From: Planctomycetaceae bacterium
GTDB lineage: Bacteria > Planctomycetota > Planctomycetia > Pirellulales > Pirellulaceae
Direction of reading: 5' to 3'
Assembly (NCBI GenBank): GCA_018660825.1
Contig: JABJJO010000042.1
Span: forward strand, 1-64,000
DNA: 64,000 nt
Shown here: positions 1 through 64,000 of the stretch, in pieces
How the letters are laid out: each line of letters starts with the position of its first letter
Numbering within the stretch: the first letter of the stretch is position 1
Position numbers and translations under genes: made by a program
Notes under the pieces: model-generated
Database searches by the model: none
The model's input: the letters and a program-made list of their open reading frames with translations, nothing else
Told to the model about the DNA's origin: nothing

Positions 1-3000
1 AGGACAATTATCGACGATAAGCATGCGAAGACGGGCAAGCAATGCCTACAATTGACCGGCGGTCAAAAAACATCTGTCACCCTGGAGATCTCAACGGAAG
101 TCGAGACGACCGGTGAGTTGACGTTCTGGGCCGAGCGTTGGACGTCGCGGAAACCATTCTCGTTCAGGATCGAAAAACAGACCAGCAAGGGTTGGCAGGA
201 GATATACAACGGAGACGCTAAAGTACGTGTCGGGCGTCCATTTCTTAGTCATGTCAAAATACCGCTTTTTGATGAGGGCATCGAAGCATTACGATTCACA
301 TGCTCCAGTCCGCCAAATACCGGTATCCTCATCGACGATCTGAGGATCGTGCCGCCACAACCACAGAAGATTGTGAGCGTAGAAGTCGTGCCGGTAACGT
401 TACCCGCACTATTAGGCGCGGAAGTCAGTCCACTCGTCAAACTAAAGGTGGTGACGACAGGAAATATTAATCCGCTACTTATGACGGACCTGCAGGTCAC
501 GCTACACGGAGACAAGGGTGCTGCCGATTTCACGAAGTTGTTTGTTTATCCGAACCACTGGGAATCAAAATATGCCCAACGACCGTGGCTTGTTGCGATC
601 CCGCCGGAGGACATTGGAGGGAATGAGTTAAAAAATAACACACACAAATACAGCGCGCCATTGGCGAAAGACAAATTTTCTGTGACCGAAGGTGAAACTA
701 CGATTTGGGTTTCGTGCCGGTTGAATGATGATGCCAATATTGATCGCCAAATTGGCTTACAAATCAAAGAAGTCCGTTTTTCCAACGGGCAGACGTTTAA
801 ACTCAATGCGCCACCGTCGCTGCAACGATTGGGAGTCGCAGTTCGTAACGGTGGTGATGATGGCGTTCATACCTTTCGCATCCCCGGTCTAGCAACGACT
901 AATAAAGGGACCTTGATTGGCGTGTACGACGTGCGGCAACGGTCCGGAGGTGACCTGCCGGGCGACATTGACGTTGGCATGTCTCGATCGACCGATGGTG
1001 GGCGAACGTGGGAACCCATGCAGGTCATTATGGACATGGGTGGCGATCCCAAATGGCGTTACGACGGTATTGGCGATCCAGCCGTGCTGGTTGATACAAA
1101 CACTGGAACCATTTGGGTGGCCGCGACGTGGAGTCATGGAAACCGATCTTGGAATGGTTCAGGACCTGGGTTAAAACCTGCTGAGACCGGCCAACTCATG
1201 TTGGTTCGCAGTGAGGACGATGGCGTCACGTGGTCCCAGCCGATTAACATCACTGCCCAGGTCAAGAAGCCTCAGTGGTGCTTCATCCTCCAGGGTCCTG
1301 GTAAAGGCATCACTATGCGGGACGGAACCATCGTCTTTGCCGCTCAGTATCAGGACCCGCCGGAACAAAGGCGACTACCGCATTCGACAATTATTTACTC
1401 GAAAGACCACGGCAAGACGTGGCATGTCGGCACAGGAGCATTTGACGACACGACAGAATCTCAGGTCGTTGAAGTCGAGCCCGGCGTGTTGATGCTGAAT
1501 TGCCGCTATAACCGCAGTTCTGTGCGGGTTGTCATGACGACTCGCGATATGGGAACGACGTGGGAGAAACACACGACGTCTCAGCGGTCGTTGATTGAAC
1601 CTGGTTCATGCATGGCGAGCTTGATCGACGTTGATCGGGAAGTCGGGAAAGATATCGGTAAGTGGCTGCTGTTTTCCAATCCGGACAGCACTCGCGGTCG
1701 GCATCACATCACCATCAAAGCGTCGCCCGACCGTGGCTTGACATGGCCTAAAACGCAGCGACTGTTGTTGGATGAAGGGAACAGTGCTGGTTATTCATGT
1801 ATGTCGATGATCGATGAGAAAACAGTGGGTATCCTGTACGAAGGAAGTCAGGCACATATGACATTTCAGCGGATTCCGCTGAGTGACGTGTTGGACAAAA
1901 ACAGGGGCTTGACTCAACCAAAAGGCACTGCTGATACATTGCCGCCGCTGGATGTGTTTGTGCTGACGGGTCAATCCAATTCACTGGGAACGGTCGATCC
2001 ACGGGATATCAGGGAACCGGGGCCAGACGAAAGTCACCAGGATCTGCAGGTCCCGTTCTTCTGGAGTAATCGATCGACTCGCGCCGGTGACGGAAAATCG
2101 ACTCTGATTGGGAACTCTGGCGGGAAATTCGTGTCGCTGCGGGCTCAGCAGGGTGAAGGCACCAATCCGGTTTTCTGGGGTCCTGAAATTGGTTTTTCTC
2201 GGTCTCTGATCGATGCGGGCCAACAGGATTTCGTAATCATCAAGGCTTCCCGCGGCGGCGGAGGAAATCGATTTTGGAGTAAGGGGTCGCAGGACGACCA
2301 CATGTATCAGCATGTTCTGAAGACGGTTGCGGATGCGGTGCGGGTCATTCCGGATGGTCGCAGGTATCATATTCGGGCGATTCTCTACGTTCAGGGCGAG
2401 AGCGACAGTGAAATGGAGTCGAAGGTATCCGGTAAACGCCTTGAATCCCTGATAGCGAATCTCCGCAGCGACCTACCACATGCTGCGGATGCCCGGTTGC
2501 TTGTCGGTGGGATTGCCACGACAGGAAACAGACGTGATGTTGTACGCAGTGGTCAGGCTGCTGCTGCTGAACGAAACAACGCAGTCGAGTACGTCGACAA
2601 CGCTGATCTGCGGTCGCATTTGTATGACGGGCTGCACTTCAACTCAGCAGCAAAGCTAACGGTCGGGCAGCGGCTTGCGGCGCGATGGATCGACATCAGC
2701 GAACCGAGGACATCCGACCTGCAACTTCCGCAGGTGTTCGGCAACCATATGGTTCTGCAGGCCCAGGCATCGCTACCAATCTGGGGCATTGCTAGGCCTG
2801 CTAGTGAGATCACCATTCAACTGGGCGCAGAAACATTGAAGACGACCGCCAGCAACAGTGGTCACTGGAAAGTTCTGTTTGCACCTCGTGCGGCAACATC
2901 GATTCCGACGTCGCTCCTGATTCAGTCGGGGAAAGAGCGTATCACATTGAGCGACATTCTGATTGGTGAGGTGTGGGTTTGCGCAGGGCAGTCAAACATG

Positions 3001-5595
3001 GAATGGCCTCTCAGTCAGTCTGCAAATGGTGCAGCGGAATTATCAACCGCCAATCATCCCCAATTACGGATTTTGCATCTCATTGGCGGTGCCCGCGGGG
3101 GGTCAGGTACCTACACCCAACCGCACCTAGACCGATTGACAACGGAAGCATTCTGCGAGGGGCAATGGCGAGTGGCATCAGCCGAATCTGCGGGTAATTT
3201 TTCCGCGGTTGGTTGGTATTTCGGAAGGTTATTGCAGCAAGAACTCAACGTTCCAATTGGATTGATCTGTCCTGCAATCGGGGGTACTCCGACTGAAGCG
3301 TGGATTTCTCGTGACGCTTTAGAATCCGATCCGGAGTTGCAGGGACTGGTTGCCGGCAATTGGTTCGACAACGAACGCCTCAGCGATTTCTGCCGCAAAC
3401 GGGGTCAACAGAACCTTCTGGCTGCTATGCAGGCTGGCGAGAGAATCCCCTGGGATGATCTTGGCCCAAATCATTCGTTTAAACCCGGATTTATGTGGTC
3501 CGCTGGGATCAAGCCGTTGATTCCATACGCCATTCGCGGAGCCATCTGGTACCAAGGTGAATCCAACGCTGATGCTCTAGCACGAGTTTACCAACACGGT
3601 CGACTCTTTCCACTGCTGATCCAAAGTTGGCGCGAACAATGGGGCCAAGGTGATTTTCCATTTCTATACGTCCAGTTACCAGCGTTAGGCCGCCCGGAGT
3701 GGCCGTGGTTTCGCGACGGCCAGCGGCGAACGCTTGGTCATCTCAAGAACGTTGGCATGGCCGTTACTATCGATACGGGTCATCCGTCGAACGTACACCC
3801 AACTTTGAAAAAACCAGTCGGGCAACGCCTAGCGAAGTGGGCACTGGGAACAACATATCAGCTGAAGGCGCACACGACTTACGCTGGGCCCTTACTTGAT
3901 GTTGCGGAACGCGAAGGCGATTCATTGGTTATCTCGTTCCATCACGTTGGTGCCGGTCTGAAGTCATCTGATGGGAAGCCACTTCGTCACTTTGAAGTTT
4001 GTGGCACGGACGGCATTTTTCATGCGGCGACAGCGAAGATTATTGGCAAGAATGTAATCGCGGTTTCAAGCTCAAACGTTCCCGAGCCCGCTGATGCACG
4101 TTATGCGTGGCTACCCTATCCCAATCCTGCGGTGAACCTAATCAACAGCGCTAATTTGCCGGCATCACCATTTAACACGGAGAGTACCGAAACGGTCTTT
4201 GCCAGAAGAACAGCGGCAGCCGAGCGGCCCAACATTCTGTTTATTGTCTCGGAAGACAATAGCGACCACCTTGGCTGTTACGGCGAGCAGCGTGTTCATA
4301 CGCCTAATCTGGATGGGCTGGCGACTGGGGGTGTCCGTTACACTCGTGCCTATGTACCGTACTCGGTCTGCAGTCCATCGCGGGCCGCATTCTTGACCGG
4401 ACTGTATACGCGGCAGACCGGACACATCGGGCTGGCGACTCACCGGTTCTCGATGTACCGAGATTTCAAGACAATACCCGCCCATTTCCAACAAGCCGGA
4501 TACTACACCGGATTCCTCGGCAAGACGCACATCAATCCTGAGCGGTTGGTGGAGGACTATATTGACCATCGCGCCATCAAGGGCGCCAACTTTGGCAAGA
4601 CAATCAGCATTGAAACGTATGCGGCTGAGGCCGGCGTTGTCATGCGGAACGCTGCAGAAAGTAAGCAGCCGTTTCTGTTGATCATCAATTATGCCGATGC
4701 TCACCGCCGTTTCGTCGGCAAGTCGAAACACGGATTCCCAACGCGGCAGGTCGATAACAAAATTGCACCGTTCCCATGGATCGGGTCCGACACGCCGCAT
4801 CTGCGTGAGGAACTGCGGGACTATTTCAACTGCATGAACCGGCTCGATGAGGGTGTCGGCATGGTGTTCGACATGCTTGATGAAACGGGAAACCGCGACA
4901 ACACACTGGTGATTTATATCAGCGATCACGGCGCGGATTTCCCGCGGGGCAAAGGCAGCATCTACGAAAACGGCACACGGATTCCCATGATCGTCAACTA
5001 TCCGAAGAGCTTTCCCAAGGGGAAGGTGGAAAGCGGAATGGTATCAACGATTGATATTCTGCCAACGATGTTGCGTGCAGCCCGTCTACCCATTCCTGAC
5101 AACCTGCCGGGCTTTACTCTTCAAGACATCGATTCTGGAAAGGCCCCGCCGCGAAAGTACATCCACACCTTCACCACGGGCTCGTCGCCAAATCTATTGT
5201 ACATGCAGTTCGGTATTCGAGACGACCGCTACAAATTGGTCTTCAACCCGGATCGGGCACTCAATTTGCTTGCGCAATCCCGCTACAGCAACAGTCAGTT
5301 GCCCGAAGTTCAGTACGTGCAGAGCTTCCTGCATCCGCCCGAGTATGAGCTGTTCGACCTGCAGGAAGACCCTTACGAGTGGAAAAATCTGGCGGACAGC
5401 TCAGAGCACCAAACGATCAAACAGCGATTGCTCAAGGCGATGCAGCAGTTTCAACATGAGATCAAAGATCCGTTTGCCAGCAGTCAGAACATTGCGACGT
5501 TCATCGCCGAGCAGAAAGAGTATTTACATAAATCCTATAAGCACCCCAGCTTTCGCTGGCCGCATCTCGATATGTTCAAAAGTGCTCGGGAATGA
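1..5595 (+). CDS. Multidomain sialidase / SGNH esterase / sialate O-acetylesterase / sulfatase, 5'-partial
   Basis: The frame is open from base 1, so the true start lies outside the window; residues here are counted from a TTG at 52. After an N-terminal beta-rich region there is a sialidase-like propeller (about 255-610) with an RIPG motif and five Asp-boxes (STDGGRTW near 311, then about 385, 449, 496, 558). Next is a SASA-type SGNH esterase (about 632-885: GQSN near 639, GESD near 779, DGLHFN near 858). A second sialate O-acetylesterase module follows (about 893-1370: GQSNMEW near 978, WYQGESN near 1166). Last is a type I sulfatase (1393-1847) whose CSPSR motif carries the Cys1440 expected to become formylglycine. 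Together these suggest extracellular removal of acyl, sialyl and sulfate groups from complex glycans. Sampled 60-base lines run 52-65% G+C against about 45% in many later genes. The four-module fusion is unusual; each domain call is firm, joint action is inferred. Confidence 0.85.
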   Translation, partial: RTIIDDKHAKTGKQCLQLTGGQKTSVTLEISTEVETTGELTFWAERWTSRKPFSFRIEKQTSKGWQEIYNGDAKVRVGRPFLSHVKIPLFDEGIEALRFTCSSPPNTGILIDDLRIVPPQPQKIVSVEVVPVTLPALLGAEVSPLVKLKVVTTGNINPLLMTDLQVTLHGDKGAADFTKLFVYPNHWESKYAQRPWLVAIPPEDIGGNELKNNTHKYSAPLAKDKFSVTEGETTIWVSCRLNDDANIDRQIGLQIKEVRFSNGQTFKLNAPPSLQRLGVAVRNGGDDGVHTFRIPGLATTNKGTLIGVYDVRQRSGGDLPGDIDVGMSRSTDGGRTWEPMQVIMDMGGDPKWRYDGIGDPAVLVDTNTGTIWVAATWSHGNRSWNGSGPGLKPAETGQLMLVRSEDDGVTWSQPINITAQVKKPQWCFILQGPGKGITMRDGTIVFAAQYQDPPEQRRLPHSTIIYSKDHGKTWHVGTGAFDDTTESQVVEVEPGVLMLNCRYNRSSVRVVMTTRDMGTTWEKHTTSQRSLIEPGSCMASLIDVDREVGKDIGKWLLFSNPDSTRGRHHITIKASPDRGLTWPKTQRLLLDEGNSAGYSCMSMIDEKTVGILYEGSQAHMTFQRIPLSDVLDKNRGLTQPKGTADTLPPLDVFVLTGQSNSLGTVDPRDIREPGPDESHQDLQVPFFWSNRSTRAGDGKSTLIGNSGGKFVSLRAQQGEGTNPVFWGPEIGFSRSLIDAGQQDFVIIKASRGGGGNRFWSKGSQDDHMYQHVLKTVADAVRVIPDGRRYHIRAILYVQGESDSEMESKVSGKRLESLIANLRSDLPHAADARLLVGGIATTGNRRDVVRSGQAAAAERNNAVEYVDNADLRSHLYDGLHFNSAAKLTVGQRLAARWIDISEPRTSDLQLPQVFGNHMVLQAQASLPIWGIARPASEITIQLGAETLKTTASNSGHWKVLFAPRAATSIPTSLLIQSGKERITLSDILIGEVWVCAGQSNMEWPLSQSANGAAELSTANHPQLRILHLIGGARGGSGTYTQPHLDRLTTEAFCEGQWRVASAESAGNFSAVGWYFGRLLQQELNVPIGLICPAIGGTPTEAWISRDALESDPELQGLVAGNWFDNERLSDFCRKRGQQNLLAAMQAGERIPWDDLGPNHSFKPGFMWSAGIKPLIPYAIRGAIWYQGESNADALARVYQHGRLFPLLIQSWREQWGQGDFPFLYVQLPALGRPEWPWFRDGQRRTLGHLKNVGMAVTIDTGHPSNVHPTLKKPVGQRLAKWALGTTYQLKAHTTYAGPLLDVAEREGDSLVISFHHVGAGLKSSDGKPLRHFEVCGTDGIFHAATAKIIGKNVIAVSSSNVPEPADARYAWLPYPNPAVNLINSANLPASPFNTESTETVFARRTAAAERPNILFIVSEDNSDHLGCYGEQRVHTPNLDGLATGGVRYTRAYVPYSVCSPSRAAFLTGLYTRQTGHIGLATHRFSMYRDFKTIPAHFQQAGYYTGFLGKTHINPERLVEDYIDHRAIKGANFGKTISIETYAAEAGVVMRNAAESKQPFLLIINYADAHRRFVGKSKHGFPTRQVDNKIAPFPWIGSDTPHLREELRDYFNCMNRLDEGVGMVFDMLDETGNRDNTLVIYISDHGADFPRGKGSIYENGTRIPMIVNYPKSFPKGKVESGMVSTIDILPTMLRAARLPIPDNLPGFTLQDIDSGKAPPRKYIHTFTTGSSPNLLYMQFGIRDDRYKLVFNPDRALNLLAQSRYSNSQLPEVQYVQSFLHPPEYELFDLQEDPYEWKNLADSSEHQTIKQRLLKAMQQFQHEIKDPFASSQNIATFIAEQKEYLHKSYKHPSFRWPHLDMFKSARE

Positions 5596-5651
5596 TCAAT
5601 GACTCTACGAATACCACTGTAAATCGCGACTAATTTGTGCCCCGCTGGTGG

Positions 5652-7340
5652 CTATTCAGTTGAGCTAATCAACAGGATCCAGTAAGGCTGGCCACGCATT
5701 TCGCTAGTGGTCCAGTGGGGAATGTCTTTGAAACTATCGCAGATATCTATGGCTCGCCCATCGTCAATCATGAATTTTGGTAACGGTATCAACAACCTAC
5801 CTTGTGGACGACCGTTAAATGTACGTTGAGCAAGCTCCTCTTTGGTCCTTAAGGATGCGTGTTCCTCGGTAAACAACCTGCGTGATACGAGCGGAATGCC
5901 TAAAGCTGGATCGATCACATATATAACATCATCGGGGGAGCTGACTGCCAATAGATCCGCAAAAAACATTTTTGAGTCCATCTTTAAATCTAGCGACGCG
6001 TGTCTGAGGCCATTGGGGCCTACGTCGGCTAAAGTCCAGGCCTTTTCCCACATGGCCGCGACACCGTAGGCACATGGCATAATCACCAACAGTACAACCA
6101 AAACGCCGGCAGAAATGCGTATAGATTTTGCGATGCCGTCAACCACGCGACTCGCCAGTGCCGGAATAATCCAGGGCATCATGGCAATTGCCGCAGGTCG
6201 TAAAAAACGCGTGTCCATGTGGATAGCGCTGCCTCGAACGAGCATGGCTACGAGCACGAGTGTAAACCCAATGAGATGGATGACTGCAAGCTGTCTCCCT
6301 AATGGATTAATGACGGTGTTGGTGGGTCCATTTTCCCGCCGTAATATTAGCAACACCAAAAATATGAATGGAAAAAACAGCCAGCCTTCAGATCCGTCAT
6401 GGTGATTACCCATCGCCGGTAAGATGTCGACGGTAAACTTATTGACCAAAGTACCCAGATCGGTCATAGCAAACAGCCATGCTCCCAAACCCCATAAGAT
6501 CGGCGTCCATTGCATTGGCGAATCAATTTGAGTGGGGTTACCGCTCGGCAGCCACTGTAGCCAAAACACGATAGCGGTTGCAGTTCCAGCACCTACAGAC
6601 CAGTAAAATAATTGGTTGGGTCGAATCTGTTTTCGGTAGACCATCCACATCCAGGCAACTCCAAACGCGACGGCGCTTAGGCCCGCACTATATTTGCAGA
6701 AAACGAGGCATGGTGCACAAAAACCGGCTAACATCGCCAATACAATCGTACTGGTATTAGACGAGCGGTTCTTGATTGCAGCGAGATTAACAAGAAGTAC
6801 GGCTGGGAACACACACCAGTAGAAATATTCACCACCGTCAAACAAAAATAAATTGGCAGTGCTGTAGCGCGCACACATCAGGATCGCAATTAACCATGGG
6901 AGTGCATTGCGTGATGCTGACTGCCAAAAAAAACAGGTCCACAGGGAGATCGCTAGCAGCCAGCCCAATCTTACGATCCACCGCATTGTTTGGCCCTCAT
7001 TTAAGTCGATACCAAAATACCCAACGAATTGCTTGGTAGCTCGGGGAACGGACCCATAGCTACGAGGCCACCAAGTTAATGTCGTTTCCCTGTTTAGGGA
7101 GATGTTCTGAGGGTCAACGGAAACCAAGACATTGGGGTCTTCCGTTTGACCAGCATCATATTGAGCACCCGCGAGTGTATAAGTCGCAATATCGGTGGCG
7201 AGTCCCAAGGGCGTCATTAGCATCGAGAGGAGTGTCACTGCACTTACAATCGTGACTAGGACCCAACCGGCGTATCTGATTCGATTCGAGGCGGTATTAG
7301 GCGGAGAAGTCTGGACCATGAACTTAGGCCAAAAGGTCAT
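5652..7340 (-). CDS. Polytopic membrane protein, possibly GT-C glycosyltransferase-like
   Basis: A 562-residue protein with roughly ten hydrophobic segments, a long first extracytoplasmic loop (about residues 50-120) and a soluble C-terminal tail of about 130 residues. This layout resembles GT-C-type membrane glycosyltransferases or O-antigen-ligase-like proteins, but I see no diagnostic motif and do not assign a reaction. The start shown overlaps the preceding acetyltransferase gene by 17 bases. A second Met eight codons in (7319) begins four bases after that gene's stop and is equally plausible, as neither has a clear Shine-Dalgarno. It is probably co-transcribed with the upstream acetyltransferase. 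It converges on the sulfatase gene across a 56-bp gap. Confidence 0.6.
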   Translation of the reverse strand: MTFWPKFMVQTSPPNTASNRIRYAGWVLVTIVSAVTLLSMLMTPLGLATDIATYTLAGAQYDAGQTEDPNVLVSVDPQNISLNRETTLTWWPRSYGSVPRATKQFVGYFGIDLNEGQTMRWIVRLGWLLAISLWTCFFWQSASRNALPWLIAILMCARYSTANLFLFDGGEYFYWCVFPAVLLVNLAAIKNRSSNTSTIVLAMLAGFCAPCLVFCKYSAGLSAVAFGVAWMWMVYRKQIRPNQLFYWSVGAGTATAIVFWLQWLPSGNPTQIDSPMQWTPILWGLGAWLFAMTDLGTLVNKFTVDILPAMGNHHDGSEGWLFFPFIFLVLLILRRENGPTNTVINPLGRQLAVIHLIGFTLVLVAMLVRGSAIHMDTRFLRPAAIAMMPWIIPALASRVVDGIAKSIRISAGVLVVLLVIMPCAYGVAAMWEKAWTLADVGPNGLRHASLDLKMDSKMFFADLLAVSSPDDVIYVIDPALGIPLVSRRLFTEEHASLRTKEELAQRTFNGRPQGRLLIPLPKFMIDDGRAIDICDSFKDIPHWTTSEMRGQPYWILLISSTE

Positions 7341-8703
7341 CTAGTGGTGGCAGCCACACGGGCAATTGAGGGAAAAGGGTTTCAGCGAATTGTGCCGCAA
7401 TTCTAGTGGACGCTTGGAGTTGCTTATTAGCCGCTGCTTCTTCGGCACTGATTACACCGATGAGCAATTGTGAAAATAGAATTTTTGAAATGGAGATATA
7501 ATTCCGTCCAATCTTACCACGAGTCACTTTTGCGGAACGCGGCGTGATGGTGAGAGCATATTTTTTCCCGTCAATGCAGAGTCCAAGTTCTAGTGGCAAA
7601 TCCAACCCCCCCGCTCGAACTCGGTTATTGAACTGATGGCGTAATTGTTTTGTCAGAGCAATCGGCTTCAGGACGTTGGCTAATATCACCTCGCCACCAA
7701 TAACAGTCCGTTGATAATATTGTCCGCCGGCATTCAGCAGCATTTTATGCAAGGGGTTGTGATTGGGCGCATCCAACCGAATAGGCATGTCAGTTTGTTC
7801 GATGACATCGCCGCAGATACGCTCTAAGAGTCCGGTTGCAATATCGTTTCGGCTACCGTCTGTCATTAATTCAAGAATCTGACCATCTTTGACAATGGCA
7901 TAACCCAAAATGGCATCATACCCTCCTTGAATAGTCATTTTGTTGGTACCGTTGATGGCAACATAGACTTGCTCGAAACTATGTCGATTCAATAGCCACC
8001 GCCACGTGGCGTCACTACGAACAAAAGCACCAAAGGTACCTTGTGTATTGACATGATAAAGCCGCATTAGCGCTTCTTGTTCCACTCGACGCCAAACGCG
8101 AATATTCAAAGGTTGTTGAGGAGCTAGCAGCGGATTATGCGTTTGGTCAAGTAAAGCAGGATCTGGTGTACGTAGTTGAGATAGTATATTTCGGGCAGTC
8201 GCGACGCTGTAACTATGCCGCCCACCGACAAACCAGCCATTGTTTTGATAAAACCGCACGGCTGGTGTTTTGAGGAAACCGATTGCCGCGCCCTGTTCTG
8301 CCATCAAACTATGCACTTGCTTCAAGATAGCAGCACCGATGCCGTGCTGGCGAAATTCCGGGTTGGTTGCCATCTCGCAAACATAACCAATTGGCAATTG
8401 TAGATCACCAAAGTGGACATCTCGCATTTGCACGCGCGCGTGACCAATGATTTGATTTCCCAGTCTTGCGACAATTCGATCGCTCGGTTCGTACTGGGGA
8501 TCTTCAAGCTGAGCCGCGAAATCTGTGGAGGTGGGTTTGCGGAAGATGTTTTGCAGAAAGCGATTGATCGGCCCATGATCACCAGCTTGAGCCGGTGAAA
8601 CGGTTACGGTGCCGCGTGATGTCGGCAGCCCCTCAATCCGAATAATATTCGTTAGCAACCCGTCCAGCACTTTAGTGCGCTGAGTACTAATACTTGAACT
8701 CAT
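7324..8703 (-). CDS. GNAT acetyltransferase, Eis-like with SCP2-type C-terminus
   Basis: 459 residues. The N-terminal 160 residues form a GNAT fold: a central strand reading GYVCEMATNPEFRQHGIG holds the acetyl-CoA loop (R/Q-x-x-G-I/A motif), followed by FYQNNGWF typical of the family's last strand-helix. A second, divergent acetyltransferase-like region follows. The last 100 residues (GLDLPLELGLCIDGKKYALT onwards) look like a sterol-carrier-protein domain. GNAT-GNAT-SCP is the arrangement of Eis-type N-acetyltransferases, which acetylate amines including aminoglycosides; substrate here is unknown. The start is supported by GGGAGGGA ten bases upstream. A seven-C run lies near 7606-7612. Confidence 0.65.
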   Translation of the reverse strand: MSSSISTQRTKVLDGLLTNIIRIEGLPTSRGTVTVSPAQAGDHGPINRFLQNIFRKPTSTDFAAQLEDPQYEPSDRIVARLGNQIIGHARVQMRDVHFGDLQLPIGYVCEMATNPEFRQHGIGAAILKQVHSLMAEQGAAIGFLKTPAVRFYQNNGWFVGGRHSYSVATARNILSQLRTPDPALLDQTHNPLLAPQQPLNIRVWRRVEQEALMRLYHVNTQGTFGAFVRSDATWRWLLNRHSFEQVYVAINGTNKMTIQGGYDAILGYAIVKDGQILELMTDGSRNDIATGLLERICGDVIEQTDMPIRLDAPNHNPLHKMLLNAGGQYYQRTVIGGEVILANVLKPIALTKQLRHQFNNRVRAGGLDLPLELGLCIDGKKYALTITPRSAKVTRGKIGRNYISISKILFSQLLIGVISAEEAAANKQLQASTRIAAQFAETLFPQLPVWLPPLDDLLA

Positions 8704-8753
8704 CCCGAGCGAATCCCTCCCTACGGTACCTTGGTTCCATCCACATCTGTACT

Positions 8754-10373
8754 TTAAAACGTTTTCATACTAGTTTCCAGTAAGGAGGCCAAATTTTTTA
8801 GAGGAAATAATATAAACGGAAATTCTCGGGATTGCAGCAATGTCCGCTCGTTTTGTGTTGTTTCAAGTTGTTGTCGATGTGTTTCGAGTTGTGCAGCGGC
8901 AGCAGGCAGTGTGTTACGGATGTCTTGGTTGATTTTTTGAATCGTGTGATGCCACGCTTGCTTATCGCTCGTTGCCCGAGAGTCTTTCAATAATTGTTGT
9001 TTTTCAATCAATAGTGCCGTTTGTTGCGAATTGAGCATTATTCCTAACTGCTCGAGTCGTCGTAAGTATTTGTCTGGCGCAAATTGCAGGTGTCGCAGAT
9101 CCGCTGTCGCAGCAGCAATGGCTGGTGAACCATCAGTGGGCAGTGGCACGGGCAAGCCGAGCGTGGCCGTAGCGATTGAAAACTGGGGCGGTTGCTGTCC
9201 AAAAAATTCGGAGATGATCTGATCGGTAACCTGATCATATTTACCCCCCCCGATACCATGTATGAATAGATCGCCCAACAGCAAGCGAGAAAACATGGTG
9301 GTTAACAAAGCCCGTGAGCGGAACTGAATGTCAGTTTGCTGCCATGCTTGTAGCTGTTCGATACATTCGTTGGATGAAGCAGCGAGGTCTAACCGTAGTT
9401 CAAATGAAGCTGGCAGGTCGGATAAGATGAGTTGCTCAGCAGTGACTTGGCAAAAAAGTCGCTGCCGTTCAGCCGTTGAGCTGGTCCAACTCCACAGCGG
9501 CAACTCAATTCGATCTGCTAAAATTTCTAATTCCGGTACTGGGTGTCCGAGGTTGCGGATGCGATGGACTTTTCGATATTCACAAACGGCGGCATTGTGA
9601 ACTTTACGAAATCGAGAGGCGTTTTTCATCAGGTGTAGGAATAAACGTGCAAAGCAGGCACCCCGACACAACGTACTAAATGGAACATCCCAACTTTTCA
9701 TACCTAGGCGGTGTTCCAGTTGATGTCGCGCTTGAGAAAACTTATAGCCAATAACATTCGTGGAGGCTTGCTGGGCGTGTTTCCAAAATGACTTTAAGAT
9801 TGGATCTTCGACAAAAACGTCAAGTTGATCCGCAACGCGTTGGGGAAAAGAGTTAAACAGATTTTCGTCTAGGACACCGGTTGTTTCAATTCTGTTGGAC
9901 GCAGTCGCCACATCGTAGGCGATGGTTTTTAGTATGACCGCATTGCCAGTTTGAGCAGGCACTTTAATCGATGTCGATTTGACTAAGTCATGATCAATGA
10001 TGAGATTAATGGCTAGCGATTGAGTGTGTTTAGCGATGTGATCTAAGCAAAAGTTTTTAAACCAGACGCCCGGGTGAAACAGTGTGGGTTGGTGGCCGGT
10101 AAGAACGATCGATGTTGTTTCGGTGACTTCGGTGTGCGAGAGATCTAAGTAGGTTTGCGTGTATTCTCGTGCGGCGGTGATAATCTCGCCGCGGGCTTGT
10201 CGACGTAAAGCAGTGAAACCCAGCCCCCCGATTTCGATGTCAGCGAAGGCGGCGAGTCGTTGCTGGTTGGCATGAATGTAACTCAGGCTTTCGGAAATAG
10301 GTGGCTCAATAAAATAGTCACCATTGCGCGGCGGTGCTTGCAGCTTGCGGTAAGTAATGCTGGCCTGATTCAT
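8754..10373 (-). CDS. BshC-like protein (putative cysteine-adding enzyme family)
   Basis: 539 residues, cytoplasmic, with no membrane segment. An early motif VLTGHQPTLFHPGVWFKN resembles the TGQQ-containing nucleotide-binding strand-loop of BshC, the putative cysteine ligase of bacillithiol synthesis. Length matches that family (about 540), and a helical C-terminal half rich in Gln/Leu fits its coiled-coil. A second strong motif is FIHGIGGGKYDQVTD near residue 375. Overall identity to characterised BshC looks low and no bshA or bshB is nearby, so function is tentative. The Gly-Gly-Gly of that motif is encoded by an eight-base G run on the coding strand. The gene lies in a minus-strand group with a GT2 enzyme upstream and an acetyltransferase downstream. 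Confidence 0.45.
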   Translation of the reverse strand: MNQASITYRKLQAPPRNGDYFIEPPISESLSYIHANQQRLAAFADIEIGGLGFTALRRQARGEIITAAREYTQTYLDLSHTEVTETTSIVLTGHQPTLFHPGVWFKNFCLDHIAKHTQSLAINLIIDHDLVKSTSIKVPAQTGNAVILKTIAYDVATASNRIETTGVLDENLFNSFPQRVADQLDVFVEDPILKSFWKHAQQASTNVIGYKFSQARHQLEHRLGMKSWDVPFSTLCRGACFARLFLHLMKNASRFRKVHNAAVCEYRKVHRIRNLGHPVPELEILADRIELPLWSWTSSTAERQRLFCQVTAEQLILSDLPASFELRLDLAASSNECIEQLQAWQQTDIQFRSRALLTTMFSRLLLGDLFIHGIGGGKYDQVTDQIISEFFGQQPPQFSIATATLGLPVPLPTDGSPAIAAATADLRHLQFAPDKYLRRLEQLGIMLNSQQTALLIEKQQLLKDSRATSDKQAWHHTIQKINQDIRNTLPAAAAQLETHRQQLETTQNERTLLQSREFPFILFPLKNLASLLETSMKTF

Positions 10374-10409
10374 ATCAAGTCTAGTTTCCCTAGGAGAATC
10401 CTCGAGATG

Positions 10410-11123
10410 CTAAGCAAATATTTTGCATTTGGCGATACTCCGGTCCAAGACCAAGTGATAGTATTCTAATCGAGTGACCGCGTCATCAAGGACACCGCCG
10501 AATGATCTAGCTTCATCGAGGTATATCAAGGGTACGGGCAATTCGATAATATTCAAGTCAGCTTGGGCAGCTTGGACCCAGAGCTCTAACGGCATCGCGT
10601 AACCATTTTCGGTTGGTTTGAGTTTATCGAGTGATGCTGTGCGGTACGCCTTAAAGCCACAAAAAGCGTCGGTCAGTTTGATATTCAAACGTCGGCTTAG
10701 TTCAGCCGAAACGGTTTGATTGATTTTACGCCGCTGTTCAGGTGGTGGAGTGTCATCAGGGAATTGAGCGAGATAGCGGCTGCCGGAAACGATGTCGACG
10801 GATTTGTTACACGCCGCCACAAATTCGGGTATGCGTTGTGGTTCATGTTGGCCGTCACAATCAATGGTGACAATGATCTCAAAATCATGCTCCAACGCGT
10901 ACTCAAATGCCGTACGAAGAGCTGCTCCGTATCCTTGGTTCTCGGTATGTGTAACGATGCGGACATCATCGCGTTTTTGCAATTGCTCCGTTGTACCGTC
11001 GGTTGATCCATCGTCGACGACCAAAATGTCATCGCTATATTGTTTAACCAGGTCCAGCACTTCGTTAACGTATTGGACTTCGTTGAATACGGGTAAGGCG
11101 GTAAGAAAGCGTGGAGAGGACAT
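10410..11123 (-). CDS. Family 2 glycosyltransferase (DPM1/polyprenyl-phosphate type)
   Basis: 237 residues, soluble. The GT-A fold is evident from LTALPVFNE at residues 6-14, then ILVVDDGSTDGT near 34, and a metal-binding TIDCDGQH near 88, the pattern of dolichol/polyprenyl-phosphate sugar transferases. A later DAFCGFKAYR and MPLELWVQAA match the acceptor-side region of the same family. It would transfer a nucleotide-activated hexose to a lipid phosphate at the inner membrane face. The polytopic protein encoded further along the same strand could use such a lipid-linked sugar, but that is inference. No C-terminal membrane anchor is present and no Shine-Dalgarno is visible before the ATG. Confidence 0.8.
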   Translation of the reverse strand: MSSPRFLTALPVFNEVQYVNEVLDLVKQYSDDILVVDDGSTDGTTEQLQKRDDVRIVTHTENQGYGAALRTAFEYALEHDFEIIVTIDCDGQHEPQRIPEFVAACNKSVDIVSGSRYLAQFPDDTPPPEQRRKINQTVSAELSRRLNIKLTDAFCGFKAYRTASLDKLKPTENGYAMPLELWVQAAQADLNIIELPVPLIYLDEARSFGGVLDDAVTRLEYYHLVLDRSIAKCKIFA

Positions 11124-11328
11124 ATGTTTGTGGGGTGGGCCGAGTTATACGTAGTGGGAGGAAATCGCTGTGATTGAAAAATAAGTTAACCGTTGATATT
11201 CGTGATGACAACGGGTAATAAATTTTATTGTATCGCCTCCGAGGGACCTCTCACAGGCGGAGTTCACAAAGTAAGATAAAGAGGAACTTTACCAACAGCT
11301 ACGAAATTACTTTATAGGATGTCGCCCA

Positions 11329-12111
11329 TTGTTGAGAATCCGTCCCGCCGTTCGACTCGCTTGTTTCGGGCTTCCTTTCCGCAAGGCGCTTATTCAAGCT
11401 GCTGAGTTAGGGGCGGAAGCAGTGGAAATTGATGCGAGAAACGAATTTCCGTTGGGTGATATGAGTCAAACAGCGTTACGGCAAATACGTAAGCTCTTGG
11501 CGGATCAAGGGCTACGTCTTAGTGCGATATCGTTTAATACTCGTCGCGGCTATAACGTGATGGCTGATCTGGATCGCCGCGTGGCAGCCACTCGACAAGC
11601 GATGTTACTGGCATCGAATTTAGGCTGTAAAGTTGTTACTAATCGTATTGGAGTGGTTCCTGAGGATCAGGAAGATTTGAGTTTTACGGGTCTGCAACAA
11701 ATATTGGTGGATTTAGGCGAGTATGGGCAACGAGTGGGTACGTTGCTAGCCGCTCGGACAGGGTCTGAAGACGGAGAGGCGTTAGCGGCTCTATTGGCAA
11801 CTTTACCTATAGGCTATGGAGCGGTTGATCTGGATCCAGGTAGCCTAGTAATGAATGGTTACTCCGCTACGGAATCGACTCAGAGTTTAGCACCCTATGT
11901 TGTTCATATGCGTATTCGAGATGGGTTACGAGATATTGCTCGAGGGCAAGGTGCGGCTGCTGCGTTTGGAGCGGGGGCTGTGGATTTCGAGCAGTTGTTT
12001 GCGATGCTTGAAGAACAACATTACGCCGGGTATTTCACGGTCGACCCAGCTTCGTCGCGGAATGTTGTCGGCGAAGTGGCCACGGCGCTGCAACGCTTAC
12101 GTGCGATCTGA
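11329..12111 (+). CDS. Xylose-isomerase-like TIM-barrel protein
   Basis: 260 residues resembling the AP-endonuclease-2/sugar phosphate isomerase-epimerase superfamily: LACFGLPFRKALIQAAELGA then EAVEIDAR as first strand-helix pair, LRLSAISFNTRRG as second, and YVVHMRIRDG followed by a GAGAVDFEQLF motif late in the barrel. The metal-ligand pattern is incomplete (no clear Glu/Asp/His set), so catalytic activity is uncertain. The only in-frame start near the N-terminus is TTG at 11329; an ATG ten bases upstream is in another frame. The gene stands alone, divergent from the GT2 gene across 205 bp. Confidence 0.6.
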   Translation: MLRIRPAVRLACFGLPFRKALIQAAELGAEAVEIDARNEFPLGDMSQTALRQIRKLLADQGLRLSAISFNTRRGYNVMADLDRRVAATRQAMLLASNLGCKVVTNRIGVVPEDQEDLSFTGLQQILVDLGEYGQRVGTLLAARTGSEDGEALAALLATLPIGYGAVDLDPGSLVMNGYSATESTQSLAPYVVHMRIRDGLRDIARGQGAAAAFGAGAVDFEQLFAMLEEQHYAGYFTVDPASSRNVVGEVATALQRLRAI

Positions 12112-12292
12112 GCCACGAATCCGCTGTGCAGCTAACAGTAATGCTATGCGGTGGCTTTGGATTTTATTATTCTCAAGGAATGCGGATTCTACCAGTAATC
12201 CGATCTCGCAATTAAGGATGTTGCATTTACAGGTGAACAAGAGTCATAATGAAACGAGTGGTTATCAATCCAATTTAAGCAAAGGTTAGGCA

Positions 12293-12817
12293 ATGGCGAT
12301 GATTCAAAAATTGAAAACAATGCGTTGGGTTTGGGTAATGTTGTTGGTCGCTTTGACTTTACCGACCACGGTTACTGCGCAAGCTGAACCAATTCCCGCT
12401 CCCCAAGTCTCTACCGAAAAACAAAAGCTCTATGATTTGTTTGAAAAGAAAATGACAAACGTAAAGTTCACGGGTAACTTTACAGTTTTAGGCAAGCAAC
12501 AGGATAACCTACCGAAGGAGTCTTACACAATTGTTAGTGTTAAGAAACTCGCTGAAGGTGAATTGTGGCTATTTACTGCCCGCGTGCAATTTGGTGGACG
12601 TGATGTAACCTTACCAATGCCACTGCAAGTCCAGTGGGCAGGAACGACGCCAGTTATTACATTGACCAATGTGTTGATTCCAGGATTAGGAACGTTTAGT
12701 TCACGCGTGGTTATCTATAAAAACAAATACGCGGGTACTTGGACGCATGGGGATGTTGGCGGTCACTTGTTTGGCACGATCGGCCCCAACACAGATGCTG
12801 ACCCGAAAGCCCCTTAG
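12293..12817 (+). CDS. Small secreted protein of unknown function
   Basis: 174 residues. A signal peptide is clear: MIQKLK charged start, hydrophobic core WVWVMLLVALTLPTTVTA, and cleavage expected after AQA. The mature part is beta-rich with no Cys and no recognised motif; it has the look of small planctomycete secreted lipocalin-like proteins but I cannot assign it. The ATG at 12293 and one at 12299 are both possible; AGG lies just upstream. Confidence 0.6.
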   Translation: MAMIQKLKTMRWVWVMLLVALTLPTTVTAQAEPIPAPQVSTEKQKLYDLFEKKMTNVKFTGNFTVLGKQQDNLPKESYTIVSVKKLAEGELWLFTARVQFGGRDVTLPMPLQVQWAGTTPVITLTNVLIPGLGTFSSRVVIYKNKYAGTWTHGDVGGHLFGTIGPNTDADPKAP

Positions 12818-12869
12818 TGCAATAAGATTCGGACAGTCCCAGTAAATAATAGAAAAAACGAGCAACCCC

Positions 12870-13670
12870 ATGACAAATGTTGGTGATATTTGCAAAGCAC
12901 TCGGGCAGATTGCGCCAGTTTGTTTGGCGGCGGAGTGGGACAATGTTGGGTTATTAGTTGGTGACCGTAAATCTACCCTGACCCACGTCATGACGTGTTT
13001 AACCGTGACGCCGGAAACGGTGGCCGAAGCAATTGGCAAACAGGTTGGGCTGATCGTGACACACCACCCTTTCCCCTTCTCGCCTCTTAAAACGGTCACG
13101 ACTGATACCAACATTGGCACCATGCTCTGGCAACTCGCCCAAGCAGGTATTTCTGTGTACAGTGCGCATACTGCATTTGATTCCGCTAGCGAAGGTATTA
13201 ATCAACAAATTGCTGAGATACTCAATTTGAAAGATATCAAACCGCTTGAACCAGTTGACGATGTCAGTTCGCCAGTGACGGATGGCTTAGGAGTGGGTCG
13301 GTTTGGCATTGTTGAGTTTGCTTCGTTAGCGGAGCTCGTCAATAAAATAAAATCGACGTTCAATATTAAGACACTCCACGTAGTGGGAGATATCGAGCGA
13401 CCTTTGAAAAAAGTAGGGATTGCTTGTGGTAGTGCTGGGGAGTTTATTCGCTGTGCCTCACGTCAAGGATGTGACGTATTAATTACTGGCGAAGCACGGT
13501 TTCACACGTGTCTAGAAGCACGTGCGTTGGGAATCGCAATGATTTTGCTTGGACATTATGCAAGTGAACGGTTTGCCTTAGATAATCTAGCGGCAACCTT
13601 GGCAGACCAGTTTTCGGAGCTAACGGTGTGGGCTAGCACAGATGAAGAAGACCCGCTGACATTGCACTGA
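12870..13670 (+). CDS. Nif3-like dinuclear metal protein
   Basis: 266 residues with the Nif3/YbgI/YqfO pattern: AEWDNVGLLVGD near residue 23, LIVTHHPFPF with two His ligands near 67, VYSAHTAFDSASEGINQ near 95, GSAGEFIRCASRQGCDVLIT near 188, and a final LGHYASERFAL providing the His and Glu ligands. These residues bind two divalent metals in the family toroid. The biochemical role is unsettled; some members are annotated as GTP cyclohydrolase I type 2 homologues. The short version lacks the central insertion found in YqfO. No strong Shine-Dalgarno precedes it. Confidence 0.85.
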   Translation: MTNVGDICKALGQIAPVCLAAEWDNVGLLVGDRKSTLTHVMTCLTVTPETVAEAIGKQVGLIVTHHPFPFSPLKTVTTDTNIGTMLWQLAQAGISVYSAHTAFDSASEGINQQIAEILNLKDIKPLEPVDDVSSPVTDGLGVGRFGIVEFASLAELVNKIKSTFNIKTLHVVGDIERPLKKVGIACGSAGEFIRCASRQGCDVLITGEARFHTCLEARALGIAMILLGHYASERFALDNLAATLADQFSELTVWASTDEEDPLTLH

Positions 13671-13789
13671 ACGCACAATCTCAAGTAGTTTGTTATTGAC
13701 GCAGAGATTATTGGATTTGTACTATCTACGCACTATTCAAAGTCGTTTGTTCTTCGCGGTAATTATTTCACTCCTAGTCGAGTCATTCC

Positions 13790-14689
13790 ATGTACCAGTT
13801 GTACCGTTGTAGTGTAAGCTCGCGAGTACGTATCGTAACGACGGCTTGGATTTTGGTCGTGTTTGCTGCGCCGAGTCTGTTTGCGGAGGGATCTTTGCAG
13901 GGACTTACTGATGCCACGGGTCGGACTGGCAGGGCAACGGCACCCTCACCACCAGTCGCAAGCAATCGCCTCAATCATCAACATCATGATCATTATTATG
14001 ATGACGATGATTCTGCGAGTGAATTAGAGTTGTTTTTTCTTTCGAATATGGTCGCCGCTTGGGTTTTGTCATTGCCTGTGACGGTGCCACAAGCAATTTT
14101 TGGCGACGATCAAACCCCTGGGGGATTCATTAAGTATCCATTTGCCCGAGCGCACACTGGCAGCATGATGATGAATCCGATGCAAGGAGATGCTGTCGAA
14201 AGCAGTCACTTGCGGATTCGAGTGGATTACGCCGATAATTTTCTAACACAACAAAAAATCAGCACACATTTAATTTTTGAATCACGCAATCGCTTGGGAG
14301 TCGATGCGAGCTTTGATTATTTGCGCGAGAGCGTTGCCGTGGGTCAGCACGACCAATTGTGGATCGGTGATTTTAATGCGGTCTGGCGTTTTGCTCAGAT
14401 GGAAAAGGCACAGATGCGTATCGGCCTCGGTATGAATTGGCAGCGAGCGGCGGCGGGGACCGAAAAAGGAATTAACTTTACGTATGGTGGCGATTTCTAT
14501 CTGTCGAAGCCGCAAATAATATCGGCTGATCTCGATTGGGGTCGCTTGGGCAGTGCTGGTCTATTTCGTATACGGACAACTTATGGACGGCAAATTGGAC
14601 GTGCTAAGGTCTATGTCGGTTACGAGTATTTGTCGATTGGCAACTTTGAAAAAAACTTTTTAATCACTGGTATGAGTTTCGATTTCTAA
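13790..14689 (+). CDS. Secreted protein with His/Asp-rich segment
   Basis: 299 residues. The N-terminus (TTAWILVVFAAPSLFAEG) is a signal peptide. Shortly after, near residue 63, comes a cluster of five His, two Tyr and four Asp, a likely metal-binding or disordered linker, then one hydrophobic segment (FFLSNMVAAWVLSLP). The remainder is strand-rich with alternating aromatic residues (IRVDYADNFL, HLIFESRNRLGV, VYVGYEYLSIGNF) and ends in FDF. A terminal aromatic after regular strands suggests an outer-membrane beta-barrel, an inference. The stop overlaps the start of rsmE (TAATG), indicating translational coupling. Confidence 0.55.
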   Translation: MYQLYRCSVSSRVRIVTTAWILVVFAAPSLFAEGSLQGLTDATGRTGRATAPSPPVASNRLNHQHHDHYYDDDDSASELELFFLSNMVAAWVLSLPVTVPQAIFGDDQTPGGFIKYPFARAHTGSMMMNPMQGDAVESSHLRIRVDYADNFLTQQKISTHLIFESRNRLGVDASFDYLRESVAVGQHDQLWIGDFNAVWRFAQMEKAQMRIGLGMNWQRAAAGTEKGINFTYGGDFYLSKPQIISADLDWGRLGSAGLFRIRTTYGRQIGRAKVYVGYEYLSIGNFEKNFLITGMSFDF

Positions 14690-15447
14690 TGGTTCAGCGA
14701 TATTTTTCAAACACTCCGATTGGTCAGGCGACAAGTGTGTTGTTGCAAGGCAGTGAAGCCCAACACTTAACCCGTGTGATGCGCGGCAAGTGTGGTGATC
14801 GGGTCGAGTTGTTTGACGGCAGTGGTTGGCAGTGGAGTGCTGAAATTGAGGAAGTGGGGCGAAACGAAGCAACTCTTAAAATACTCAGGACGGACGAAGT
14901 CGATCTAGAACCAGCGTTGGCATTAACCGTTGGCATTGCGCTTCCAAAAGGTGACCGACAAAAATGGATCATTGAAAAGCTGGTTGAACTGGGTGTAACC
15001 ACAGTCATCCCTCTAACCACGACACGAGGTGTTGCCCAACCTGTCGATAAAGCACTTGTCCGCTTACGTAATCATGTCATTAGTGCTAGCAAACAATGTG
15101 GCCGCAACCAACTCCTTGAAATTGGCGAGGTAGCTTCTCTCGAGGCGTTTTTACAGCGCAAAGGGGAAAATCGCTATATCGCGCACCCCAAATCCGCACA
15201 GGTTCGAGATAATAATTCTGCCGCTGACACGTTAAATGCACACGAGATTGGCAATATTAGTATTAGAAATATTCAGGTTGAGTCGGGTACTGCGGTGGTG
15301 GCGATTGGTCCTGAGGGTGGATTTTCTACTGAGGAAATTGCAATAGCAGCTAAATTGCAGTGGGAAATTGTTGATATGGGGTCGCGTGTGTTACGCATTG
15401 AAACAGCCGCCTTGGCATTTGCAGCTCGATTATTAGTAGGGATTTGA
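14689..15447 (+). CDS. rsmE: 16S rRNA m3U1498 methyltransferase RsmE
   Basis: 252 residues. An N-terminal PUA-like domain (about 1-75, QHLTRVMRGKCGDRVELFDG) is followed by a SPOUT-fold catalytic domain. Diagnostic motifs are ALPKGDRQKWIIEKLVELGV near residue 84, ASKQCGRNQ near 131 and the SAM-binding knot AIGPEGGFSTEE near 205, then GSRVLRIETAALAF. Length matches the family (about 245). It methylates uridine 1498 of 16S rRNA as a dimer. Its ATG shares a base with the preceding gene's stop. Confidence 0.92.
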   Translation: MVQRYFSNTPIGQATSVLLQGSEAQHLTRVMRGKCGDRVELFDGSGWQWSAEIEEVGRNEATLKILRTDEVDLEPALALTVGIALPKGDRQKWIIEKLVELGVTTVIPLTTTRGVAQPVDKALVRLRNHVISASKQCGRNQLLEIGEVASLEAFLQRKGENRYIAHPKSAQVRDNNSAADTLNAHEIGNISIRNIQVESGTAVVAIGPEGGFSTEEIAIAAKLQWEIVDMGSRVLRIETAALAFAARLLVGI

Positions 15448-15490
15448 ATAACTTAAACAATTGGCAACCAAGGTCATTGTGGAGTGTTCG

Positions 15491-15518
15491 TTGTTTTGCT
15501 CCTTGAGTACAATAAAAT
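15491..15518 (+). promoter_or_regulatory. Possible promoter for the small membrane-protein pair
   Basis: TTGTTT at 15491-15496 and TAAAAT at 15513-15518 are 16 bases apart and about 40 bases before the ATG at 15555. The match is modest. Confidence 0.25.
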
Positions 15519-15554
15519 ACCCACAATATTTGGTATTATGAAAATGGAAATTAG

Positions 15555-16133
15555 ATGCCAGCGGTAGAAGAACACCTCGATTCGCTAAATGACGATTCTG
15601 GGATCGATCTCGATCTGAAGAATCCCTATGTCGCGGCGCTATTGGGCTGGATCGTTCCAGGCATGGGGCATTTCTACCAAGGCCGTACGGCTAAGGCGAT
15701 TACGATTTTCGTTGCGGTGACGACATTGTTCATTAGCGGCTATCAAATGGGAGGTGGAAAAGTAGTTTATTGTTCTTTCACTTCGGAGGATTTCCGCTGG
15801 CAATTTGTTGGCCAGTTCTTTTTAGGATCTGCAGCTGTACCGGCCGTTATTCAGAATCGTTCGTTACGTAGCCAGCAAGAGCAGGGTTCGACGGTGAGTT
15901 TGTTATGGAGCGGTTTTCTGGCTCCACCTACTAGCACCCGTGAGCTCAACGATTGGAATCATGATTACCATTCGTTTTTCCAAATGGGAACTCTATATAC
16001 ATTGGTCGCTGGGCTGTTGAACCTTTTCGCTATTTACGATGCGTATGGTGGGCCAGGTGTTTGGCACGATCCCGTGCAGCGCAGGAAACGACTTGCGGCT
16101 GCAGCAGAATCTGCGGGCGAGGAGGCGAGCTAG
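15555..16133 (+). CDS. Planctomycete membrane protein (DUF6677/TM2-like)
   Basis: 192 residues. After an acidic N-terminus comes NPYVAALLGWIVPGMGHFYQ near residue 24: a Pro-Gly-hydrophobic hairpin with GxGHFYxG as in TM2-type membrane proteins and, by my recollection, DUF6677. Three or four membrane segments follow, with a loop of about 55 residues and a basic C-terminus. The function is unknown. The next gene's ATG immediately follows this TAG, so the two are probably translated together. Confidence 0.55.
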   Translation: MPAVEEHLDSLNDDSGIDLDLKNPYVAALLGWIVPGMGHFYQGRTAKAITIFVAVTTLFISGYQMGGGKVVYCSFTSEDFRWQFVGQFFLGSAAVPAVIQNRSLRSQQEQGSTVSLLWSGFLAPPTSTRELNDWNHDYHSFFQMGTLYTLVAGLLNLFAIYDAYGGPGVWHDPVQRRKRLAAAAESAGEEAS

Positions 16134-16364
16134 ATGTTTCCTTGGAATCTTTTATTAGCGGCTATCGAACGTGATGCGATGTCGGGCATTGAACAGTTGT
16201 TACTGTTTTTTCCGTTGGTTTTGATTTCCAGTTTGGTTTATGGCGTAACACGGCATGAGCGTTGGCCTGTAATTTTTCGTGAAGCAGCACGAATGGCTGT
16301 TTGGTTCGGATTTTTTACGGGCTGCATGTTTATCGTCGTTTTCGCACTAAGCTGGTTCAATTAA
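16134..16364 (+). CDS. Small two-helix membrane protein
   Basis: 76 residues with two hydrophobic segments (LLLFFPLVLISSLVYGV and VWFGFFTGCMFIVVFALSWF) separated by a short basic loop containing RHERWPVIFREAARM. It abuts the preceding membrane-protein gene with no gap, which supports expression as a pair. No family recognised. Confidence 0.55.
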   Translation: MFPWNLLLAAIERDAMSGIEQLLLFFPLVLISSLVYGVTRHERWPVIFREAARMAVWFGFFTGCMFIVVFALSWFN

Positions 16365-16456
16365 GCGATTTTTCACTTTCTGGTGGTCGATTTAAGTCTA
16401 ATTTGACACAATCTATATTATTTATTGTCTAGTCATTTTGATTCGTTAGCTATTAA

Positions 16457-16488
16457 AATAGACGGTTGAAACTTTAATAGACAATTGA
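16457..16488 (+). promoter_or_regulatory. Two near-identical direct repeats upstream of trkA
   Basis: AATAGAC-GG-TTGA (16457-16469) and AATAGAC-AA-TTGA (16476-16488) begin 19 bases apart, about 50 bases before the trkA start. Tandem half-sites about two helical turns apart are typical of activator or repressor sites. A TTGACA at 16403-16408 lies further upstream, but no well-spaced -10 was found. Confidence 0.3.
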
Positions 16489-16536
16489 GCTGGCTTTTCC
16501 TACAAATCTTTTCCTGAAGGTTAATCTTTACTTCAA

Positions 16537-17925
16537 ATGAGAATCATTATTCTTGGCGCTGGTACCGTTGGTAGCTGGGTTGCTGAGACATTCAGCAAAG
16601 ACCACGAAGTTACGGTTGTAGACACAGATCTTGAGAGCATACGCGAGATGGACGGCAGCGATGTCCAAGTCTTGGAAGGTTCTGTTTGTGATCCGGCGGT
16701 TCTGTTTACGTCACATATTTCCAGTATGGAACTTTGCATTGCTGTGACTGGCGACGATGCCACGAACATTCTTGCAGCAAGCATGGCAAAACATATGGGT
16801 GTTCCGACGGTCATTGCGCGAGTTCAGAATCCGACGCTGTTGGACACGACAACGTTTGATTGTTCGGAGACTTTTGAAATTGATCGTTTAATTAGCCTTG
16901 AATCTCTTACAGCGGAGCACCTTGCCACCAAAATAAGGACCCCGACCTCGGAATTCATCGAACACATTGCCCAAGGTTCCATCAAGGCAATTGAAGTTGA
17001 AATTAGCGGCAAGAATAAGATGATTGGTCAGAGCATCGAAACATCAGGGCTGCCTGAAGGTGTTCACATCGGACTTATTCGTAGTAAGAATACAGAAACC
17101 GATCAGCGCGAACCACCACGAATCGCAGTCGCGGCTGATGTGCTTTGTGATGGTGATAAAATAACCCTTATCGGTGACGACGAACGTGTTGATGAGTTGA
17201 TTGACGAGATTTACAAGAAGAAAAAAAATAAAGAAGTGGTCATTGCCGGGGGCGGTCGAGTTGGTCAATGCTTAGCGAGAATCCTCCAAGCGGGTCCTTT
17301 TGATGTGCACCTCATTGAAAAAGACGAAACCAAAAGTAGGGAGTTGGCGGATAAATTACAGGGAGTCAAAGTGTTGCATGGCGACGCAACAACGAATAAG
17401 ACGCTAGCAGAATTAAGCATTGAAACGGCCGATGTCTTTGTGGCGTGTATAGGTGATGAAGAGAATAACATTATGGCTTGCGTCGAAGTGGACCATATTT
17501 TTAACGAGACGGAAAATGTTGTCCGGAAGGATAGGCGAGTGATGTGTGTTATTCATCGCAAGGACTATTCGGACATTGTCAAAAAACTGGGAATTGATGA
17601 AACCGTTAGCCCGCGTACCGCAATGAAAGATGAAGTGCATAAATATGTTGGTGAAAGCGCTGTTCGCTATAGCCAGCAGATTCGCGGTTCAGACATAGGT
17701 GTTTATGAAATATTGATTGAAGAAGATGCTCCCGCCATTGAACACGTGCTTGCTAATTTGGATTTACCTGTCGGTAGATGGCGGGCGGCATCACTGTCGC
17801 ATAATGGCATTGTCCGAGTACCACGTCCTGACGATCACTTTGAAACGGGTGATTATATTGTTGCGTTAATCCACGATGATGCCGTTGAAGAGGTCATCAA
17901 AATGTTTACGGGAACGGGACGATAG
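16537..17925 (+). CDS. trkA: Trk potassium uptake regulatory subunit TrkA
   Basis: 462 residues in the TrkA layout: two RCK units, each a Rossmann NAD(H)-binding domain plus a TrkA-C domain. The first dinucleotide loop is GAGTVGSWV at residues 6-14 with the ribose-binding acid in VVDTD. The second is AGGGRVGQCLA near 236 with the acid in LIEKDE. TrkA-C regions cover roughly 145-225 and 380-460. It is the cytoplasmic gate of the TrkH channel encoded three bases downstream, so the pair is surely one operon. Length is usual for TrkA (about 458). Confidence 0.93.
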   Translation: MRIIILGAGTVGSWVAETFSKDHEVTVVDTDLESIREMDGSDVQVLEGSVCDPAVLFTSHISSMELCIAVTGDDATNILAASMAKHMGVPTVIARVQNPTLLDTTTFDCSETFEIDRLISLESLTAEHLATKIRTPTSEFIEHIAQGSIKAIEVEISGKNKMIGQSIETSGLPEGVHIGLIRSKNTETDQREPPRIAVAADVLCDGDKITLIGDDERVDELIDEIYKKKKNKEVVIAGGGRVGQCLARILQAGPFDVHLIEKDETKSRELADKLQGVKVLHGDATTNKTLAELSIETADVFVACIGDEENNIMACVEVDHIFNETENVVRKDRRVMCVIHRKDYSDIVKKLGIDETVSPRTAMKDEVHKYVGESAVRYSQQIRGSDIGVYEILIEEDAPAIEHVLANLDLPVGRWRAASLSHNGIVRVPRPDDHFETGDYIVALIHDDAVEEVIKMFTGTGR

Positions 17926-17928
17926 CGA

Positions 17929-19854
17929 ATGAATAAACGGCTGATTGCTTATTACCTCAGTACAGTTTGTACATTTCTTGCTGTCGCGATGGGGTCTTGT
18001 GTTCTATTTGCGTTTCCTGTGTTGGGGCATCGCACCGGAGATGATTGGCAATCACTATCGTTTGAAACCGAGGGATTTCTGGGCTTACTTTTAAGTGTTG
18101 TTGTAAGCGTGGCGATTGGATTGATCTTAAGGCGGTATGCGGGTGATGATGTTAAATCGGAGACTCCTCGGCGCAAAGAGGCAATGGCAGTGGTCGGCTT
18201 GAGTTGGGTCATCGCTACGATTCTCGGAGCATTGCCGTTTTGGATTAGTGGTGTTCGCTATGCAGCTCCTCTGCGGCTCGACGCACCGGATCATATTGAA
18301 ATCTTCGATATGTCCATTGCGCCGAGGCAGCAATGGAAAGCACTAGATCAACCGGTTTCGGCAGATCAATTCGATGTACTCACTGCTTTGCTTGAAGATG
18401 ACTTACCATCCCAGGGAATGACATATGCTGAATTAAATACAGTCCTAGGCCGAGATGATTGTGGAAATATTGTTAAAAGCTTGGTTACCATTCCAGGGCT
18501 TAATCGTTGGTTGGCTGTTTCCAGTGAACTTGGCGGTTCGGTTCGACTTAAGTGGCTCAAGATGAAATTCGCGAATTCTGTCTTTGAATCTCAATCCGGC
18601 TTTAGTACGACTGGGGCCACGGTTATTAACAAACTAGAAGATCCTGGGTTAGTGCCATACTGTATTTTGTATTGGCGAAGTATGACGCACTTCTTAGGTG
18701 GCCTAGGGATCATTGTTTTGTTCGTCGTACTTCTGGGCGGCGATTCAGCGGGCAAAATACTCATGAAAGCCGAAATGCCCGGACCGTCCAAGGATGGTGC
18801 AACTCCTAAGATGCAAGATACGGCGCGACGATTTGGAATTTTCTATCTAGTACTCAATATCTTGCTAACGGTTCTTTTGATGTTCGCCGGCATGAACCTG
18901 TTTGATGCCATGTGTCACGCCTTTGGCACGATGGCCACCGGTGGCTTTAGCACTTACGACACCAGTGTTGGACATTTTGATAGTGCGACAATTGATTACA
19001 TTATTACGCTCTTCATGATTGCTGCAGGCACTAACTTCGCCTTGTTTTACACCTTGGTAGTCTTGGACAAATCAGGAAAAGATTTTTGGGTGTGGATTAA
19101 AGGGAAGTTGACGAGTATTTTCAGTGACATCGAATTTCGAGTTTACTTAGGAATTATTGTTTTTTCAACGATTGCGATCATGGCATCTGGGATGGTTGCA
19201 GGGGATTGGGATTTACCGGCCGATGCTGCGGCTGAAGATTCCATTGTGGCTGCAATATTACGTAGTATTCGATATGGCTTATTTCAAGTTGTAGCAATTG
19301 TGACCACCACAGGATTTGGAACACATGATTTTGATTCATGGAGCCAATTTGGTCGTTGCCTGATGTTTGCCTTGATGTTCATCGGAGGCTGTGCTGGCAG
19401 TACTGGTGGAGGGATGAAAGTTATTCGCCATGTCTTGTTTGTAAAGATATTGGGTCAAGAAGTTGAACACGTTTATCATCCATCCGTTGTCCGCCCGCTG
19501 AGGCTAGGCGGCGTGGTTTATGACAATCAAGAAATGCGGCGGAGTATTTTGGTCTACTTTGGATTGGTTACTATAATTTTTATGGCGAGTTGGCTCGCAA
19601 TTGTAGCATTGGAACCCAATAGCACTTGGCCGATTGACCAGACAGAAAACAAACTCATAGATTCAGCCAGTGCGGTGGCTGCGACGTTAAATAACATTGG
19701 CCCAGGTTTGGGAATTGTTGGAGCGACTAATAATTACAGCGACTATAGCCCAGCGAGCAAGTTGATTTTTACCTGGTTAATGATGCTTGGCCGATTGGAA
19801 TTATTTTCTATCCTCGTCCTCTTCTCATGGTCTTTTTGGAAACGATCTCGCTAA
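17929..19854 (+). CDS. trkH: Trk potassium uptake channel subunit TrkH
   Basis: 641 residues, longer than the usual 480-500. The four pore-loop filters are present: QSGFSTTGATV near residue 222, GTMATGGFSTYD near 335, IVTTTGFGTHD near 460, and ATLNNIGPGLG near 590. About ten membrane helices surround them. The extra length comes largely from an insertion of about 110 residues (about 108-215) between the third helix and the first pore loop. It is soluble, predicted extracytoplasmic, and contains acidic stretches. K+ translocation with TrkA is expected. A role for the insertion is unknown. Confidence 0.9.
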   Translation: MNKRLIAYYLSTVCTFLAVAMGSCVLFAFPVLGHRTGDDWQSLSFETEGFLGLLLSVVVSVAIGLILRRYAGDDVKSETPRRKEAMAVVGLSWVIATILGALPFWISGVRYAAPLRLDAPDHIEIFDMSIAPRQQWKALDQPVSADQFDVLTALLEDDLPSQGMTYAELNTVLGRDDCGNIVKSLVTIPGLNRWLAVSSELGGSVRLKWLKMKFANSVFESQSGFSTTGATVINKLEDPGLVPYCILYWRSMTHFLGGLGIIVLFVVLLGGDSAGKILMKAEMPGPSKDGATPKMQDTARRFGIFYLVLNILLTVLLMFAGMNLFDAMCHAFGTMATGGFSTYDTSVGHFDSATIDYIITLFMIAAGTNFALFYTLVVLDKSGKDFWVWIKGKLTSIFSDIEFRVYLGIIVFSTIAIMASGMVAGDWDLPADAAAEDSIVAAILRSIRYGLFQVVAIVTTTGFGTHDFDSWSQFGRCLMFALMFIGGCAGSTGGGMKVIRHVLFVKILGQEVEHVYHPSVVRPLRLGGVVYDNQEMRRSILVYFGLVTIIFMASWLAIVALEPNSTWPIDQTENKLIDSASAVAATLNNIGPGLGIVGATNNYSDYSPASKLIFTWLMMLGRLELFSILVLFSWSFWKRSR

Positions 19855-19884
19855 CAAGTTTTCGGTTCTCATTGGAACGAGACG

Positions 19885-20958
19885 ATGAAAGATGATCAGA
19901 TGGCTGATGCTAATCTAACGGAATTACTATCCGGTGCTTGCCCACAATCAGTAGCGCAATTGGAAGATGTGTTAAGCACTCCGACCGCCGCTGTCATTGA
20001 GATGTTCGCGCGTCTCGATGGTCATCTATTAATGGTCGGTGCGGCCGGAAAAATGGGACCAACAATGGTACGGATGGCCCATCGCGCGATTGTCGAATCG
20101 GGAAGTAAGATGCGATTAACCGCGGTGTCACGATTTAGTGATCTCAGCGTACGGGGGCGCATAGAAGAGTGGGGAATTGAAACAATCGCTTGCGATATGT
20201 TGTTGCCTTCGCAGGTTTCCGCGTTACCCAATTGCACGCATTTGATTAATTTGACAGGGTTCAAGTTCGGCGCTGCTGCTAACCCGGCACTTACTTGGGC
20301 CACCAATTGCGATATCCCCGCCACACTTTGCCGTCGGTTTTCAGAAAGCAAAATTGTGGCATTCTCGACTGGTAATGTCTATGGCATGGTGCCGCCTGCG
20401 ACGGGTGGAAGTTTGGAGTCGAGTCGTTTGGAGCCGGTGGGAGAGTATGCGATGGCGGCGTTGGGTCGCGAGCGAATGTTTCAATACTATTGCGAGCAAC
20501 TACAACTTCCGACGTTACTTGTGCGTTTGAATTATGCAACGGAATTGAGGTATGGAGTCTTAGTGGATGTTGCGACGTCAGTTTTGAACGATCAAACAAT
20601 TGATGTGACCACCGGCTTTGTCAACGTGATTTGGCAAGGAGATGCAAATGCGATGGCTTTACGATGTTTGGAATTGCCCACGGTTCCCGCTCGGCCAATA
20701 AATCTCACGGGGCCTACGGGGCTTAGTGTGAGAAGTGTTGCTCAACAGGTAGCCGCGCTCGCGGGCGTGGCAGTCGAAGTGACTGGAACGGAAAGAGAGA
20801 CGGCTTTGTTGAGTCAAGCGACACATAATTATGAGATCTTGGGAACGCCTCAAATGGATCTGGAAACTATGCTGCGGTGGACTGTGCAGTGGCTACAGCA
20901 AGGGGGTGCGTCATTGGGGAAACCAACCAAGTTTAATGCTACCGACGGAAAATTCTGA
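19885..20958 (+). CDS. NAD-dependent epimerase/dehydratase-like protein
   Basis: 357 residues. The first 45 residues are extra, then the Rossmann start HLLMVGAAGKMGPTMVR has GxxGxxG at about 53-59. Later a strand ends HLINLTGFKFG (normally where extended SDRs read NLAA), then VAFSTGNVYGMV in the catalytic Ser position. The YxxxK is replaced or shifted: EYAMAALGRERMFQYYCEQ shows Tyr but Gly instead of Lys at +4. The final RPINLTGP...SVRSVAQQ matches extended SDR C-termini. This makes it an SDR with an atypical active site; substrate unknown. It follows trkH by 30 bp but need not be functionally linked. Confidence 0.7.
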   Translation: MKDDQMADANLTELLSGACPQSVAQLEDVLSTPTAAVIEMFARLDGHLLMVGAAGKMGPTMVRMAHRAIVESGSKMRLTAVSRFSDLSVRGRIEEWGIETIACDMLLPSQVSALPNCTHLINLTGFKFGAAANPALTWATNCDIPATLCRRFSESKIVAFSTGNVYGMVPPATGGSLESSRLEPVGEYAMAALGRERMFQYYCEQLQLPTLLVRLNYATELRYGVLVDVATSVLNDQTIDVTTGFVNVIWQGDANAMALRCLELPTVPARPINLTGPTGLSVRSVAQQVAALAGVAVEVTGTERETALLSQATHNYEILGTPQMDLETMLRWTVQWLQQGGASLGKPTKFNATDGKF

Positions 20959-21148
20959 AGTTGTGTTAATTTCAACTTCCGGCACGGCCTCACTGCGGTG
21001 TTTTGGACCCGGCGGATGTGACACTCAAAAAGGGTATGTCGCTCTTTGGTCTCCCTTCTCACAGGCTCCCTCCAACAACGCTTTTGCGTGATGAAATAAA
21101 TAGCGACATACCACTTCTTGAGACTAGCATGCTTAATTGGCTTGAGAC

Positions 21149-21970
21149 TCAACTGGCTACGGACGGGCTATTTTTCCATTGGCGAATTCGTTCCGTCAGA
21201 GGGTTAGTCGGACCTCGTCGTGACTGGGAAATTGTGTCGCTGTTGTGGTCGCTACGATTAGCCGAGAAGGCGTTGGTTGTGAGTTTCGCATTACTAATGC
21301 GAGCAATATTGAAACAAGAAGCAGATTCCCCACCGTCGCTTTGCCCGCTAATAAACCACATCTCGTTTTCATAAAAAATGGCGTGCGGCGCGAACTCAAT
21401 CCAGGTTTCCTCGTCCAACTGTTGGGGATCATGCGGCAGGTTTGCGATGTCCTTCGTGTGGTTGGCAACTAACAACTCAATCCGGTGTCGCCGCATGATA
21501 CTGTCGGCCACCGCTTGTAGAATGTCTCGCTGCAGTGAACAGGCCGCCTCGTGGTTAGAAAAAAAGCGACAGGCACGTTGCAATCGACGAATACTCACGC
21601 GTTGTGTTTCGTCGAGTTTGTCGATGAGCAATTCGAGAGTCTTTTCGATGATGGTTCTCGTACCATCGACTTGGAACCACGGGCAGCAGTAGAGTCCAAG
21701 GACGAATTCACGTATTTGTTCGAGTGTTATTTGTCGACGGATCGTGAAACTTTCGGAAGTTGGCAAAATCCGATAACCGTCAGCGAGATTATCAAAACGA
21801 ACAGGTAAACCCGAAGTGCGTATAACACTTAGGTCTCGATAAATAGTACGTTTGCTTACTTGGAATCGATCTGCTAATTCAACGGCGTTGAGTCCGGCTC
21901 CTTGTTGAATACAGGAAATGATTTCCAGAGTGCGAGTAATATTTTTTTTGTCAGATGAATTGTGAGTCAT
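21149..21970 (-). CDS. HTH-WYL transcriptional regulator
   Basis: A helix-turn-helix (RTLEIISCIQQGAGLNAVEL then SKRTIYRDLSVIR) of the HTH_11/DeoR type is followed by a WYL-like ligand-binding domain (HRIELLVANHTKD, EIWIEFAPHAI-like strands, then FNIARISNAKL). The open frame extends to 22153, but the ATG at 21970 has GGAGG ten bases upstream and removes an implausible Cys/Tyr-rich leader, so a 273-residue product is preferred. It is divergent from the asparagine-synthetase/radical-SAM/flavoprotein operon across 266 bp and is the natural candidate to control it. WYL regulators usually bind a small ligand or nucleic acid. Confidence 0.8.
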   Translation of the reverse strand: MTHNSSDKKNITRTLEIISCIQQGAGLNAVELADRFQVSKRTIYRDLSVIRTSGLPVRFDNLADGYRILPTSESFTIRRQITLEQIREFVLGLYCCPWFQVDGTRTIIEKTLELLIDKLDETQRVSIRRLQRACRFFSNHEAACSLQRDILQAVADSIMRRHRIELLVANHTKDIANLPHDPQQLDEETWIEFAPHAIFYENEMWFISGQSDGGESASCFNIARISNAKLTTNAFSANRSDHNSDTISQSRRGPTNPLTERIRQWKNSPSVAS

Positions 21971-22236
21971 GTAATTTTTGCCTCCATGCAAAATTCGTAC
22001 ATTATGAAATAGTTGCCAAGGATTGCAGTAACAACAATAACAACAGTTGAAAAATAACTGCTCTATATTCTTCAGTTGCCAACCAAGGGTTAAAGGCGCC
22101 CTTAAAAACATCGAAAAGCCAAATAAAAAAGTAGATTTGTGATGAATCCCCAAATAAGCCGGAATGCGTTAGAATACGGTGCGGCTTAAAGTTGCCAAAA
22201 TGAACTCAGTTATTAGTAAAAACCAGGAGAGCTTGT
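21971..22236. promoter_or_regulatory. Divergent promoter region with three copies of AGTTGCCAA
   Basis: The 9-mer AGTTGCCAA occurs three times, at 22011-22019, 22074-22082 and 22190-22198, all on the plus strand. A short dyad CAGTT-N7-AACTG spans 22044-22060, and a dyad AAGCCG...CGGCTT spans 22156-22187. AGGAG at about 22226 serves the rightward ATG at 22237. The repeated word is a good candidate operator for the divergent WYL regulator. Promoter -35/-10 pairs are not convincing by eye. Confidence 0.45.
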
Positions 22237-23568
22237 ATGCATCCGCACCGTTATGTTGAACGTTTAGTTGATTTGATAGATCCTGCGGCAAACGTGTTGT
22301 TAAATGTGACCAACGAGGAAGCTGCGGAAGCTGTTGCTGCAGGCGATATTCAGCGGGTTGGTGAAATCGACGGACAGTTTGCAATTATCCAAAAACGCGG
22401 CAATATTGTGCGCATGGCACGATCCATTGGGCGGCCAATGCGTTATTTTTTGGCAAAGCGGTCAGCAGGCCCCTGCTTGATCGTGGCTGAGCGGATGGAG
22501 GAAATCCAGCAGGCGCTAGCTGAGGAAGGACTTGCTGATCAGTTTCATCCGTCCTACACACGCATGGTACCGGCACATTACATTGTCGAGATTACGTTGA
22601 TTGGTTGCCCAGATCCAAATCCTGTGAACAAACGGTTTTTCACTCCACCGCGTAATGAACATAGCACAGACTTAAATGAAATAGGCCGAATGTATATAGG
22701 CAAAGTTGCTCAAGAATTGAATGATTGGCTTGATCATGTTCCTGCCGATGAACCTCTGGGCGTGTTGTTCTCCGGTGGTATCGATAGTGGTGCAGTCCTG
22801 CTGTTGCTGAACCACCTGTTGCTACAACGTGGTGAATCTGCAGGGCGACTCAAAGCATTTACGCTGAGTGTTGCTGGTACGTCTTCTGATGCCACTAACG
22901 CAAAACAGTTTTTAGACGAAACCGATTTAAGTATGTTGCTGGAAGTGATTGATGTTCCCTCCGAGCAAGTTGATTTCCGCGAAGCGATTCGGATTATCGA
23001 AGACTATAAGCCTTTGGACGTACAATCCGCAACAATGGCTTGGGCTTTAATGCAACAAATTCGTCAGCAATATCCAGATTGGAGGTATCTTATTGATGGT
23101 GATGGCGGCGACGAAAATCTTAAAGACTATCCTATCGAGGATAATCCTGAACTAACAATCGCGAGTGTTTTGAATAATTTGATGCTGTATCAAGAAGGCT
23201 GGGGTGTCGATTCCATTAAACATTCCCTGACGTATTCCGGCGGACAGAGTCGAGGTCATGTGCGATCTTATGCCCCCGCAGCGAAACTTGGATTCCGTGG
23301 TTTTAGTCCGTTCGCGTTACCAAGTGTGATCGGAGTTGCCGAAGGGATTCCATTTATCGAGTTGACGGATTGGAACCACGAACAGTTATATCGCTTGAAA
23401 GGTGAAATCGTGAAACGCGGAGTGGAGGCGATCACCGGTGTTACGATGCCAATTTTTGAAAAATGTCGATTTCAACATGGAGCAGTTTCTCTAGAGGGCT
23501 TTGCTGAATTGTTCCCCGCCGACGAACAGGTTTACCGGGATACTTTTGCAGATATCTTTATTCGATAA
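22237..23568 (+). CDS. Asparagine-synthetase-like ATP-PPi ligase with degenerate glutaminase half
   Basis: 443 residues. The C-terminal domain has the PP-loop VLFSGGIDSG (Ser179 onwards) and a second conserved loop LIDGDGGDENLKDYP near 287, as in asparagine synthetase B; it would adenylate a carboxylate and form an amide. The N-terminal 150 residues keep only the later strands of the class II glutaminase (IDGQFAIIQKRGNIVRMA), and the nucleophilic Cys2 is missing. It therefore cannot release ammonia from glutamine by the usual route, so free ammonia or another amine is the likely nucleophile. AGGAG lies nine bases before the ATG. Its stop overlaps the next start (TAATG), so it is coupled to the radical SAM gene. 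Confidence 0.75.
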   Translation: MHPHRYVERLVDLIDPAANVLLNVTNEEAAEAVAAGDIQRVGEIDGQFAIIQKRGNIVRMARSIGRPMRYFLAKRSAGPCLIVAERMEEIQQALAEEGLADQFHPSYTRMVPAHYIVEITLIGCPDPNPVNKRFFTPPRNEHSTDLNEIGRMYIGKVAQELNDWLDHVPADEPLGVLFSGGIDSGAVLLLLNHLLLQRGESAGRLKAFTLSVAGTSSDATNAKQFLDETDLSMLLEVIDVPSEQVDFREAIRIIEDYKPLDVQSATMAWALMQQIRQQYPDWRYLIDGDGGDENLKDYPIEDNPELTIASVLNNLMLYQEGWGVDSIKHSLTYSGGQSRGHVRSYAPAAKLGFRGFSPFALPSVIGVAEGIPFIELTDWNHEQLYRLKGEIVKRGVEAITGVTMPIFEKCRFQHGAVSLEGFAELFPADEQVYRDTFADIFIR

Positions 23569-24539
23569 TGACTACGGATCTCCCAACTCTGTCGGACCAG
23601 CAGATTGTCAATTTGCGCCCTGACCGCAATTCCGTTGATCCGTCCAAGCCGTATGCATTCATGGTGGAAGATGAATGTTCAGCCAGTGGTGAACTGACAA
23701 AAGTTGCGACGTTGTTTTTGACTAGCAGTGAATGTGCGTTTCGTTGCACCATGTGCGATCTCTGGAAAAATACGCTTGAGCAACCGGTAGAGTCCGGCGC
23801 AATCGGAAAACAGATTCGGTGGGCGTTAAACGAGTTAGAGATAGATCTAGCCGCTCCGCAACGACAAGGGATTTCTACGATCAAGCTCTACAACAGCGGC
23901 AACTTTTTCGACAACCGCGCGGTGCCTCGTAATGACTGGCCTGAAATCATAGAGTTGGTCGCAGGATTCGAATCCGTAATCGTCGAAAATCACCCAAAAC
24001 TATGCAAGCAGAATTGCTTAGAGTTTAAAAGCTTGCTGGCCGGACGATTGGAAATCGCAATGGGCCTCGAAACGGTGCATCCTCAAGTGTCGCGGTGGTT
24101 AAATAAACAGATGTGCTTGGAAGATTTCCAAGAGGCCACTCAACGGTTAATTTCGCATGATATCAACGTCCGCGCGTTCGTTTTATTGCGGCCACCGTTT
24201 TTGACGGAACAAGAAGGAGTGTACTGGGCCACAAAAACGATGGAATATGCTTTTGATTGTGGTGTGGAATGTTGTTCGTTGGTCCCGGTGCGAGGTGGTA
24301 ATGGTGTGTTGGATCAGTTGCAAAAACGGGGAGAATTTACTCCGCCGAATCTAAAATCGATGGAAAGTACGTTGGTCGCTGGCCTGCACATGAATCGTGG
24401 GCGCATATTGATGGATTTGTGGGATGTGGAGAGATTTGTGACTTGTCACCGTTGTGCGCGCGATCGACAAAATCGGATTTTGCAAATGAACCAAACACAG
24501 ACGGTTATTCAAGGGGATGAGTGTGGCAACTGTGGGTGA
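23568..24539 (+). CDS. RaSEA-like radical SAM enzyme
   Basis: 323 residues. The radical SAM cluster motif is C-x3-C-x2-C at Cys56, Cys60 and Cys63 (SSECAFRCTMCD). The following strands, IKLYNSGNFFD, VIVENHPKL, LEIAMGLETVHP and VRAFVLLRPPFLTEQEG, strongly recall the family of the archaeosine-synthase beta subunit RaSEA and its bacterial relatives. The C-terminus adds four Cys in two CxxC pairs (293/296 and 319/322), a likely zinc or auxiliary Fe-S site. It overlaps the flavoprotein gene by 23 bases and the ligase gene by one. The substrate is unknown; the partners suggest a tailored small molecule or nucleobase. Confidence 0.75.
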   Translation: MTTDLPTLSDQQIVNLRPDRNSVDPSKPYAFMVEDECSASGELTKVATLFLTSSECAFRCTMCDLWKNTLEQPVESGAIGKQIRWALNELEIDLAAPQRQGISTIKLYNSGNFFDNRAVPRNDWPEIIELVAGFESVIVENHPKLCKQNCLEFKSLLAGRLEIAMGLETVHPQVSRWLNKQMCLEDFQEATQRLISHDINVRAFVLLRPPFLTEQEGVYWATKTMEYAFDCGVECCSLVPVRGGNGVLDQLQKRGEFTPPNLKSMESTLVAGLHMNRGRILMDLWDVERFVTCHRCARDRQNRILQMNQTQTVIQGDECGNCG

Positions 24540-26049
24540 ACAAGGCAAACGATTTCTTGTGATTGGCGCGGGATTTTCCGGTTCGCTGCTGAGTGCCATT
24601 CTAGCGCGGCATGGCAAACAGGTTACTTTGATTGATCACGCCAAACATCCCCGTTTTGTCATTGGTGAATCCTCGACACCAGCAGCCGGATTGATTTTAC
24701 GAACGTTGGTCAAACGCTATGGACTATCGGAACTGGGGCCGTTGACTAGATATGGCCGTTGGGTGAACGAACTAGCGAGTGTGCGGCGAGGAGCAAAACA
24801 AGGGTTTAGCTATTTTTTTCACCAAGCCGATACAGACTTTCAAGTTGCTGAATCCCATCCAAATGAGTTATTAGTTGCCGCTAGTTCGGCGCTCGAATTA
24901 GCGGATACCCAGTGGTTGCGCTCAGATGTAGATCAGTTTTTATGTGATTACGCTAGGCAGCAAGGTGTTATCCTGCGTGACCTGACGACTTTAAAGTCAT
25001 TGCAGCGTGATGGAGTGAGTGGCGAATGGGCGACAACGGTTGTCGATAGCGCAGGTGGACAGGAGAGGTTGCAATTTGATTGGGTCGTGGATGCCTCAGG
25101 GCAAGGCGAAGCCGTCACCCGGTTATTGGGTTTGCCCAGCGGTGATCTGCATGGTTTGAAAACGAATACGGTAGCAGTGTTCAGCCATTTTGATGGTGTT
25201 AAGAGTTGGGATGCGCTGCTGGCCGAAGAGCGACAAGATACTAAGGACTTTCCGTTTCCGGCTGATACGTCAGCGCAACATCATGTACTTGAGGAAGGGT
25301 GGTTGTGGTGTTTGCGGTTTGATCATAGCGTGACGAGTGCTGGGCTTGTACTGGACGCCCACTCCCTCGCCGATGGTTGGCAACAAATCCCAGCCGAAAA
25401 AATGTGGCGCACACATATTGCGAGCTATCCAAGTTTGAACCGAATGTTTCAAGACGCTCAATTGTCTGTTATGCCCAATCGCTTTCTCAAGACGCAGCGA
25501 TTACAACGGATTGCTGGGCAGGCTGCTGGGCAAGGTTGGGTGAGTCTGCCACACACCGCTGGCTTTATCGACCCACTACATAGCACGGGTATTGCGCATT
25601 CAATGAGCGGAGTTGAACGATTGGCGGACATCTTCTTGAGTGTGGACAGTGGGCACCAAGTTGGAGTGGATGCCTATGGAGAACAAGTGCTAGGTGAACT
25701 AAAGTTGATTGATTTGCTGGTGGCAGGTTGCTACTTAGCGTTGCCATCGAAACGCCATTTTGAAGCATATTGCATGCTATATTTTGCGGCGGCTACGACT
25801 TACGAGAAAAATCGTATGGATTCCGATGATTGTAATCTCGGCCATGCGATGTTCCTCGCAGATGACGCGAAATGGGTAACGGCTGTACGGGATGTATTTT
25901 ATCACTTGCAGGAATTAGCAATGTCCCAAAATTGGGGGGAACCGGCACAATTTGAAGCGATTATTCGGAGAAAAATAAAACGGTATAATCATGCCGGATT
26001 ATGTGACGCTGCGGTGTCATCCATGTACCAATATACAGCGGCAATGTAG
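24517..26049 (+). CDS. FAD-dependent oxidoreductase, tryptophan-halogenase-like superfamily
   Basis: 510 residues. It begins with an FAD-binding Rossmann loop (VIGAGFSGSLLSAILARHG near 15-33), then GESSTPAAGLIL near 50, equivalent to the GESTVP region of flavin-dependent halogenases. Later SLPHTAGFIDPLHSTGIAHS near 345 contains the conserved GFIDPL(H/F)STG loop. The position of the WxWxIP halogenase motif reads GWLWCLRF (Trp262, Trp264), so the second Trp is kept but the IP is lost; halogenation is thus doubtful and hydroxylation or reduction equally possible. AAGGGG precedes the ATG, which lies inside the radical SAM gene. It is the third gene of the coupled operon. Confidence 0.75.
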   Translation: MSVATVGEQGKRFLVIGAGFSGSLLSAILARHGKQVTLIDHAKHPRFVIGESSTPAAGLILRTLVKRYGLSELGPLTRYGRWVNELASVRRGAKQGFSYFFHQADTDFQVAESHPNELLVAASSALELADTQWLRSDVDQFLCDYARQQGVILRDLTTLKSLQRDGVSGEWATTVVDSAGGQERLQFDWVVDASGQGEAVTRLLGLPSGDLHGLKTNTVAVFSHFDGVKSWDALLAEERQDTKDFPFPADTSAQHHVLEEGWLWCLRFDHSVTSAGLVLDAHSLADGWQQIPAEKMWRTHIASYPSLNRMFQDAQLSVMPNRFLKTQRLQRIAGQAAGQGWVSLPHTAGFIDPLHSTGIAHSMSGVERLADIFLSVDSGHQVGVDAYGEQVLGELKLIDLLVAGCYLALPSKRHFEAYCMLYFAAATTYEKNRMDSDDCNLGHAMFLADDAKWVTAVRDVFYHLQELAMSQNWGEPAQFEAIIRRKIKRYNHAGLCDAAVSSMYQYTAAM

Positions 26050-26399
26050 TAATTCATCGGTTATTGAGGGTTATTGGCGGTAGCACTTCGCTGACACTAT
26101 TGTGACGCGTTGTTGGGGAATTACGTCGCAGATCGAGTTTGACGTCGATATAAGTCAATCGATACAATAGAGAGTAGATAAGACATGTAAAGGATAGCAG
26201 TCTTTACGATTCTGAGCAGCACCTCCCACAAAAAACCAAACCAATCCCGCCTAACGCTTGCTCGGGAAAATTGAAGACCTACCAAGGTTAGCGTAATTTA
26301 GGCTACGGCCTTGGTGTGATTTCAATAAAAAACGACACATCAATCAATGGTGCGATTGGTGTGATACAGAATCCCCCCCTTTTTATTCTGTGACATATC
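26050..26399 (+). promoter_or_regulatory. Structured leader upstream of the DUF1549/DUF1553 gene
   Basis: This 350-base gap holds no gene. Three inverted repeats crowd its right end. First, ACCAAGG (26281-26287) with CCTTGGT (26309-26315), with an inner TAGC/GCTA pair. Second, CACATCAATC (26336-26345) with GATTGGTGTG (26354-26363), one G-U pair. Third, ACAGAAT (26366-26372) with ATTCTGT (26385-26391), whose loop is seven C then five T. The last hairpin ends eight bases before the ATG where a Shine-Dalgarno would sit, and none is visible. Confidence 0.4.
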
Positions 26400-29237
26400 A
26401 TGAAGCGATTAATTTGTTCAACACTGATTTGCATAATACTTTCGTCTTCCGTGTTGGCTGAGAGTCCTCTACACGAACAAATCGATACGGCGGTTTCCCA
26501 GTATCAGGTGTTAAACAATGAGAATTTGGCTACGGACGCTGAGTTTCAGCGACGTGTTTACTTGGATCTGTTAGGAACGATTCCATCTGCCCAAGAAACG
26601 CGTTCCTTTTTAGACGATGCGTCTGCAGATAAACGCGAACAACTAGCGAATCGGATTATCGCTGATCCTCGCTTGAACCACCGTTTGGCGAATGTATTTG
26701 ACGTCATGTTGATGGAGCGAATTGCCGATGGGCAAATCAAATCCGCACAGTGGCGTCAGTATTTGTATGACTCATTCGTTGAAAACAAACCTTACAATAT
26801 TCTGGCTCGCGAAATATTAGCTTCCAATGGTGCTGACCCAACCTCCCGACCAGCCGCGAGATTTTATTTAGATCGAGCAGGTGAAACAAATCGGCTAACA
26901 CGGGATGTCGGTCGGATGTTCTTCGGCATGGACATGCAATGTGCACAATGTCACGATCACCCATTGATCGATGGTTATTTTCAACGTGATTACTACGGGT
27001 TGTTTGCATTTTTTAATCGCAGCCATATCTTAACAGATACAGCCAAGAAGAATTACTTTGCGGAAAAATCCGTCGGTAACGTTTCCTTTAAAAGCGTATT
27101 CACCGAGGAAGCTGGCGAAACAGGACCTCATTTGCCTGGAGACGCGCCGATTGCCGAGCCAATTCATAAAAAAATAGATGAATATAAAGTCCGACCTCGG
27201 GCGAACGTTGTGACTGTGCCGACATATAGTCGTCGAGAGCAATTGGCAGAGACAGCAACCAATGGCAAGAACCGAGCGTTCAACCGTAATATTGCCAATC
27301 GGCTCTGGGGATTAATGAACGGTCGTGCATTAGTTGCGCCCGTCGACTTACAGCACTCCGGAAATCCTCCACTCAATCCGGAATTGATGAGTGTACTTGA
27401 AGCAGGCATTGTGCAATTAAATTTCGACGTGAAGGTTTTTTTACGTGAGATTGCATTGTCAAAAACGTATCAACGTGCCTATCAGCTGGAATCGGGTGCC
27501 CAAGTGACGGCCGCCCACATCCAGGGGAAACTTGAAAGTGTTGAAACTGTACAGACTGAGTTGAGCCAGCAAGTCAGCGCTGCATCTCAAGCCTGGCAGC
27601 AACAGCAAGTTGTCGTTGCCAAACTCGACACGCAATGGACTGAAATTAGAGCGGCTTACGTAAAGGCGGATAAAGCCGCCTCGGTCAAACTGGATAAATA
27701 TTTAAAAGAGGACGGCATTCGTGTAACAGCGACGAATAGCATCACCCAGCGTTTACCCAAACGGGATGCATTAGCTATTGCCACCGCGGAAATTGATACT
27801 GTTCTAAAGCTATTACCCGCAGAAAAAGGGGTTGTGGATGCCGCGGCAGCGTTCAAGAAAAAATTAGCTGCGAGTAACGCTGAATTAATAAAGCTAGCAG
27901 CAACTCGCGTCAAAGCGGAGGGCAAAACCAAAGCGGAGTTAGCCGATCTTAGCCCATTACAAGTTGCTCTCGATACGGCCTGGCAAGTGTGGGAACCGGG
28001 AAAAATAGAACGGCAAGCGGCGGCCACGAAAGAACAAGTACTGCGAAACGCTTATGAAAAAATACAAGCGGAATTCAACGCAATGGACGCACAAAAACTT
28101 CGCTGGAAACGAATTCAAGTTGCGGCTGTACTCGACGAACAAGTTGTTTCTCAGCAGGCGCAGTTGCTGGTATTACAACAGAAAATTAACCAAAGCACAG
28201 GTCAAGTCAATGCGGACAAACAAGAATTAACCAAGCTCCAAAGTAATCAACAATCAGCGCAGCAAACCCACCAACAAGTGAAGAGTGCCTTAACGGGCGT
28301 CGAAAAACAACGAGCTTCCAAGCAAGTCGCCGTTGAATTGATGGATGAATTAATTGTTACAACCAACGCTGCGATTAAATCGATCTCCACCGACGACGAT
28401 GCCTTAGCCGTGGTTAGTCTATTGAAACAACAGCAAAGCCGTTTAGGTTCGGAGATGGTGGAAGTGGACAAGGACGTCAAAATTGTCCAGACCGAAGTGT
28501 CCGCAAAAGCAAAACAGCTTCAGTCTGCCGTGACGGCGGTGACAGAAATGCAAAAGGTACTTGATGCAAAGTTGGCTACCATGCAAACGCAACAACAACA
28601 ACTGGCGACCGCGCAACCGGCACTTGTAACCAGCCTTGAAAAACAGGCGGAAGCACATGAAAAACTTTCACGGGTGCTAGTATACGAGTTTGTCGTCAGT
28701 GATCTTAAACCACTGACACCAGAACAACTAGCAAATACGGTTCTGGAATCTCTCGGCGTCACCGAGACGTTTCGCGTTCAAGTAGAAGCGGAACTTGCCA
28801 AGACCAATCCACTGACTGATGCAGATAAACAAGATGCTGCAAGAATGGCAACTCGACAACGAGAGGTAAGCGAAAAAGTACAAGCGAAAATTGTTAGTCT
28901 AGAAAATGAATTCATCAAACTATATGCCGCGGGGGCGGGACAAGTGCAAACGGATTTTTTTGCAACGATCGACCAGGCGTTATATTTTACCAACGGCAGC
29001 CGAATTAAGGGTTGGGTGAATTCGAATTCGTATTTGACTGGGCGTTTGCTCAAAACTGAATCGGCCCCAGAAATTGCGGAACAACTTTATATTAGCTTGT
29101 TGAACCGCCGCCCAACCGCACAAGAGACGAAACAAGTAAGCGATTACCTAACAGCTCGTACAGATCAAAAAGCAGAGACGGTGCGTGAAATGATCTGGGC
29201 TTTGTTGGCGTCGACCGAGTTTAGATTTAATCACTAG
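26400..29237 (+). CDS. DUF1549/DUF1553 protein with a large coiled-coil insertion
   Basis: 945 residues. A signal peptide (MKRLICSTLICIILSSSVLA) is followed by DUF1549 (about 25-220: RRVYLDLLGTIPSAQE, MQCAQCHDHPLIDGYFQRD). The first part of DUF1553 (about 285-365: FNRNIANRLWGLMNGRALV, LREIALSKTYQRAYQ) comes next. Then about 410 residues (370-785) of Gln/Ala/Lys-rich heptad sequence form a predicted coiled coil, after which DUF1553 resumes (LLNRRPTAQETKQVSDYL near 905). Usually DUF1553 is uninterrupted. There is no cytochrome-like CxxCH domain at its N-terminus, in contrast to the 32.2 kb gene. It pairs with the DUF1501 gene 34 bp downstream. The family's function is unknown. Confidence 0.82.
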   Translation: MKRLICSTLICIILSSSVLAESPLHEQIDTAVSQYQVLNNENLATDAEFQRRVYLDLLGTIPSAQETRSFLDDASADKREQLANRIIADPRLNHRLANVFDVMLMERIADGQIKSAQWRQYLYDSFVENKPYNILAREILASNGADPTSRPAARFYLDRAGETNRLTRDVGRMFFGMDMQCAQCHDHPLIDGYFQRDYYGLFAFFNRSHILTDTAKKNYFAEKSVGNVSFKSVFTEEAGETGPHLPGDAPIAEPIHKKIDEYKVRPRANVVTVPTYSRREQLAETATNGKNRAFNRNIANRLWGLMNGRALVAPVDLQHSGNPPLNPELMSVLEAGIVQLNFDVKVFLREIALSKTYQRAYQLESGAQVTAAHIQGKLESVETVQTELSQQVSAASQAWQQQQVVVAKLDTQWTEIRAAYVKADKAASVKLDKYLKEDGIRVTATNSITQRLPKRDALAIATAEIDTVLKLLPAEKGVVDAAAAFKKKLAASNAELIKLAATRVKAEGKTKAELADLSPLQVALDTAWQVWEPGKIERQAAATKEQVLRNAYEKIQAEFNAMDAQKLRWKRIQVAAVLDEQVVSQQAQLLVLQQKINQSTGQVNADKQELTKLQSNQQSAQQTHQQVKSALTGVEKQRASKQVAVELMDELIVTTNAAIKSISTDDDALAVVSLLKQQQSRLGSEMVEVDKDVKIVQTEVSAKAKQLQSAVTAVTEMQKVLDAKLATMQTQQQQLATAQPALVTSLEKQAEAHEKLSRVLVYEFVVSDLKPLTPEQLANTVLESLGVTETFRVQVEAELAKTNPLTDADKQDAARMATRQREVSEKVQAKIVSLENEFIKLYAAGAGQVQTDFFATIDQALYFTNGSRIKGWVNSNSYLTGRLLKTESAPEIAEQLYISLLNRRPTAQETKQVSDYLTARTDQKAETVREMIWALLASTEFRFNH

Positions 29238-29271
29238 GATTGTCCTTAACGATCAGTTTTTAACATTAGTT

Positions 29272-30567
29272 GTGAGTAAGCCCATGAAAAGTAATTATGC
29301 ATGCAAATCAAACGAGCACGAAATTGCGAGGCGAGGTTTTTTAGGCACAATGTTGGGAACGGCTGGGGTTGTCGGTGGTCTCGGTGCCTTCACCAATCGG
29401 TCTATAGCCACCGAACTGGAAAGAAAACAAAAACGGGTGGTGGTGTTTAACATGGCCGGTGGAATCAGCCAGTTGGAAACATGGGATCCCAAGCCGGGGA
29501 CAGATACTGGCGGACCCTTTCGGGCAATACCGACATCGGTGCCAGGTGTCCACATATCAGAATTGTTGCCCAAAACAGCGAAGTTAATGCACCATTTAGC
29601 ATTAGTACGAAGTATTAACATCAAAGAAAATGATCATGGTAAAGGTCGTTATGCCATGTGGACTGGGCGCCGCCAAACACCTGCTCAAGATTTCCCGCAA
29701 ATCGGTGCAGTGATGGCAAAATCATTAGGTGCCGATAAAAACGCATTGCCGGGGCATATCCAAGTATCCAGCAGTACGGGTGGGCGCAGTAATGACTCGG
29801 CTTACTTGGGGCCGGCGTTTGCCAGTATTTCGATTGCCAGTGGAAAGCCTCCGGCCAATTCCGCGCGACCTGAGGGAATGACAGAAAAACAAGACATATT
29901 ACGAAACGAATTTCGTCGTAGCGCGGACAATCGATTTTCTTTGCGACGTCGCAGCGCGCAGACTGACGCTTACGCACAGAGTTATGAACAAGCGCAACAG
30001 CTCATGGCGAACCGTGATGTCTTTGATATTACCAAGGAGTCACCCAAAGATCATGAGCGCTATGGAAAACATGAGCTAGGGCAACATAGCTTATTAGCTC
30101 GACGATTGTTAGAAAAAGGTGTTACCTTTGTGCAAGTCACGCACTCGAACTATGATACGCACAACGAAAATTTCAATTTTCACCTAGAACAAGTCGGAGA
30201 ATTCGACAAAGCCTATTCAGCGTTGGTTGAGGATTTGGCAGTACGGGGAATGTTGGATAGCACGTTGATTATTGTCATGAGCGAATTTGGCCGTACCCCT
30301 CGTATCAATCAGTACTATGGCCGTGATCATTGGGGAACAGCGTGGTCGATTTGCCTAGGTGGTGCTGGGATTCAACGTGGTGCGGTGATTGGCTCAACCA
30401 ATGACAACGGTACAGCCGTGAAAGACCGAGAAGTTGATCACGGCCATTTGTTTCACACATACTTACAGGCCGTAGGAGTTGATTCATTAGGCAGCTTTAG
30501 CATCGGTGGTCAAGATATTCCTGTGGCTGATCCTTCGCATGCCCCGATTGAGGAGCTACTTGCATAA
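29272..30567 (+). CDS. DUF1501 protein with Tat signal
   Basis: 431 residues. A twin-arginine motif (R20-R21 in ARRGFLGTMLG) begins a Tat signal, followed by FNMAGGISQLETWDPKPG, the hallmark start of DUF1501. Later conserved blocks are KENDHGKGRYAMWTGRR, VTHSNYDTHNENFNFHLEQ, IVMSEFGRTPRINQ and GRDHWGTAWSICLGGAGI. These His/Asp positions resemble the sulfatase/alkaline phosphatase fold to which DUF1501 is related. The start shown is a GTG; an ATG four codons in (29284) is also possible. Its stop overlaps the WD40 start (TAATGA). Confidence 0.88.
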   Translation: MSKPMKSNYACKSNEHEIARRGFLGTMLGTAGVVGGLGAFTNRSIATELERKQKRVVVFNMAGGISQLETWDPKPGTDTGGPFRAIPTSVPGVHISELLPKTAKLMHHLALVRSINIKENDHGKGRYAMWTGRRQTPAQDFPQIGAVMAKSLGADKNALPGHIQVSSSTGGRSNDSAYLGPAFASISIASGKPPANSARPEGMTEKQDILRNEFRRSADNRFSLRRRSAQTDAYAQSYEQAQQLMANRDVFDITKESPKDHERYGKHELGQHSLLARRLLEKGVTFVQVTHSNYDTHNENFNFHLEQVGEFDKAYSALVEDLAVRGMLDSTLIIVMSEFGRTPRINQYYGRDHWGTAWSICLGGAGIQRGAVIGSTNDNGTAVKDREVDHGHLFHTYLQAVGVDSLGSFSIGGQDIPVADPSHAPIEELLA

Positions 30568-31604
30568 TGACGTTTTTTGAAACCACTGAAGTCACCGTAG
30601 ATCCCACTGCTACTCATGTTGATAAGACATGGAAGTACACGAGCCCGTTAATTACTTGTCGGTTTGATCCAGCGGGAAAATATGTTTTTGCGACCGCTCA
30701 AGATAATGCTTTAATTCGCTGGACTTTGGCTGACGGTGCGATGAAGGTTTATAAAGGTCATGATTCTTGGATTCGCGACATTGAATTTTCACAGGACGGC
30801 AAGACTGTTGTTTCCAGCGGTTGTGATGATCGTTTGTTTTTTTGGGACGTCGAAGAAGCCGCCGAAGAGCCCAAACCGACGCGAGAGATTCATGCGCATA
30901 AAGGATGGATTCGGTCTATCCAACTAAGCCCCGATGGAACATTGCTTGCAAGTGGTGGCAATGACCGCATTGTTAAAATTTGGAATATGGCTGATGGTAA
31001 GTTAGTTAAAGAGCTTGTAGGCCATGAAATCGATATCTACAGTGTGATGTGGCACCCTAAAGATGGAACATTGTTTAGTGGTGACTTGACGGGAAAAATA
31101 TACCGTTGGGATACGGTCTCTGATAAACCGGCCTTAATTTATGACGGCAAAGACCTCTATACTGCGAATACTGGTCAAAAAGCTGGTTACGGTGGCATCC
31201 GCGGCATGGCTCTAAGCGAGGACAATAAAACTTTATACGCATGTGGTCTTCACAAAGCGACCAATCCGTTTGGGGCTGTGCAAGAACCGTTAATACTAGC
31301 TTTCGACTTGGAATCCAAAAAAGTAGTCAAAAAATGGGAAGTCGCTGGGCTCAAAGCGATTGCTTGGGAAATCAAACTCCACCCCCAAGGATTTTTATTT
31401 TGTGTTTGTGGTGGTGGCGCTGGTGGTTATTTGACGTTTATCAAGCCGGACGAAGACAAAGATTACCATCGTGCGAAATTACCGAATGTTTCACGAGGCA
31501 TGGATTTACATCCAGATGGTGTGCAAATCTGTGTGGCGCATTATGATAAACAACTGAGGATTTGTCGTTTACAGGCTAAAGTCGAAGAGAAAAAAGAAGG
31601 GTAG
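30567..31604 (+). CDS. WD40-repeat protein
   Basis: 345 residues made of about six or seven WD40 blades: repeated GH...S-x-D-G...SGG-D...IxxWD patterns such as FSQDGKTVVSSGCDDRLFFW near 73 and LSPDGTLLASGGNDRIVKIW near 116, then HPKDGTLFSGDLTGKIYRW near 157. There is no signal peptide, so it is probably cytoplasmic and a protein-interaction scaffold. It is translationally coupled to the DUF1501 gene and followed five bases later by a small secreted protein; WD40 genes are recurrent companions of DUF1549/1553-DUF1501 pairs in planctomycetes. Confidence 0.85.
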   Translation: MTFFETTEVTVDPTATHVDKTWKYTSPLITCRFDPAGKYVFATAQDNALIRWTLADGAMKVYKGHDSWIRDIEFSQDGKTVVSSGCDDRLFFWDVEEAAEEPKPTREIHAHKGWIRSIQLSPDGTLLASGGNDRIVKIWNMADGKLVKELVGHEIDIYSVMWHPKDGTLFSGDLTGKIYRWDTVSDKPALIYDGKDLYTANTGQKAGYGGIRGMALSEDNKTLYACGLHKATNPFGAVQEPLILAFDLESKKVVKKWEVAGLKAIAWEIKLHPQGFLFCVCGGGAGGYLTFIKPDEDKDYHRAKLPNVSRGMDLHPDGVQICVAHYDKQLRICRLQAKVEEKKEG

Positions 31605-31609
31605 TAAGT

Positions 31610-32098
31610 ATGAACATTCGCAACATTCGGCTGCTGCCCAATGCACGCAGTTTATTGTGGTTGGTCGTCGTCTTGTCGACTCTTGCTATGATGAAGCCGA
31701 TGGAAGTTTCCGCTCAGGTAATTATCTTACCGACGACTCGCACCTTTTCGATTGGCACAAGTGTTTCAGTGCCAGATCGCGGATTTATCGGATTAGGTGG
31801 AGTTCGATATGGTGCGTTAGGAAGAACATCTTACGGCACGCCGGGCATGGGCATGTTGTCATTGTTTGGAGCTTCGCCGTTGTTTAATCACCGCGCGACT
31901 TCGCAAACCCTTGGCAGCACACAATCCGTCTTAGGTGTTCAGATCATCGATCTAAAAGAACTTGATCGCCAAGTGTTTCAGCTTGGGGGAGACATCGTGC
32001 GGGCCAAGCAAGCGGCGGGTCTTTTGTCGACTCCCGAAAAAGAATTGCCCAGCCGAATTCCTTTGGCCTTGCGAAATTCATTCTCGGTACCGCGCTAA
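31610..32098 (+). CDS. Small secreted protein of unknown function
   Basis: 162 residues. A long signal peptide (SLLWLVVVLSTLAMMKPMEVSA, cleavage after AQ) leads to a Gly/Ser/Thr-rich middle (GLGGVRYGALGRTSYGTPG near 56) and a more polar C-terminus. No Cys and no recognised domain. It lies five bases after the WD40 stop and so belongs to that operon. Confidence 0.6.
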   Translation: MNIRNIRLLPNARSLLWLVVVLSTLAMMKPMEVSAQVIILPTTRTFSIGTSVSVPDRGFIGLGGVRYGALGRTSYGTPGMGMLSLFGASPLFNHRATSQTLGSTQSVLGVQIIDLKELDRQVFQLGGDIVRAKQAAGLLSTPEKELPSRIPLALRNSFSVPR

Positions 32099-32220
32099 TA
32101 AGTAGTAACCGTTACGCTAGATCCCGTGACCCGTGAAGTTCGCCGACTTACGAGGTGATGTGTTAGTTGTGGGCGCTGGAGTCGTCGTTCGAGTGATTTT
32201 CGATAGAGTAAAATACCGGC

Positions 32221-34569
32221 ATGAAATTATTTGACCGCAAAAACTTGGTTCTCGTTTGCAGCCTGTTGCTTGTCGCAAAATCGAACGCGTCGGCGGACGA
32301 GGTGCAATTTAATCGTGATATCCGCCCCATTTTGGCAAATCACTGTTTTGCCTGTCACGGGCCCGATGCTGCACAGCGGGAGGCAGAGTTACGACTAGAT
32401 CTGGAATCAGCGGCAAAGGCGGATCGAGACCCAAAGGTAATTGTTGCTCACAACGCAAAATCTAGCGAGTTAACGACCCGCATTAACTCCGCGGATCATG
32501 ATTTGGTAATGCCACCAATTGAGTTTGAAAAACCATTGTCTACTAAGCAAAAGGCATTGCTTACGCAATGGATCGAACAGGGTGCCCCATGGGATGATCA
32601 TTGGGCGTTCGTATCTCCGACGAGTCCGCCCTTGCCTACCGTGAAACAAGAATGGGTAAACAACGCCGTCGATCAATTTGTAGTCACTCGAATGCGCGAG
32701 TTGAATAACGATCTGAGGCCGAGTCCAATTGCCAGTCGAGTAACATTGATTCGTCGTTTGAGTTTTGACTTGCGAGGGCTCCCACCAACGATGGAAGAAG
32801 TAGCGGGTTTTGTAGCGTCTGGAGACTATGAATCGGTCGTTGATGCAATGTTGGCGAGTGAACAATTTGGCGAACGCTTGGGGATGTACTGGTTGGATTT
32901 GGTGCGTTATGCAGACTCAGGAGGCTATCACAGCGATGTGTCGATCCATATTTCTCCTTACCGCGACTATGTCATCCAAGCGTTTAATGAGAACATGCCA
33001 TTTGATCAATTTACTCGCGAACAGCTTGCCGGCGATTTATTGCCAAATCCCACCCAACGACAAATCATCGCAACGGGCTACAATCGATTAAATAAGACGA
33101 CTGAAGAGGGTGGTGCTCAGCCAGGTGAGTATTTAACTAAATATGCCGCCGACCGAGTGCGGACGACGTCCGGAACATGGCTCGGCTTGACGCTGGGTTG
33201 CTGTGAATGTCACGACCACAAGTACGATCCGTTTACCACCAAGGATTTTTATCGCTTTGTAGCGTGCTTTGCAGATATCGAGGAAAAAGGTGTTTACGGC
33301 GGCAGTAAGCGTGACCCTGAAATCAAAGTGGCGACTGCTCCGCAAGCTAAGCAACTTGCTAAATTAGAAAAGCAACTTGCTCTGTTGCAATCCCAGGTGA
33401 AGGATGCAACTCAAGGGGAAGCTGTCCAAAAGCAAATCGATGTTATCAAAGAGCAGCGGACGGCCATTGAGAAACAGTTTGTACGGACGATGATTACTCG
33501 CAGCGTGGAACCCACGGTAATTCGTGTATTACCACGTGGTGACTGGCTAAACTCCAGCGGCGCTGTTGTGGATCCAGGCGTGCCTGAACACTTTGGAAAA
33601 GAGACGAGTCCTCGCGAGCAACGGTTCACGCGACTTGACTTAGCTAATTGGATTGTCGCTAAGGAAAATCCGTTGACGAGTCGGGTGTTTGTTAATCGAT
33701 TATGGAAAATGTTTTTTGGTCGGGGGCTTTCGTCTCGTCTTGACGATTTGGGTATCCAAGGTGAGTGGCCCACTCACCCGGCACTGCTGGATTATTTATC
33801 TGTCCGGTTTGTGGATTCGGGTTGGAATGTTAAGCAAATAATCAAATTGATTGTTATGTCGCGTACGTATCAACAGTCATCAACGTTACGTCCAATGGAT
33901 ATTTCAGCGGATCCAATCAACTTGTATTTTGCCAGACAATCACGGTGGCGTCTCGAGGCCGAATTTATTCGTGACAACATACTGTCGGTGAGTGGTTTGT
34001 TGGATTTAACCATTGGTGGTCCGAGTGTTTTCCCCTATCAGCCATCAGGGTATTGGCGTTACTTAAACTTTCCTACACGCACTTGGAAATCTGATAGTGG
34101 CACGAGTCAGTATCGCCGTGGACTTTATACACATTGGCAGAGGACGTTGGTGCACCCAGCGATGTTGGCGCTCGATGCTCCGACGCGGGAGGAATGTACT
34201 GCGATGCGTAGTATTTCCAATACTCCCGCGGCCGCATTGACTTTACTAAATGATCCAACGTTTGTGGAAGCTGCTCGAGCATTGGCGGCGCGAGCGGTTC
34301 AACTGGGGGGCGAACGGGAAAACGACAAGATCCGCTGGTTGTTTTTGCAAGTGTTATCGCGACCTGACACGCAACAAGAGCGAGGAGCTGTGGTGCAAAT
34401 ATTGAAGACTGCTCGGGAGCATTATACAGATGACCCGCAGGCGGCAGTCCAACTGCAGACGAATGGACTGTTTAAGTTGGAGTCGACGGTCGATGTGATT
34501 GAAGTCAGTGCGTGGACTATGGTGTGTCGTGTGGTTTTGAATTTAAGCGAAACCATAACTCGTAATTAA
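32221..34569 (+). CDS. PSCyt1-DUF1549-DUF1553 protein
   Basis: 782 residues with a signal peptide (LVLVCSLLLVAKSNASA). The planctomycete cytochrome C domain comes first: FNRDIRPILANHCFACHGPD with Cys42-Cys45-His46, the covalent haem motif, and a candidate Met ligand in VMPP near 100. DUF1549 (about 150-350: RRLSFDLRGLPPTMEE, LGCCECHDHKYDPFTTKDFYRF) and DUF1553 (about 465-740: LANWIVAKENPLTSRVFVNR, NTPAAALTLLNDPTFVEAAR) follow in the normal order. A short Lys/Gln-rich helix separates them. It is paired 12 bp upstream of a DUF1501 gene. An export location and redox role are inferred from the CxxCH. Confidence 0.9.
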   Translation: MKLFDRKNLVLVCSLLLVAKSNASADEVQFNRDIRPILANHCFACHGPDAAQREAELRLDLESAAKADRDPKVIVAHNAKSSELTTRINSADHDLVMPPIEFEKPLSTKQKALLTQWIEQGAPWDDHWAFVSPTSPPLPTVKQEWVNNAVDQFVVTRMRELNNDLRPSPIASRVTLIRRLSFDLRGLPPTMEEVAGFVASGDYESVVDAMLASEQFGERLGMYWLDLVRYADSGGYHSDVSIHISPYRDYVIQAFNENMPFDQFTREQLAGDLLPNPTQRQIIATGYNRLNKTTEEGGAQPGEYLTKYAADRVRTTSGTWLGLTLGCCECHDHKYDPFTTKDFYRFVACFADIEEKGVYGGSKRDPEIKVATAPQAKQLAKLEKQLALLQSQVKDATQGEAVQKQIDVIKEQRTAIEKQFVRTMITRSVEPTVIRVLPRGDWLNSSGAVVDPGVPEHFGKETSPREQRFTRLDLANWIVAKENPLTSRVFVNRLWKMFFGRGLSSRLDDLGIQGEWPTHPALLDYLSVRFVDSGWNVKQIIKLIVMSRTYQQSSTLRPMDISADPINLYFARQSRWRLEAEFIRDNILSVSGLLDLTIGGPSVFPYQPSGYWRYLNFPTRTWKSDSGTSQYRRGLYTHWQRTLVHPAMLALDAPTREECTAMRSISNTPAAALTLLNDPTFVEAARALAARAVQLGGERENDKIRWLFLQVLSRPDTQQERGAVVQILKTAREHYTDDPQAAVQLQTNGLFKLESTVDVIEVSAWTMVCRVVLNLSETITRN

Positions 34570-34581
34570 TGAGGTTTATTT

Positions 34582-36036
34582 ATGCAACGCCAGCCATTTG
34601 AAAACGAAAATAATCAGCCGATGTTAAACACACTAGCGAACCGCCGTCAGTTCTTAGGTCGTGCTTCGGGTGGATTGGGCATGACCGCGTTGGCTTGCTT
34701 GCTGCGGGCTGAAGAGTCGCAAAGTACGGGGTTGATGCCGGGAATTGAAGGGGGTCTTCATTTTCCCGCACGAGCGAAACGAGTGATTTTTCTTTGTATG
34801 GCAGGCGGCCCATCTCATCTGGAATCATTTGACTACAAACCGAAACTTGCTGAAATGCATGGTAAACCGATGCCGGAAACATACACGACAAATCAGCCGA
34901 TTGCTCAGCTACAAGGTCAGAAGCTCATTTGTCAGCAGCCAATGATCCCTTTCCAAAAACATGGTGATTCAGGCATCGAAATATCGGATGTGTTTCCGCA
35001 CATTGGAAAAATGGCAGATGAACTCTGTGTGATCAAGAGCATGCATACGGATCAGATCAATCATGATCCAGCTCACACCGTGATGAATACTGGCACATCG
35101 ATTTCAGGCCGTCCGAGTATGGGGTCATGGGTAACCTATGGACTCGGTAGCGTTGCGAGCGATTTACCAGGATTTGTCGTACTGACCAGCAAAGGTGGTC
35201 GCAATCCTCAGCCGATTGCCACTCGTCAATGGCATAGCGGTTTTTTACCCGGCCGTTATCAGGGTGTGCAGTTTCATTCAGCAGGATCACCTGTTTATTA
35301 TGTGCAGAACCCCGCAGGGGTCAGTAAAGACTTGCAAGGCCAAGTTATTGATACCGTGAATAAACTAAATGGACTACGTAATCGGAAAGTCAAAAACCCC
35401 GATATTTCGACGCGCATTAAACAATACGAACTAGCGTTTCAAATGCAGGACAGTGTTCCGCAGTTGATGGATATTGCAGACGAATCCCAAGCGACTTTGG
35501 ATCTGTATGGCGTAACAAAAGCCGATGGCAGTTTTGCCTACAACTGTTTGCTCGCGCGACGTATGGCCGAGCAAGGAGTTCGCTTTATTCAACTATATCA
35601 TCGAGGGTGGGATCATCATAATGACTTGGTCAAGTATATGGGTATTTGTGGTGGATTGTGTGATCAAGCCACTGCAGCTTTGATTCAAGATCTTAAACAA
35701 CGCGATATGCTCAAAGACACTCTCATAATATGGGGGGGGGAATTTGGCCGCACCCCGATGGCTCAAACCAATAAAGGAGCGGTTGGCCGTGATCACCATA
35801 TGCGAGCGTTTAGTATGTTCATGGCGGGCGGTGGTGTGAAAGGTGGAACAACTTACGGCAATACGGATGAGCTAGGGTATGACGCGGTTGAGCACCCAGT
35901 GCATGTGAATGATTTACATGCGACGATGCTGCATCTGCTGGGTTTACAACACGATCGCTTAACCATCCGATATCAAGGGCGAGATTTTCGTCTAACCGAT
36001 ATTGCTGGCGAAGTTATTCAGGATATTATTGCTTAG
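34582..36036 (+). CDS. DUF1501 protein with Tat signal
   Basis: 484 residues. Tat motif R21-R22 (NRRQFLGRASGGLGM) is followed by FLCMAGGPSHLESFDYKPKL, the DUF1501 signature. Conserved blocks IKSMHTDQINHDPAHTVMNTG, MGSWVTYGLGS, FIQLYHRGWDHHNDL and IIWGGEFGRTPMAQ are present, then GRDHHMRAFSMFMAGGGVK. A run of nine G at 35732-35740 encodes the Trp-Gly-Gly of the IIWGGEFG block. Its 3' end overlaps the convergent folC by 11 bases. It is the usual partner of the preceding PSCyt1-DUF1549-DUF1553 gene. Confidence 0.9.
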   Translation: MQRQPFENENNQPMLNTLANRRQFLGRASGGLGMTALACLLRAEESQSTGLMPGIEGGLHFPARAKRVIFLCMAGGPSHLESFDYKPKLAEMHGKPMPETYTTNQPIAQLQGQKLICQQPMIPFQKHGDSGIEISDVFPHIGKMADELCVIKSMHTDQINHDPAHTVMNTGTSISGRPSMGSWVTYGLGSVASDLPGFVVLTSKGGRNPQPIATRQWHSGFLPGRYQGVQFHSAGSPVYYVQNPAGVSKDLQGQVIDTVNKLNGLRNRKVKNPDISTRIKQYELAFQMQDSVPQLMDIADESQATLDLYGVTKADGSFAYNCLLARRMAEQGVRFIQLYHRGWDHHNDLVKYMGICGGLCDQATAALIQDLKQRDMLKDTLIIWGGEFGRTPMAQTNKGAVGRDHHMRAFSMFMAGGGVKGGTTYGNTDELGYDAVEHPVHVNDLHATMLHLLGLQHDRLTIRYQGRDFRLTDIAGEVIQDIIA

Positions 36037-37441
36037 TGCCGGACTGTGATTTTTCGATGAGTTGTTCTCGACATTCGGCAATTAGGTAAAAAGAACCTGC
36101 CACGACGATGAGGTCTGCTGAATCGGCATTTTGCTCGATGTGGGAAATGCCGCGGATAGGATCGGATTCGGCTTGCAGCGTCCCTGTAGCGTTTGATTTG
36201 TTTTGTGTTGCTGACAGTTTCGCTATTTCTAGTAATGCCCCACAGTTGACTGCTCGAGGGTTGTTGTGAAATTGCGTCAATGTGATGGATTTAAATTTAT
36301 CGATCAAAATATCCAGCATTTCAACGACTTGTTTATCTTGGCTACAGCTGAAAACCAGATGCCAATTTTGGTGGGAAAAATGTTGCTGCAGGTATTCGGT
36401 TAGCTTGGTGATTGAATCTGGGTTATGCGCCACATCGAGCAATATTGCGGGCTGGCCAGCAATATATTCCAAACGCCCTGGACAATTGACATGCGCTAGC
36501 CCCTCGATAATCGCGTGGTCATCAATTTCAAAGCCCTGCTCAATCAGGCAACCAACGATTCCCAACACGACTAACGCATTGTTGATTTGGTGTTGTCCGG
36601 GTAATCCGATTTCAAGTAAAGGCCAGGCCTTGGTTGTTTGATCGATTACCATCGAGACGTCCCGTAGAGTTGCACCTTGGACAGATTGTGCTGCGATTGA
36701 ATATTCAATGTTTTGCCTTGCGCGAGTTATCTGAGCATCAACTTGTAACGCTCGCGATTCAATTTCAGCTTGTGGCCCCGCGGTACATCCATGCACAAGC
36801 GGTACGTTGGGTTTAATGATGCCGGCCTTTTCGGCCGCAATTAGTTCTACGGTATGGCCGAGTAGGGAAGTATGGTCGAGGCTGATGTTGGTAATTGCGG
36901 TGACGATACTGTGGCAGATGTTGGTGCTATCTAAACGGCCACCGAGCCCAACTTCGATGACCGCAATATCTACTTGTTGCTGTTGAAACCATAAGAAGGC
37001 TAAAACCGTAGTTAATTCAAAGAACGTCGGTTTTAGATCTTGGTGTGGTTGAATGTTGGCTGCAATATCCATAGCCTGCACCACCGGAACCAGTTGATTC
37101 ACTAATTTGACAAATTCCAATTCACTACACAATTGCCCATTGATTTGAAAACGTTGCCTTAGGTTTTCGAGATGGGGTGAAGTGAATAGACCGGTTTTGT
37201 GTTTAGCAGCAGTGAGGATGGAGGAAGTCATCGCTGCCGTCGAGCCCTTGCCTTTAGTGCCAGCGATATGTATGGCGGGGATATCTTGTTGAGGGTTACC
37301 TAATCGAGCGGCTAAGTTTCGCATTCGGTCAAGTTTAAAAGGAACGGTTGGCTGAGCGACCATAGTCCGTTCAAAATCGAAACGGCGATAGAGAAACGCC
37401 TGAGCCTCAGCGCAAGTCGTAATGGGCACATTGGTATGCAT
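36026..37441 (-). CDS. folC: Folylpolyglutamate synthase / dihydrofolate synthase
   Basis: 471 residues with the Mur-ligase-like plan of FolC: P-loop HIAGTKGKGSTAAM near 60, FTSPHLENLRQRFQINGQ near 92, FFELTTVLAFLWFQ near 140, VIEVGLGGRLDSTN near 161, LDHTSLLGHTVELIAAEKAG near 190 and LDVAHNPDSI near 337. The enzyme ligates ATP-activated dihydropteroate or folate to glutamate. The C-terminal half shows the expected second domain. It converges on and overlaps the DUF1501 gene end; the start ATG has no strong Shine-Dalgarno. Confidence 0.92.
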   Translation of the reverse strand: MHTNVPITTCAEAQAFLYRRFDFERTMVAQPTVPFKLDRMRNLAARLGNPQQDIPAIHIAGTKGKGSTAAMTSSILTAAKHKTGLFTSPHLENLRQRFQINGQLCSELEFVKLVNQLVPVVQAMDIAANIQPHQDLKPTFFELTTVLAFLWFQQQQVDIAVIEVGLGGRLDSTNICHSIVTAITNISLDHTSLLGHTVELIAAEKAGIIKPNVPLVHGCTAGPQAEIESRALQVDAQITRARQNIEYSIAAQSVQGATLRDVSMVIDQTTKAWPLLEIGLPGQHQINNALVVLGIVGCLIEQGFEIDDHAIIEGLAHVNCPGRLEYIAGQPAILLDVAHNPDSITKLTEYLQQHFSHQNWHLVFSCSQDKQVVEMLDILIDKFKSITLTQFHNNPRAVNCGALLEIAKLSATQNKSNATGTLQAESDPIRGISHIEQNADSADLIVVAGSFYLIAECREQLIEKSQSGTKQ

Positions 37442-37834
37442 GTTGGTGAACGGTCGTAGATGGAAGGATGAAATTGGTCTGAATAATCCGCACGATCGTC
37501 AACACCAACGTGCGTCTGTAAAGGTTTTGACTTTGCAGAGCAAGGTAAACCTTATTTATAGCGACCACGCGTCATACTTTAAGACCTACCCCATACGATT
37601 TTATTGAATTATCCGAGGCATTCATGCGATGGACATATCGGTAGGTCCTAGATTACAAGGGTGTTTGCTACGTATTAGTGGTTGAACATCTGAATAGGTC
37701 CGTGCGTACAAAACAGACGTACCGAACAAAGAATTTAGAATTCCATAGCACAAATTACATTACGAACAAATACTGGCTCTGCGATAGTTGTCGCGAAGCA
37801 TTAAAGTTTAACGAAACGCGAAAGAGGATAATCT
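37442..37834. other. Gap of 393 bp between divergent folC and the ABC operon
   Basis: No credible gene was found; a 65-codon frame within it has no Shine-Dalgarno and odd composition. Two inverted repeats are present: AAGGTTT (37521-37527) with AAACCTT (37547-37553), and GACCTACC (37583-37590) with GGTAGGTC (37640-37647). The first overlaps TTGACT (37527-37532), which might be a promoter element, but the -10 spacing is poor. The ABC gene has AGAGGA six bases before its ATG. Confidence 0.4.
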
Positions 37835-38770
37835 ATGTCAACGTCTGCTGGCCAAAAGGGCGAAGTCATTGTTGAAACCCGCAACCTGACAAAAACCTAC
37901 AAGGACTTTTGGGGTCGTAGTAAAGTACATGCACTCAAGGCACTCGACTTAAACGTTCGCCGTGGTGAAATATTTGGTTTGCTTGGTCCCAATGGTTCGG
38001 GTAAATCGACAACGATTAAACTGTTATTAGGGTTGTTGTTTCCCACTAGTGGCGAAGCATTAGTGTTTGGCAAAGATGCTGCGGATGTATCCAAAAATGA
38101 ACGCATTGGATATTTGCCAGAAGAATCCTATCTGTACAAATTCCTCAACGCAGAGGAAACGCTTGATTTTTATGGTCGGCTGTTTAATATGTCGGGGGCC
38201 CGTCGCAAAAGCCGTATTCGAGATTTGATTAATCTGATCGATCTTGATTGGGCCAAGCGTCGTCAGTTGAAGGAATATTCTAAAGGGATGACCCGCAGAA
38301 TTGGATTGGCCCAAGCATTGATTAATGACCCAGAGCTAATTGTGCTGGACGAACCGACTACTGGCCTAGATCCTATTGGTACGCGTGATATGAAGGATCT
38401 CATTGTTCGCTTGCGTGACCAAGGCAAAACGATTCTCATGTGCAGTCACTTGCTCGCAGATGTTCAAGATGTCTGTGATCGAATCGCAATTTTGCATCAG
38501 GGTGAACTGAAGGAACTCGGTGCCGTTGATAGTTTATTAAGCGTACAAGACATTACGCAAATTCAGGCCAAAAACCTTACGCCTGATACCGAGGAAGCAA
38601 TACGGAAGTTGATCGCTGAGAATCAAGGTGAATTGGTTTCGATGGATCATCCAACGACAACATTGGAAGATTTGTTCCTTAGTATTGTGCGCGACAGTGA
38701 GTCCCGACCAGGTTTTGTTAGTCACCAAGAAGACGCAGATCAGCAAGAGGAACCGGTGGCGGCAGAGTAA
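37835..38770 (+). CDS. ABC exporter ATP-binding protein
   Basis: 311 residues. A single nucleotide-binding domain with Walker [10 protein letters not shown], signature [13 protein letters not shown], Walker [14 protein letters not shown] and switch CSHLL. It is of the ABC-2 exporter class (like NosF/CcmA-type), with a C-terminal tail of about 80 residues ending Glu-rich. AGAGGA stands six bases before the ATG. It powers the permease encoded 77 bp downstream. Confidence 0.88.
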
Positions 38771-38847
38771 GAGTTTATGAGCCGCTCGATATAAAAATAC
38801 AAATTATGGAGTTAACACTCCGACGGTAACGCAGGGTAATTAGTTAA

Positions 38848-40698
38848 ATGGTCGTAGATCAAAGCGAATTCGAATCTTTTGGTTCCTGGTTTTATATTTA
38901 CATGGTCGATTTTTCCATGCTAGCATTATTCATGCTGGTCGGCTGGGCGATTTTGGCCTTTGCCTTAGCAGCCATTCGTAATAGTCCAATCCGAGCGGCT
39001 AAGATGATTGCGGGAACGATTAAGCGGGCGTTCATGGTTGATTTTCCCAGCACCTCGATTCGCCGTACTATGGCGATGTCACGTTTGGCGATTCAGGAAG
39101 CGATTCGTAATAAAGTACTTATAATCTTTGTGCTATTTGTTGCCTTGCTGTTGTTTGCCGGATGGTTTCTTGATGTTGAAAATGACCACCCCGCGCGGCT
39201 ATATCTGGGATTCGTTTTATCGGCGAGTACTTATTTGTTGTTAGCACTGGCGATGTTCCTCAGTGCCTTTAGCTTACCGAATGATATAAAAAATCGCACG
39301 ATCTATACGATCACGACGAAACCGGTTCGAGCGCATGAAATTTTCTTAGGGCGAGTGTTTGGATTTGCAGCCGTGGGTACATTGCTGTTGGTTTTAATGG
39401 CATCGGTGAGTTACGGATTTGTTATCCGTGGTTTGGACCACGAACATACGATTGACAAAACGGCGATCGAGTGGGATGAATCAACGGGGTTAGGCACAGG
39501 TAAGACTTCGTTGGATGGTTATCATCGTCACGATTTTACGATCAATGAAAAGTTGAAGAATGCAGATGGTTTAGTTGGTACGACTGAATTGTCTAAAGGG
39601 CATGCGCATAACATCTATTTACGTGATGGTGATTACATTGTTGAGCCACCGACAGGCGACTTGCTTGCCCGCGTGCCGGTCTACGGCAAATTGAGTTTCT
39701 TAGATCGTTATGGGCAGCCGAGTGAAGAAGGTGGCCTCAATGTAGGTAAAGAATGGACGTATCGTTCTTATATCGAAGGCAATACGCTAAGTACCGCCAT
39801 TTGGGAATTTGAAAATCTAACCAAAGAGATGTTTGTTACAACTGGTAGTGATGACGGTGTATTGCCGTTGGAATTAAACTTGCGTGTATTCAGGTCAACC
39901 AAAGGAAAAATCGAAAGTCGGATTCATGGCGAGATCTTGTTGGTAAACCCCGAAGAGACATTGTCCTCAGTAGATCGTTTCAGTGCTCCAATTCCCTTTG
40001 AAGCAGATGAGTTTGTAACCTCGCAAGTCAATATAAAATTCAGTGATATTCGGCGGCAAAACCCAGTGACCGGAGAGCTACAAAATATAGACTTGTTTAA
40101 AGATTTAGTTGATAGCGGAAAACTACAAGTCCATATCCGCTGCAAGGATCACGCACAGTTTTTTGGCATGGCACGAGCCGACGTGTATATTCGAGCTCCG
40201 GAAGGTTCGTTTGAAGCCAATCTCATTAAATGCTATTTGGGTATTTGGATGCAGATGTTGCTGGTAATTTTGTTAGGTGTGTTCTTTAGTACATTCTTAA
40301 ATGGTATTGTGGCATTGATTTCATCAGTCGCGATTGTCGCGATGGGAATGTTCGCGGGCTTTATTGGCGACATTCAAACGGGTGAAGCTCCCGGTGGTGG
40401 CCCGATTGAGTCGATTGTGCGAAACATTACGCAACAGGGTGCGACCTTGGAATTAGAAATGGGTGACACAGCGATCGAGGTCATTGAATCGCTCGATGGA
40501 TTCTATCTTAACACCATGGAGAGCTTGGCAAAGCTAGCTCCTGATTTTTCAAAGTTCAATATGTCGGCTAAAGTTGCTTATGGGTATGACATTCATCTGA
40601 ATTTGATATTAAGACAATTGGTTACTACCATGGTTTACTTTTTTGTGTTGGTACTTGCCGGTTACTTTATTCTCACATCGCGGGAGATTGCAGCGTGA
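38848..40698 (+). CDS. ABC-2 type exporter permease with large soluble loop
   Basis: 616 residues. An N-terminal membrane segment (MLALFMLVGWAILAFALAA) and helices near 85-200 (FVLFVALLLFAGWFLD, ASTYLLLALAMFLSAFS, then VGTLLLVLMASVSYGFVI) precede a soluble, beta-rich region of about 270 residues (205-475). Three more helices follow (MLLVILLGVFFSTFLNGIVA near 470, and a final FFVLVLAGYFIL). The positively charged amphipathic stretch NDIKNRTIYTITTKPVRAHE is the typical ABC-2 exporter cytosolic coupling loop. The big extracytoplasmic domain is an unusual feature. The stop overlaps the next start (GTGA). Confidence 0.8.
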   Translation: MVVDQSEFESFGSWFYIYMVDFSMLALFMLVGWAILAFALAAIRNSPIRAAKMIAGTIKRAFMVDFPSTSIRRTMAMSRLAIQEAIRNKVLIIFVLFVALLLFAGWFLDVENDHPARLYLGFVLSASTYLLLALAMFLSAFSLPNDIKNRTIYTITTKPVRAHEIFLGRVFGFAAVGTLLLVLMASVSYGFVIRGLDHEHTIDKTAIEWDESTGLGTGKTSLDGYHRHDFTINEKLKNADGLVGTTELSKGHAHNIYLRDGDYIVEPPTGDLLARVPVYGKLSFLDRYGQPSEEGGLNVGKEWTYRSYIEGNTLSTAIWEFENLTKEMFVTTGSDDGVLPLELNLRVFRSTKGKIESRIHGEILLVNPEETLSSVDRFSAPIPFEADEFVTSQVNIKFSDIRRQNPVTGELQNIDLFKDLVDSGKLQVHIRCKDHAQFFGMARADVYIRAPEGSFEANLIKCYLGIWMQMLLVILLGVFFSTFLNGIVALISSVAIVAMGMFAGFIGDIQTGEAPGGGPIESIVRNITQQGATLELEMGDTAIEVIESLDGFYLNTMESLAKLAPDFSKFNMSAKVAYGYDIHLNLILRQLVTTMVYFFVLVLAGYFILTSREIAA

Positions 40699-42335
40699 AC
40701 CTAAACTCGACATTTAAACGTAAAGTTGCCTACATCACAGGAATCGTTCTATTGCTGTTTCCTTTATTCTTCTTAGGGCAGCCGGCAACGAGTGGTCACA
40801 ATGGCGTCGGTGAGGTAGGCGGTAAGTTAGCGCAATTGCGCGCTGAAAGTGAGTTGGCGCAATCGAATTTGGGTGAGATCAATCCGGTAAGTTCATCGAT
40901 GCAGTTGGCTACGTTTGGTCTTCGCCCCGTGGCCGTCATTATCCTTTGGGAAAAAGCAACCAAGTTTCAAAAGATGGAAGACTATGATAACGTAACGGCT
41001 ACGATTAATCAGATTTCGAAGCTACAGCCTAACTTCATTTCCATCTGGAAATTTCAAGCACACAATCTGGCCTATAACATCTCTGTTGATTTCGATAATT
41101 ATCGACACCGATATCAATGGGTTCGTCGCGGGATACAGTTTTTAATGGAGGGTACGCGCTATAACTCTCGCAACGCTAAGCTGGTACAGGAGGTCGCGTT
41201 TTATACAGGCTCAAAAATTGGTTACTCGGACGAAAAAATTCAGTTCCGCAGCCTCTTCTCAGAAGATGAAATGTTTCACGGTCAAATGTCTGATGAAGGT
41301 ATTGATTTAGCTTCCAACCGAGCACTAGGTGCTAACGGAAAGCCAGATAACTGGAAGGCGAGTTACCTGTGGTACGAAAAGAGTGAAGATGTTGCGAGTA
41401 TGAACGAACACCACGTGCACCGTGACCCGATCCGATTTTACGAAAAAAAACCACAGGCATTGGTTTATTACGCAATGGCTCTTGAGGATGACGGTTATTT
41501 AGATGCGGAAGCACAACAGGCATTTGCGGCTGCTCATACTGCGTTAATCCAGCTAGGCAACAGAGACTTATCTACGCAGTTTGGTTTCAACGTGCGATTG
41601 AATCAATTTGGTGAATTTCAACAAAATCTGAAGGAACTACGCGACAAAATGGACGCGTTGGCTCCGGAGTTGCGTCAAGAGTTAAAAGACGATCGATTTA
41701 AGAGGCTCAGCAAACCGCAACAAGATGCTTATAGCATGGAAGTGGGATTACGTTCGGATTATCACCGTCAGTTAGCAAATGAAGCGACACAGGCTATGTT
41801 TATCTCTGAATCAGATATTGCTGAAGCGATGCCGATAGGTATTCGCAAACAGGCACGTAACATTGCAATGGCGGCTGAGGATGCGGCGATGAAAGTGGAT
41901 GGCATCGACTATATGCGCGAGATGATCAACTATAGTTACTGGCTCAAACGTTGCGAGATGGAGCAGATGACATTGGCAATCACGGCACGTAAAACGGTAC
42001 AGCAAGCGGATGATTTGTTTGTCGAAGCGAGGTTAGAAGAAGCGCGCAAGTTGTATGAAATCGCATGGGTAGATTGGCGAAAAATTTTTGACAAATACCC
42101 ATCGATGATTACCCGCGATACGGGTCAGAACTTGGAACCTTCCATTTCGAATTACATTGAGTTGCTACAACAATTTGATGAGGAGTTGCCAGAGGACTTT
42201 GTATTGCAGAACTTGGTGGCCACTTTGGAATTTGCTCCCAAAACTCTACCCGCTCCAAGTATTCAGTTTCCTTCTCCCTCGCAACCGAATCGCATAAAGG
42301 GCTCTGTGCCCAATACGGATTATTTGGACAAGTAG
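40695..42335 (+). CDS. Membrane-anchored helical protein, partner of the ABC exporter
   Basis: 546 residues starting with GTG in a GTGA overlap with the permease stop, so it is translationally coupled. One N-terminal membrane helix (VAYITGIVLLLFPLFFLGQ) is followed by a large all-helical extracytoplasmic region with a TPR-like flavour (DYDNVTATINQISKLQPNFI, WKFQAHNLAYNISVDFD). No catalytic motif and no recognised family. It most likely forms a complex with the ABC exporter, an inference from coupling. Confidence 0.6.
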   Translation: MNLNSTFKRKVAYITGIVLLLFPLFFLGQPATSGHNGVGEVGGKLAQLRAESELAQSNLGEINPVSSSMQLATFGLRPVAVIILWEKATKFQKMEDYDNVTATINQISKLQPNFISIWKFQAHNLAYNISVDFDNYRHRYQWVRRGIQFLMEGTRYNSRNAKLVQEVAFYTGSKIGYSDEKIQFRSLFSEDEMFHGQMSDEGIDLASNRALGANGKPDNWKASYLWYEKSEDVASMNEHHVHRDPIRFYEKKPQALVYYAMALEDDGYLDAEAQQAFAAAHTALIQLGNRDLSTQFGFNVRLNQFGEFQQNLKELRDKMDALAPELRQELKDDRFKRLSKPQQDAYSMEVGLRSDYHRQLANEATQAMFISESDIAEAMPIGIRKQARNIAMAAEDAAMKVDGIDYMREMINYSYWLKRCEMEQMTLAITARKTVQQADDLFVEARLEEARKLYEIAWVDWRKIFDKYPSMITRDTGQNLEPSISNYIELLQQFDEELPEDFVLQNLVATLEFAPKTLPAPSIQFPSPSQPNRIKGSVPNTDYLDK

Positions 42336-42344
42336 AAGTGTTAA

Positions 42345-42370
42345 GTTGATGATCTGTTTACACCATCAAC
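42345..42370. terminator. Hairpin between convergent genes
   Basis: GTTGATG (42345-42351) pairs with CATCAAC (42364-42370) across a 12-base loop, between two convergent genes. There is no U-run on either strand, so termination is plausible but not certain. Confidence 0.35.
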
Positions 42371-42408
42371 CACGACTTGGCACGAATGTAAAAATGGGTT
42401 GGTTCCGG

Positions 42409-43437
42409 CTATTTGAGCGTTTGTAATGCTTGGTAGTGCGATCGAACAGTCTCTAGGAATTTGGTTCGCGGTTCGATAGGCTGGTAGACAATGCGCATTA
42501 CCATTTGATATCGCTTGCCGACTTGATAATTGTCCACGATGAATTGAAAATCCCAGGCCGGATTTCCCTGCCCTCCACCAGACGGTGATTGAGTGATGCG
42601 GATGTTGTCACTGCGGCGAAAAATTTGCGCAAAACCCATGCCATTGCTAACGCCATAATACCAAGGGTCACTATAGCGATGATCTGAGTGTCCAAAAACG
42701 AGTGACAGCGGAAAATCTTTATCGTGTTCCAATTGCCTGCGGTCCTGCAGCGAACGATGTGTTGCTTTGAGTCCATGTTCTGACGTGACACCACGAATCA
42801 TTGTGGGTGGTGGCAACTGAGTCTCCTTGATTCGGTCACCAATATTTGGCCACCCCGGAAAATGGATGTCTAGCGATTCAGGTTGGTGGATGTAACTCGC
42901 CCAAAACAAACCGATATAACCATTAGAAAAAGTATCTTTACGGGCAATGCATTCCAACGTCATTTGAACAATGCCTGCGGGTAACAATTCGTACCGCAAG
43001 CAACTTTCTAGTTGAAAATGGGGTGTCGGCGGTTGGTATAAGTCGACGCAATGCTTGTTGATCAAACGTAATTCCATTGGGGCGCGTCGTGGTTCGAACA
43101 AAACGTCTCGTGATTGTGTCGTTCCGTCATGAATATGTTCGTAGTTGATGCCAGCATAATTTGGGACAAATAGGTTCGATTGGCGGTGGGAGTGGCGTAG
43201 TTGTGCAATGCCACTATAACCCGCACGATGATCGGGTAATTGTTCATCGTCAACGGCCTGATTTGTGACAACAGTCATTTCCACCCCCTGTCTCTTGAGG
43301 ACGGCATAGGCACGTGTGGATTTCATCCAACCGTCTTTCCCTTGACTTAGCGATGTACGCGGCGGCGGCTCTTTGGCCGAGGTGCTTGCCGGCAAAATGA
43401 ACAATAGAAAAAGAAGGACGGATGTCGTTTGTTTCAT
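42409..43437 (-). CDS. Secreted protein of unknown function
   Basis: 342 residues from ATG at 43437. This start is chosen over one five codons upstream because GGGAG lies six bases before it. The signal peptide KQTTSVLLFLLFILPASTSA is clean. The mature protein has a beta-rich, Pro/Tyr/His-rich sequence (FVPNYAGINYEHIHDGT, CLRYELLPAGIVQMTLEC, FSLVFGHSDHRYSDPWYYGV-like) with several His/Asp, like carbohydrate-active or lectin-like folds, but no family is recognised. It lies just downstream of the sigma-factor partner gene. Confidence 0.6.
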   Translation of the reverse strand: MKQTTSVLLFLLFILPASTSAKEPPPRTSLSQGKDGWMKSTRAYAVLKRQGVEMTVVTNQAVDDEQLPDHRAGYSGIAQLRHSHRQSNLFVPNYAGINYEHIHDGTTQSRDVLFEPRRAPMELRLINKHCVDLYQPPTPHFQLESCLRYELLPAGIVQMTLECIARKDTFSNGYIGLFWASYIHQPESLDIHFPGWPNIGDRIKETQLPPPTMIRGVTSEHGLKATHRSLQDRRQLEHDKDFPLSLVFGHSDHRYSDPWYYGVSNGMGFAQIFRRSDNIRITQSPSGGGQGNPAWDFQFIVDNYQVGKRYQMVMRIVYQPIEPRTKFLETVRSHYQALQTLK

Positions 43438-43466
43438 CGGTAGCTCCCGCATTGTTGTGGAAGGGA

Positions 43467-43865
43467 CTATTGTTGACTTAAAAATCCGGCACTGGACTGA
43501 AAGTATCGCTGGCGGCGGTTTTGGACTATCGCTCGAGCATCCGATTGTTGTTGTTGTAGGTCATCTAGGTTTGCTTGGCATTGTCGACACCCGTTGATTT
43601 CAATATGAGTTTTTACAAAAGTTTTTTGGTCCGGCGGCAAGATGCCGAGCAGAAAGTTTCCCAAGTCTTCTCGGCTAGGACAACTGATATGGTGGCTGTG
43701 CCAAATGGCGCCGAGTGAATGGTTTCCGGCACCGGTGTTTGCTCTTAGCGTCGTCAAGCGTTTAAGCAGAGTTGGATCGACGCGTAATTCGCGTTCAATG
43801 TCTGTCATCCGGCCAACTTCTAAATCTTCATCCAAATAAGCGCATAATTCCGCATCACTAAACAT
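43467..43865 (-). CDS. Small Cys-containing partner of the ECF sigma factor, probable anti-sigma factor
   Basis: 132 residues from ATG at 43865, chosen because GGAGG stands nine bases upstream; the open frame could extend ten codons earlier. It begins MFSDAELCAYLDEDL, the ASD-like opening of many anti-sigma proteins. It has His-Ser-His-His and CRQCQ Cys pairs (NGCRQCQANLDDL near residue 103) that could form a zinc-binding anti-sigma site. The gene overlaps the sigma-factor end by eight bases. No membrane segment is visible, so it would be cytosolic. Function is inferred from position. Confidence 0.6.
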   Translation of the reverse strand: MFSDAELCAYLDEDLEVGRMTDIERELRVDPTLLKRLTTLRANTGAGNHSLGAIWHSHHISCPSREDLGNFLLGILPPDQKTFVKTHIEINGCRQCQANLDDLQQQQSDARAIVQNRRQRYFQSSAGFLSQQ

Positions 43866-44517
43866 GATTGGTATCCTCCATGGAGTCTTGTTCATTAAGC
43901 TCAGGGAAAATATCTTTATTGAGCCCTTGCTTTCGCAGCTGTGTTTTTATTTTGTCGAGGAATTCAAACTTAGTACTAGCCACAACTTGTGGGCTAATTT
44001 CGAGTTTGTCGGCAACGTCTTTGTTCTTCATGCCGCGCAAAAACAGTAACTCCAAGACGCTAATTTTGAGCCAGCCTTGCTGAGTTTTATTGGATTGAAT
44101 AAATTGCTTGATGATTTCGGCTAGCACATCTGTTTCAATATCTTTGCGCTCTTCGCTGCGGAAAATAGCGGATGGCTTACGACCACCTCCCGCTAATTGC
44201 ATCGCACCATCGCCAGAGTTATTGGAGTTGATTGGAATCGTTGGTCGCCGCCCCTCGCGCCGTAGATGATCAGTCAGTTTAAAAGCACAGATCGTAAATA
44301 AGAATCCTTGGATGGGTCGGTTGTCATCGAAATTTGGGATGCTCGTGAGAAAACCGATGAAAGTCTCTTGGACAATATCCTCAACAGCACTGGCTTGTGT
44401 CAGGCGCCGCCTGACGAAAGCGGTAAGCCGACCCTCGTAGGTATCGATGAGGGTTTGCCAAGCGCCTTCATTGCCGGCACGAATTTGTTGGACGAGTAGT
44501 TTATCTGGTGACGTCAT
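43858..44517 (-). CDS. ECF RNA polymerase sigma factor
   Basis: 219 residues. Region 2 reads AFVRRRLTQASAVEDIVQETFIGFLTSI with the DxVQETF helix, then FLFTICAFKLTDHLRREGR (2.4, -10 recognition). Region 4 lies near 150-200 (ISVLELLFLRGMKNKDVADKLEISPQVVAS). The loop between is longer than usual and Gly/Asn-rich. It directs RNA polymerase to a small regulon, with the partner protein encoded downstream as likely antagonist. The Ser/Thr kinase and FHA genes nearby suggest a phospho-signalling context; ECF factors are often kinase-linked in planctomycetes. Confidence 0.9.
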   Translation of the reverse strand: MTSPDKLLVQQIRAGNEGAWQTLIDTYEGRLTAFVRRRLTQASAVEDIVQETFIGFLTSIPNFDDNRPIQGFLFTICAFKLTDHLRREGRRPTIPINSNNSGDGAMQLAGGGRKPSAIFRSEERKDIETDVLAEIIKQFIQSNKTQQGWLKISVLELLFLRGMKNKDVADKLEISPQVVASTKFEFLDKIKTQLRKQGLNKDIFPELNEQDSMEDTNHV

Positions 44518-44553
44518 ACTAATCCTTGGAATAAAAACACTTCCACTACTGAA

Positions 44554-44573
44554 ATTCTAATCAAGTAATGGGT
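44554..44573 (+). repeat. Direct repeat copy 1
   Basis: ATTCTAATCAAGTAATGGGT, identical to the copy at 44890-44909. Similarity continues imperfectly on both sides (about 44549-44597 against 44882-44935), including a shared CTGAAAT before and gtaa-tcat-cat after. Confidence 0.9.
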
Positions 44574-44588
44574 CACCGTACAGGTAAT

Positions 44589-44735
44589 TCATACATCTTG
44601 CGGGCACAGGCCGTTGAGATTGAGTTGTAGAAAGTTGGCGAGTCCGAACATTAAACAACCCTTAGTACTACGCCAGTCGAGGCGTGTACCTACGTTGTTA
44701 GGGCGGGGCGAGTCCGATTCTCCTTGCTGCCGGAA
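44589..44735 (-). pseudogene. Start-less 48-codon frame resembling the kinase membrane segment
   Basis: On the minus strand a frame opens after a TGA at 44736 and runs 48 codons to a TGA at 44589-44591, with no ATG near its beginning. It contains LDWRSTKGCLMFGLANFLQL. Residues MFGLANFLQL are identical to part of a membrane helix of the kinase at 46 kb, whose DNA at 46090-46142 aligns with 44617-44674 with few gaps. It could be a relic of a duplicated kinase end or a separate small recurrent element. An ATG inside the frame gives only 20 codons. The adjacent membrane protein shares the same C-terminal DNA style. Confidence 0.5.
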
Positions 44736-44889
44736 TCAGATGAATCTCTTCTACCCACCGACTCCCTGTCAATCAAGGTTGGAACGACGGTCCGCGTTGG
44801 AAATATTTTGACCGGATTGTTTCAACTGGATGACTAAAGGCACTCGAAAACTTTCATTCGGAGTGGGTTAAACCCCGAGATCTGAAATA

Positions 44890-44909
44890 ATTCTAATCAA
44901 GTAATGGGT
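44890..44909 (+). repeat. Direct repeat copy 2
   Basis: Second copy of the 20-mer found at 44554-44573. It begins 25 bases after the stop codon of the following minus-strand gene in the transcribed direction. Offset between copies is 336 bp. The segment between them holds the 48-codon frame. Confidence 0.9.
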
Positions 44910-44933
44910 TGCTGCCCAAAAGTAAATCATGCA

Positions 44934-45728
44934 TTAGAAATAGTTGGCAGCCAAAAATGCCAGCGCGGAAACGCTAGTTGCCCAAGTCGTGGTGTTAAAG
45001 ACAAATCGTTTTGCTGGTGACGTTTTCCGCACGACCATGATTTGATTACTGCGATAGACGAGCAGCGTCAGGACAGTAGTCCCCGCGATGGCACAGAACT
45101 TAATTAATCGTTTTAGAACATGGGAGTCGCGCCAAGCTTGCTGCATTTGCAAGTGCTGTTCGGACACATCAACGACAGTAAACAACCGATATTGCGTGAT
45201 GTCTGAAGGTTGTCCGTCGATCTCGGGCGTATATTCTGCCACATAAACGTTAGATTTCAATAAGGAACTACGAGGATCCAATTTCATTCCTTGAGATTGG
45301 AAAAACTCGAGTGCCCCAGAATCCGATGTGATGTCACTAGCAGTAGTGGTTATAAATTTGGTTGTCTGCTGTTCGAGTTCTTTTATAGCGGTGGTGAATT
45401 CGACTTTGGCTGTTGTTTCTATTCGCCGAACGTAGCGATTATTGATGGGCAATACGAGTTGTGGTTGTTCAACAATTCCCCCTTTTTTCTCCGTCGCGAG
45501 ATCAAAGTCATAGAAAATGGAACCGGGGGGGATAGCACTGATCGCGATTGTTGGTTTGCGTCGTTCCGTTGGCGCACGATGACTGTCGGTTAGATTTGGC
45601 GCGGGCGCGAGTGAAGTGACAACGAGCACCAAAGCAAGGAGTATTGGTGACGCCAATGCAGCATTAGCAAGTTTGCTTTTGGATTGCATCACGTTACTCG
45701 GTTTTGTTGACGGTTGGCTGTTATTCAT
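44934..45728 (-). CDS. Membrane protein of unknown function in the kinase operon
   Basis: 264 residues. An N-terminal hydrophobic segment (LANAALASPILLALVLVVTSLA) leads to an extracytoplasmic region of about 150 residues (VEFTTAIKELEQQTTKF, QYRLFTVVDVSEQHLQ) and two C-terminal membrane segments (FCAIAGTTVLTLLVY and TTTWATSVSALAFLAANYF). The C-terminal pair and the AKRF loop between them resemble the equivalent helices of the kinase: a 14-base identical stretch (AAATCGTTTTGCTG) is shared at 45003 and 46158. It lies four bases downstream of the kinase stop, so it is co-transcribed. Function unknown; it may form a complex with the kinase. Confidence 0.6.
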   Translation of the reverse strand: MNNSQPSTKPSNVMQSKSKLANAALASPILLALVLVVTSLAPAPNLTDSHRAPTERRKPTIAISAIPPGSIFYDFDLATEKKGGIVEQPQLVLPINNRYVRRIETTAKVEFTTAIKELEQQTTKFITTTASDITSDSGALEFFQSQGMKLDPRSSLLKSNVYVAEYTPEIDGQPSDITQYRLFTVVDVSEQHLQMQQAWRDSHVLKRLIKFCAIAGTTVLTLLVYRSNQIMVVRKTSPAKRFVFNTTTWATSVSALAFLAANYF

Positions 45729-45732
45729 AATC

Positions 45733-47484
45733 CTACCTTAACCTCGCTATTCGCTTAAATTCTCGCCGCTGGGCTCCGCTGATTTGTGGTGCGCTGAATT
45801 GGATTGCGAGGACGGTGGCGGCCATGATGGCAGGCATCCAAGGTTGGGGTGCAACAGGAATTAACCACGCGACGAGGGCGACCATTAGTGAACTGATGAT
45901 GTCCATTCGAAAAGTACGCATGGGACTAGCTTGTTTCCACCAACGGCACACTGTAAACAAAATAGCGACGAATACGACATAGTGCTGATAGACAGGCGGC
46001 GACTGACCACCTAATTGCCAGTCTTTTCCTGCTTGCCATTGCTCCAACACCCACGGAAACCATGCATCTTCAGTGTGCAGGTCCATCAGATCGAGTTGCA
46101 GAAAGTTGGCGAGGCCAAACATAAACAGACCTAGCATAGCGCCTGCTGGGAACATCATAAATCGTTTTGCTGTATTGTTATCGAGATCCGTCTCCCAGCA
46201 TTTGTTGATACTTAGCACAGTCCAACTGCTGACTGTAATGACAGACGTAATCCAAGCGTACCATTGCAACAGTTCATTTGAGGAAAATGGTGAAGCGTGC
46301 GTAGAAAGTGACAAAATAACAAACCCGAAAGCCAACGCTGCGACCAGTGCTTTGACCATCGACGAAGTTAGTTCCGAGAGTACGTCGCTGCGAGATCGAA
46401 GTGATAAATGTTCGATCGCGACGTCCTTCCAGTGCCGTACGGAAACGGGCGGACGTGCACCAGTGGGAGGCACATAGACTGGAACAACAGGTGGTTGTGT
46501 GACGGGTACAACGGCATTCGGTGATTCGTTACCGCTGAGATCGATTGCTCGCTGTGGTGCGGGCCCAGGCCAATCGGGTGCGACGAAGGAATCTCCAAAC
46601 AGATGCTGTGGCTTGTCAACCGTTTCTAGGTCTTCAGGCAACTGTGGCCGTTGAACATCGCCAACGTTTTCATAGTTGGGTGCAGGAATGTCGCGTAACA
46701 TATCGACGACATGCTGATACCTTTTTGTTTTGTCTTTCTGTAGTGCCTTCTCGATGGCTTTTCTAAATTCCAGCGGTACGCTCGACAGATCGGGCTTAGC
46801 GGTGAGTTGTTTGACTAATATTTCCTGGTCGGTTTCACCTGTAAAAGGCACATTGCCAGTCAGTAACTCGAACAACATGATTCCTAGGGCATAGACATCA
46901 ATTTCGCGGCCATAATTGCCGTCGCCAATTTCCGGTGCCATGTAGTGGAGTGTGCCAATACTGCGAGTATGCCCGCCACGTTGACTGCTAGAAATGAACT
47001 TGGATAAACCATAATCACCAACTTTGACATTCCCATCACTGATGAAAACATTCCCAGGTTTCAAATCGCGGTGGACAATACCTTTGTTGTGTAAATACTC
47101 AACGCCACTGGCAATGCTATAAAACCAAGCGGCGGCATCATCGGTGCTAAGGCCTGTCGGGTTTTTATCAAGAATATGCCGCAAGCTATTGCCCGCCATA
47201 TATTCCATGATGATCCATGTATCATCGTCGTTGCCTTCTTTAATATCAAACAGTGACACTAAATTTGCATGGCTGATATTTAAAACAAGATGATCTCCCC
47301 GTTGTTTTTCGGTGGGGTTGCCGGTTTCCGCCTTACTGACAATTGCATCCACTTGCTTTAAGGCGACTTCTTTTTTACCGTCACTGATGGCGAAGTAGAC
47401 TTCACCAAAACCACCTTTGCCCAAGCCACGCTTGATCGTATAACCATCGAGTGGTCGATCGCCGCTGGAGTAGGTGAATTTCAT
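45733..47484 (-). CDS. Membrane-bound serine/threonine protein kinase
   Basis: 583 residues. The N-terminal Hanks-type kinase (about 13-275) has the Gly loop GLGKGGFGEVYF near 19, Lys in EVALKQ near 44, catalytic HRDLKPGN starting His138, GDYGLSKF in place of the usual DFG near 157, and the APE-like HYMAPEIGDG. About 100 linker residues rich in Pro/Val follow, then six membrane helices (about 370-560). This is unusual: most bacterial Hanks kinases have a single helix. DYG is an accepted variant in active kinases. The Pro-rich cytoplasmic linker and helices may sense membrane state. It precedes the other membrane protein in one operon. Confidence 0.88.
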   Translation of the reverse strand: MKFTYSSGDRPLDGYTIKRGLGKGGFGEVYFAISDGKKEVALKQVDAIVSKAETGNPTEKQRGDHLVLNISHANLVSLFDIKEGNDDDTWIIMEYMAGNSLRHILDKNPTGLSTDDAAAWFYSIASGVEYLHNKGIVHRDLKPGNVFISDGNVKVGDYGLSKFISSSQRGGHTRSIGTLHYMAPEIGDGNYGREIDVYALGIMLFELLTGNVPFTGETDQEILVKQLTAKPDLSSVPLEFRKAIEKALQKDKTKRYQHVVDMLRDIPAPNYENVGDVQRPQLPEDLETVDKPQHLFGDSFVAPDWPGPAPQRAIDLSGNESPNAVVPVTQPPVVPVYVPPTGARPPVSVRHWKDVAIEHLSLRSRSDVLSELTSSMVKALVAALAFGFVILSLSTHASPFSSNELLQWYAWITSVITVSSWTVLSINKCWETDLDNNTAKRFMMFPAGAMLGLFMFGLANFLQLDLMDLHTEDAWFPWVLEQWQAGKDWQLGGQSPPVYQHYVVFVAILFTVCRWWKQASPMRTFRMDIISSLMVALVAWLIPVAPQPWMPAIMAATVLAIQFSAPQISGAQRREFKRIARLR

Positions 47485-47580
47485 GGTATTTCAATCCTGT
47501 AATAGCAGTGGGAATTGCTGTCGGTTAATTGATAGGTTAATGGTCACTTATGTGGTTTGTGTAGTTTATTAGTCAAGTTT

Positions 47581-48249
47581 CTATAGTGCTTCGAATCCGA
47601 GTGAAATATATTCGCTTTTTATTTTGGAACCGAGGAAAACAGGGCCTGTGGTTTGCTCGTGTTTTTCATCTATCTCGATCGGTTGGTCGGAGCGGCAATC
47701 GACGCCTTGTTCGCTGCGATATAACACGATTTGATGTTCATTATAGGGATAAACAACATGATCATGATCACGATTACCAATAATGAGTGAATCGGCCATG
47801 AGCAGAATGCCATCGGTACGTGGATGTGTACGGTGGCCTTTCGTGAACTCTAATTTTGCCGTTGCACTGAGCGGATGGGGCTTGTGAAACAGTAGCTCTA
47901 TGTTACCGAGCTGAATTTGATCACCATCGTGTAGTGGAGTTTCGCTCGTTGTTTCGTTACCACGAACCCGAACTGTTGAAATGGGTTCCAGAATATACTG
48001 GTCACCAACTCGGCGAATCTTGGCATGGTTACGCGACACATCGGCTAGCAATGGGATATCGACTGTCGATCCAGCAATGGCCTGTCCCAAAGTAACAACA
48101 TCCTGAAGGCATACCAAATAGCCGCCGACTGCGTCGACCCAGAGGATAAATCGCTGAGTGTGAGTGATCGGTTTCATGATGTGATCCTGGACAATATATT
48201 GCACATCTAGCTTTGTCGGGAGAGTGGTTGGTGATAGTCCGTTTTGCAT
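47581..48249 (-). CDS. FHA domain protein
   Basis: 222 residues with an FHA-type beta sandwich: VTLGQAIAGSTVDIPLLADV near 53 (first conserved Gly-x-x-Arg-like strand is LGQ, thus divergent), DVSRNHAKIRR near 70 with the Ser/His/Asn core, and LHDGDQIQLGNIELLFH near 100. FHA domains bind phosphothreonine; the neighbouring Ser/Thr kinase is the obvious source. The C-terminal 100 residues are a second beta-rich region (LLMADSLIIGNRDHDHVVYP) with FHA-like spacing but without the SxxH core. An ATG 24 codons in (MKPITHTQ) is an alternative start. Confidence 0.75.
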   Translation of the reverse strand: MQNGLSPTTLPTKLDVQYIVQDHIMKPITHTQRFILWVDAVGGYLVCLQDVVTLGQAIAGSTVDIPLLADVSRNHAKIRRVGDQYILEPISTVRVRGNETTSETPLHDGDQIQLGNIELLFHKPHPLSATAKLEFTKGHRTHPRTDGILLMADSLIIGNRDHDHVVYPYNEHQIVLYRSEQGVDCRSDQPIEIDEKHEQTTGPVFLGSKIKSEYISLGFEAL

Positions 48250-48375
48250 GGGTTTGTTAATTTGTAGAGTGATAGTTTACTATACCCGTGATTACGATAC
48301 TTTGTTTTACGTTTGGAAAAGATTAGAGTTGTCAGATTGCAGAGACATGGAGTTTCATGCTATTCGCGCAAGAAT

Positions 48376-48404
48376 GGAGCTCACACAAAGAATGTGTGAG
48401 CTCC
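48376..48404 (-). terminator. Perfect 12-bp hairpin
   Basis: GGAGCTCACACA (48376-48387) and its exact reverse complement (48393-48404) flank a five-base AAGAA loop. It lies just after the stop of the coiled-coil gene on the minus strand and before the FHA gene. There is no strong U-run after it (ATTCTTG), so it may be a terminator, processing site or attenuator. Confidence 0.6.
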
Positions 48405-48423
48405 GATTCAGGAGCGATCAACA

Positions 48424-49242
48424 CTAGTTGTTAACCACTTGCGTTGAAACTTCGTCACTATTCTCTTTGTTTCCAAAGTAGTTCGTGATTTCGTCCATCA
48501 GATCTACTTGGGATTCGCTATCCTGAACGGGGATGCGATCAAACGAGCGGCTTTCGGAATTGGCCATGCGTTCTTCGGCACTGAGACGAGAATCGATTTC
48601 GTCAATCAATTGGGTCGTCTTAGCGAGCTGGCTGTCATCGAATACAAATTGACTGCTCGATTTAGCGACTTCAATCATGCGATTGCGAGCTGCTAAATTA
48701 TCAATTTGCACGCGTAGTTTACGCTGTACAGATTGCATGTCTGTCAACTTGTTACGAGCACTGCTAAGATTACTCATGCGTGTTGTGAGCAATCTCTTGA
48801 GATTTTTTAAAGTTGATTCGTCGGTTTTGTATTCTTCAAACCGATTTGTCAAATCTCGTTTTACTTCCTGAGCAGTGTAAGGATTGTTGTTGTAGACAAA
48901 ACGCTCACTACCAGAAGCCAGATCCGCATTGAGCCGGATGATGGATTTCTCGTCAGTCGATAACGTTGTTTCAAACTCCTGGATGTGCTTTTCGAGCTTT
49001 TCGATTTCGACTTCTTCTCCGGTGATCAATTCCATGTTCTTGCGAACTTCGGGAGTAATCTCCGAGATATGTTTTCGAGCTCGTTCTAGTTCAAAGTTCA
49101 CAGGAACTGAGCTTTTAACGGAATCGCGAACACTGGCAACCGAAGTGGTTAGATAGCTGGTTGCGTCGCTACCAAAGAGGAGGGCCAAAAGCATTAATAC
49201 TGCCGTGGCACCACCTCCAAAATATAATATTCTTTTCTTCAT
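48424..49242 (-). CDS. Membrane-anchored coiled-coil protein
   Basis: 272 residues from ATG at 49242, preferred because AAAGGA lies nine bases upstream. The open frame extends 14 codons earlier. One N-terminal helix (RILYFGGGATAVLMLLALLFG) is followed by about 200 residues of heptad-rich sequence (VNFELERARKHISEITPEVR, IEKLEKHIQEFETTL, FEEYKTDESTLKNLKRLL) reminiscent of PspA/ESCRT-like coiled coils but too divergent to assign. The C-terminus is Asp/Glu-rich. It probably lies in the inner membrane. It heads the minus-strand signalling group. Confidence 0.65.
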   Translation of the reverse strand: MKKRILYFGGGATAVLMLLALLFGSDATSYLTTSVASVRDSVKSSVPVNFELERARKHISEITPEVRKNMELITGEEVEIEKLEKHIQEFETTLSTDEKSIIRLNADLASGSERFVYNNNPYTAQEVKRDLTNRFEEYKTDESTLKNLKRLLTTRMSNLSSARNKLTDMQSVQRKLRVQIDNLAARNRMIEVAKSSSQFVFDDSQLAKTTQLIDEIDSRLSAEERMANSESRSFDRIPVQDSESQVDLMDEITNYFGNKENSDEVSTQVVNN

Positions 49243-49284
49243 GACTGGATGTCCTTTCGTAAGACATTTTGATTGTGGGGCCAT

Positions 49285-49601
49285 TTATTTTGGCCCGTTG
49301 GTGCTTTCCGAAGCATTTTCATTTTGAGAACCACAGTGGTTCAAAACGTGGCCGAAAATCGTTTTCTGCCAACCTTTACCTAACTGTTCGTTGAACAAGT
49401 CAAAAAATTGGTGGCGAACAGGTAAAAATCCAAAAAAAAATAGCGGATGCGGTATTTCACTATAAAAATAGGTGCTATTCAGTGTTTACGAACATCGTAG
49501 TTCGACATCGTTGCTCTATAATCAAACTATAGTAGTAGCCAAGTCGAGGAACGATGCGTTCGCTATGCTGCTGCAATAGTCCCAATGTGTGAGATGGAAT
49601 C
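49285..49601. promoter_or_regulatory. Divergent promoter region with a palindrome
   Basis: This 317-base gap separates divergent genes. It holds a dyad at 49322-49346: TTTTG-AG-AACCAC, a central A, then GTGGTT-CAAAA, suggesting an operator. A hairpin GGGCCA (49278-49283) / TGGCCC (49291-49296) is close to the coiled-coil gene. A TATAAT at 49517-49522 is 80 bases before the HEAT gene with a weak -35. Nine A occur at 49432-49440. Confidence 0.4.
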
Positions 49602-50822
49602 ATGAGGCAAAATCCTAGGACAATTCGCCAAAAGTTGTTCATCGCGACAGTTGGCGTATTAATTTTACTGTGCCTGAATTCTTCAGAGCTCGTGGCTCAA
49701 GATTTACCTCCATCTGCGGAGCAGGTAAAAATTGTAGCATTGATCCAACAACTGGGATCCGAGTCGTTTCAAATAAGGGAACAAGCTCAAGCACAGTTAT
49801 TAGCAACAGGTCTTGCCGCTCAGGACGAATTAAGCAAAGCATTGAAAAATGCTGATTTAGAGATAAGATTTCGCGTTCGTCGTATATATGTTCAATTGCT
49901 ACAGATGGATTTTCAACGCCGTCTAACGTTATTCGTCAACGATGTTGATGGTAAGTTGGAACATGATTTGCCAGCGTGGAAGATGTATCGAGAAAAAGTT
50001 GGCAGTAGCTTGGAACATCGCAAGTTGTTTGCTTCGATGGTTCGAGTTGAGGCGCCGTTTCTGATAGCGATTGAAACAAAAACTGATATTTACTCTACGC
50101 TCAGCACTCGTCTAAAAGATTTACAACCCTATAGCAGTACGCCGAGTAACGGCCCGAAGGTTGCGCGGTTGGAAAGCATTGCTGCTATCCTGCTTGCGTC
50201 GACTCAATTGGATAGCACACAACTCAATCGCGTCATTTCGCCGATGTATAACTTGTTGAATTTCCAAGAAACTAAGAATGGCATACGAGGTGGTGATGAT
50301 TCGGGGATTATTAAAGGCATGATAGCAACGTATATCGAACAAAATATCGAAACAGCTAATAGCCAATTGCCGTTGACGTTGGTGCTAGAATATGGATTTG
50401 AAGATGTTGGTTTACGAATAGGTCGCAAACTGATTGCTGATTCTAAAATGTCTTCACTCGTACGAGAATATGCGGCAATCTGCTTAGTCCGTTTTGGTAC
50501 GACGGCTGAGATTCCCAAGTTATTACCAATGTTGACGGAAAAGAGTGTCATCCATTCGTGGAGTACCTCACAAGCCAAAGGGAAAATCATCAAGACGCAA
50601 GTTCGCGATGCGATTCTGGTTTTGTTGTTACATCAGACGAAGCAAGACGCGGCGGATTATGGCTTCCGGTTTGTACAGCCTAATCCCATTACGGTATTCC
50701 GAGTTTATTCAGCGGGGTTCATTGAAGATGCCCAGCGTGAAGCCGCACATTCTCAATGGGAAAAATGGTGGAATGAAAACAAGGAAATGGTTCTTAAGTC
50801 ATCTGTAGTGGAAGAAAAGTAA
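49602..50822 (+). CDS. Exported HEAT-repeat protein
   Basis: 406 residues. Signal peptide LFIATVGVLILLCLNSSELV, cleavage after AQ. The mature part is helical, starting with a clear HEAT-like repeat (IQQLGSESFQIREQAQAQLLATGLAAQDEL) and LVREYAAICLVRFGTTAEIPK near 287. Its ending FRVYSAGFIEDAQREAAHSQ then WEKWWNENKEMV is typical of planctomycete secreted HEAT proteins. No catalytic motif. It is five bases before the next gene. Confidence 0.7.
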   Translation: MRQNPRTIRQKLFIATVGVLILLCLNSSELVAQDLPPSAEQVKIVALIQQLGSESFQIREQAQAQLLATGLAAQDELSKALKNADLEIRFRVRRIYVQLLQMDFQRRLTLFVNDVDGKLEHDLPAWKMYREKVGSSLEHRKLFASMVRVEAPFLIAIETKTDIYSTLSTRLKDLQPYSSTPSNGPKVARLESIAAILLASTQLDSTQLNRVISPMYNLLNFQETKNGIRGGDDSGIIKGMIATYIEQNIETANSQLPLTLVLEYGFEDVGLRIGRKLIADSKMSSLVREYAAICLVRFGTTAEIPKLLPMLTEKSVIHSWSTSQAKGKIIKTQVRDAILVLLLHQTKQDAADYGFRFVQPNPITVFRVYSAGFIEDAQREAAHSQWEKWWNENKEMVLKSSVVEEK

Positions 50823-50827
50823 CACTC

Positions 50828-51952
50828 GTGGCCGACACAGAATTTTCCGCGAAATTACGAGATACAGTTGAGTCGATTTACCGATATTGCATAGATAGAT
50901 CCGTTCGATTTGTATTTGCAGAAAGCTGTACGTCAGGTTTAGCGGCAGCTGTGCTTGGTCGCAAAGCGGGTATCTCGGCGTATTTTTGTGGTTCGTTAGT
51001 AACCTACCGTAACAAATCTAAAGAGAATTGGTTGGAGGTTGGACAGGGGCTTTTACAAGATGACGGTCCAGTTAGCGAAGTGGTGGCGAAAGCAATGGCC
51101 GCGAACGCGTTGGCGAAAACCGAAGAAGCAGACGTGGCGATCTCTATTACGGGACATCTCGGACCCGCAGCGCCATCTGAACTTGATGGATTAGCCATCA
51201 TTGGTATTGCTATTCGTGATGAAGATGGAAATGCATCGACCGCTTCGCATTCTTTTCGGCTCAGTAGCGAGTCCCGTGAGCAGCGGCAACAGGAAGCGAC
51301 GTTTTTGGTCCTTAAGGTGTTAGCTCATACTTTACAAATATTTAACGGAATAACAGAAGTGATGTCCGCGAAGAAATCTTGGATCAAGTTAGCGGACGGT
51401 GCCATTCAGACGATTTTTCCTGGCTCATTTGATCCTTGGCACGCTGGCCACGTTACAATGGCACAGTATGTAGAAGATAAATATGGACATGCCCCTTTTT
51501 ATGAGCTGTCTATTACCAATGTGGACAAGTCGCTAGTGCAACGGTATTCAGCTCGAATTCGCACATTACCATTTTGTTTTTCAGGAAGATTAATAATTTC
51601 CCAAGCCGCCACGTTTGTGGAAAAGGCCCGCCTGTATGGAGGGGTTCAATTTATTGCTGGCGTAGATACTATCGCGAGGATTGGTGACAGTCGGTACTAT
51701 AGTGATGATGAAGAAAATGCCGCTGGCAGCGATGAGCAAAGAGACGTAGCTATACAAGAGCTAAGTGATCATGGATGCCGATTCATTGTTTTTGGCCGTG
51801 AGATGAGCACTGATTTTCAAACGGGTGCTGAAGACGTCAAAAAATATATGGAGTTGGAGCAGTTGACATTGCCACCGCTGCTGCTGCAGATGTGTGAGGG
51901 AGTCCCAGAGAGTGAATTTCGATATGATCAATCGTCAAGAGATTTGCGGTAA
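50828..51952 (+). CDS. PncC (CinA-C)-nucleotidyltransferase fusion
   Basis: 374 residues from a GTG. The N-terminal half is a CinA C-terminal domain (FVFAESCTSGLAAAVLG near 25, SLVTYRNKSKENWLEV, GPVSEVVAKAMA, SITGHLGPAAPSELDG), the nicotinamide-mononucleotide amidohydrolase PncC. The second half opens FPGSFDPWHAGHVTM near 198, the T/HxGH cytidylyltransferase fold of NadD/NMNAT-type enzymes. Together they could turn NMN into nicotinate mononucleotide and then adenylylate it, but the nucleotidyltransferase's substrate is unproved and the late ISSTxxR motif is not seen. A fusion of these two domains is uncommon. Confidence 0.7.
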   Translation: MADTEFSAKLRDTVESIYRYCIDRSVRFVFAESCTSGLAAAVLGRKAGISAYFCGSLVTYRNKSKENWLEVGQGLLQDDGPVSEVVAKAMAANALAKTEEADVAISITGHLGPAAPSELDGLAIIGIAIRDEDGNASTASHSFRLSSESREQRQQEATFLVLKVLAHTLQIFNGITEVMSAKKSWIKLADGAIQTIFPGSFDPWHAGHVTMAQYVEDKYGHAPFYELSITNVDKSLVQRYSARIRTLPFCFSGRLIISQAATFVEKARLYGGVQFIAGVDTIARIGDSRYYSDDEENAAGSDEQRDVAIQELSDHGCRFIVFGREMSTDFQTGAEDVKKYMELEQLTLPPLLLQMCEGVPESEFRYDQSSRDLR

Positions 51953-51966
51953 AGGAATGAGACAAG

Positions 51967-52926
51967 TTGACGACTGATATGCCGCATGTGAATAATGCGA
52001 TTTCGACGGAGTTGTATACGAAAGGATTCATTTTGGGATCCATTTCGTCGGTAGCCTATTCAGCGGCGAATGTTTTTCTGCGTTCGGTCGATCATTGTGA
52101 TGCGGTGTGGGTATCGTGTGTAAAAGCGGTGCCGACATTTGCCATTATGATTCCTTGGCTAATGATCCGCTATTGCAACGGGCACCGGAAAATGCCTTCA
52201 TTTAAAGCGATTGCGGTTTTGAGTTTGGTGGCCGTGGTCACCCATTTGTTTGGCAATGTAGGCTTTCAGTGGTCGCTAGATAAAATTGGTATTGGCATTG
52301 CTGTTCCGCTCTGTTTGGGTATGGCAATTCTTAGTGGTGCCATTATCGATGGATTGTTTATGGACGCTAAGCCGAGTGGACGCACGATGGTGTCCATGTG
52401 TTTTTTAATTGTGTCAGTTATTGTTTTGTCGCTCGGTGGCGAAACAGCATTTGAAACGTTGAAAAATGAAATCAAGGCGGGCGACGCCTCTCGGTCTTTA
52501 TTGGAATGGGGAATTGGATCGGTTATTGTTGCTGGGATTGTCTACGGGTCATTTGGTGCAGTGATTAAAACTGCGGGCCGTCGAGGCGTATCGCAACCGA
52601 TGTTGATGTTGATTATTTCCACCGCCGGGATTTTATTTTTGTTTGCCCTTAGCTACCAATTGGATGTGTTTAATGTTCCGGAAAACTTAAGTGTTTGGAA
52701 CATCGGTCGAATGTTGTTAGCTGGGTTGTGTAATACGATTGCCTTTGTGGCCTTGGTAGCCGCATTGCAGTTGTTGCCGGTGACCAATGTCAATTTATTT
52801 AACGCTTCCCAAGCAGCATTTGGTGCGATCGCTGGCGTTTTAATTTTTGCTGAACCGGCATCACCATGGATGATCGCCGGCATCTTGCTGACAATTGCCG
52901 GTTTGGTGATCATGAAACGTAAATAA
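51967..52926 (+). CDS. EamA/DMT-family permease
   Basis: 319 residues with ten predicted membrane helices in two similar halves, as in EamA transporters. The second half ends NASQAAFGAIAGVLIFAEP, a conserved DMT block. The TTG start is favoured by AAAGGA ten bases upstream; an ATG four codons further in (51979) is also possible. The substrate is unknown. It lies 14 bp after the PncC fusion gene, so a metabolite of that pathway is conceivable. Confidence 0.8.
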   Translation: MTTDMPHVNNAISTELYTKGFILGSISSVAYSAANVFLRSVDHCDAVWVSCVKAVPTFAIMIPWLMIRYCNGHRKMPSFKAIAVLSLVAVVTHLFGNVGFQWSLDKIGIGIAVPLCLGMAILSGAIIDGLFMDAKPSGRTMVSMCFLIVSVIVLSLGGETAFETLKNEIKAGDASRSLLEWGIGSVIVAGIVYGSFGAVIKTAGRRGVSQPMLMLIISTAGILFLFALSYQLDVFNVPENLSVWNIGRMLLAGLCNTIAFVALVAALQLLPVTNVNLFNASQAAFGAIAGVLIFAEPASPWMIAGILLTIAGLVIMKRK

Positions 52927-53027
52927 ACCACTGTCTTCAGCGATAAACGGCAATGACATCAGGGAGACTTGTCGATTAGACTGTTTACTAAGAAGTTACA
53001 AATAAATTGATTGGAATTGTGTAAACG

Positions 53028-54053
53028 ATGGCAATAGCGTCTGAAAGTTCAACACCAACTCGTCGGCTCTACTTGGGTATCGATGTAGGAGGAACTGGCA
53101 TCAAATTGGGAGTCGTCGATGATTCAGGTGTTGCGTTGGGATATGCACAAATTGACACAGAGCACGAGCGGGGTGCCGCTAATGGAGTAAGTCGAATTTT
53201 GGACGCTGCGAAGGGTATCGTTGATGAATTGAATTTAAGTTGGGATGATATTGATGCATTAGGTATTGGTACACCTGGAACGATGGATATTCGAGCAGGC
53301 CGGCTGTTGCACATGCCCAACATGTGTGGCTGGGATGAGTTTCCAATCCGTTCCTATTTAGAAGAGCAATCTGGGAAACCGGTTGCTTTTATGAATGATG
53401 GTACAGCGGCAGCATATGGAGAATTCTGGGCTGGCCGCGGTAAGGAATGCAGTAGTATTGTCATGCTGACGCTTGGCACAGGCGTTGGCGGTGGGATTAT
53501 AATCTCGGGCCGTTCGCTTGACGGTGAACATAGTCATGGCAGTGAATGTGGTCATATTATTATTGATGGCAGTCCAAACGCTCGGCGCTGTCCATGTGGC
53601 CAACTGGGGCATCTGGAAGCATACGTCAGCGCGACGAGTGTTGCTCAGCGAACATTAGAGGGATTACACGCCGGAATCGACTCGTCGCTAACAGAGTTCC
53701 TAGAAAACGACTCGTCGCTATCCGCGTTAGCGGTGTTCGAGCACGCTCAATTAGAAGATGCATTTGCGATTCATATTATTGAGGAAACGGCGGTTTACTT
53801 GTCGATAGGGATTACCTCTATTATGCACATCCTTGACCCAGACATGGTAATTCTTGGTGGTGCCATGAATTTTGGAGCTCACGATACGGAATCGGGACGT
53901 ATGTTTATTAAGACGATTCGCGATAAGGTTGCCGTGGCTACTTTTCCCGTGTTAGCTGAACAGACGATTGTTGATTTTGCAAGTTTAGGGAACCACTGTG
54001 GCTTCATTGGCGCCGCAGGCATAGCGCGGGCGCAATTCATGGCTACGAATTAA
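53028..54053 (+). CDS. ROK-family sugar kinase (glucokinase-like)
   Basis: 341 residues. The phosphate-1 loop is GIDVGGTGIKLG near 18. The catalytic Asp is in VAFMNDGTAAAYGEFWAG, and TLGTGVGGGIIISG is the second phosphate loop. The zinc-like motif reads C188-x-C190-G-x-x-G-H195-x-E, with His replacing the third Cys of the canonical CxCGxxGCxE, a tolerable metal ligand. The sugar contact EHSHGSECGHI precedes it. This fits ATP-dependent glucokinase or N-acetylhexosamine kinase. Confidence 0.85.
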   Translation: MAIASESSTPTRRLYLGIDVGGTGIKLGVVDDSGVALGYAQIDTEHERGAANGVSRILDAAKGIVDELNLSWDDIDALGIGTPGTMDIRAGRLLHMPNMCGWDEFPIRSYLEEQSGKPVAFMNDGTAAAYGEFWAGRGKECSSIVMLTLGTGVGGGIIISGRSLDGEHSHGSECGHIIIDGSPNARRCPCGQLGHLEAYVSATSVAQRTLEGLHAGIDSSLTEFLENDSSLSALAVFEHAQLEDAFAIHIIEETAVYLSIGITSIMHILDPDMVILGGAMNFGAHDTESGRMFIKTIRDKVAVATFPVLAEQTIVDFASLGNHCGFIGAAGIARAQFMATN

Positions 54054-54099
54054 CGCGAGTGAATTGACAAAGCACCAACACACAATTAAGACGGACATT

Positions 54100-55902
54100 A
54101 TGGATTGTCGTAACATTAGAAATTTTAGCATCATCGCTCACATCGATCATGGTAAGAGTACGCTTGCTGATCGCATCTTGGAATATACTGGGACGGTTGC
54201 TCAACGCGAACTCAAAGACCAGATGCTTGATGACATGGAGCTTGAGCGAGCGCGAGGGATTACGATCAAGGCTCGCAGCGTGAGTCTAAAATATCGTCAT
54301 GAGGGGACAGACTATCAGCTCAACTTAATTGACACTCCAGGGCATGTTGACTTTCAGTATGAGGTATCGCGTGCGCTAACTTGCTGCGAAGGCGCCTTGT
54401 TGTTGGTGGATGCTTTTCAGGGTGTCGAAGCGCAAACGGTAGCCAACGCTTATAGTGCTATTGAGCACGATTTGACGATTATCCCGGTCATTAATAAAAT
54501 CGATTTGGATTACGCGCGAGTTGATGAGGTGACGGAAGAGATCGAACAGCAATTTGGGCTCGGCGGGGATGAAATTCAATGTGTAAGCGCTAAAGAAGGG
54601 ATTGGCATAGAAGGATTGCTGGAGTCTATAATCAACACGATTCCTCCTCCTAAAGGTGCCCCGGAAGCGGAGTTGCAGGCAATGGTCTTTGATTCTCATT
54701 ACGATGAATTCCGAGGAGCTATTACCTATATCCGTATCATGAATGGCACGATTCGTAAGGGCGACAAGATTACGTTCATGCGAGCATCTTCTTCTCACGA
54801 GGTCGTTGAAATTGGTCAGTTTGTGCCACAACCCCAGGCTTGTGAAGGCTTAGGTGCTGGCCAAGTGGGATATGTGATATGTAATATCAAATCATTAGAT
54901 ATGGTTCATGTTGGTGACACGTTGTGCCGACATAATTCCGATGTTGAGGCGTTGCAAGGCTATCAAGAGCCTAAACGTATGGTGTATTGTGGATTATATC
55001 CATCAGATGGACAGGATTTTAAAGAGCTACGAGATGCTCTGGGTCGGTTAAAAATAAATGATCCAAGTTTCGTGTTTGAGCCAGAGACTAGCAAAGCATT
55101 AGGTTTTGGCTTTCGGTGTGGTTTTTTGGGACTGCTGCATATGGAAATTGTGCAACAGCGGTTGGAGCAAGAGTCCGATGTGGACCTTATCCAAACGGCG
55201 CCCAATGTCACTTATGAATTGACTACGAAAAAAGGTGAAGAGTTAGTCATTCATCGTCCCCAAGAAGTTCCGGATAGCGGCGAAATCGAAGAATTTCGAC
55301 AACCAATTGTACGTGTTAATTTCATTGCGCCGGCGGAGTACATTGGTGTGATCATGAAACTGTGTAACGATCGTCGCGGGGTTCAGCAATCACAAGAATA
55401 TCTCTCGACAACACGGATGATGTTGACCTACGACTTGCCCTTGGCGGAAGTTATTTACGACTTGCATGACAAATTGAAAAGCGCAACGCGCGGTTACGGT
55501 ACGATGGACTATGAGCTATTAGGGTATTACCCTGCAGATTTAGTTCGAATGGATATTTTGGTTAATGGGAACCGAGTGGATGCTTTGAGCATTATTTGTG
55601 ATCGCGTCGATTCTCAACGGCGGGGACGCGCTGTTTGTAAAAAATTAAAACTTGAGATCAACCGTCACATGTTTGAAGTGGCGGTACAGGCAGCTATTGG
55701 TGCCAAGGTGATTGCTCGCGAGACCGTGCGAGCGCTACGAAAGAATGTTACCGCTAAATGTTATGGCGGTGATATTTCTCGTAAAAAGAAACTTTGGGCA
55801 AAACAAAAAGAAGGCAAGAAGCGAATGAAAAGTGTAGGGAGTGTTGATATTCCGCAAAAGGCCTTCATGGCAGTATTGGAATCGGGCCAGGACCAGAATT
55901 AA
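54100..55902 (+). CDS. lepA: Elongation factor 4
   Basis: 600 residues from ATG at 54100. An upstream TTG would add 12 residues not normally present before IRNFSIIAHIDHGKST. GTPase motifs AHIDHGKST, DTPGHVDF and NKID are followed by domains II/III (ISTKEGxx; FGFRCGFLGLLHMEIVQQRL near 340) and the LepA-specific C-terminal domain (DYELLGYYPADLVRMDIL and the Lys-rich YGGDISRKKKLWAKQKEGKK). Length matches the family. It back-translocates ribosomes under stress. The gene ends two bases before the adjacent signal peptidase gene. Confidence 0.95.
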   Translation: MDCRNIRNFSIIAHIDHGKSTLADRILEYTGTVAQRELKDQMLDDMELERARGITIKARSVSLKYRHEGTDYQLNLIDTPGHVDFQYEVSRALTCCEGALLLVDAFQGVEAQTVANAYSAIEHDLTIIPVINKIDLDYARVDEVTEEIEQQFGLGGDEIQCVSAKEGIGIEGLLESIINTIPPPKGAPEAELQAMVFDSHYDEFRGAITYIRIMNGTIRKGDKITFMRASSSHEVVEIGQFVPQPQACEGLGAGQVGYVICNIKSLDMVHVGDTLCRHNSDVEALQGYQEPKRMVYCGLYPSDGQDFKELRDALGRLKINDPSFVFEPETSKALGFGFRCGFLGLLHMEIVQQRLEQESDVDLIQTAPNVTYELTTKKGEELVIHRPQEVPDSGEIEEFRQPIVRVNFIAPAEYIGVIMKLCNDRRGVQQSQEYLSTTRMMLTYDLPLAEVIYDLHDKLKSATRGYGTMDYELLGYYPADLVRMDILVNGNRVDALSIICDRVDSQRRGRAVCKKLKLEINRHMFEVAVQAAIGAKVIARETVRALRKNVTAKCYGGDISRKKKLWAKQKEGKKRMKSVGSVDIPQKAFMAVLESGQDQN

Positions 55903-55904
55903 AC

Positions 55905-57215
55905 GTGGACAAACAACCGCATCATATCAAAGGGGTTACGCTGCTGTGCCTTGCGATTGTTGCTACCGGTGGAGTTATTGGCTGGTTGTTATCACGCGAT
56001 TCTGAAACAGCGAAAGTGTATACGGTTCGCCCAATTGTGTCGGGGAGCATGGCCAACGCCGCTCCTGGACCCCATCTGCAAATTCAATGTCACGATTGTG
56101 GTATCGCTTATCGCTGTGATGTAACGACTGTCGGCGAAGACCATTTGCCGGTGTGCTACAACTGTGGTGCGATAAACTCGATTGAGGGTCGCCGTGGGCA
56201 TGCCGGTCAAGTTGCGTATGCAGCAGGCGACATTAGGCGGTGGTCAAAGGTCGTTTTTACCGCGCCTGAATCAGCCGACGACTCAGGCTTGCTACTAAAA
56301 CGCATCGTGGCTTTACCTGGTGAGCAGTTGGGATTTGTGGACGGTGACTTGTGGATCAATGGGACTCGCTATCAGAAGTCCTTGCGAGAGTTTGATTTGT
56401 TGCAGATTCCTGTTTTTGATAGTCGATACCGCCCTCTGGATTCGCAGCATTCATTTCTGAGTCGATTTGCGGTTGGAATGAATGAACAGGCATGGTTGAT
56501 CACCCCGACTGGTGAATTTGCATTTGATGCTGCGGAGAACCCATCTCACCAATGGCTAGAATATATTCACTGGAATGTTATCGCGGGGTTTGTGCCTCAA
56601 GTACAACGAGGTTCGGCTGACGCTATTTTAGATTATCATCCCTACAACCAATATATCTCTCGGCCACAATTGAATTTCGTGGATGATTATGTCGTTGATC
56701 TTTGGGTGACGACGCATACTGCGCCGGTATTTCAATTTCGATTATTGGATGTGGACGTGACCGTCGATTGCGAAGGTCATACGGTCAGCGTTTCACAAGG
56801 CGTTCAATATTGTGGGCAGCAATCGATTGACGAAACGACAGTACCGTTGAAGCAACCTTGGAAAATTAGGGTTGGACGTTTAGATGGTCGAGTCGTTGTG
56901 CAGATCAATTCACAACAATGGGCTTTCGACTTTAAACCAATCCTACCGACGGGCAACTACGTCGATGACCGATTGGTACGACAACGACCGTTTGCCATCG
57001 CAGCCGCAGTGGGAAATTTAGAGATCAAGCGGATTTTAATTGCGCGAGATATTTATTGGTTAGCACCGAACGGTAGGGACCACTCATGGCAGCTTTCGTC
57101 AGAGTTGCCGCCCGACAAATTTTTTCTGGTTGGAGATAATCAACCGGTTTCTCGAGATTCTCGTCATTGGAATCAAGGCATCCATCGGTCACTGATTCAA
57201 GGCGTTGTGCAGTAA
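55905..57215 (+). CDS. Signal-peptidase-I-like protein with Cys4 ribbon and beta insertion
   Basis: 436 residues from GTG. One N-terminal helix (TLLCLAIVATGGVIGWLL), then catalytic Ser48 in IVSGSM. A Cys4 ribbon follows (HDCG near 64 and CYNCG near 84). Lys132 in LLKRIVALPGE is the general base, and the C-terminus has FFLVGDNQPVSRDSRHW (box E). Between them is an extra beta-rich region of about 200 residues (DLWVTTHTAPVFQF, VRVGRLDGRVVVQ-like) resembling a jelly roll. It removes signal peptides. Unlike LepB the two catalytic residues are far apart. The gene is three bases after lepA. Confidence 0.8.
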   Translation: MDKQPHHIKGVTLLCLAIVATGGVIGWLLSRDSETAKVYTVRPIVSGSMANAAPGPHLQIQCHDCGIAYRCDVTTVGEDHLPVCYNCGAINSIEGRRGHAGQVAYAAGDIRRWSKVVFTAPESADDSGLLLKRIVALPGEQLGFVDGDLWINGTRYQKSLREFDLLQIPVFDSRYRPLDSQHSFLSRFAVGMNEQAWLITPTGEFAFDAAENPSHQWLEYIHWNVIAGFVPQVQRGSADAILDYHPYNQYISRPQLNFVDDYVVDLWVTTHTAPVFQFRLLDVDVTVDCEGHTVSVSQGVQYCGQQSIDETTVPLKQPWKIRVGRLDGRVVVQINSQQWAFDFKPILPTGNYVDDRLVRQRPFAIAAAVGNLEIKRILIARDIYWLAPNGRDHSWQLSSELPPDKFFLVGDNQPVSRDSRHWNQGIHRSLIQGVVQ

Positions 57216-57306
57216 ATAGTGCCGCACCTCCCTGACTCTGCCCTCGTTATAAATAGATGGATAGAGTATATTTGCAACCAACGGAACTTTTCCTTTCGAG
57301 TCATCG

Positions 57307-57312
57307 TATAAT
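57307..57312 (+). promoter_or_regulatory. Possible -10 element for the second signal peptidase
   Basis: TATAAT, 50 bases before the ATG at 57362. The matching -35 (about 57284, GAACTT) is weak, so confidence is low. Confidence 0.25.
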
Positions 57313-57361
57313 CCCCTATACACCCCGTGCAAGTTCATTTCCGACTGAGAGATTTTGATAA

Positions 57362-59416
57362 ATGACGGACAAAAAACAAATTGAGCGATACCGCAAGTTG
57401 CCCTTGATGTTGCAACGCGATTTGTTGGAAGGTTTCGCGGCCGCAGTGATCTTGGCATTTATTTTCCGTGGATTTGTTGCTGAAGCATATGTCATCCCGA
57501 CGGGCTCGATGGCTCACGGTTTGCAAGGGCGACATATGGATCACGAATGTCCAAAGTGTAATTTTCCATATCGGTCGGGTGCCAGCGAAGAAAATGATGG
57601 CGATGGAGAGGTGATTGCAACGACGTGCCCACAGTGTGGTTTTGTCGATGTGTTAGACAAGGTAAACGAAATAAACGAGCGTTCCTTCTCGGGCGATCGA
57701 ATTTTGGTTAATAAGTTTGCCTATGCATTAAGCGACCCAGAGCGGTGGGATGTGATTGTCTTTAAGTATCCCTACGAAGCGACGACTAACTACATCAAGC
57801 GATTGATTGGGCTACCGGGTGAAGTTGTGCGATTATCCAACGGCGATGTTTATACCCGCCCCACGGACAATCTCGACGCGGCCTTTGAAATGGCTCGTAA
57901 GCCGGTTGGTAAGCAGCTCTCGATGATGCAGCTTGTGTATGACACACAATATCGTTCAAGTGCGTTGGATGAAGTTATGTGGCCGCAACCGTGGCGGATG
58001 GTCGGTGAATATCGATCACGATATCATCCTAGTGAACAGGAAGGCGTCGCGGGGTATTGGTCAATGTCGACTCAGGGATTTAAAGCTACGATTGATGGTA
58101 GTCGCAAAGAAGAAACAGTCGGATTACGTTATCACCACCACATCCCAGATTCGACATTTTGGGTTGATTACAACCAACATCGAGTTGCCGCGAATTTAGC
58201 GGAAAAATCAGGAGACGCTATTCGAGCTAAAAAAATTCGTGAAGGGATGAAAGTCCGCTGGTGGCCTCTTCCTAAACTCATCACGGACGCGTATGCATAC
58301 AATCGAGTGATCAATGATGATGTGTCCTATTTTGGCGAAGTTGTTTTTGCGTCGTGGGATCAAGCGGCACAACCAGTCGATAACTCGGATGACGCCAAAC
58401 TAACAGCCTTTATCTCTAATTTTCGCGAGCACTTAGAAGGCGATCAAATCATCGCAGGACGATCGCGCGATTTGCTAACGCAAAATTTGAAAATCAAATG
58501 GCCCAGTGGAAGTGATCGAGGCAACTATTGGGTCGGTGATTTAGCAGTAGAATTTGAAATCAGTGTTGCGAATGATACAGGAACGATCGGTTTTGACATT
58601 GTGGAATCTGGTGTTTATTATCAAGGCAGCATTGACATCGCAACTGGCGAACTAAAGTTGTCGATTGATAATGGAAATGAATTATTTGTAGGGGAAAGCT
58701 CTGAAGTTGCAACGATCCAGGGGGCCACTAATTTGAAAGGTGCCGGTGAATATGAAATCCGGTTTTCAAATTTTGATAATGAGCTGCGAGTTTGGCTTGA
58801 CGGTGAATTAATAGAGTTATCACAAAAGGCGACTTATGTGACAGACCAAATACTTGGCCCTAAATGGTCGGAGCGCGATCCTGGTGACTTAATGCCTGCG
58901 GGAATTAGTTCCAAAGGCGTTGCTATGACGGTCAAAAACGCGCGAGTTTTTCGTGATGGCTATTATATCGCTACTAATCAAGCAGGATTTCCAATGGGAA
59001 CAGAATATAACCATTGGTCCATGAGTGAATTGCAATCCATGCGGCAATTGGTAGCTGGTGTCGAACCATTTTGGATGGAAGTGGATGATTGGGATTCGAG
59101 TAACATCTATAAGATCGCTAAACTGCGACTGCACTTGGATTTTTTCCCATTATGGACCCGCACAAAATTTTTCACAGACCGAGCGACCGTTGAATTTGAA
59201 GTAGCTCAAGACGAATTTTTGCCGATGGGAGATAACAGTCCGGCGAGCAGCGATGGTCGTGGTTGGTATCCGATTCTGGGCAAAAACAGCTTCCATCGTA
59301 GCCTATTAATTGGGGAAGCATTGATGATTTATTGGCCTCATGCGTGGTACATCGATTTAGGTGGCAAAGCGGTTCCCGCTATTCCGAACTTTCCGAAGAT
59401 CAAGGTAATACAGTAA
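57362..59416 (+). CDS. lepB: Signal peptidase I with Cys4 ribbon and long insertion
   Basis: 684 residues, twice the length of ordinary LepB. An N-terminal helix (AAAVILAFIFRGFVAEA) precedes catalytic Ser49 in IPTGSM. Cys63/66 (HECPKC) and a second CPQC near 90 form a probable zinc ribbon. SGDRILVNKFAY and Lys146 in YIKRLIGLPGE are boxes C and D. Box E is FLPMGDNSPASSDGRGW at the end. Between D and E sits a 400-residue insertion with a beta sandwich (LAVEFEISVANDTGTIGFDI, FDNELRVWLDGELIEL). It shares its plan with the neighbouring 436-residue paralogue. It cleaves signal peptides at the outer face of the inner membrane. Confidence 0.85.
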   Translation: MTDKKQIERYRKLPLMLQRDLLEGFAAAVILAFIFRGFVAEAYVIPTGSMAHGLQGRHMDHECPKCNFPYRSGASEENDGDGEVIATTCPQCGFVDVLDKVNEINERSFSGDRILVNKFAYALSDPERWDVIVFKYPYEATTNYIKRLIGLPGEVVRLSNGDVYTRPTDNLDAAFEMARKPVGKQLSMMQLVYDTQYRSSALDEVMWPQPWRMVGEYRSRYHPSEQEGVAGYWSMSTQGFKATIDGSRKEETVGLRYHHHIPDSTFWVDYNQHRVAANLAEKSGDAIRAKKIREGMKVRWWPLPKLITDAYAYNRVINDDVSYFGEVVFASWDQAAQPVDNSDDAKLTAFISNFREHLEGDQIIAGRSRDLLTQNLKIKWPSGSDRGNYWVGDLAVEFEISVANDTGTIGFDIVESGVYYQGSIDIATGELKLSIDNGNELFVGESSEVATIQGATNLKGAGEYEIRFSNFDNELRVWLDGELIELSQKATYVTDQILGPKWSERDPGDLMPAGISSKGVAMTVKNARVFRDGYYIATNQAGFPMGTEYNHWSMSELQSMRQLVAGVEPFWMEVDDWDSSNIYKIAKLRLHLDFFPLWTRTKFFTDRATVEFEVAQDEFLPMGDNSPASSDGRGWYPILGKNSFHRSLLIGEALMIYWPHAWYIDLGGKAVPAIPNFPKIKVIQ

Positions 59417-59473
59417 GATATGTCAGCGGGATAACTTGGTGTTTAACCTGTTACCATCAACTCGGATACTCAC

Positions 59474-60208
59474 ATGCCTATTTTGGAAGCTAAGGGTCTA
59501 GTAAAATCATTTCGTCGTCGGCGAGTGGTCAACGGGATCAACTTGCGTGTTGAGAGGGGGGAGATTATCGGTTTGCTCGGTGTCAATGGTGCTGGCAAGA
59601 CGACGAGTTTTAAAATGATATGTGGCATGTTGCCCCCGGACTCTGGCCAAGTCTTCCTCAAAGGGCAGGACGTTACTAATTGGCCGATGTACAAACGGTC
59701 ACGTGAATGTAGCATGGGGTATTTAGCTCAAGAATCCAGTGTCTTTCAAAATCTATCGGTTGAGCAGAATTTGATCATGATGATCGAAATGCAAGACATC
59801 AAAGGGACAAGGAAAAAAGAGTTTTGCAATGAGCTGCTTGATCGATTCAGCATCACTAAAATCCGAAAAACCAAAGCGGGTAAGATCTCAGGTGGCGAGC
59901 GACGGCGTTTAGAGATAGCGAGATGTTTGGTTTCTGATCCAGAGATCGTGATGCTAGACGAGCCTTTTTCGGGCGTTGATCCGATTACAGTGCAGAGTAT
60001 ACAGGTCTCGATTGAAGCATTACGCGATCAGGGCATCTCTATTTTGATTACCGACCACGCTGTTCGTGAAATGCTTAATATTGTTGATCGCGGGTATGTG
60101 ATTGCCGCCGGTGAAGTGATGTTCGAAGGAGAGCCTCAAGAAATTTGGGATAACGAAGATGTTCGCCGCAAATATTTGGGCAACATGGGAAAACAAAAAA
60201 TCGCGTGA
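59474..60208 (+). CDS. lptB: LptB-type ABC ATPase
   Basis: 244 residues: Walker A GVNGAGKTT, signature SGGERRRLEIARC, Walker B IVMLDEPFSGVDP, switch ITDHAV. RECSMGYLAQESSVFQNLSV is the LptB-typical Q-loop neighbourhood. It powers transport of lipopolysaccharide from the inner membrane by LptFG, which are not in this window. Length is usual. It lies 57 bp downstream of the signal peptidase. Confidence 0.85.
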   Translation: MPILEAKGLVKSFRRRRVVNGINLRVERGEIIGLLGVNGAGKTTSFKMICGMLPPDSGQVFLKGQDVTNWPMYKRSRECSMGYLAQESSVFQNLSVEQNLIMMIEMQDIKGTRKKEFCNELLDRFSITKIRKTKAGKISGGERRRLEIARCLVSDPEIVMLDEPFSGVDPITVQSIQVSIEALRDQGISILITDHAVREMLNIVDRGYVIAAGEVMFEGEPQEIWDNEDVRRKYLGNMGKQKIA

Positions 60209-60258
60209 TGGCTCGTCGGAGTGATTATCCAAAATTGAAACGACAGGTTTTACTCCGT

Positions 60259-61491
60259 TTAAAACGTGAACGGGATGTTCCCCAATCGCTCGAGTGTTTC
60301 TTGTAACAATGCCTGTTCTGCTTCTTCTCCATCAGCAACATAGGTGACGGAGAATCGCAAATAGCTACCAGCATTATCCCAAGGTACAGTGACAATCCCA
60401 TGTTCGGTAATTAAATATTGACACGCTTCTTCGGCATTGGCAAAAGAGGGCCCATTTTCAACGCCGGTAGGAGACGGAGTATAAAGGAAATACGAACCAC
60501 CGGGCATGGAACATTGAAAACCACAAGTGCTTAGTGCGGTGACTAGATTGGTCATCCGCCGACGGTATTTTTCACGGACCCTCGGAGCGATAGTTTCATC
60601 GTCGAGCGCAGCCGCAGCCGCTTTTTGGATGGCAATGAACTGACCGCTATCACAATTGTCTTTTATGTCTGCAAACGCTCGAACTAATAACGGATTCCCG
60701 CAGACCCAACCGATCCTCCAGCCGATCATGTCAAATCCTTTGGACATGGAATGAATCTCGACACCAACGTCGCGCGCTCCGGGTGTTTCTAGGAAACTAG
60801 TCGGTTTGCCGGTAAACGTTAGCATTATGTGAGCGGCGTCTTGAATAACGACAATTTTATGTTGTTTGGCAAACTCAACCACTTCGGCATAAAACGCTGT
60901 GGTCGCGAGTTTACCGGTAGGACTATTGGGATAGTTTATTACGAGCAATTTAACTCGCGGCAAAATATCAGCTGGGATTGATTTCAGATCAGGCAAAAAA
61001 TTATTTTCCGCTAGCAGTGGTAACTCATGAACTTCGCCACCGTAGTATTTTGTGTGGGTACCTGCAACTGGATAACCCGGTACGGTCATTAATGTGATGT
61101 CTCCGGGGTTAATAAAGCATGCTGGGATCATCGAAAGTGCAGTTTTCGAACCGATGCAGTGATTTATTTCTGTATCAGGGTCTAGCGGTACAGCAAATTC
61201 ACGTTGCATGAACCGTGCGACTGCCGCTTTGAATTCTGGAACACCGTTATCCGCGTACCCTCGATTTTCGAGTAGGTGGATTTCATCGCCCATGACTTGT
61301 CGGACGGATTGTGCGGCAATACTATCGTTTTCCCCGATGCCAAAATCGAGCAACTTTCGGTCGGGTTGATCCGCCATTGCTTGTCGTTTAGCCCGTTTAA
61401 TTTTTTCGAACTTATAGATTTCGGTATCTTTGCCATAGTGAATACCACCAATGCGGTGGGCAAATAATTGTTGAAAGTAAGGGTCGTTCAT
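60259..61491 (-). CDS. dapL: LL-diaminopimelate aminotransferase
   Basis: 410 residues, fold type I aminotransferase. It opens NDPYFQQLFAHRI..., with KRAKRQAMADQPDRKLLDFG typical of DapL-family enzymes. The PLP motifs are NYPNSPTG near 188, QDAAHIML near 220 and SMSKGFDMIGWRIGW with Lys251 as Schiff base. It converts tetrahydrodipicolinate to LL-diaminopimelate in one step for lysine and peptidoglycan; this route is known in planctomycetes and related phyla. Other class I/II aminotransferases cannot be fully excluded. It converges on lptB. Confidence 0.85.
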   Translation of the reverse strand: MNDPYFQQLFAHRIGGIHYGKDTEIYKFEKIKRAKRQAMADQPDRKLLDFGIGENDSIAAQSVRQVMGDEIHLLENRGYADNGVPEFKAAVARFMQREFAVPLDPDTEINHCIGSKTALSMIPACFINPGDITLMTVPGYPVAGTHTKYYGGEVHELPLLAENNFLPDLKSIPADILPRVKLLVINYPNSPTGKLATTAFYAEVVEFAKQHKIVVIQDAAHIMLTFTGKPTSFLETPGARDVGVEIHSMSKGFDMIGWRIGWVCGNPLLVRAFADIKDNCDSGQFIAIQKAAAAALDDETIAPRVREKYRRRMTNLVTALSTCGFQCSMPGGSYFLYTPSPTGVENGPSFANAEEACQYLITEHGIVTVPWDNAGSYLRFSVTYVADGEEAEQALLQETLERLGNIPFTF

Positions 61492-61609
61492 GATTTAATT
61501 TCAAAGTAATAAACACTAGTGGCAAAAGCAAAAATCGTATATTTACCCTAATGCAAAAAAGACGAATCGACAACCGCGTGGCGATTGATCGGCATGGCGC
61601 TAGAAACGG

Positions 61610-63028
61610 CTACAGTAGATGGCGGGCTTTTATTTCAAGATATTGATTAATGATCGGTGTGGTCATGTCTTCGGGAAAGACATCCATTGCAAACGCACCG
61701 CGGTGGGTGAGCGTATTTAAAACATCATGCCGCCAATTCAAAATCTGGGCTGCTGCGGCAGCGTTGTAGAGGCTCTTTGTTTGCTCGGCCTCATCAAAAA
61801 TATGATGATCTCGTAGCATCACGCTAATGGGTAAATGCCGGCGTGAAACCGTTTGCATATATTGAACAACTTGCTGCGAATTGACTTCATCGACGACGTT
61901 CGTAATTAAGATAACGAGCGCCCGTTTGTTACATCGGTTTGCCAAATAAAGGAATGCCTCATCGTAGCGAGATTCCACCATACGGGGAAATTGATTAAAC
62001 GAGGCGTGTAACAATTGGTTCATTTGACTCATGCCTGACCGAGGCGGAACAAAGCAATGAATTTTATCGGAGAAGCAAATTAGCCCAACCGAATCACCTT
62101 TGGATAATGCTACGTGACTGAGCATTAACATTGAGTTCAATGCATGGTCGACGAAAGTCATTTCGGCAGATTCATTCGTCATCATACGGCCACAATCAAT
62201 CAAAAATATGATCCGTTGACTTTGAGTGTTTTGATAATCTTGAACGATCAACTTGTTGTGTCGCGCGGTACTACGCCAATTGATATTTCGATAATGGTCA
62301 TCGCGTGTGTATTCCCGGAGTCGCTCAAATTCGTTGTCTTGCCCAACTTTTCGAGTTCTGCGGACGCCCAAAAGATTCAAGCGATTTGTCCGCGCTAGCA
62401 ATGCGTAATGTGAAAGTTGATGTAAGTCTGGATAGACGTGGATTTGAGTTTCTACGGGGACGGTTAAATGTCGCACCCAAAATCCAAATAGACTGCGACT
62501 ACGGACATGAATGCATTGTAATTTGAATTGGCCGCGTTTCGTTGGTTTGAACGAATATTGAAATTCTTTTGTTTCATGTTTGCCAATGGAACTACGAAAA
62601 ATAGAATCTTCGACTTTGAAAGTTTCAGGCAAATCATCCAAAAGTGTTAATCGTAAACGACGAGATGATTCATTGATCATGCGAAAGGCGACGTTGGAGT
62701 TCTTAACGATGGAAGCAACCTTGTTGTGGTGGCGTTCGGCACGCAAGGCAGAAGTGGACGGCAAAGTGAACAAGTCTAGAAGCGAGACAGTAAAAATCAA
62801 AGCGTCGGCCGCCAAAGCGGGTACAAGCCAGGAAGCATTCAGCATAATCCCCGCAGTTAGGACGGTTGGGATTAGTAGTGCCAGCGGATAGACAATGTAT
62901 GGGTAGACTTTGCGTCGAGCAACAATAATTAAAGGTATAGTGAGCGCAACAAGCACTAGCCACGGAAACATCTGGATGAACTCCAGTTGTTCCTGTAATT
63001 GTTCTGTTTGTTGCAGAGTAGTATCCAA
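61610..63028 (-). CDS. DUF58 protein
   Basis: 472 residues. Three N-terminal hydrophobic segments (FPWLVLVALTIPLIIVA, YIVYPLALLIPTVLTAGIML, LVPALAADALIFTVSLLDLF) precede a beta-rich region and the DUF58 signature FERLREYTRDDHYRNINWRS near 215. The vWA-like part is IIFLIDCGRMM near 252 with its metal site degenerate. It follows the MoxR gene by 63 bp, the usual MoxR-DUF58 pairing in a chaperone-like or assembly system. Confidence 0.88.
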   Translation of the reverse strand: MDTTLQQTEQLQEQLEFIQMFPWLVLVALTIPLIIVARRKVYPYIVYPLALLIPTVLTAGIMLNASWLVPALAADALIFTVSLLDLFTLPSTSALRAERHHNKVASIVKNSNVAFRMINESSRRLRLTLLDDLPETFKVEDSIFRSSIGKHETKEFQYSFKPTKRGQFKLQCIHVRSRSLFGFWVRHLTVPVETQIHVYPDLHQLSHYALLARTNRLNLLGVRRTRKVGQDNEFERLREYTRDDHYRNINWRSTARHNKLIVQDYQNTQSQRIIFLIDCGRMMTNESAEMTFVDHALNSMLMLSHVALSKGDSVGLICFSDKIHCFVPPRSGMSQMNQLLHASFNQFPRMVESRYDEAFLYLANRCNKRALVILITNVVDEVNSQQVVQYMQTVSRRHLPISVMLRDHHIFDEAEQTKSLYNAAAAAQILNWRHDVLNTLTHRGAFAMDVFPEDMTTPIINQYLEIKARHLL

Positions 63029-63091
63029 TTGTTTATCCCAAATTGTGTGTTCTTATCGGTGCTTTCACTAATGGCGATGTCGGATTTGACC

Positions 63092-64000
63092 TTAGATGCG
63101 TGGCACTTCGACCGTACGAATCATATCGGCGAGTATTTGATCAACTTCTTGGCCTTCTACTTCCGCTTCGGCTGTTAAGATGACTCGGTGTCTTAACACA
63201 GGTAATGTGATTTGTACAACATCATCAGGAATGGCGTAGTCTCTGCCCTGAAACGCGGCTAACGTCCGCGCACCTTGCATCAGTGCGAGCCCCGCTCGAG
63301 GTGAAGCTCCCATATAGATTTGAGGCCAATTCCTCGTTATTCGAACAATTCGATTGATGTAATCCACCAATGCATCATCAATTATTACTTCGCCATTTTG
63401 TTTAATCGCGGCGTTGATTTCTTCGGGTGTTGTCACCGTTTCGATTTCGGTTTGCAAGCGTTCGGAAATACTTTCTTGCCGGCTATGCATTTTTAGGATG
63501 CTTGCTTCTTGACTGGCACTAGGATAATTGACGATTAGCTTCATCATGAACCGGTCGAGCTGAGCTTCTGGCAGGTTATAAGTTCCTTCTTGCTCAACAG
63601 GGTTTTGTGTGGCGATGACGACAAATGGGGGCGCGATTGGGTAGCTGGTGCCATCGACCGTGACGCGATGTTCTTGCATAATTTCTAGTAATGCGGCGTG
63701 CGTTTTGGCAGGCGCGCGGTTGATTTCATCGGCTAGCAGTAATTGAGTGAAAACGGGCCCTGGATGGAACTTGAATTCCTGTGTTTTCATGTTAAAAACG
63801 GGTGCCCCAGTGACGTCCGAGGGCATCAAGTCAGCGGTAAATTGAATTCGCCCAAAGTCACAACCCAAGGCGTGACCAAGCACTCGCACGAATAACGTCT
63901 TCCCCAGTCCAGGTACACTTTCAATCAGCACGTGCCCACTGGAGAAAAGTGAAACTAGTGTTCCTAGTACTAATTCATCTTGCCCGACAAATATCTTGCT
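63092..64000 (-). CDS. MoxR-family AAA+ ATPase, N-terminal end beyond window
   Basis: About 303 residues are visible, and the frame stays open through base 64000. Walker A SVPGLGKT near 63905, Walker B LLLADEINRAPAKTHAALLE, sensor 1 VIATQNPVEQEGTYNLPEAQ, the arginine LDRFM, and sensor 2 GASPRAGLALMQGARTLA are all present. MoxR proteins act as metal-chaperone-like assembly factors and usually pair with DUF58 and vWA proteins; the DUF58 gene follows. The upstream residues (KIFVGQDELV) are the start of the AAA+ domain. Confidence 0.93.
   Translation of the reverse strand, partial: SKIFVGQDELVLGTLVSLFSSGHVLIESVPGLGKTLFVRVLGHALGCDFGRIQFTADLMPSDVTGAPVFNMKTQEFKFHPGPVFTQLLLADEINRAPAKTHAALLEIMQEHRVTVDGTSYPIAPPFVVIATQNPVEQEGTYNLPEAQLDRFMMKLIVNYPSASQEASILKMHSRQESISERLQTEIETVTTPEEINAAIKQNGEVIIDDALVDYINRIVRITRNWPQIYMGASPRAGLALMQGARTLAAFQGRDYAIPDDVVQITLPVLRHRVILTAEAEVEGQEVDQILADMIRTVEVPRI

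Follow-up and report, generated by a model that had tools for sequence, protein, structure and literature searches.

An asparagine-synthetase-like ligase, a RaSEA-like radical SAM protein and a halogenase-like flavoprotein form a conserved gene set in Planctomycetota and Rhodothermales

Do a ligase, a radical SAM protein and a flavoprotein whose genes are stacked in a planctomycete genome serve one pathway and, if so, what might they make? In the window analysed here, a stretch of 64,000 nucleotides from a Planctomycetaceae bacterium (contig JABJJO010000042.1), three genes follow one another on the + strand. The first (22237–23568, 443 aa) encodes ASN, a glutaminase-less ATP-dependent amide ligase of the asparagine-synthetase/beta-lactam-synthetase type; the second (23568–24539, 323 aa) encodes RS, a RaSEA-like radical SAM protein; and the third (24517–26049, 510 aa) encodes HAL, a flavin-dependent halogenase-like protein of the PltM/tetracycline-7-halogenase branch. 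The stacking reported in a preliminary description is borne out by the coordinates: ASN and RS share one base (TAATG, at 23568), and RS and HAL overlap by 23 bases (24517–24539); shorter HAL starts are possible at two in-frame GTGs (24523 and 24532). The genes are intact and conserved, and their arrangement at this locus is operon-like. That description had presented the operon as new unless profile searches assigned known functions; Pfam, NCBIfam and PADLOC give the three enzymes superfamily-level matches only, none of the equivalog models exceeds its cut-off, no known pathway is assigned, and no description of an ASN–RS–HAL set was found in the literature searched. We lean towards the view that ASN, RS and HAL are dedicated to a single compact pathway, which begins with a common metabolite.

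ASN, RS and HAL are kept together as a set

Full-length homologues of each protein were found in many genera by genome searches, and a scan of species genomes yielded at least 579 confirmed ASN-encoding stretches. The preliminary description had proposed co-occurrence as the check on a shared pathway, and the trio passes it. Among 60 genomes (that of the window plus 59 relatives; presence thresholds for the three genes of E 1e-3, 1e-3, with two matches of about 24 bits dropped, and 1e-40), 26 carry all three genes and 31 carry none. Only three are mixed, two with two genes and one with a single gene: G016 has HAL alone, G040 is without HAL, and G021 is without ASN, its RS lying at a contig end. 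A 216-genome sample of the phylum agrees with this result. Across 273 distinct genomes, with two weak ASN matches and one weak RS match scored as absent, ASN and RS are both present in 33 and both absent from 239; ASN never occurs without RS, and RS occurs once without ASN. Fisher tests, which ignore shared ancestry, give p values of 9e-42 (ASN–RS), 4e-38 (ASN–HAL) and 3e-40 (RS–HAL) over the 273 genomes, and of 3e-13, 8e-11 and 5e-12, respectively, with one genome per genus within the 60. Matches dropped before counting were those of 19.9–24.1 bits for ASN (G014 and G036; second matches in G020 and G032), one of 72 bits for RS (G189) and those of 227–240 bits for HAL (G094, G125 and G183). 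Many of the genomes counted are drafts.

Homologues that are always scattered, or neighbours that are unrelated, had been named as the outcome that would speak against a pathway. The genes are indeed often scattered, yet they are found in the same genomes. Among 41 genomes with an ASN locus that lacks a nearby RS, RS is present elsewhere in 38, HAL in 38 and both in 36, with RS, HAL or both missing in five; in G146, the three genes lie on three contigs. Because the genes nearly always share genomes in the sample examined, even when far apart, the trio probably makes one small molecule. The order ASN–RS–HAL recurs in Rhodothermales: the best 30 RS loci there, viewed with 1.5-kb flanks, comprise 16 ASN–RS–HAL, 12 RS–HAL, one ASN–RS and one RS. 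Rows titled Rhodothermota or Bacteroidetes group together in the ASN and HAL trees, but only two of the three do so in the RS tree. Taken together, these data show that the three genes are kept as a set in Planctomycetota and Rhodothermales. If they do form a pathway, it is widespread in environmental bacteria and small enough to be expressed whole in a laboratory host.

With the trio genes located by six-frame searches, no further family stood consistently beside them among the 40 neighbour families listed, the most frequent of which are, by their coordinates, shadow frames of the trio itself, either antisense or in another reading frame. In 10 loci a neighbour judged by eye to be phosphohexomutase-like stands no more than 3 kb away, another family recurs in 12, and beside HAL an aldehyde-dehydrogenase-like gene is found in four, three of which belong to one family of genomes. 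We read these by eye as lineage synteny and rejected a general fourth partner, although the phosphohexomutase-like gene, given its 10 loci, may be a lineage-specific fourth gene. ASN had no match in the plasmids searched and RS none in the phages searched; RS had two distant plasmid matches.

The divergent WYL-type gene that had been noted beside the trio is present (21149–21970, − strand; 273 aa from ATG, listed as a 334-aa open reading frame that starts at TTG and reaches 22153). Its HTH–WYL product exceeds the HTH_11 cut-off (34 bits against 25), falls below that of Pfam WYL (17.8 against 21.8) and matches the PADLOC WYL model at 67 bits over residues 11–248. A defence-system reading was rejected, as PADLOC matches this regulator only. 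By BLASTP on called open reading frames, the gene adjoins the trio, divergent from ASN, only in seven congener loci and one other (L033) of 26 loci, and the genes that flank the locus are also syntenic within the genus; the regulator is thus mainly a genus-level feature, outside the conserved unit. In the intergenic promoter/operator region between it and ASN (21971–22236, no strand assigned), the blocks AGTTGC, GGCG, CGTTA-AATA and AGGA are common to the window and six congeners in an alignment. Noted for the same region, AGTTGCCAA has three copies in the window; any 9-mer occurred three times in 25 of 5,000 mononucleotide shuffles, and GTTGCCAA was found in none of eight other loci (one compared over 62 bases only). 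The triple repeat is not kept as such in other loci and was rejected as a conserved element. Promoter and terminator scans gave scores under the shuffle means.

Predicted chemistry and competing readings

Homology suggests a three-step route. ASN would use ATP to turn a carboxylate into an acyl-adenylate and join it to an amine, which, as ASN lacks a glutaminase, would not be ammonia that ASN itself cuts from glutamine. RS would then cut or rearrange a C–N or C–C bond by radical chemistry, and HAL, with reduced flavin, O2 and halide, would add chlorine or bromine to an electron-rich part of the product, for which it would need a separate flavin reductase. The predicted product is probably a halogenated amide. 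Residue counts below use distinct sequence strings, some of them near-identical, with fragments under set limits excluded.

The halogenation depends on HAL being a halogenase. HAL matches PltM (6bza) at 3.4e-43 as a single sequence and at 6.1e-81 as a profile. Its Lys94 aligns with residue 107 of the PltM chain, which would be Lys87 after subtraction of 20 tag residues, and this position is K in all 47 HAL sequences; WxW is kept in 46. The altered WxWxIP motif first described as WLWCL is confirmed and reads WLWCLRF, with Leu-Arg mostly in place of IP across the family: where the motif has Pro (Arg267 in HAL), 40 of 47 sequences have R and one has Pro. With the IP lost, halogenation by HAL is not certain over other flavin oxidations, and we give appreciable, if minor, weight to HAL being a flavin monooxygenase or dehydrogenase and no halogenase. 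The arginine points that way, as do matches to the QhpG, GoxB and LodB flavoprotein models, all far under their cut-offs; the invariant lysine and the retained WxW argue for a halogenase. A motif altered in most of the family would offer a test of what the IP of WxWxIP does.

ASN matches PF00733 (Asn_synthase) at 6.3e-15 (56.1 bits, cut-off 21), as do all 31 ASN members. The PP-loop serine described earlier, Ser179, lies within SGGIDS; the tested residues of SGGxDS and GDxxDE are invariant in 101/101 sequences, DGDGGDE as a whole in 31/31 members, and Lys409 is kept in all 100 filled alignment rows. Loss of the catalytic Cys2 of the glutaminase half had also been proposed. The N terminus (MHPHRYVE) indeed has no nucleophile cysteine of an Ntn glutaminase, and the loss is larger than a single residue. 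In the AlphaFold2 model (pLDDT 86.0; residues 1–6 of low confidence, 316–330 mostly below 50), residues 4–8 align with residues 31–41 of full-length relatives, the start falling at residue 40 of beta-lactam synthetase, 37 of human ASNS, 40 of Escherichia coli AsnB, 31 of carbapenam synthetase and 41 of TsnB9; the Ntn fold therefore lacks its nucleophile end. A longer in-frame N terminus is impossible in this genome, where the open frame has only 454 codons. Structure prediction, which had been suggested as a check on the ligase, thus yields a beta-lactam-synthetase-like protein without the start of the glutaminase fold. ASN scores 49.5 bits against the cut-off of 267 for glutamine-hydrolysing asparagine synthase (TIGR01536), and a different gene of the same genome reaches 499; ASN was therefore rejected as the house-keeping asparagine synthetase.

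For RS, the radical SAM cysteines (Cys56/60/63, canonical CxxxCxxC) and the C-terminal CxxC pairs (293/296 and 319/322) are present as first noted. The former are kept in 59/59 sequences; the tail cysteines are optional (48, 51, 51 and 38 of 59), and the tail is missing in five further genomes. Apparent internal stops in RS were considered as recoded codons and rejected as normal ends after an MNxxQ stretch (G288 gives a fragment only); such stops were flagged in G405 and G347 as well. The proposed resemblance to RaSEA stands in that TIGR01210 is matched by RS and by all 39 members, and falls short in that RS scores 104.3 bits against a curated cut-off of 212, which was exceeded in three of 14 named control genomes. 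MnmL/YtqA and PhpK P-methyltransferase models match 30 and 28 of the 39 members. The AlphaFold2 model (pLDDT 96.5) has queuine lyase (6p78) as its top VIA structural match (Z 17.9, 217 residues aligned), only 1.4 Z ahead of Elp3 (16.5) and with radical SAM enzymes of other chemistries close behind; Foldseek returns generic radical SAM folds. Given the score well under the RaSEA cut-off and the PhpK matches, the reaction of RS cannot be read from homology.

RaSEA, MnmL and queuine lyase act by C–N cleavage, and in archaeosine synthesis ArcS adds lysine to preQ0, after which RaSEA leaves archaeosine. A nitrogen relay of this kind is possible, though we think it unlikely: ASN would couple a carboxylate to the amine of an amino acid, C–N cleavage by RS would leave the nitrogen as a primary amide, and HAL would halogenate the product. 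It fits a ligase without a glutaminase start, the RaSEA, MnmL/YtqA and queuine lyase matches of RS, and the pairing of ASN with RS, the tightest of the three. Thermococcus kodakarensis ArcS, which transfers lysine, makes no use of ammonium, Asn or Gln and requires complex formation with RaSEA for its activity (PMC11298593). Against the relay, Methanocaldococcus jannaschii ArcS is reported in the same paper to draw on ammonium, Asn or Gln, ASN is no ArcS and could be served by free ammonia, homology is at superfamily level, RS members also match a methyltransferase model, and HAL is nearly as tightly linked yet is not needed by such a model. Carried over to bacteria and small molecules, the archaeosine logic would have a glutaminase-stripped ligase attach an amino acid to a carboxylate, a dedicated RaSEA-like lyase remove its carbon skeleton so that a primary amide is left, and a divergent halogenase complete the product; this extension by analogy is doubtful. 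If true, it would be a new glutaminase-free amide synthesis in many uncharacterised Planctomycetota and Rhodothermales. ASN and RS are paired tightly enough to serve as a test of whether amide nitrogen can come from a radical C–N lyase in a setting other than RNA modification.

Alternatively, ASN might close a lactam within one substrate, as beta-lactam and carbapenam synthetases do, with RS and HAL decorating it. Those synthetases have no working glutaminase, and beta-lactam synthetase (1mc1; Z 24.6, 376 residues aligned at 3.9 Å) heads both ASN fold lists. That lead is a tie with human ASNS (Z 23.9; E. coli AsnB 23.4), and no clavam or carbapenem gene was recognised among recurrent neighbours, which makes ring closure a rather unlikely reading. 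Modification of tRNA or another nucleic acid by the trio, as by RaSEA, MnmL and Elp3, would suit RS, whose two best NCBIfam models and Elp3 match are RNA-modifying; we consider it improbable, given the patchy presence of the genes and the kinship of HAL with PltM and tetracycline 7-halogenase, whose substrates are small phenols. Nor does QueC track the set: of the 60 genomes, 51 have a QueC match above the cut-off, comprising 19 of 26 with the trio, 29 of 31 without it and all three mixed genomes, and the trio genome G012 (91% complete) yields no more than a match of 25 bits. Dependence on 7-deazaguanine metabolism was rejected on these counts, and of the earlier pathway proposal the single pathway gains support, whereas a nucleobase-derived product is not established. 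That the trio are unrelated house-keeping genes and neighbours by accident, as their dispersal in many genomes and the syntenic genus flanks might suggest, is ruled out for practical purposes by the co-occurrence tables, which hold also where the genes are dispersed, and by the shared order in Rhodothermales.

Nearest known systems

The one-pathway reading that we favour has partial counterparts. The euryarchaeal ArcS–RaSEA pair resembles the trio in that a ligase that does not draw on glutamine (in T. kodakarensis) is complexed with a RaSEA radical SAM protein (PMC11298593); the trio differs in being bacterial, in the asparagine-synthetase fold of ASN, in the position of RS under the RaSEA cut-off and in its halogenase-like third enzyme. 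Beta-lactam and carbapenam synthetases (the latter at Z 21.0) share the fold and ATP PP-loop site of ASN, which differs in the missing Ntn-fold start, an identity of 12–17% and its partners. The hydroxyamidotransferase TsnB9 (Z 19.5), the sole PDB match of the single ASN sequence at E 0.01, and the asparagine synthetases, found by profile, belong to the same fold family and have a longer N-terminal half. Among solved structures, PltM and tetracycline 7-halogenase match HAL most closely, along most of its length, with lysine and WxW in common; they differ in the residues at IP and in gene partners. In the ammosamide cluster, Amm20, a putative asparagine synthetase, is written to need its N terminus, Amm10 is radical-SAM-like but without the cysteine motif, and the setting is a peptide-scaffold cluster (PMC12715798). 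What it has in common with the trio is that one small aromatic acid is both halogenated and amidated, by a cluster with the halogenase Amm3 and Amm20 (PMC12715798).

Co-occurrence and linkage of the three genes

On the forward strand of the window, three genes follow one another head to tail and encode a glutaminase-less asparagine-synthetase-like ligase (ASN, 443 amino acids; 22237–23568), a RaSEA-like radical SAM protein (RS, 323 amino acids; 23568–24539) and a flavin-dependent halogenase-like protein (HAL, 510 amino acids; 24517–26049). These coordinates agree with the 1-base (ASN–RS) and 23-base (RS–HAL) overlaps of the preliminary description, which had proposed a single pathway and called for a co-occurrence check across planctomycete genomes. 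That check bore the proposal out: in a first sample of 60 genomes, including the window's own (a draft assembly, 96.6% complete), all three genes occurred together in 26 and none in 31, the latter including the genomes of two dropped ASN hits of about 24 bits. Individually, RS was found in 28 genomes, ASN of the trio family in 27 and HAL in 28, and the mixed cases were G021 (RS and HAL, with RS at a contig end), G040 (ASN and RS) and G016 (HAL alone). G016, which is 95% complete, carries a strong HAL (541 bits; C460, L157:8614–10077) and gave no ASN or RS hits of the trio families; HAL may function by itself in this genome.

In a second sample of 216 phylum-wide genomes, three of them common to the first, the identical 7 genomes held ASN, RS and HAL, once weaker matches (RS in G189, 72 bits; HAL in G094, G125 and G183, 227–240 bits) were dropped. 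Over the 273 distinct genomes, the counts for both, first only, second only and neither were 33/0/1/239 for ASN–RS, 32/1/2/238 for ASN–HAL and 33/1/1/238 for RS–HAL. With one genome per genus within the 60, the corresponding P values, which ignore phylogeny, were 3e-13, 8e-11 and 5e-12.

Among the 26 trio genomes, 18 have one shared locus; in the other 8, one or more genes lie apart from the rest or are cut off where a contig ends. The phylum-sample genome G146 carries its three genes on three contigs. Scanning species genomes for ASN gave at least 579 confirmed stretches, and of the best 80 loci, 29 had RS and HAL, 10 had RS without HAL and 41 had neither within the retrieved flanking sequence, some of the 80 flanks being short; in L125 the RS is a fragment at the edge of the locus. 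Those 41 genomes served as a fresh test: 38 hold RS elsewhere (in one case as a fragment at a contig end), 38 hold HAL (one scoring 332 bits) and 36 hold both. The linkage is loose, yet the set is kept, and we regard this retention of RS and HAL where ASN is dispersed as the best argument that the three share a function.

Regulator, flanks and spread beyond Planctomycetota

A divergent gene for an HTH/WYL-type regulator (21149–21970) adjoins the trio in the window. It is also present in seven congener loci and in L033, with no match in the remainder of the 26 loci examined. Upstream of ASN, the blocks AGTTGC, GGCG, CGTTA-AATA and AGGA are common to the window and six aligned congeners. In the window's WYL–ASN interval (21971–22236), AGTTGCCAA occurs three times; some 9-mer did so in 25 of 5,000 shuffles, and the six congeners have only one AGTTGC block in common there. 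The flanks (17929–20958 and 26400–30567) carry TrkH, an epimerase-like gene and two large genes, an order kept in seven congener loci and partly in L033 and L042. By eye, a phosphohexomutase-like gene (of the family of L085_s36, near the ASN of L085) lies less than 3 kb from a trio gene in 10 loci, which may reflect lineage synteny.

The trio also occurs in the complete genome of Roseithermus sacchariphilus (Rhodothermota by NCBI). RS was present in 42 of 195 genomes from the class to which another Rhodothermales-titled genome belongs; 30 fetched loci, with flanks of at most 1.5 kb, comprised 16 ASN–RS–HAL, 12 RS–HAL (one resting on a 35-bit HAL edge), 1 ASN–RS and 1 RS. Quick trees from 36 sets unite the Roseithermus, Salinivenus and GSL-titled rows for ASN (98) and for HAL (88), with only two of the three joining for RS. 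Distance correlations were 0.72 (ASN–RS), 0.51 (ASN–HAL) and 0.56 (RS–HAL). This pattern fits a shared history with some reshuffling, although the trees are too weak to date transfers.

Catalytic motifs of ASN, RS and HAL

Pfam Asn_synthase matches ASN at 6.3e-15; the NCBIfam asparagine synthase equivalog gives it 49.5, below the cut-off of 267 that a different gene in the same genome passes (499 bits). An AlphaFold2 model built from 31 sequences (pLDDT 86.0) has structural matches in beta-lactam synthetase (Z 24.6, 376 aligned), human ASNS (23.9), E. coli AsnB (23.4), carbapenam synthetase (21.0) and TsnB9 (19.5). Because its first aligned residues (4–8) pair with residues 31–41 of these five enzymes, the loss goes beyond the nucleophilic cysteine noted previously, to the whole start of the Ntn glutaminase. 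The PP-loop assignment also held: within SGGxDS and GDxxDE, every residue tested is unchanged in 101/101 sequences. Lys409 is kept in 100/100 filled alignment rows. The 30 other sequences of the ASN alignment A5, Rhodothermota and other titles among them, are 60–78% identical to the window protein. The one-contig genome G035 has a second, more divergent copy (702 bits; L154:8670–10004, C1 5381676–5382989) about 1 Mb from its trio. In the draft genome G012, ASN (L033:11190–12524) is broken by one in-frame TAG, a sequencing error or decay.

For RS, likeness to RaSEA extends across the members: model TIGR01210 matches 39/39, and the window protein scores 104 bits, under the cut-off of 212. Models for MnmL/YtqA and the P-methyltransferase PhpK match 30/39 and 28/39. 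The structural model (pLDDT 96.5) has queuine lyase (Z 17.9) and Elp3 (16.5) as its closest matches, and many further radical SAM enzymes score nearly as high. Cys56/60/63 are unchanged in 59/59 sequences, whereas the two C-terminal CxxC pairs, also described previously, are common without being universal: in five genomes (L163–L167) RS stops directly after an MNxxQ stretch, without the whole four-cysteine tail. Such variation would fit a structural metal site better than an essential second cluster. A radical SAM protein of Streptomyces plasmid pFRL5 (NC_023285.1; L159:14932–16047; 29% identity to RS over 77% of the query) is encoded in a run with a P450, an annotated serine hydroxymethyltransferase, a glycosyltransferase and a carbamoyltransferase. 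This run may be a further biosynthetic cluster that includes an enzyme resembling RS.

The nearest solved relatives of HAL are PltM and tetracycline 7-halogenase. Its Lys94 aligns with Lys87 of PltM and is Lys in 47/47 sequences. Its departure from WxWxIP (WLWCLRF in the window) is a family trait: WxW is present in 46/47 sequences, and the second place of the replaced IP pair is Arg in 40 and Pro in 1.

Proposed chemistry and known parallels

The genes are intact, their catalytic motifs conserved and the set kept together. Enzymes of the ASN family form an acyl-adenylate and then an amide, those of the RS family generate a 5′-deoxyadenosyl radical and those of the HAL family a halogenating species. 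The superfamilies are known; the proposed pathway would be new, built from their divergent members, and in open-licence papers we found neither the set nor its co-occurrence or motif changes. The excerpted text of a planctomycete metabolite review (PMC12078418) mentions chlorinated compounds from the phylum and contains neither 'asparagine' nor 'radical SAM'; we claim no link.

We propose that ASN, RS and HAL would act serially on one small molecule. In the boldest fit, ASN would attach an amino acid and RS would strip its carbon skeleton, so that the nitrogen stays. The ligase ArcS and RaSEA follow the same logic of nitrogen left behind in archaeosine synthesis. As excerpted from PMC11298593, ArcS of T. 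kodakarensis uses none of ammonium, Asn and Gln and requires RaSEA for activity, while use of them is reported for the M. jannaschii enzyme. The nearest natural-product parallel we found is ammosamide, for which a halogenase and a putative Asn synthetase act on one aromatic acid (PMC12715798, in excerpt).
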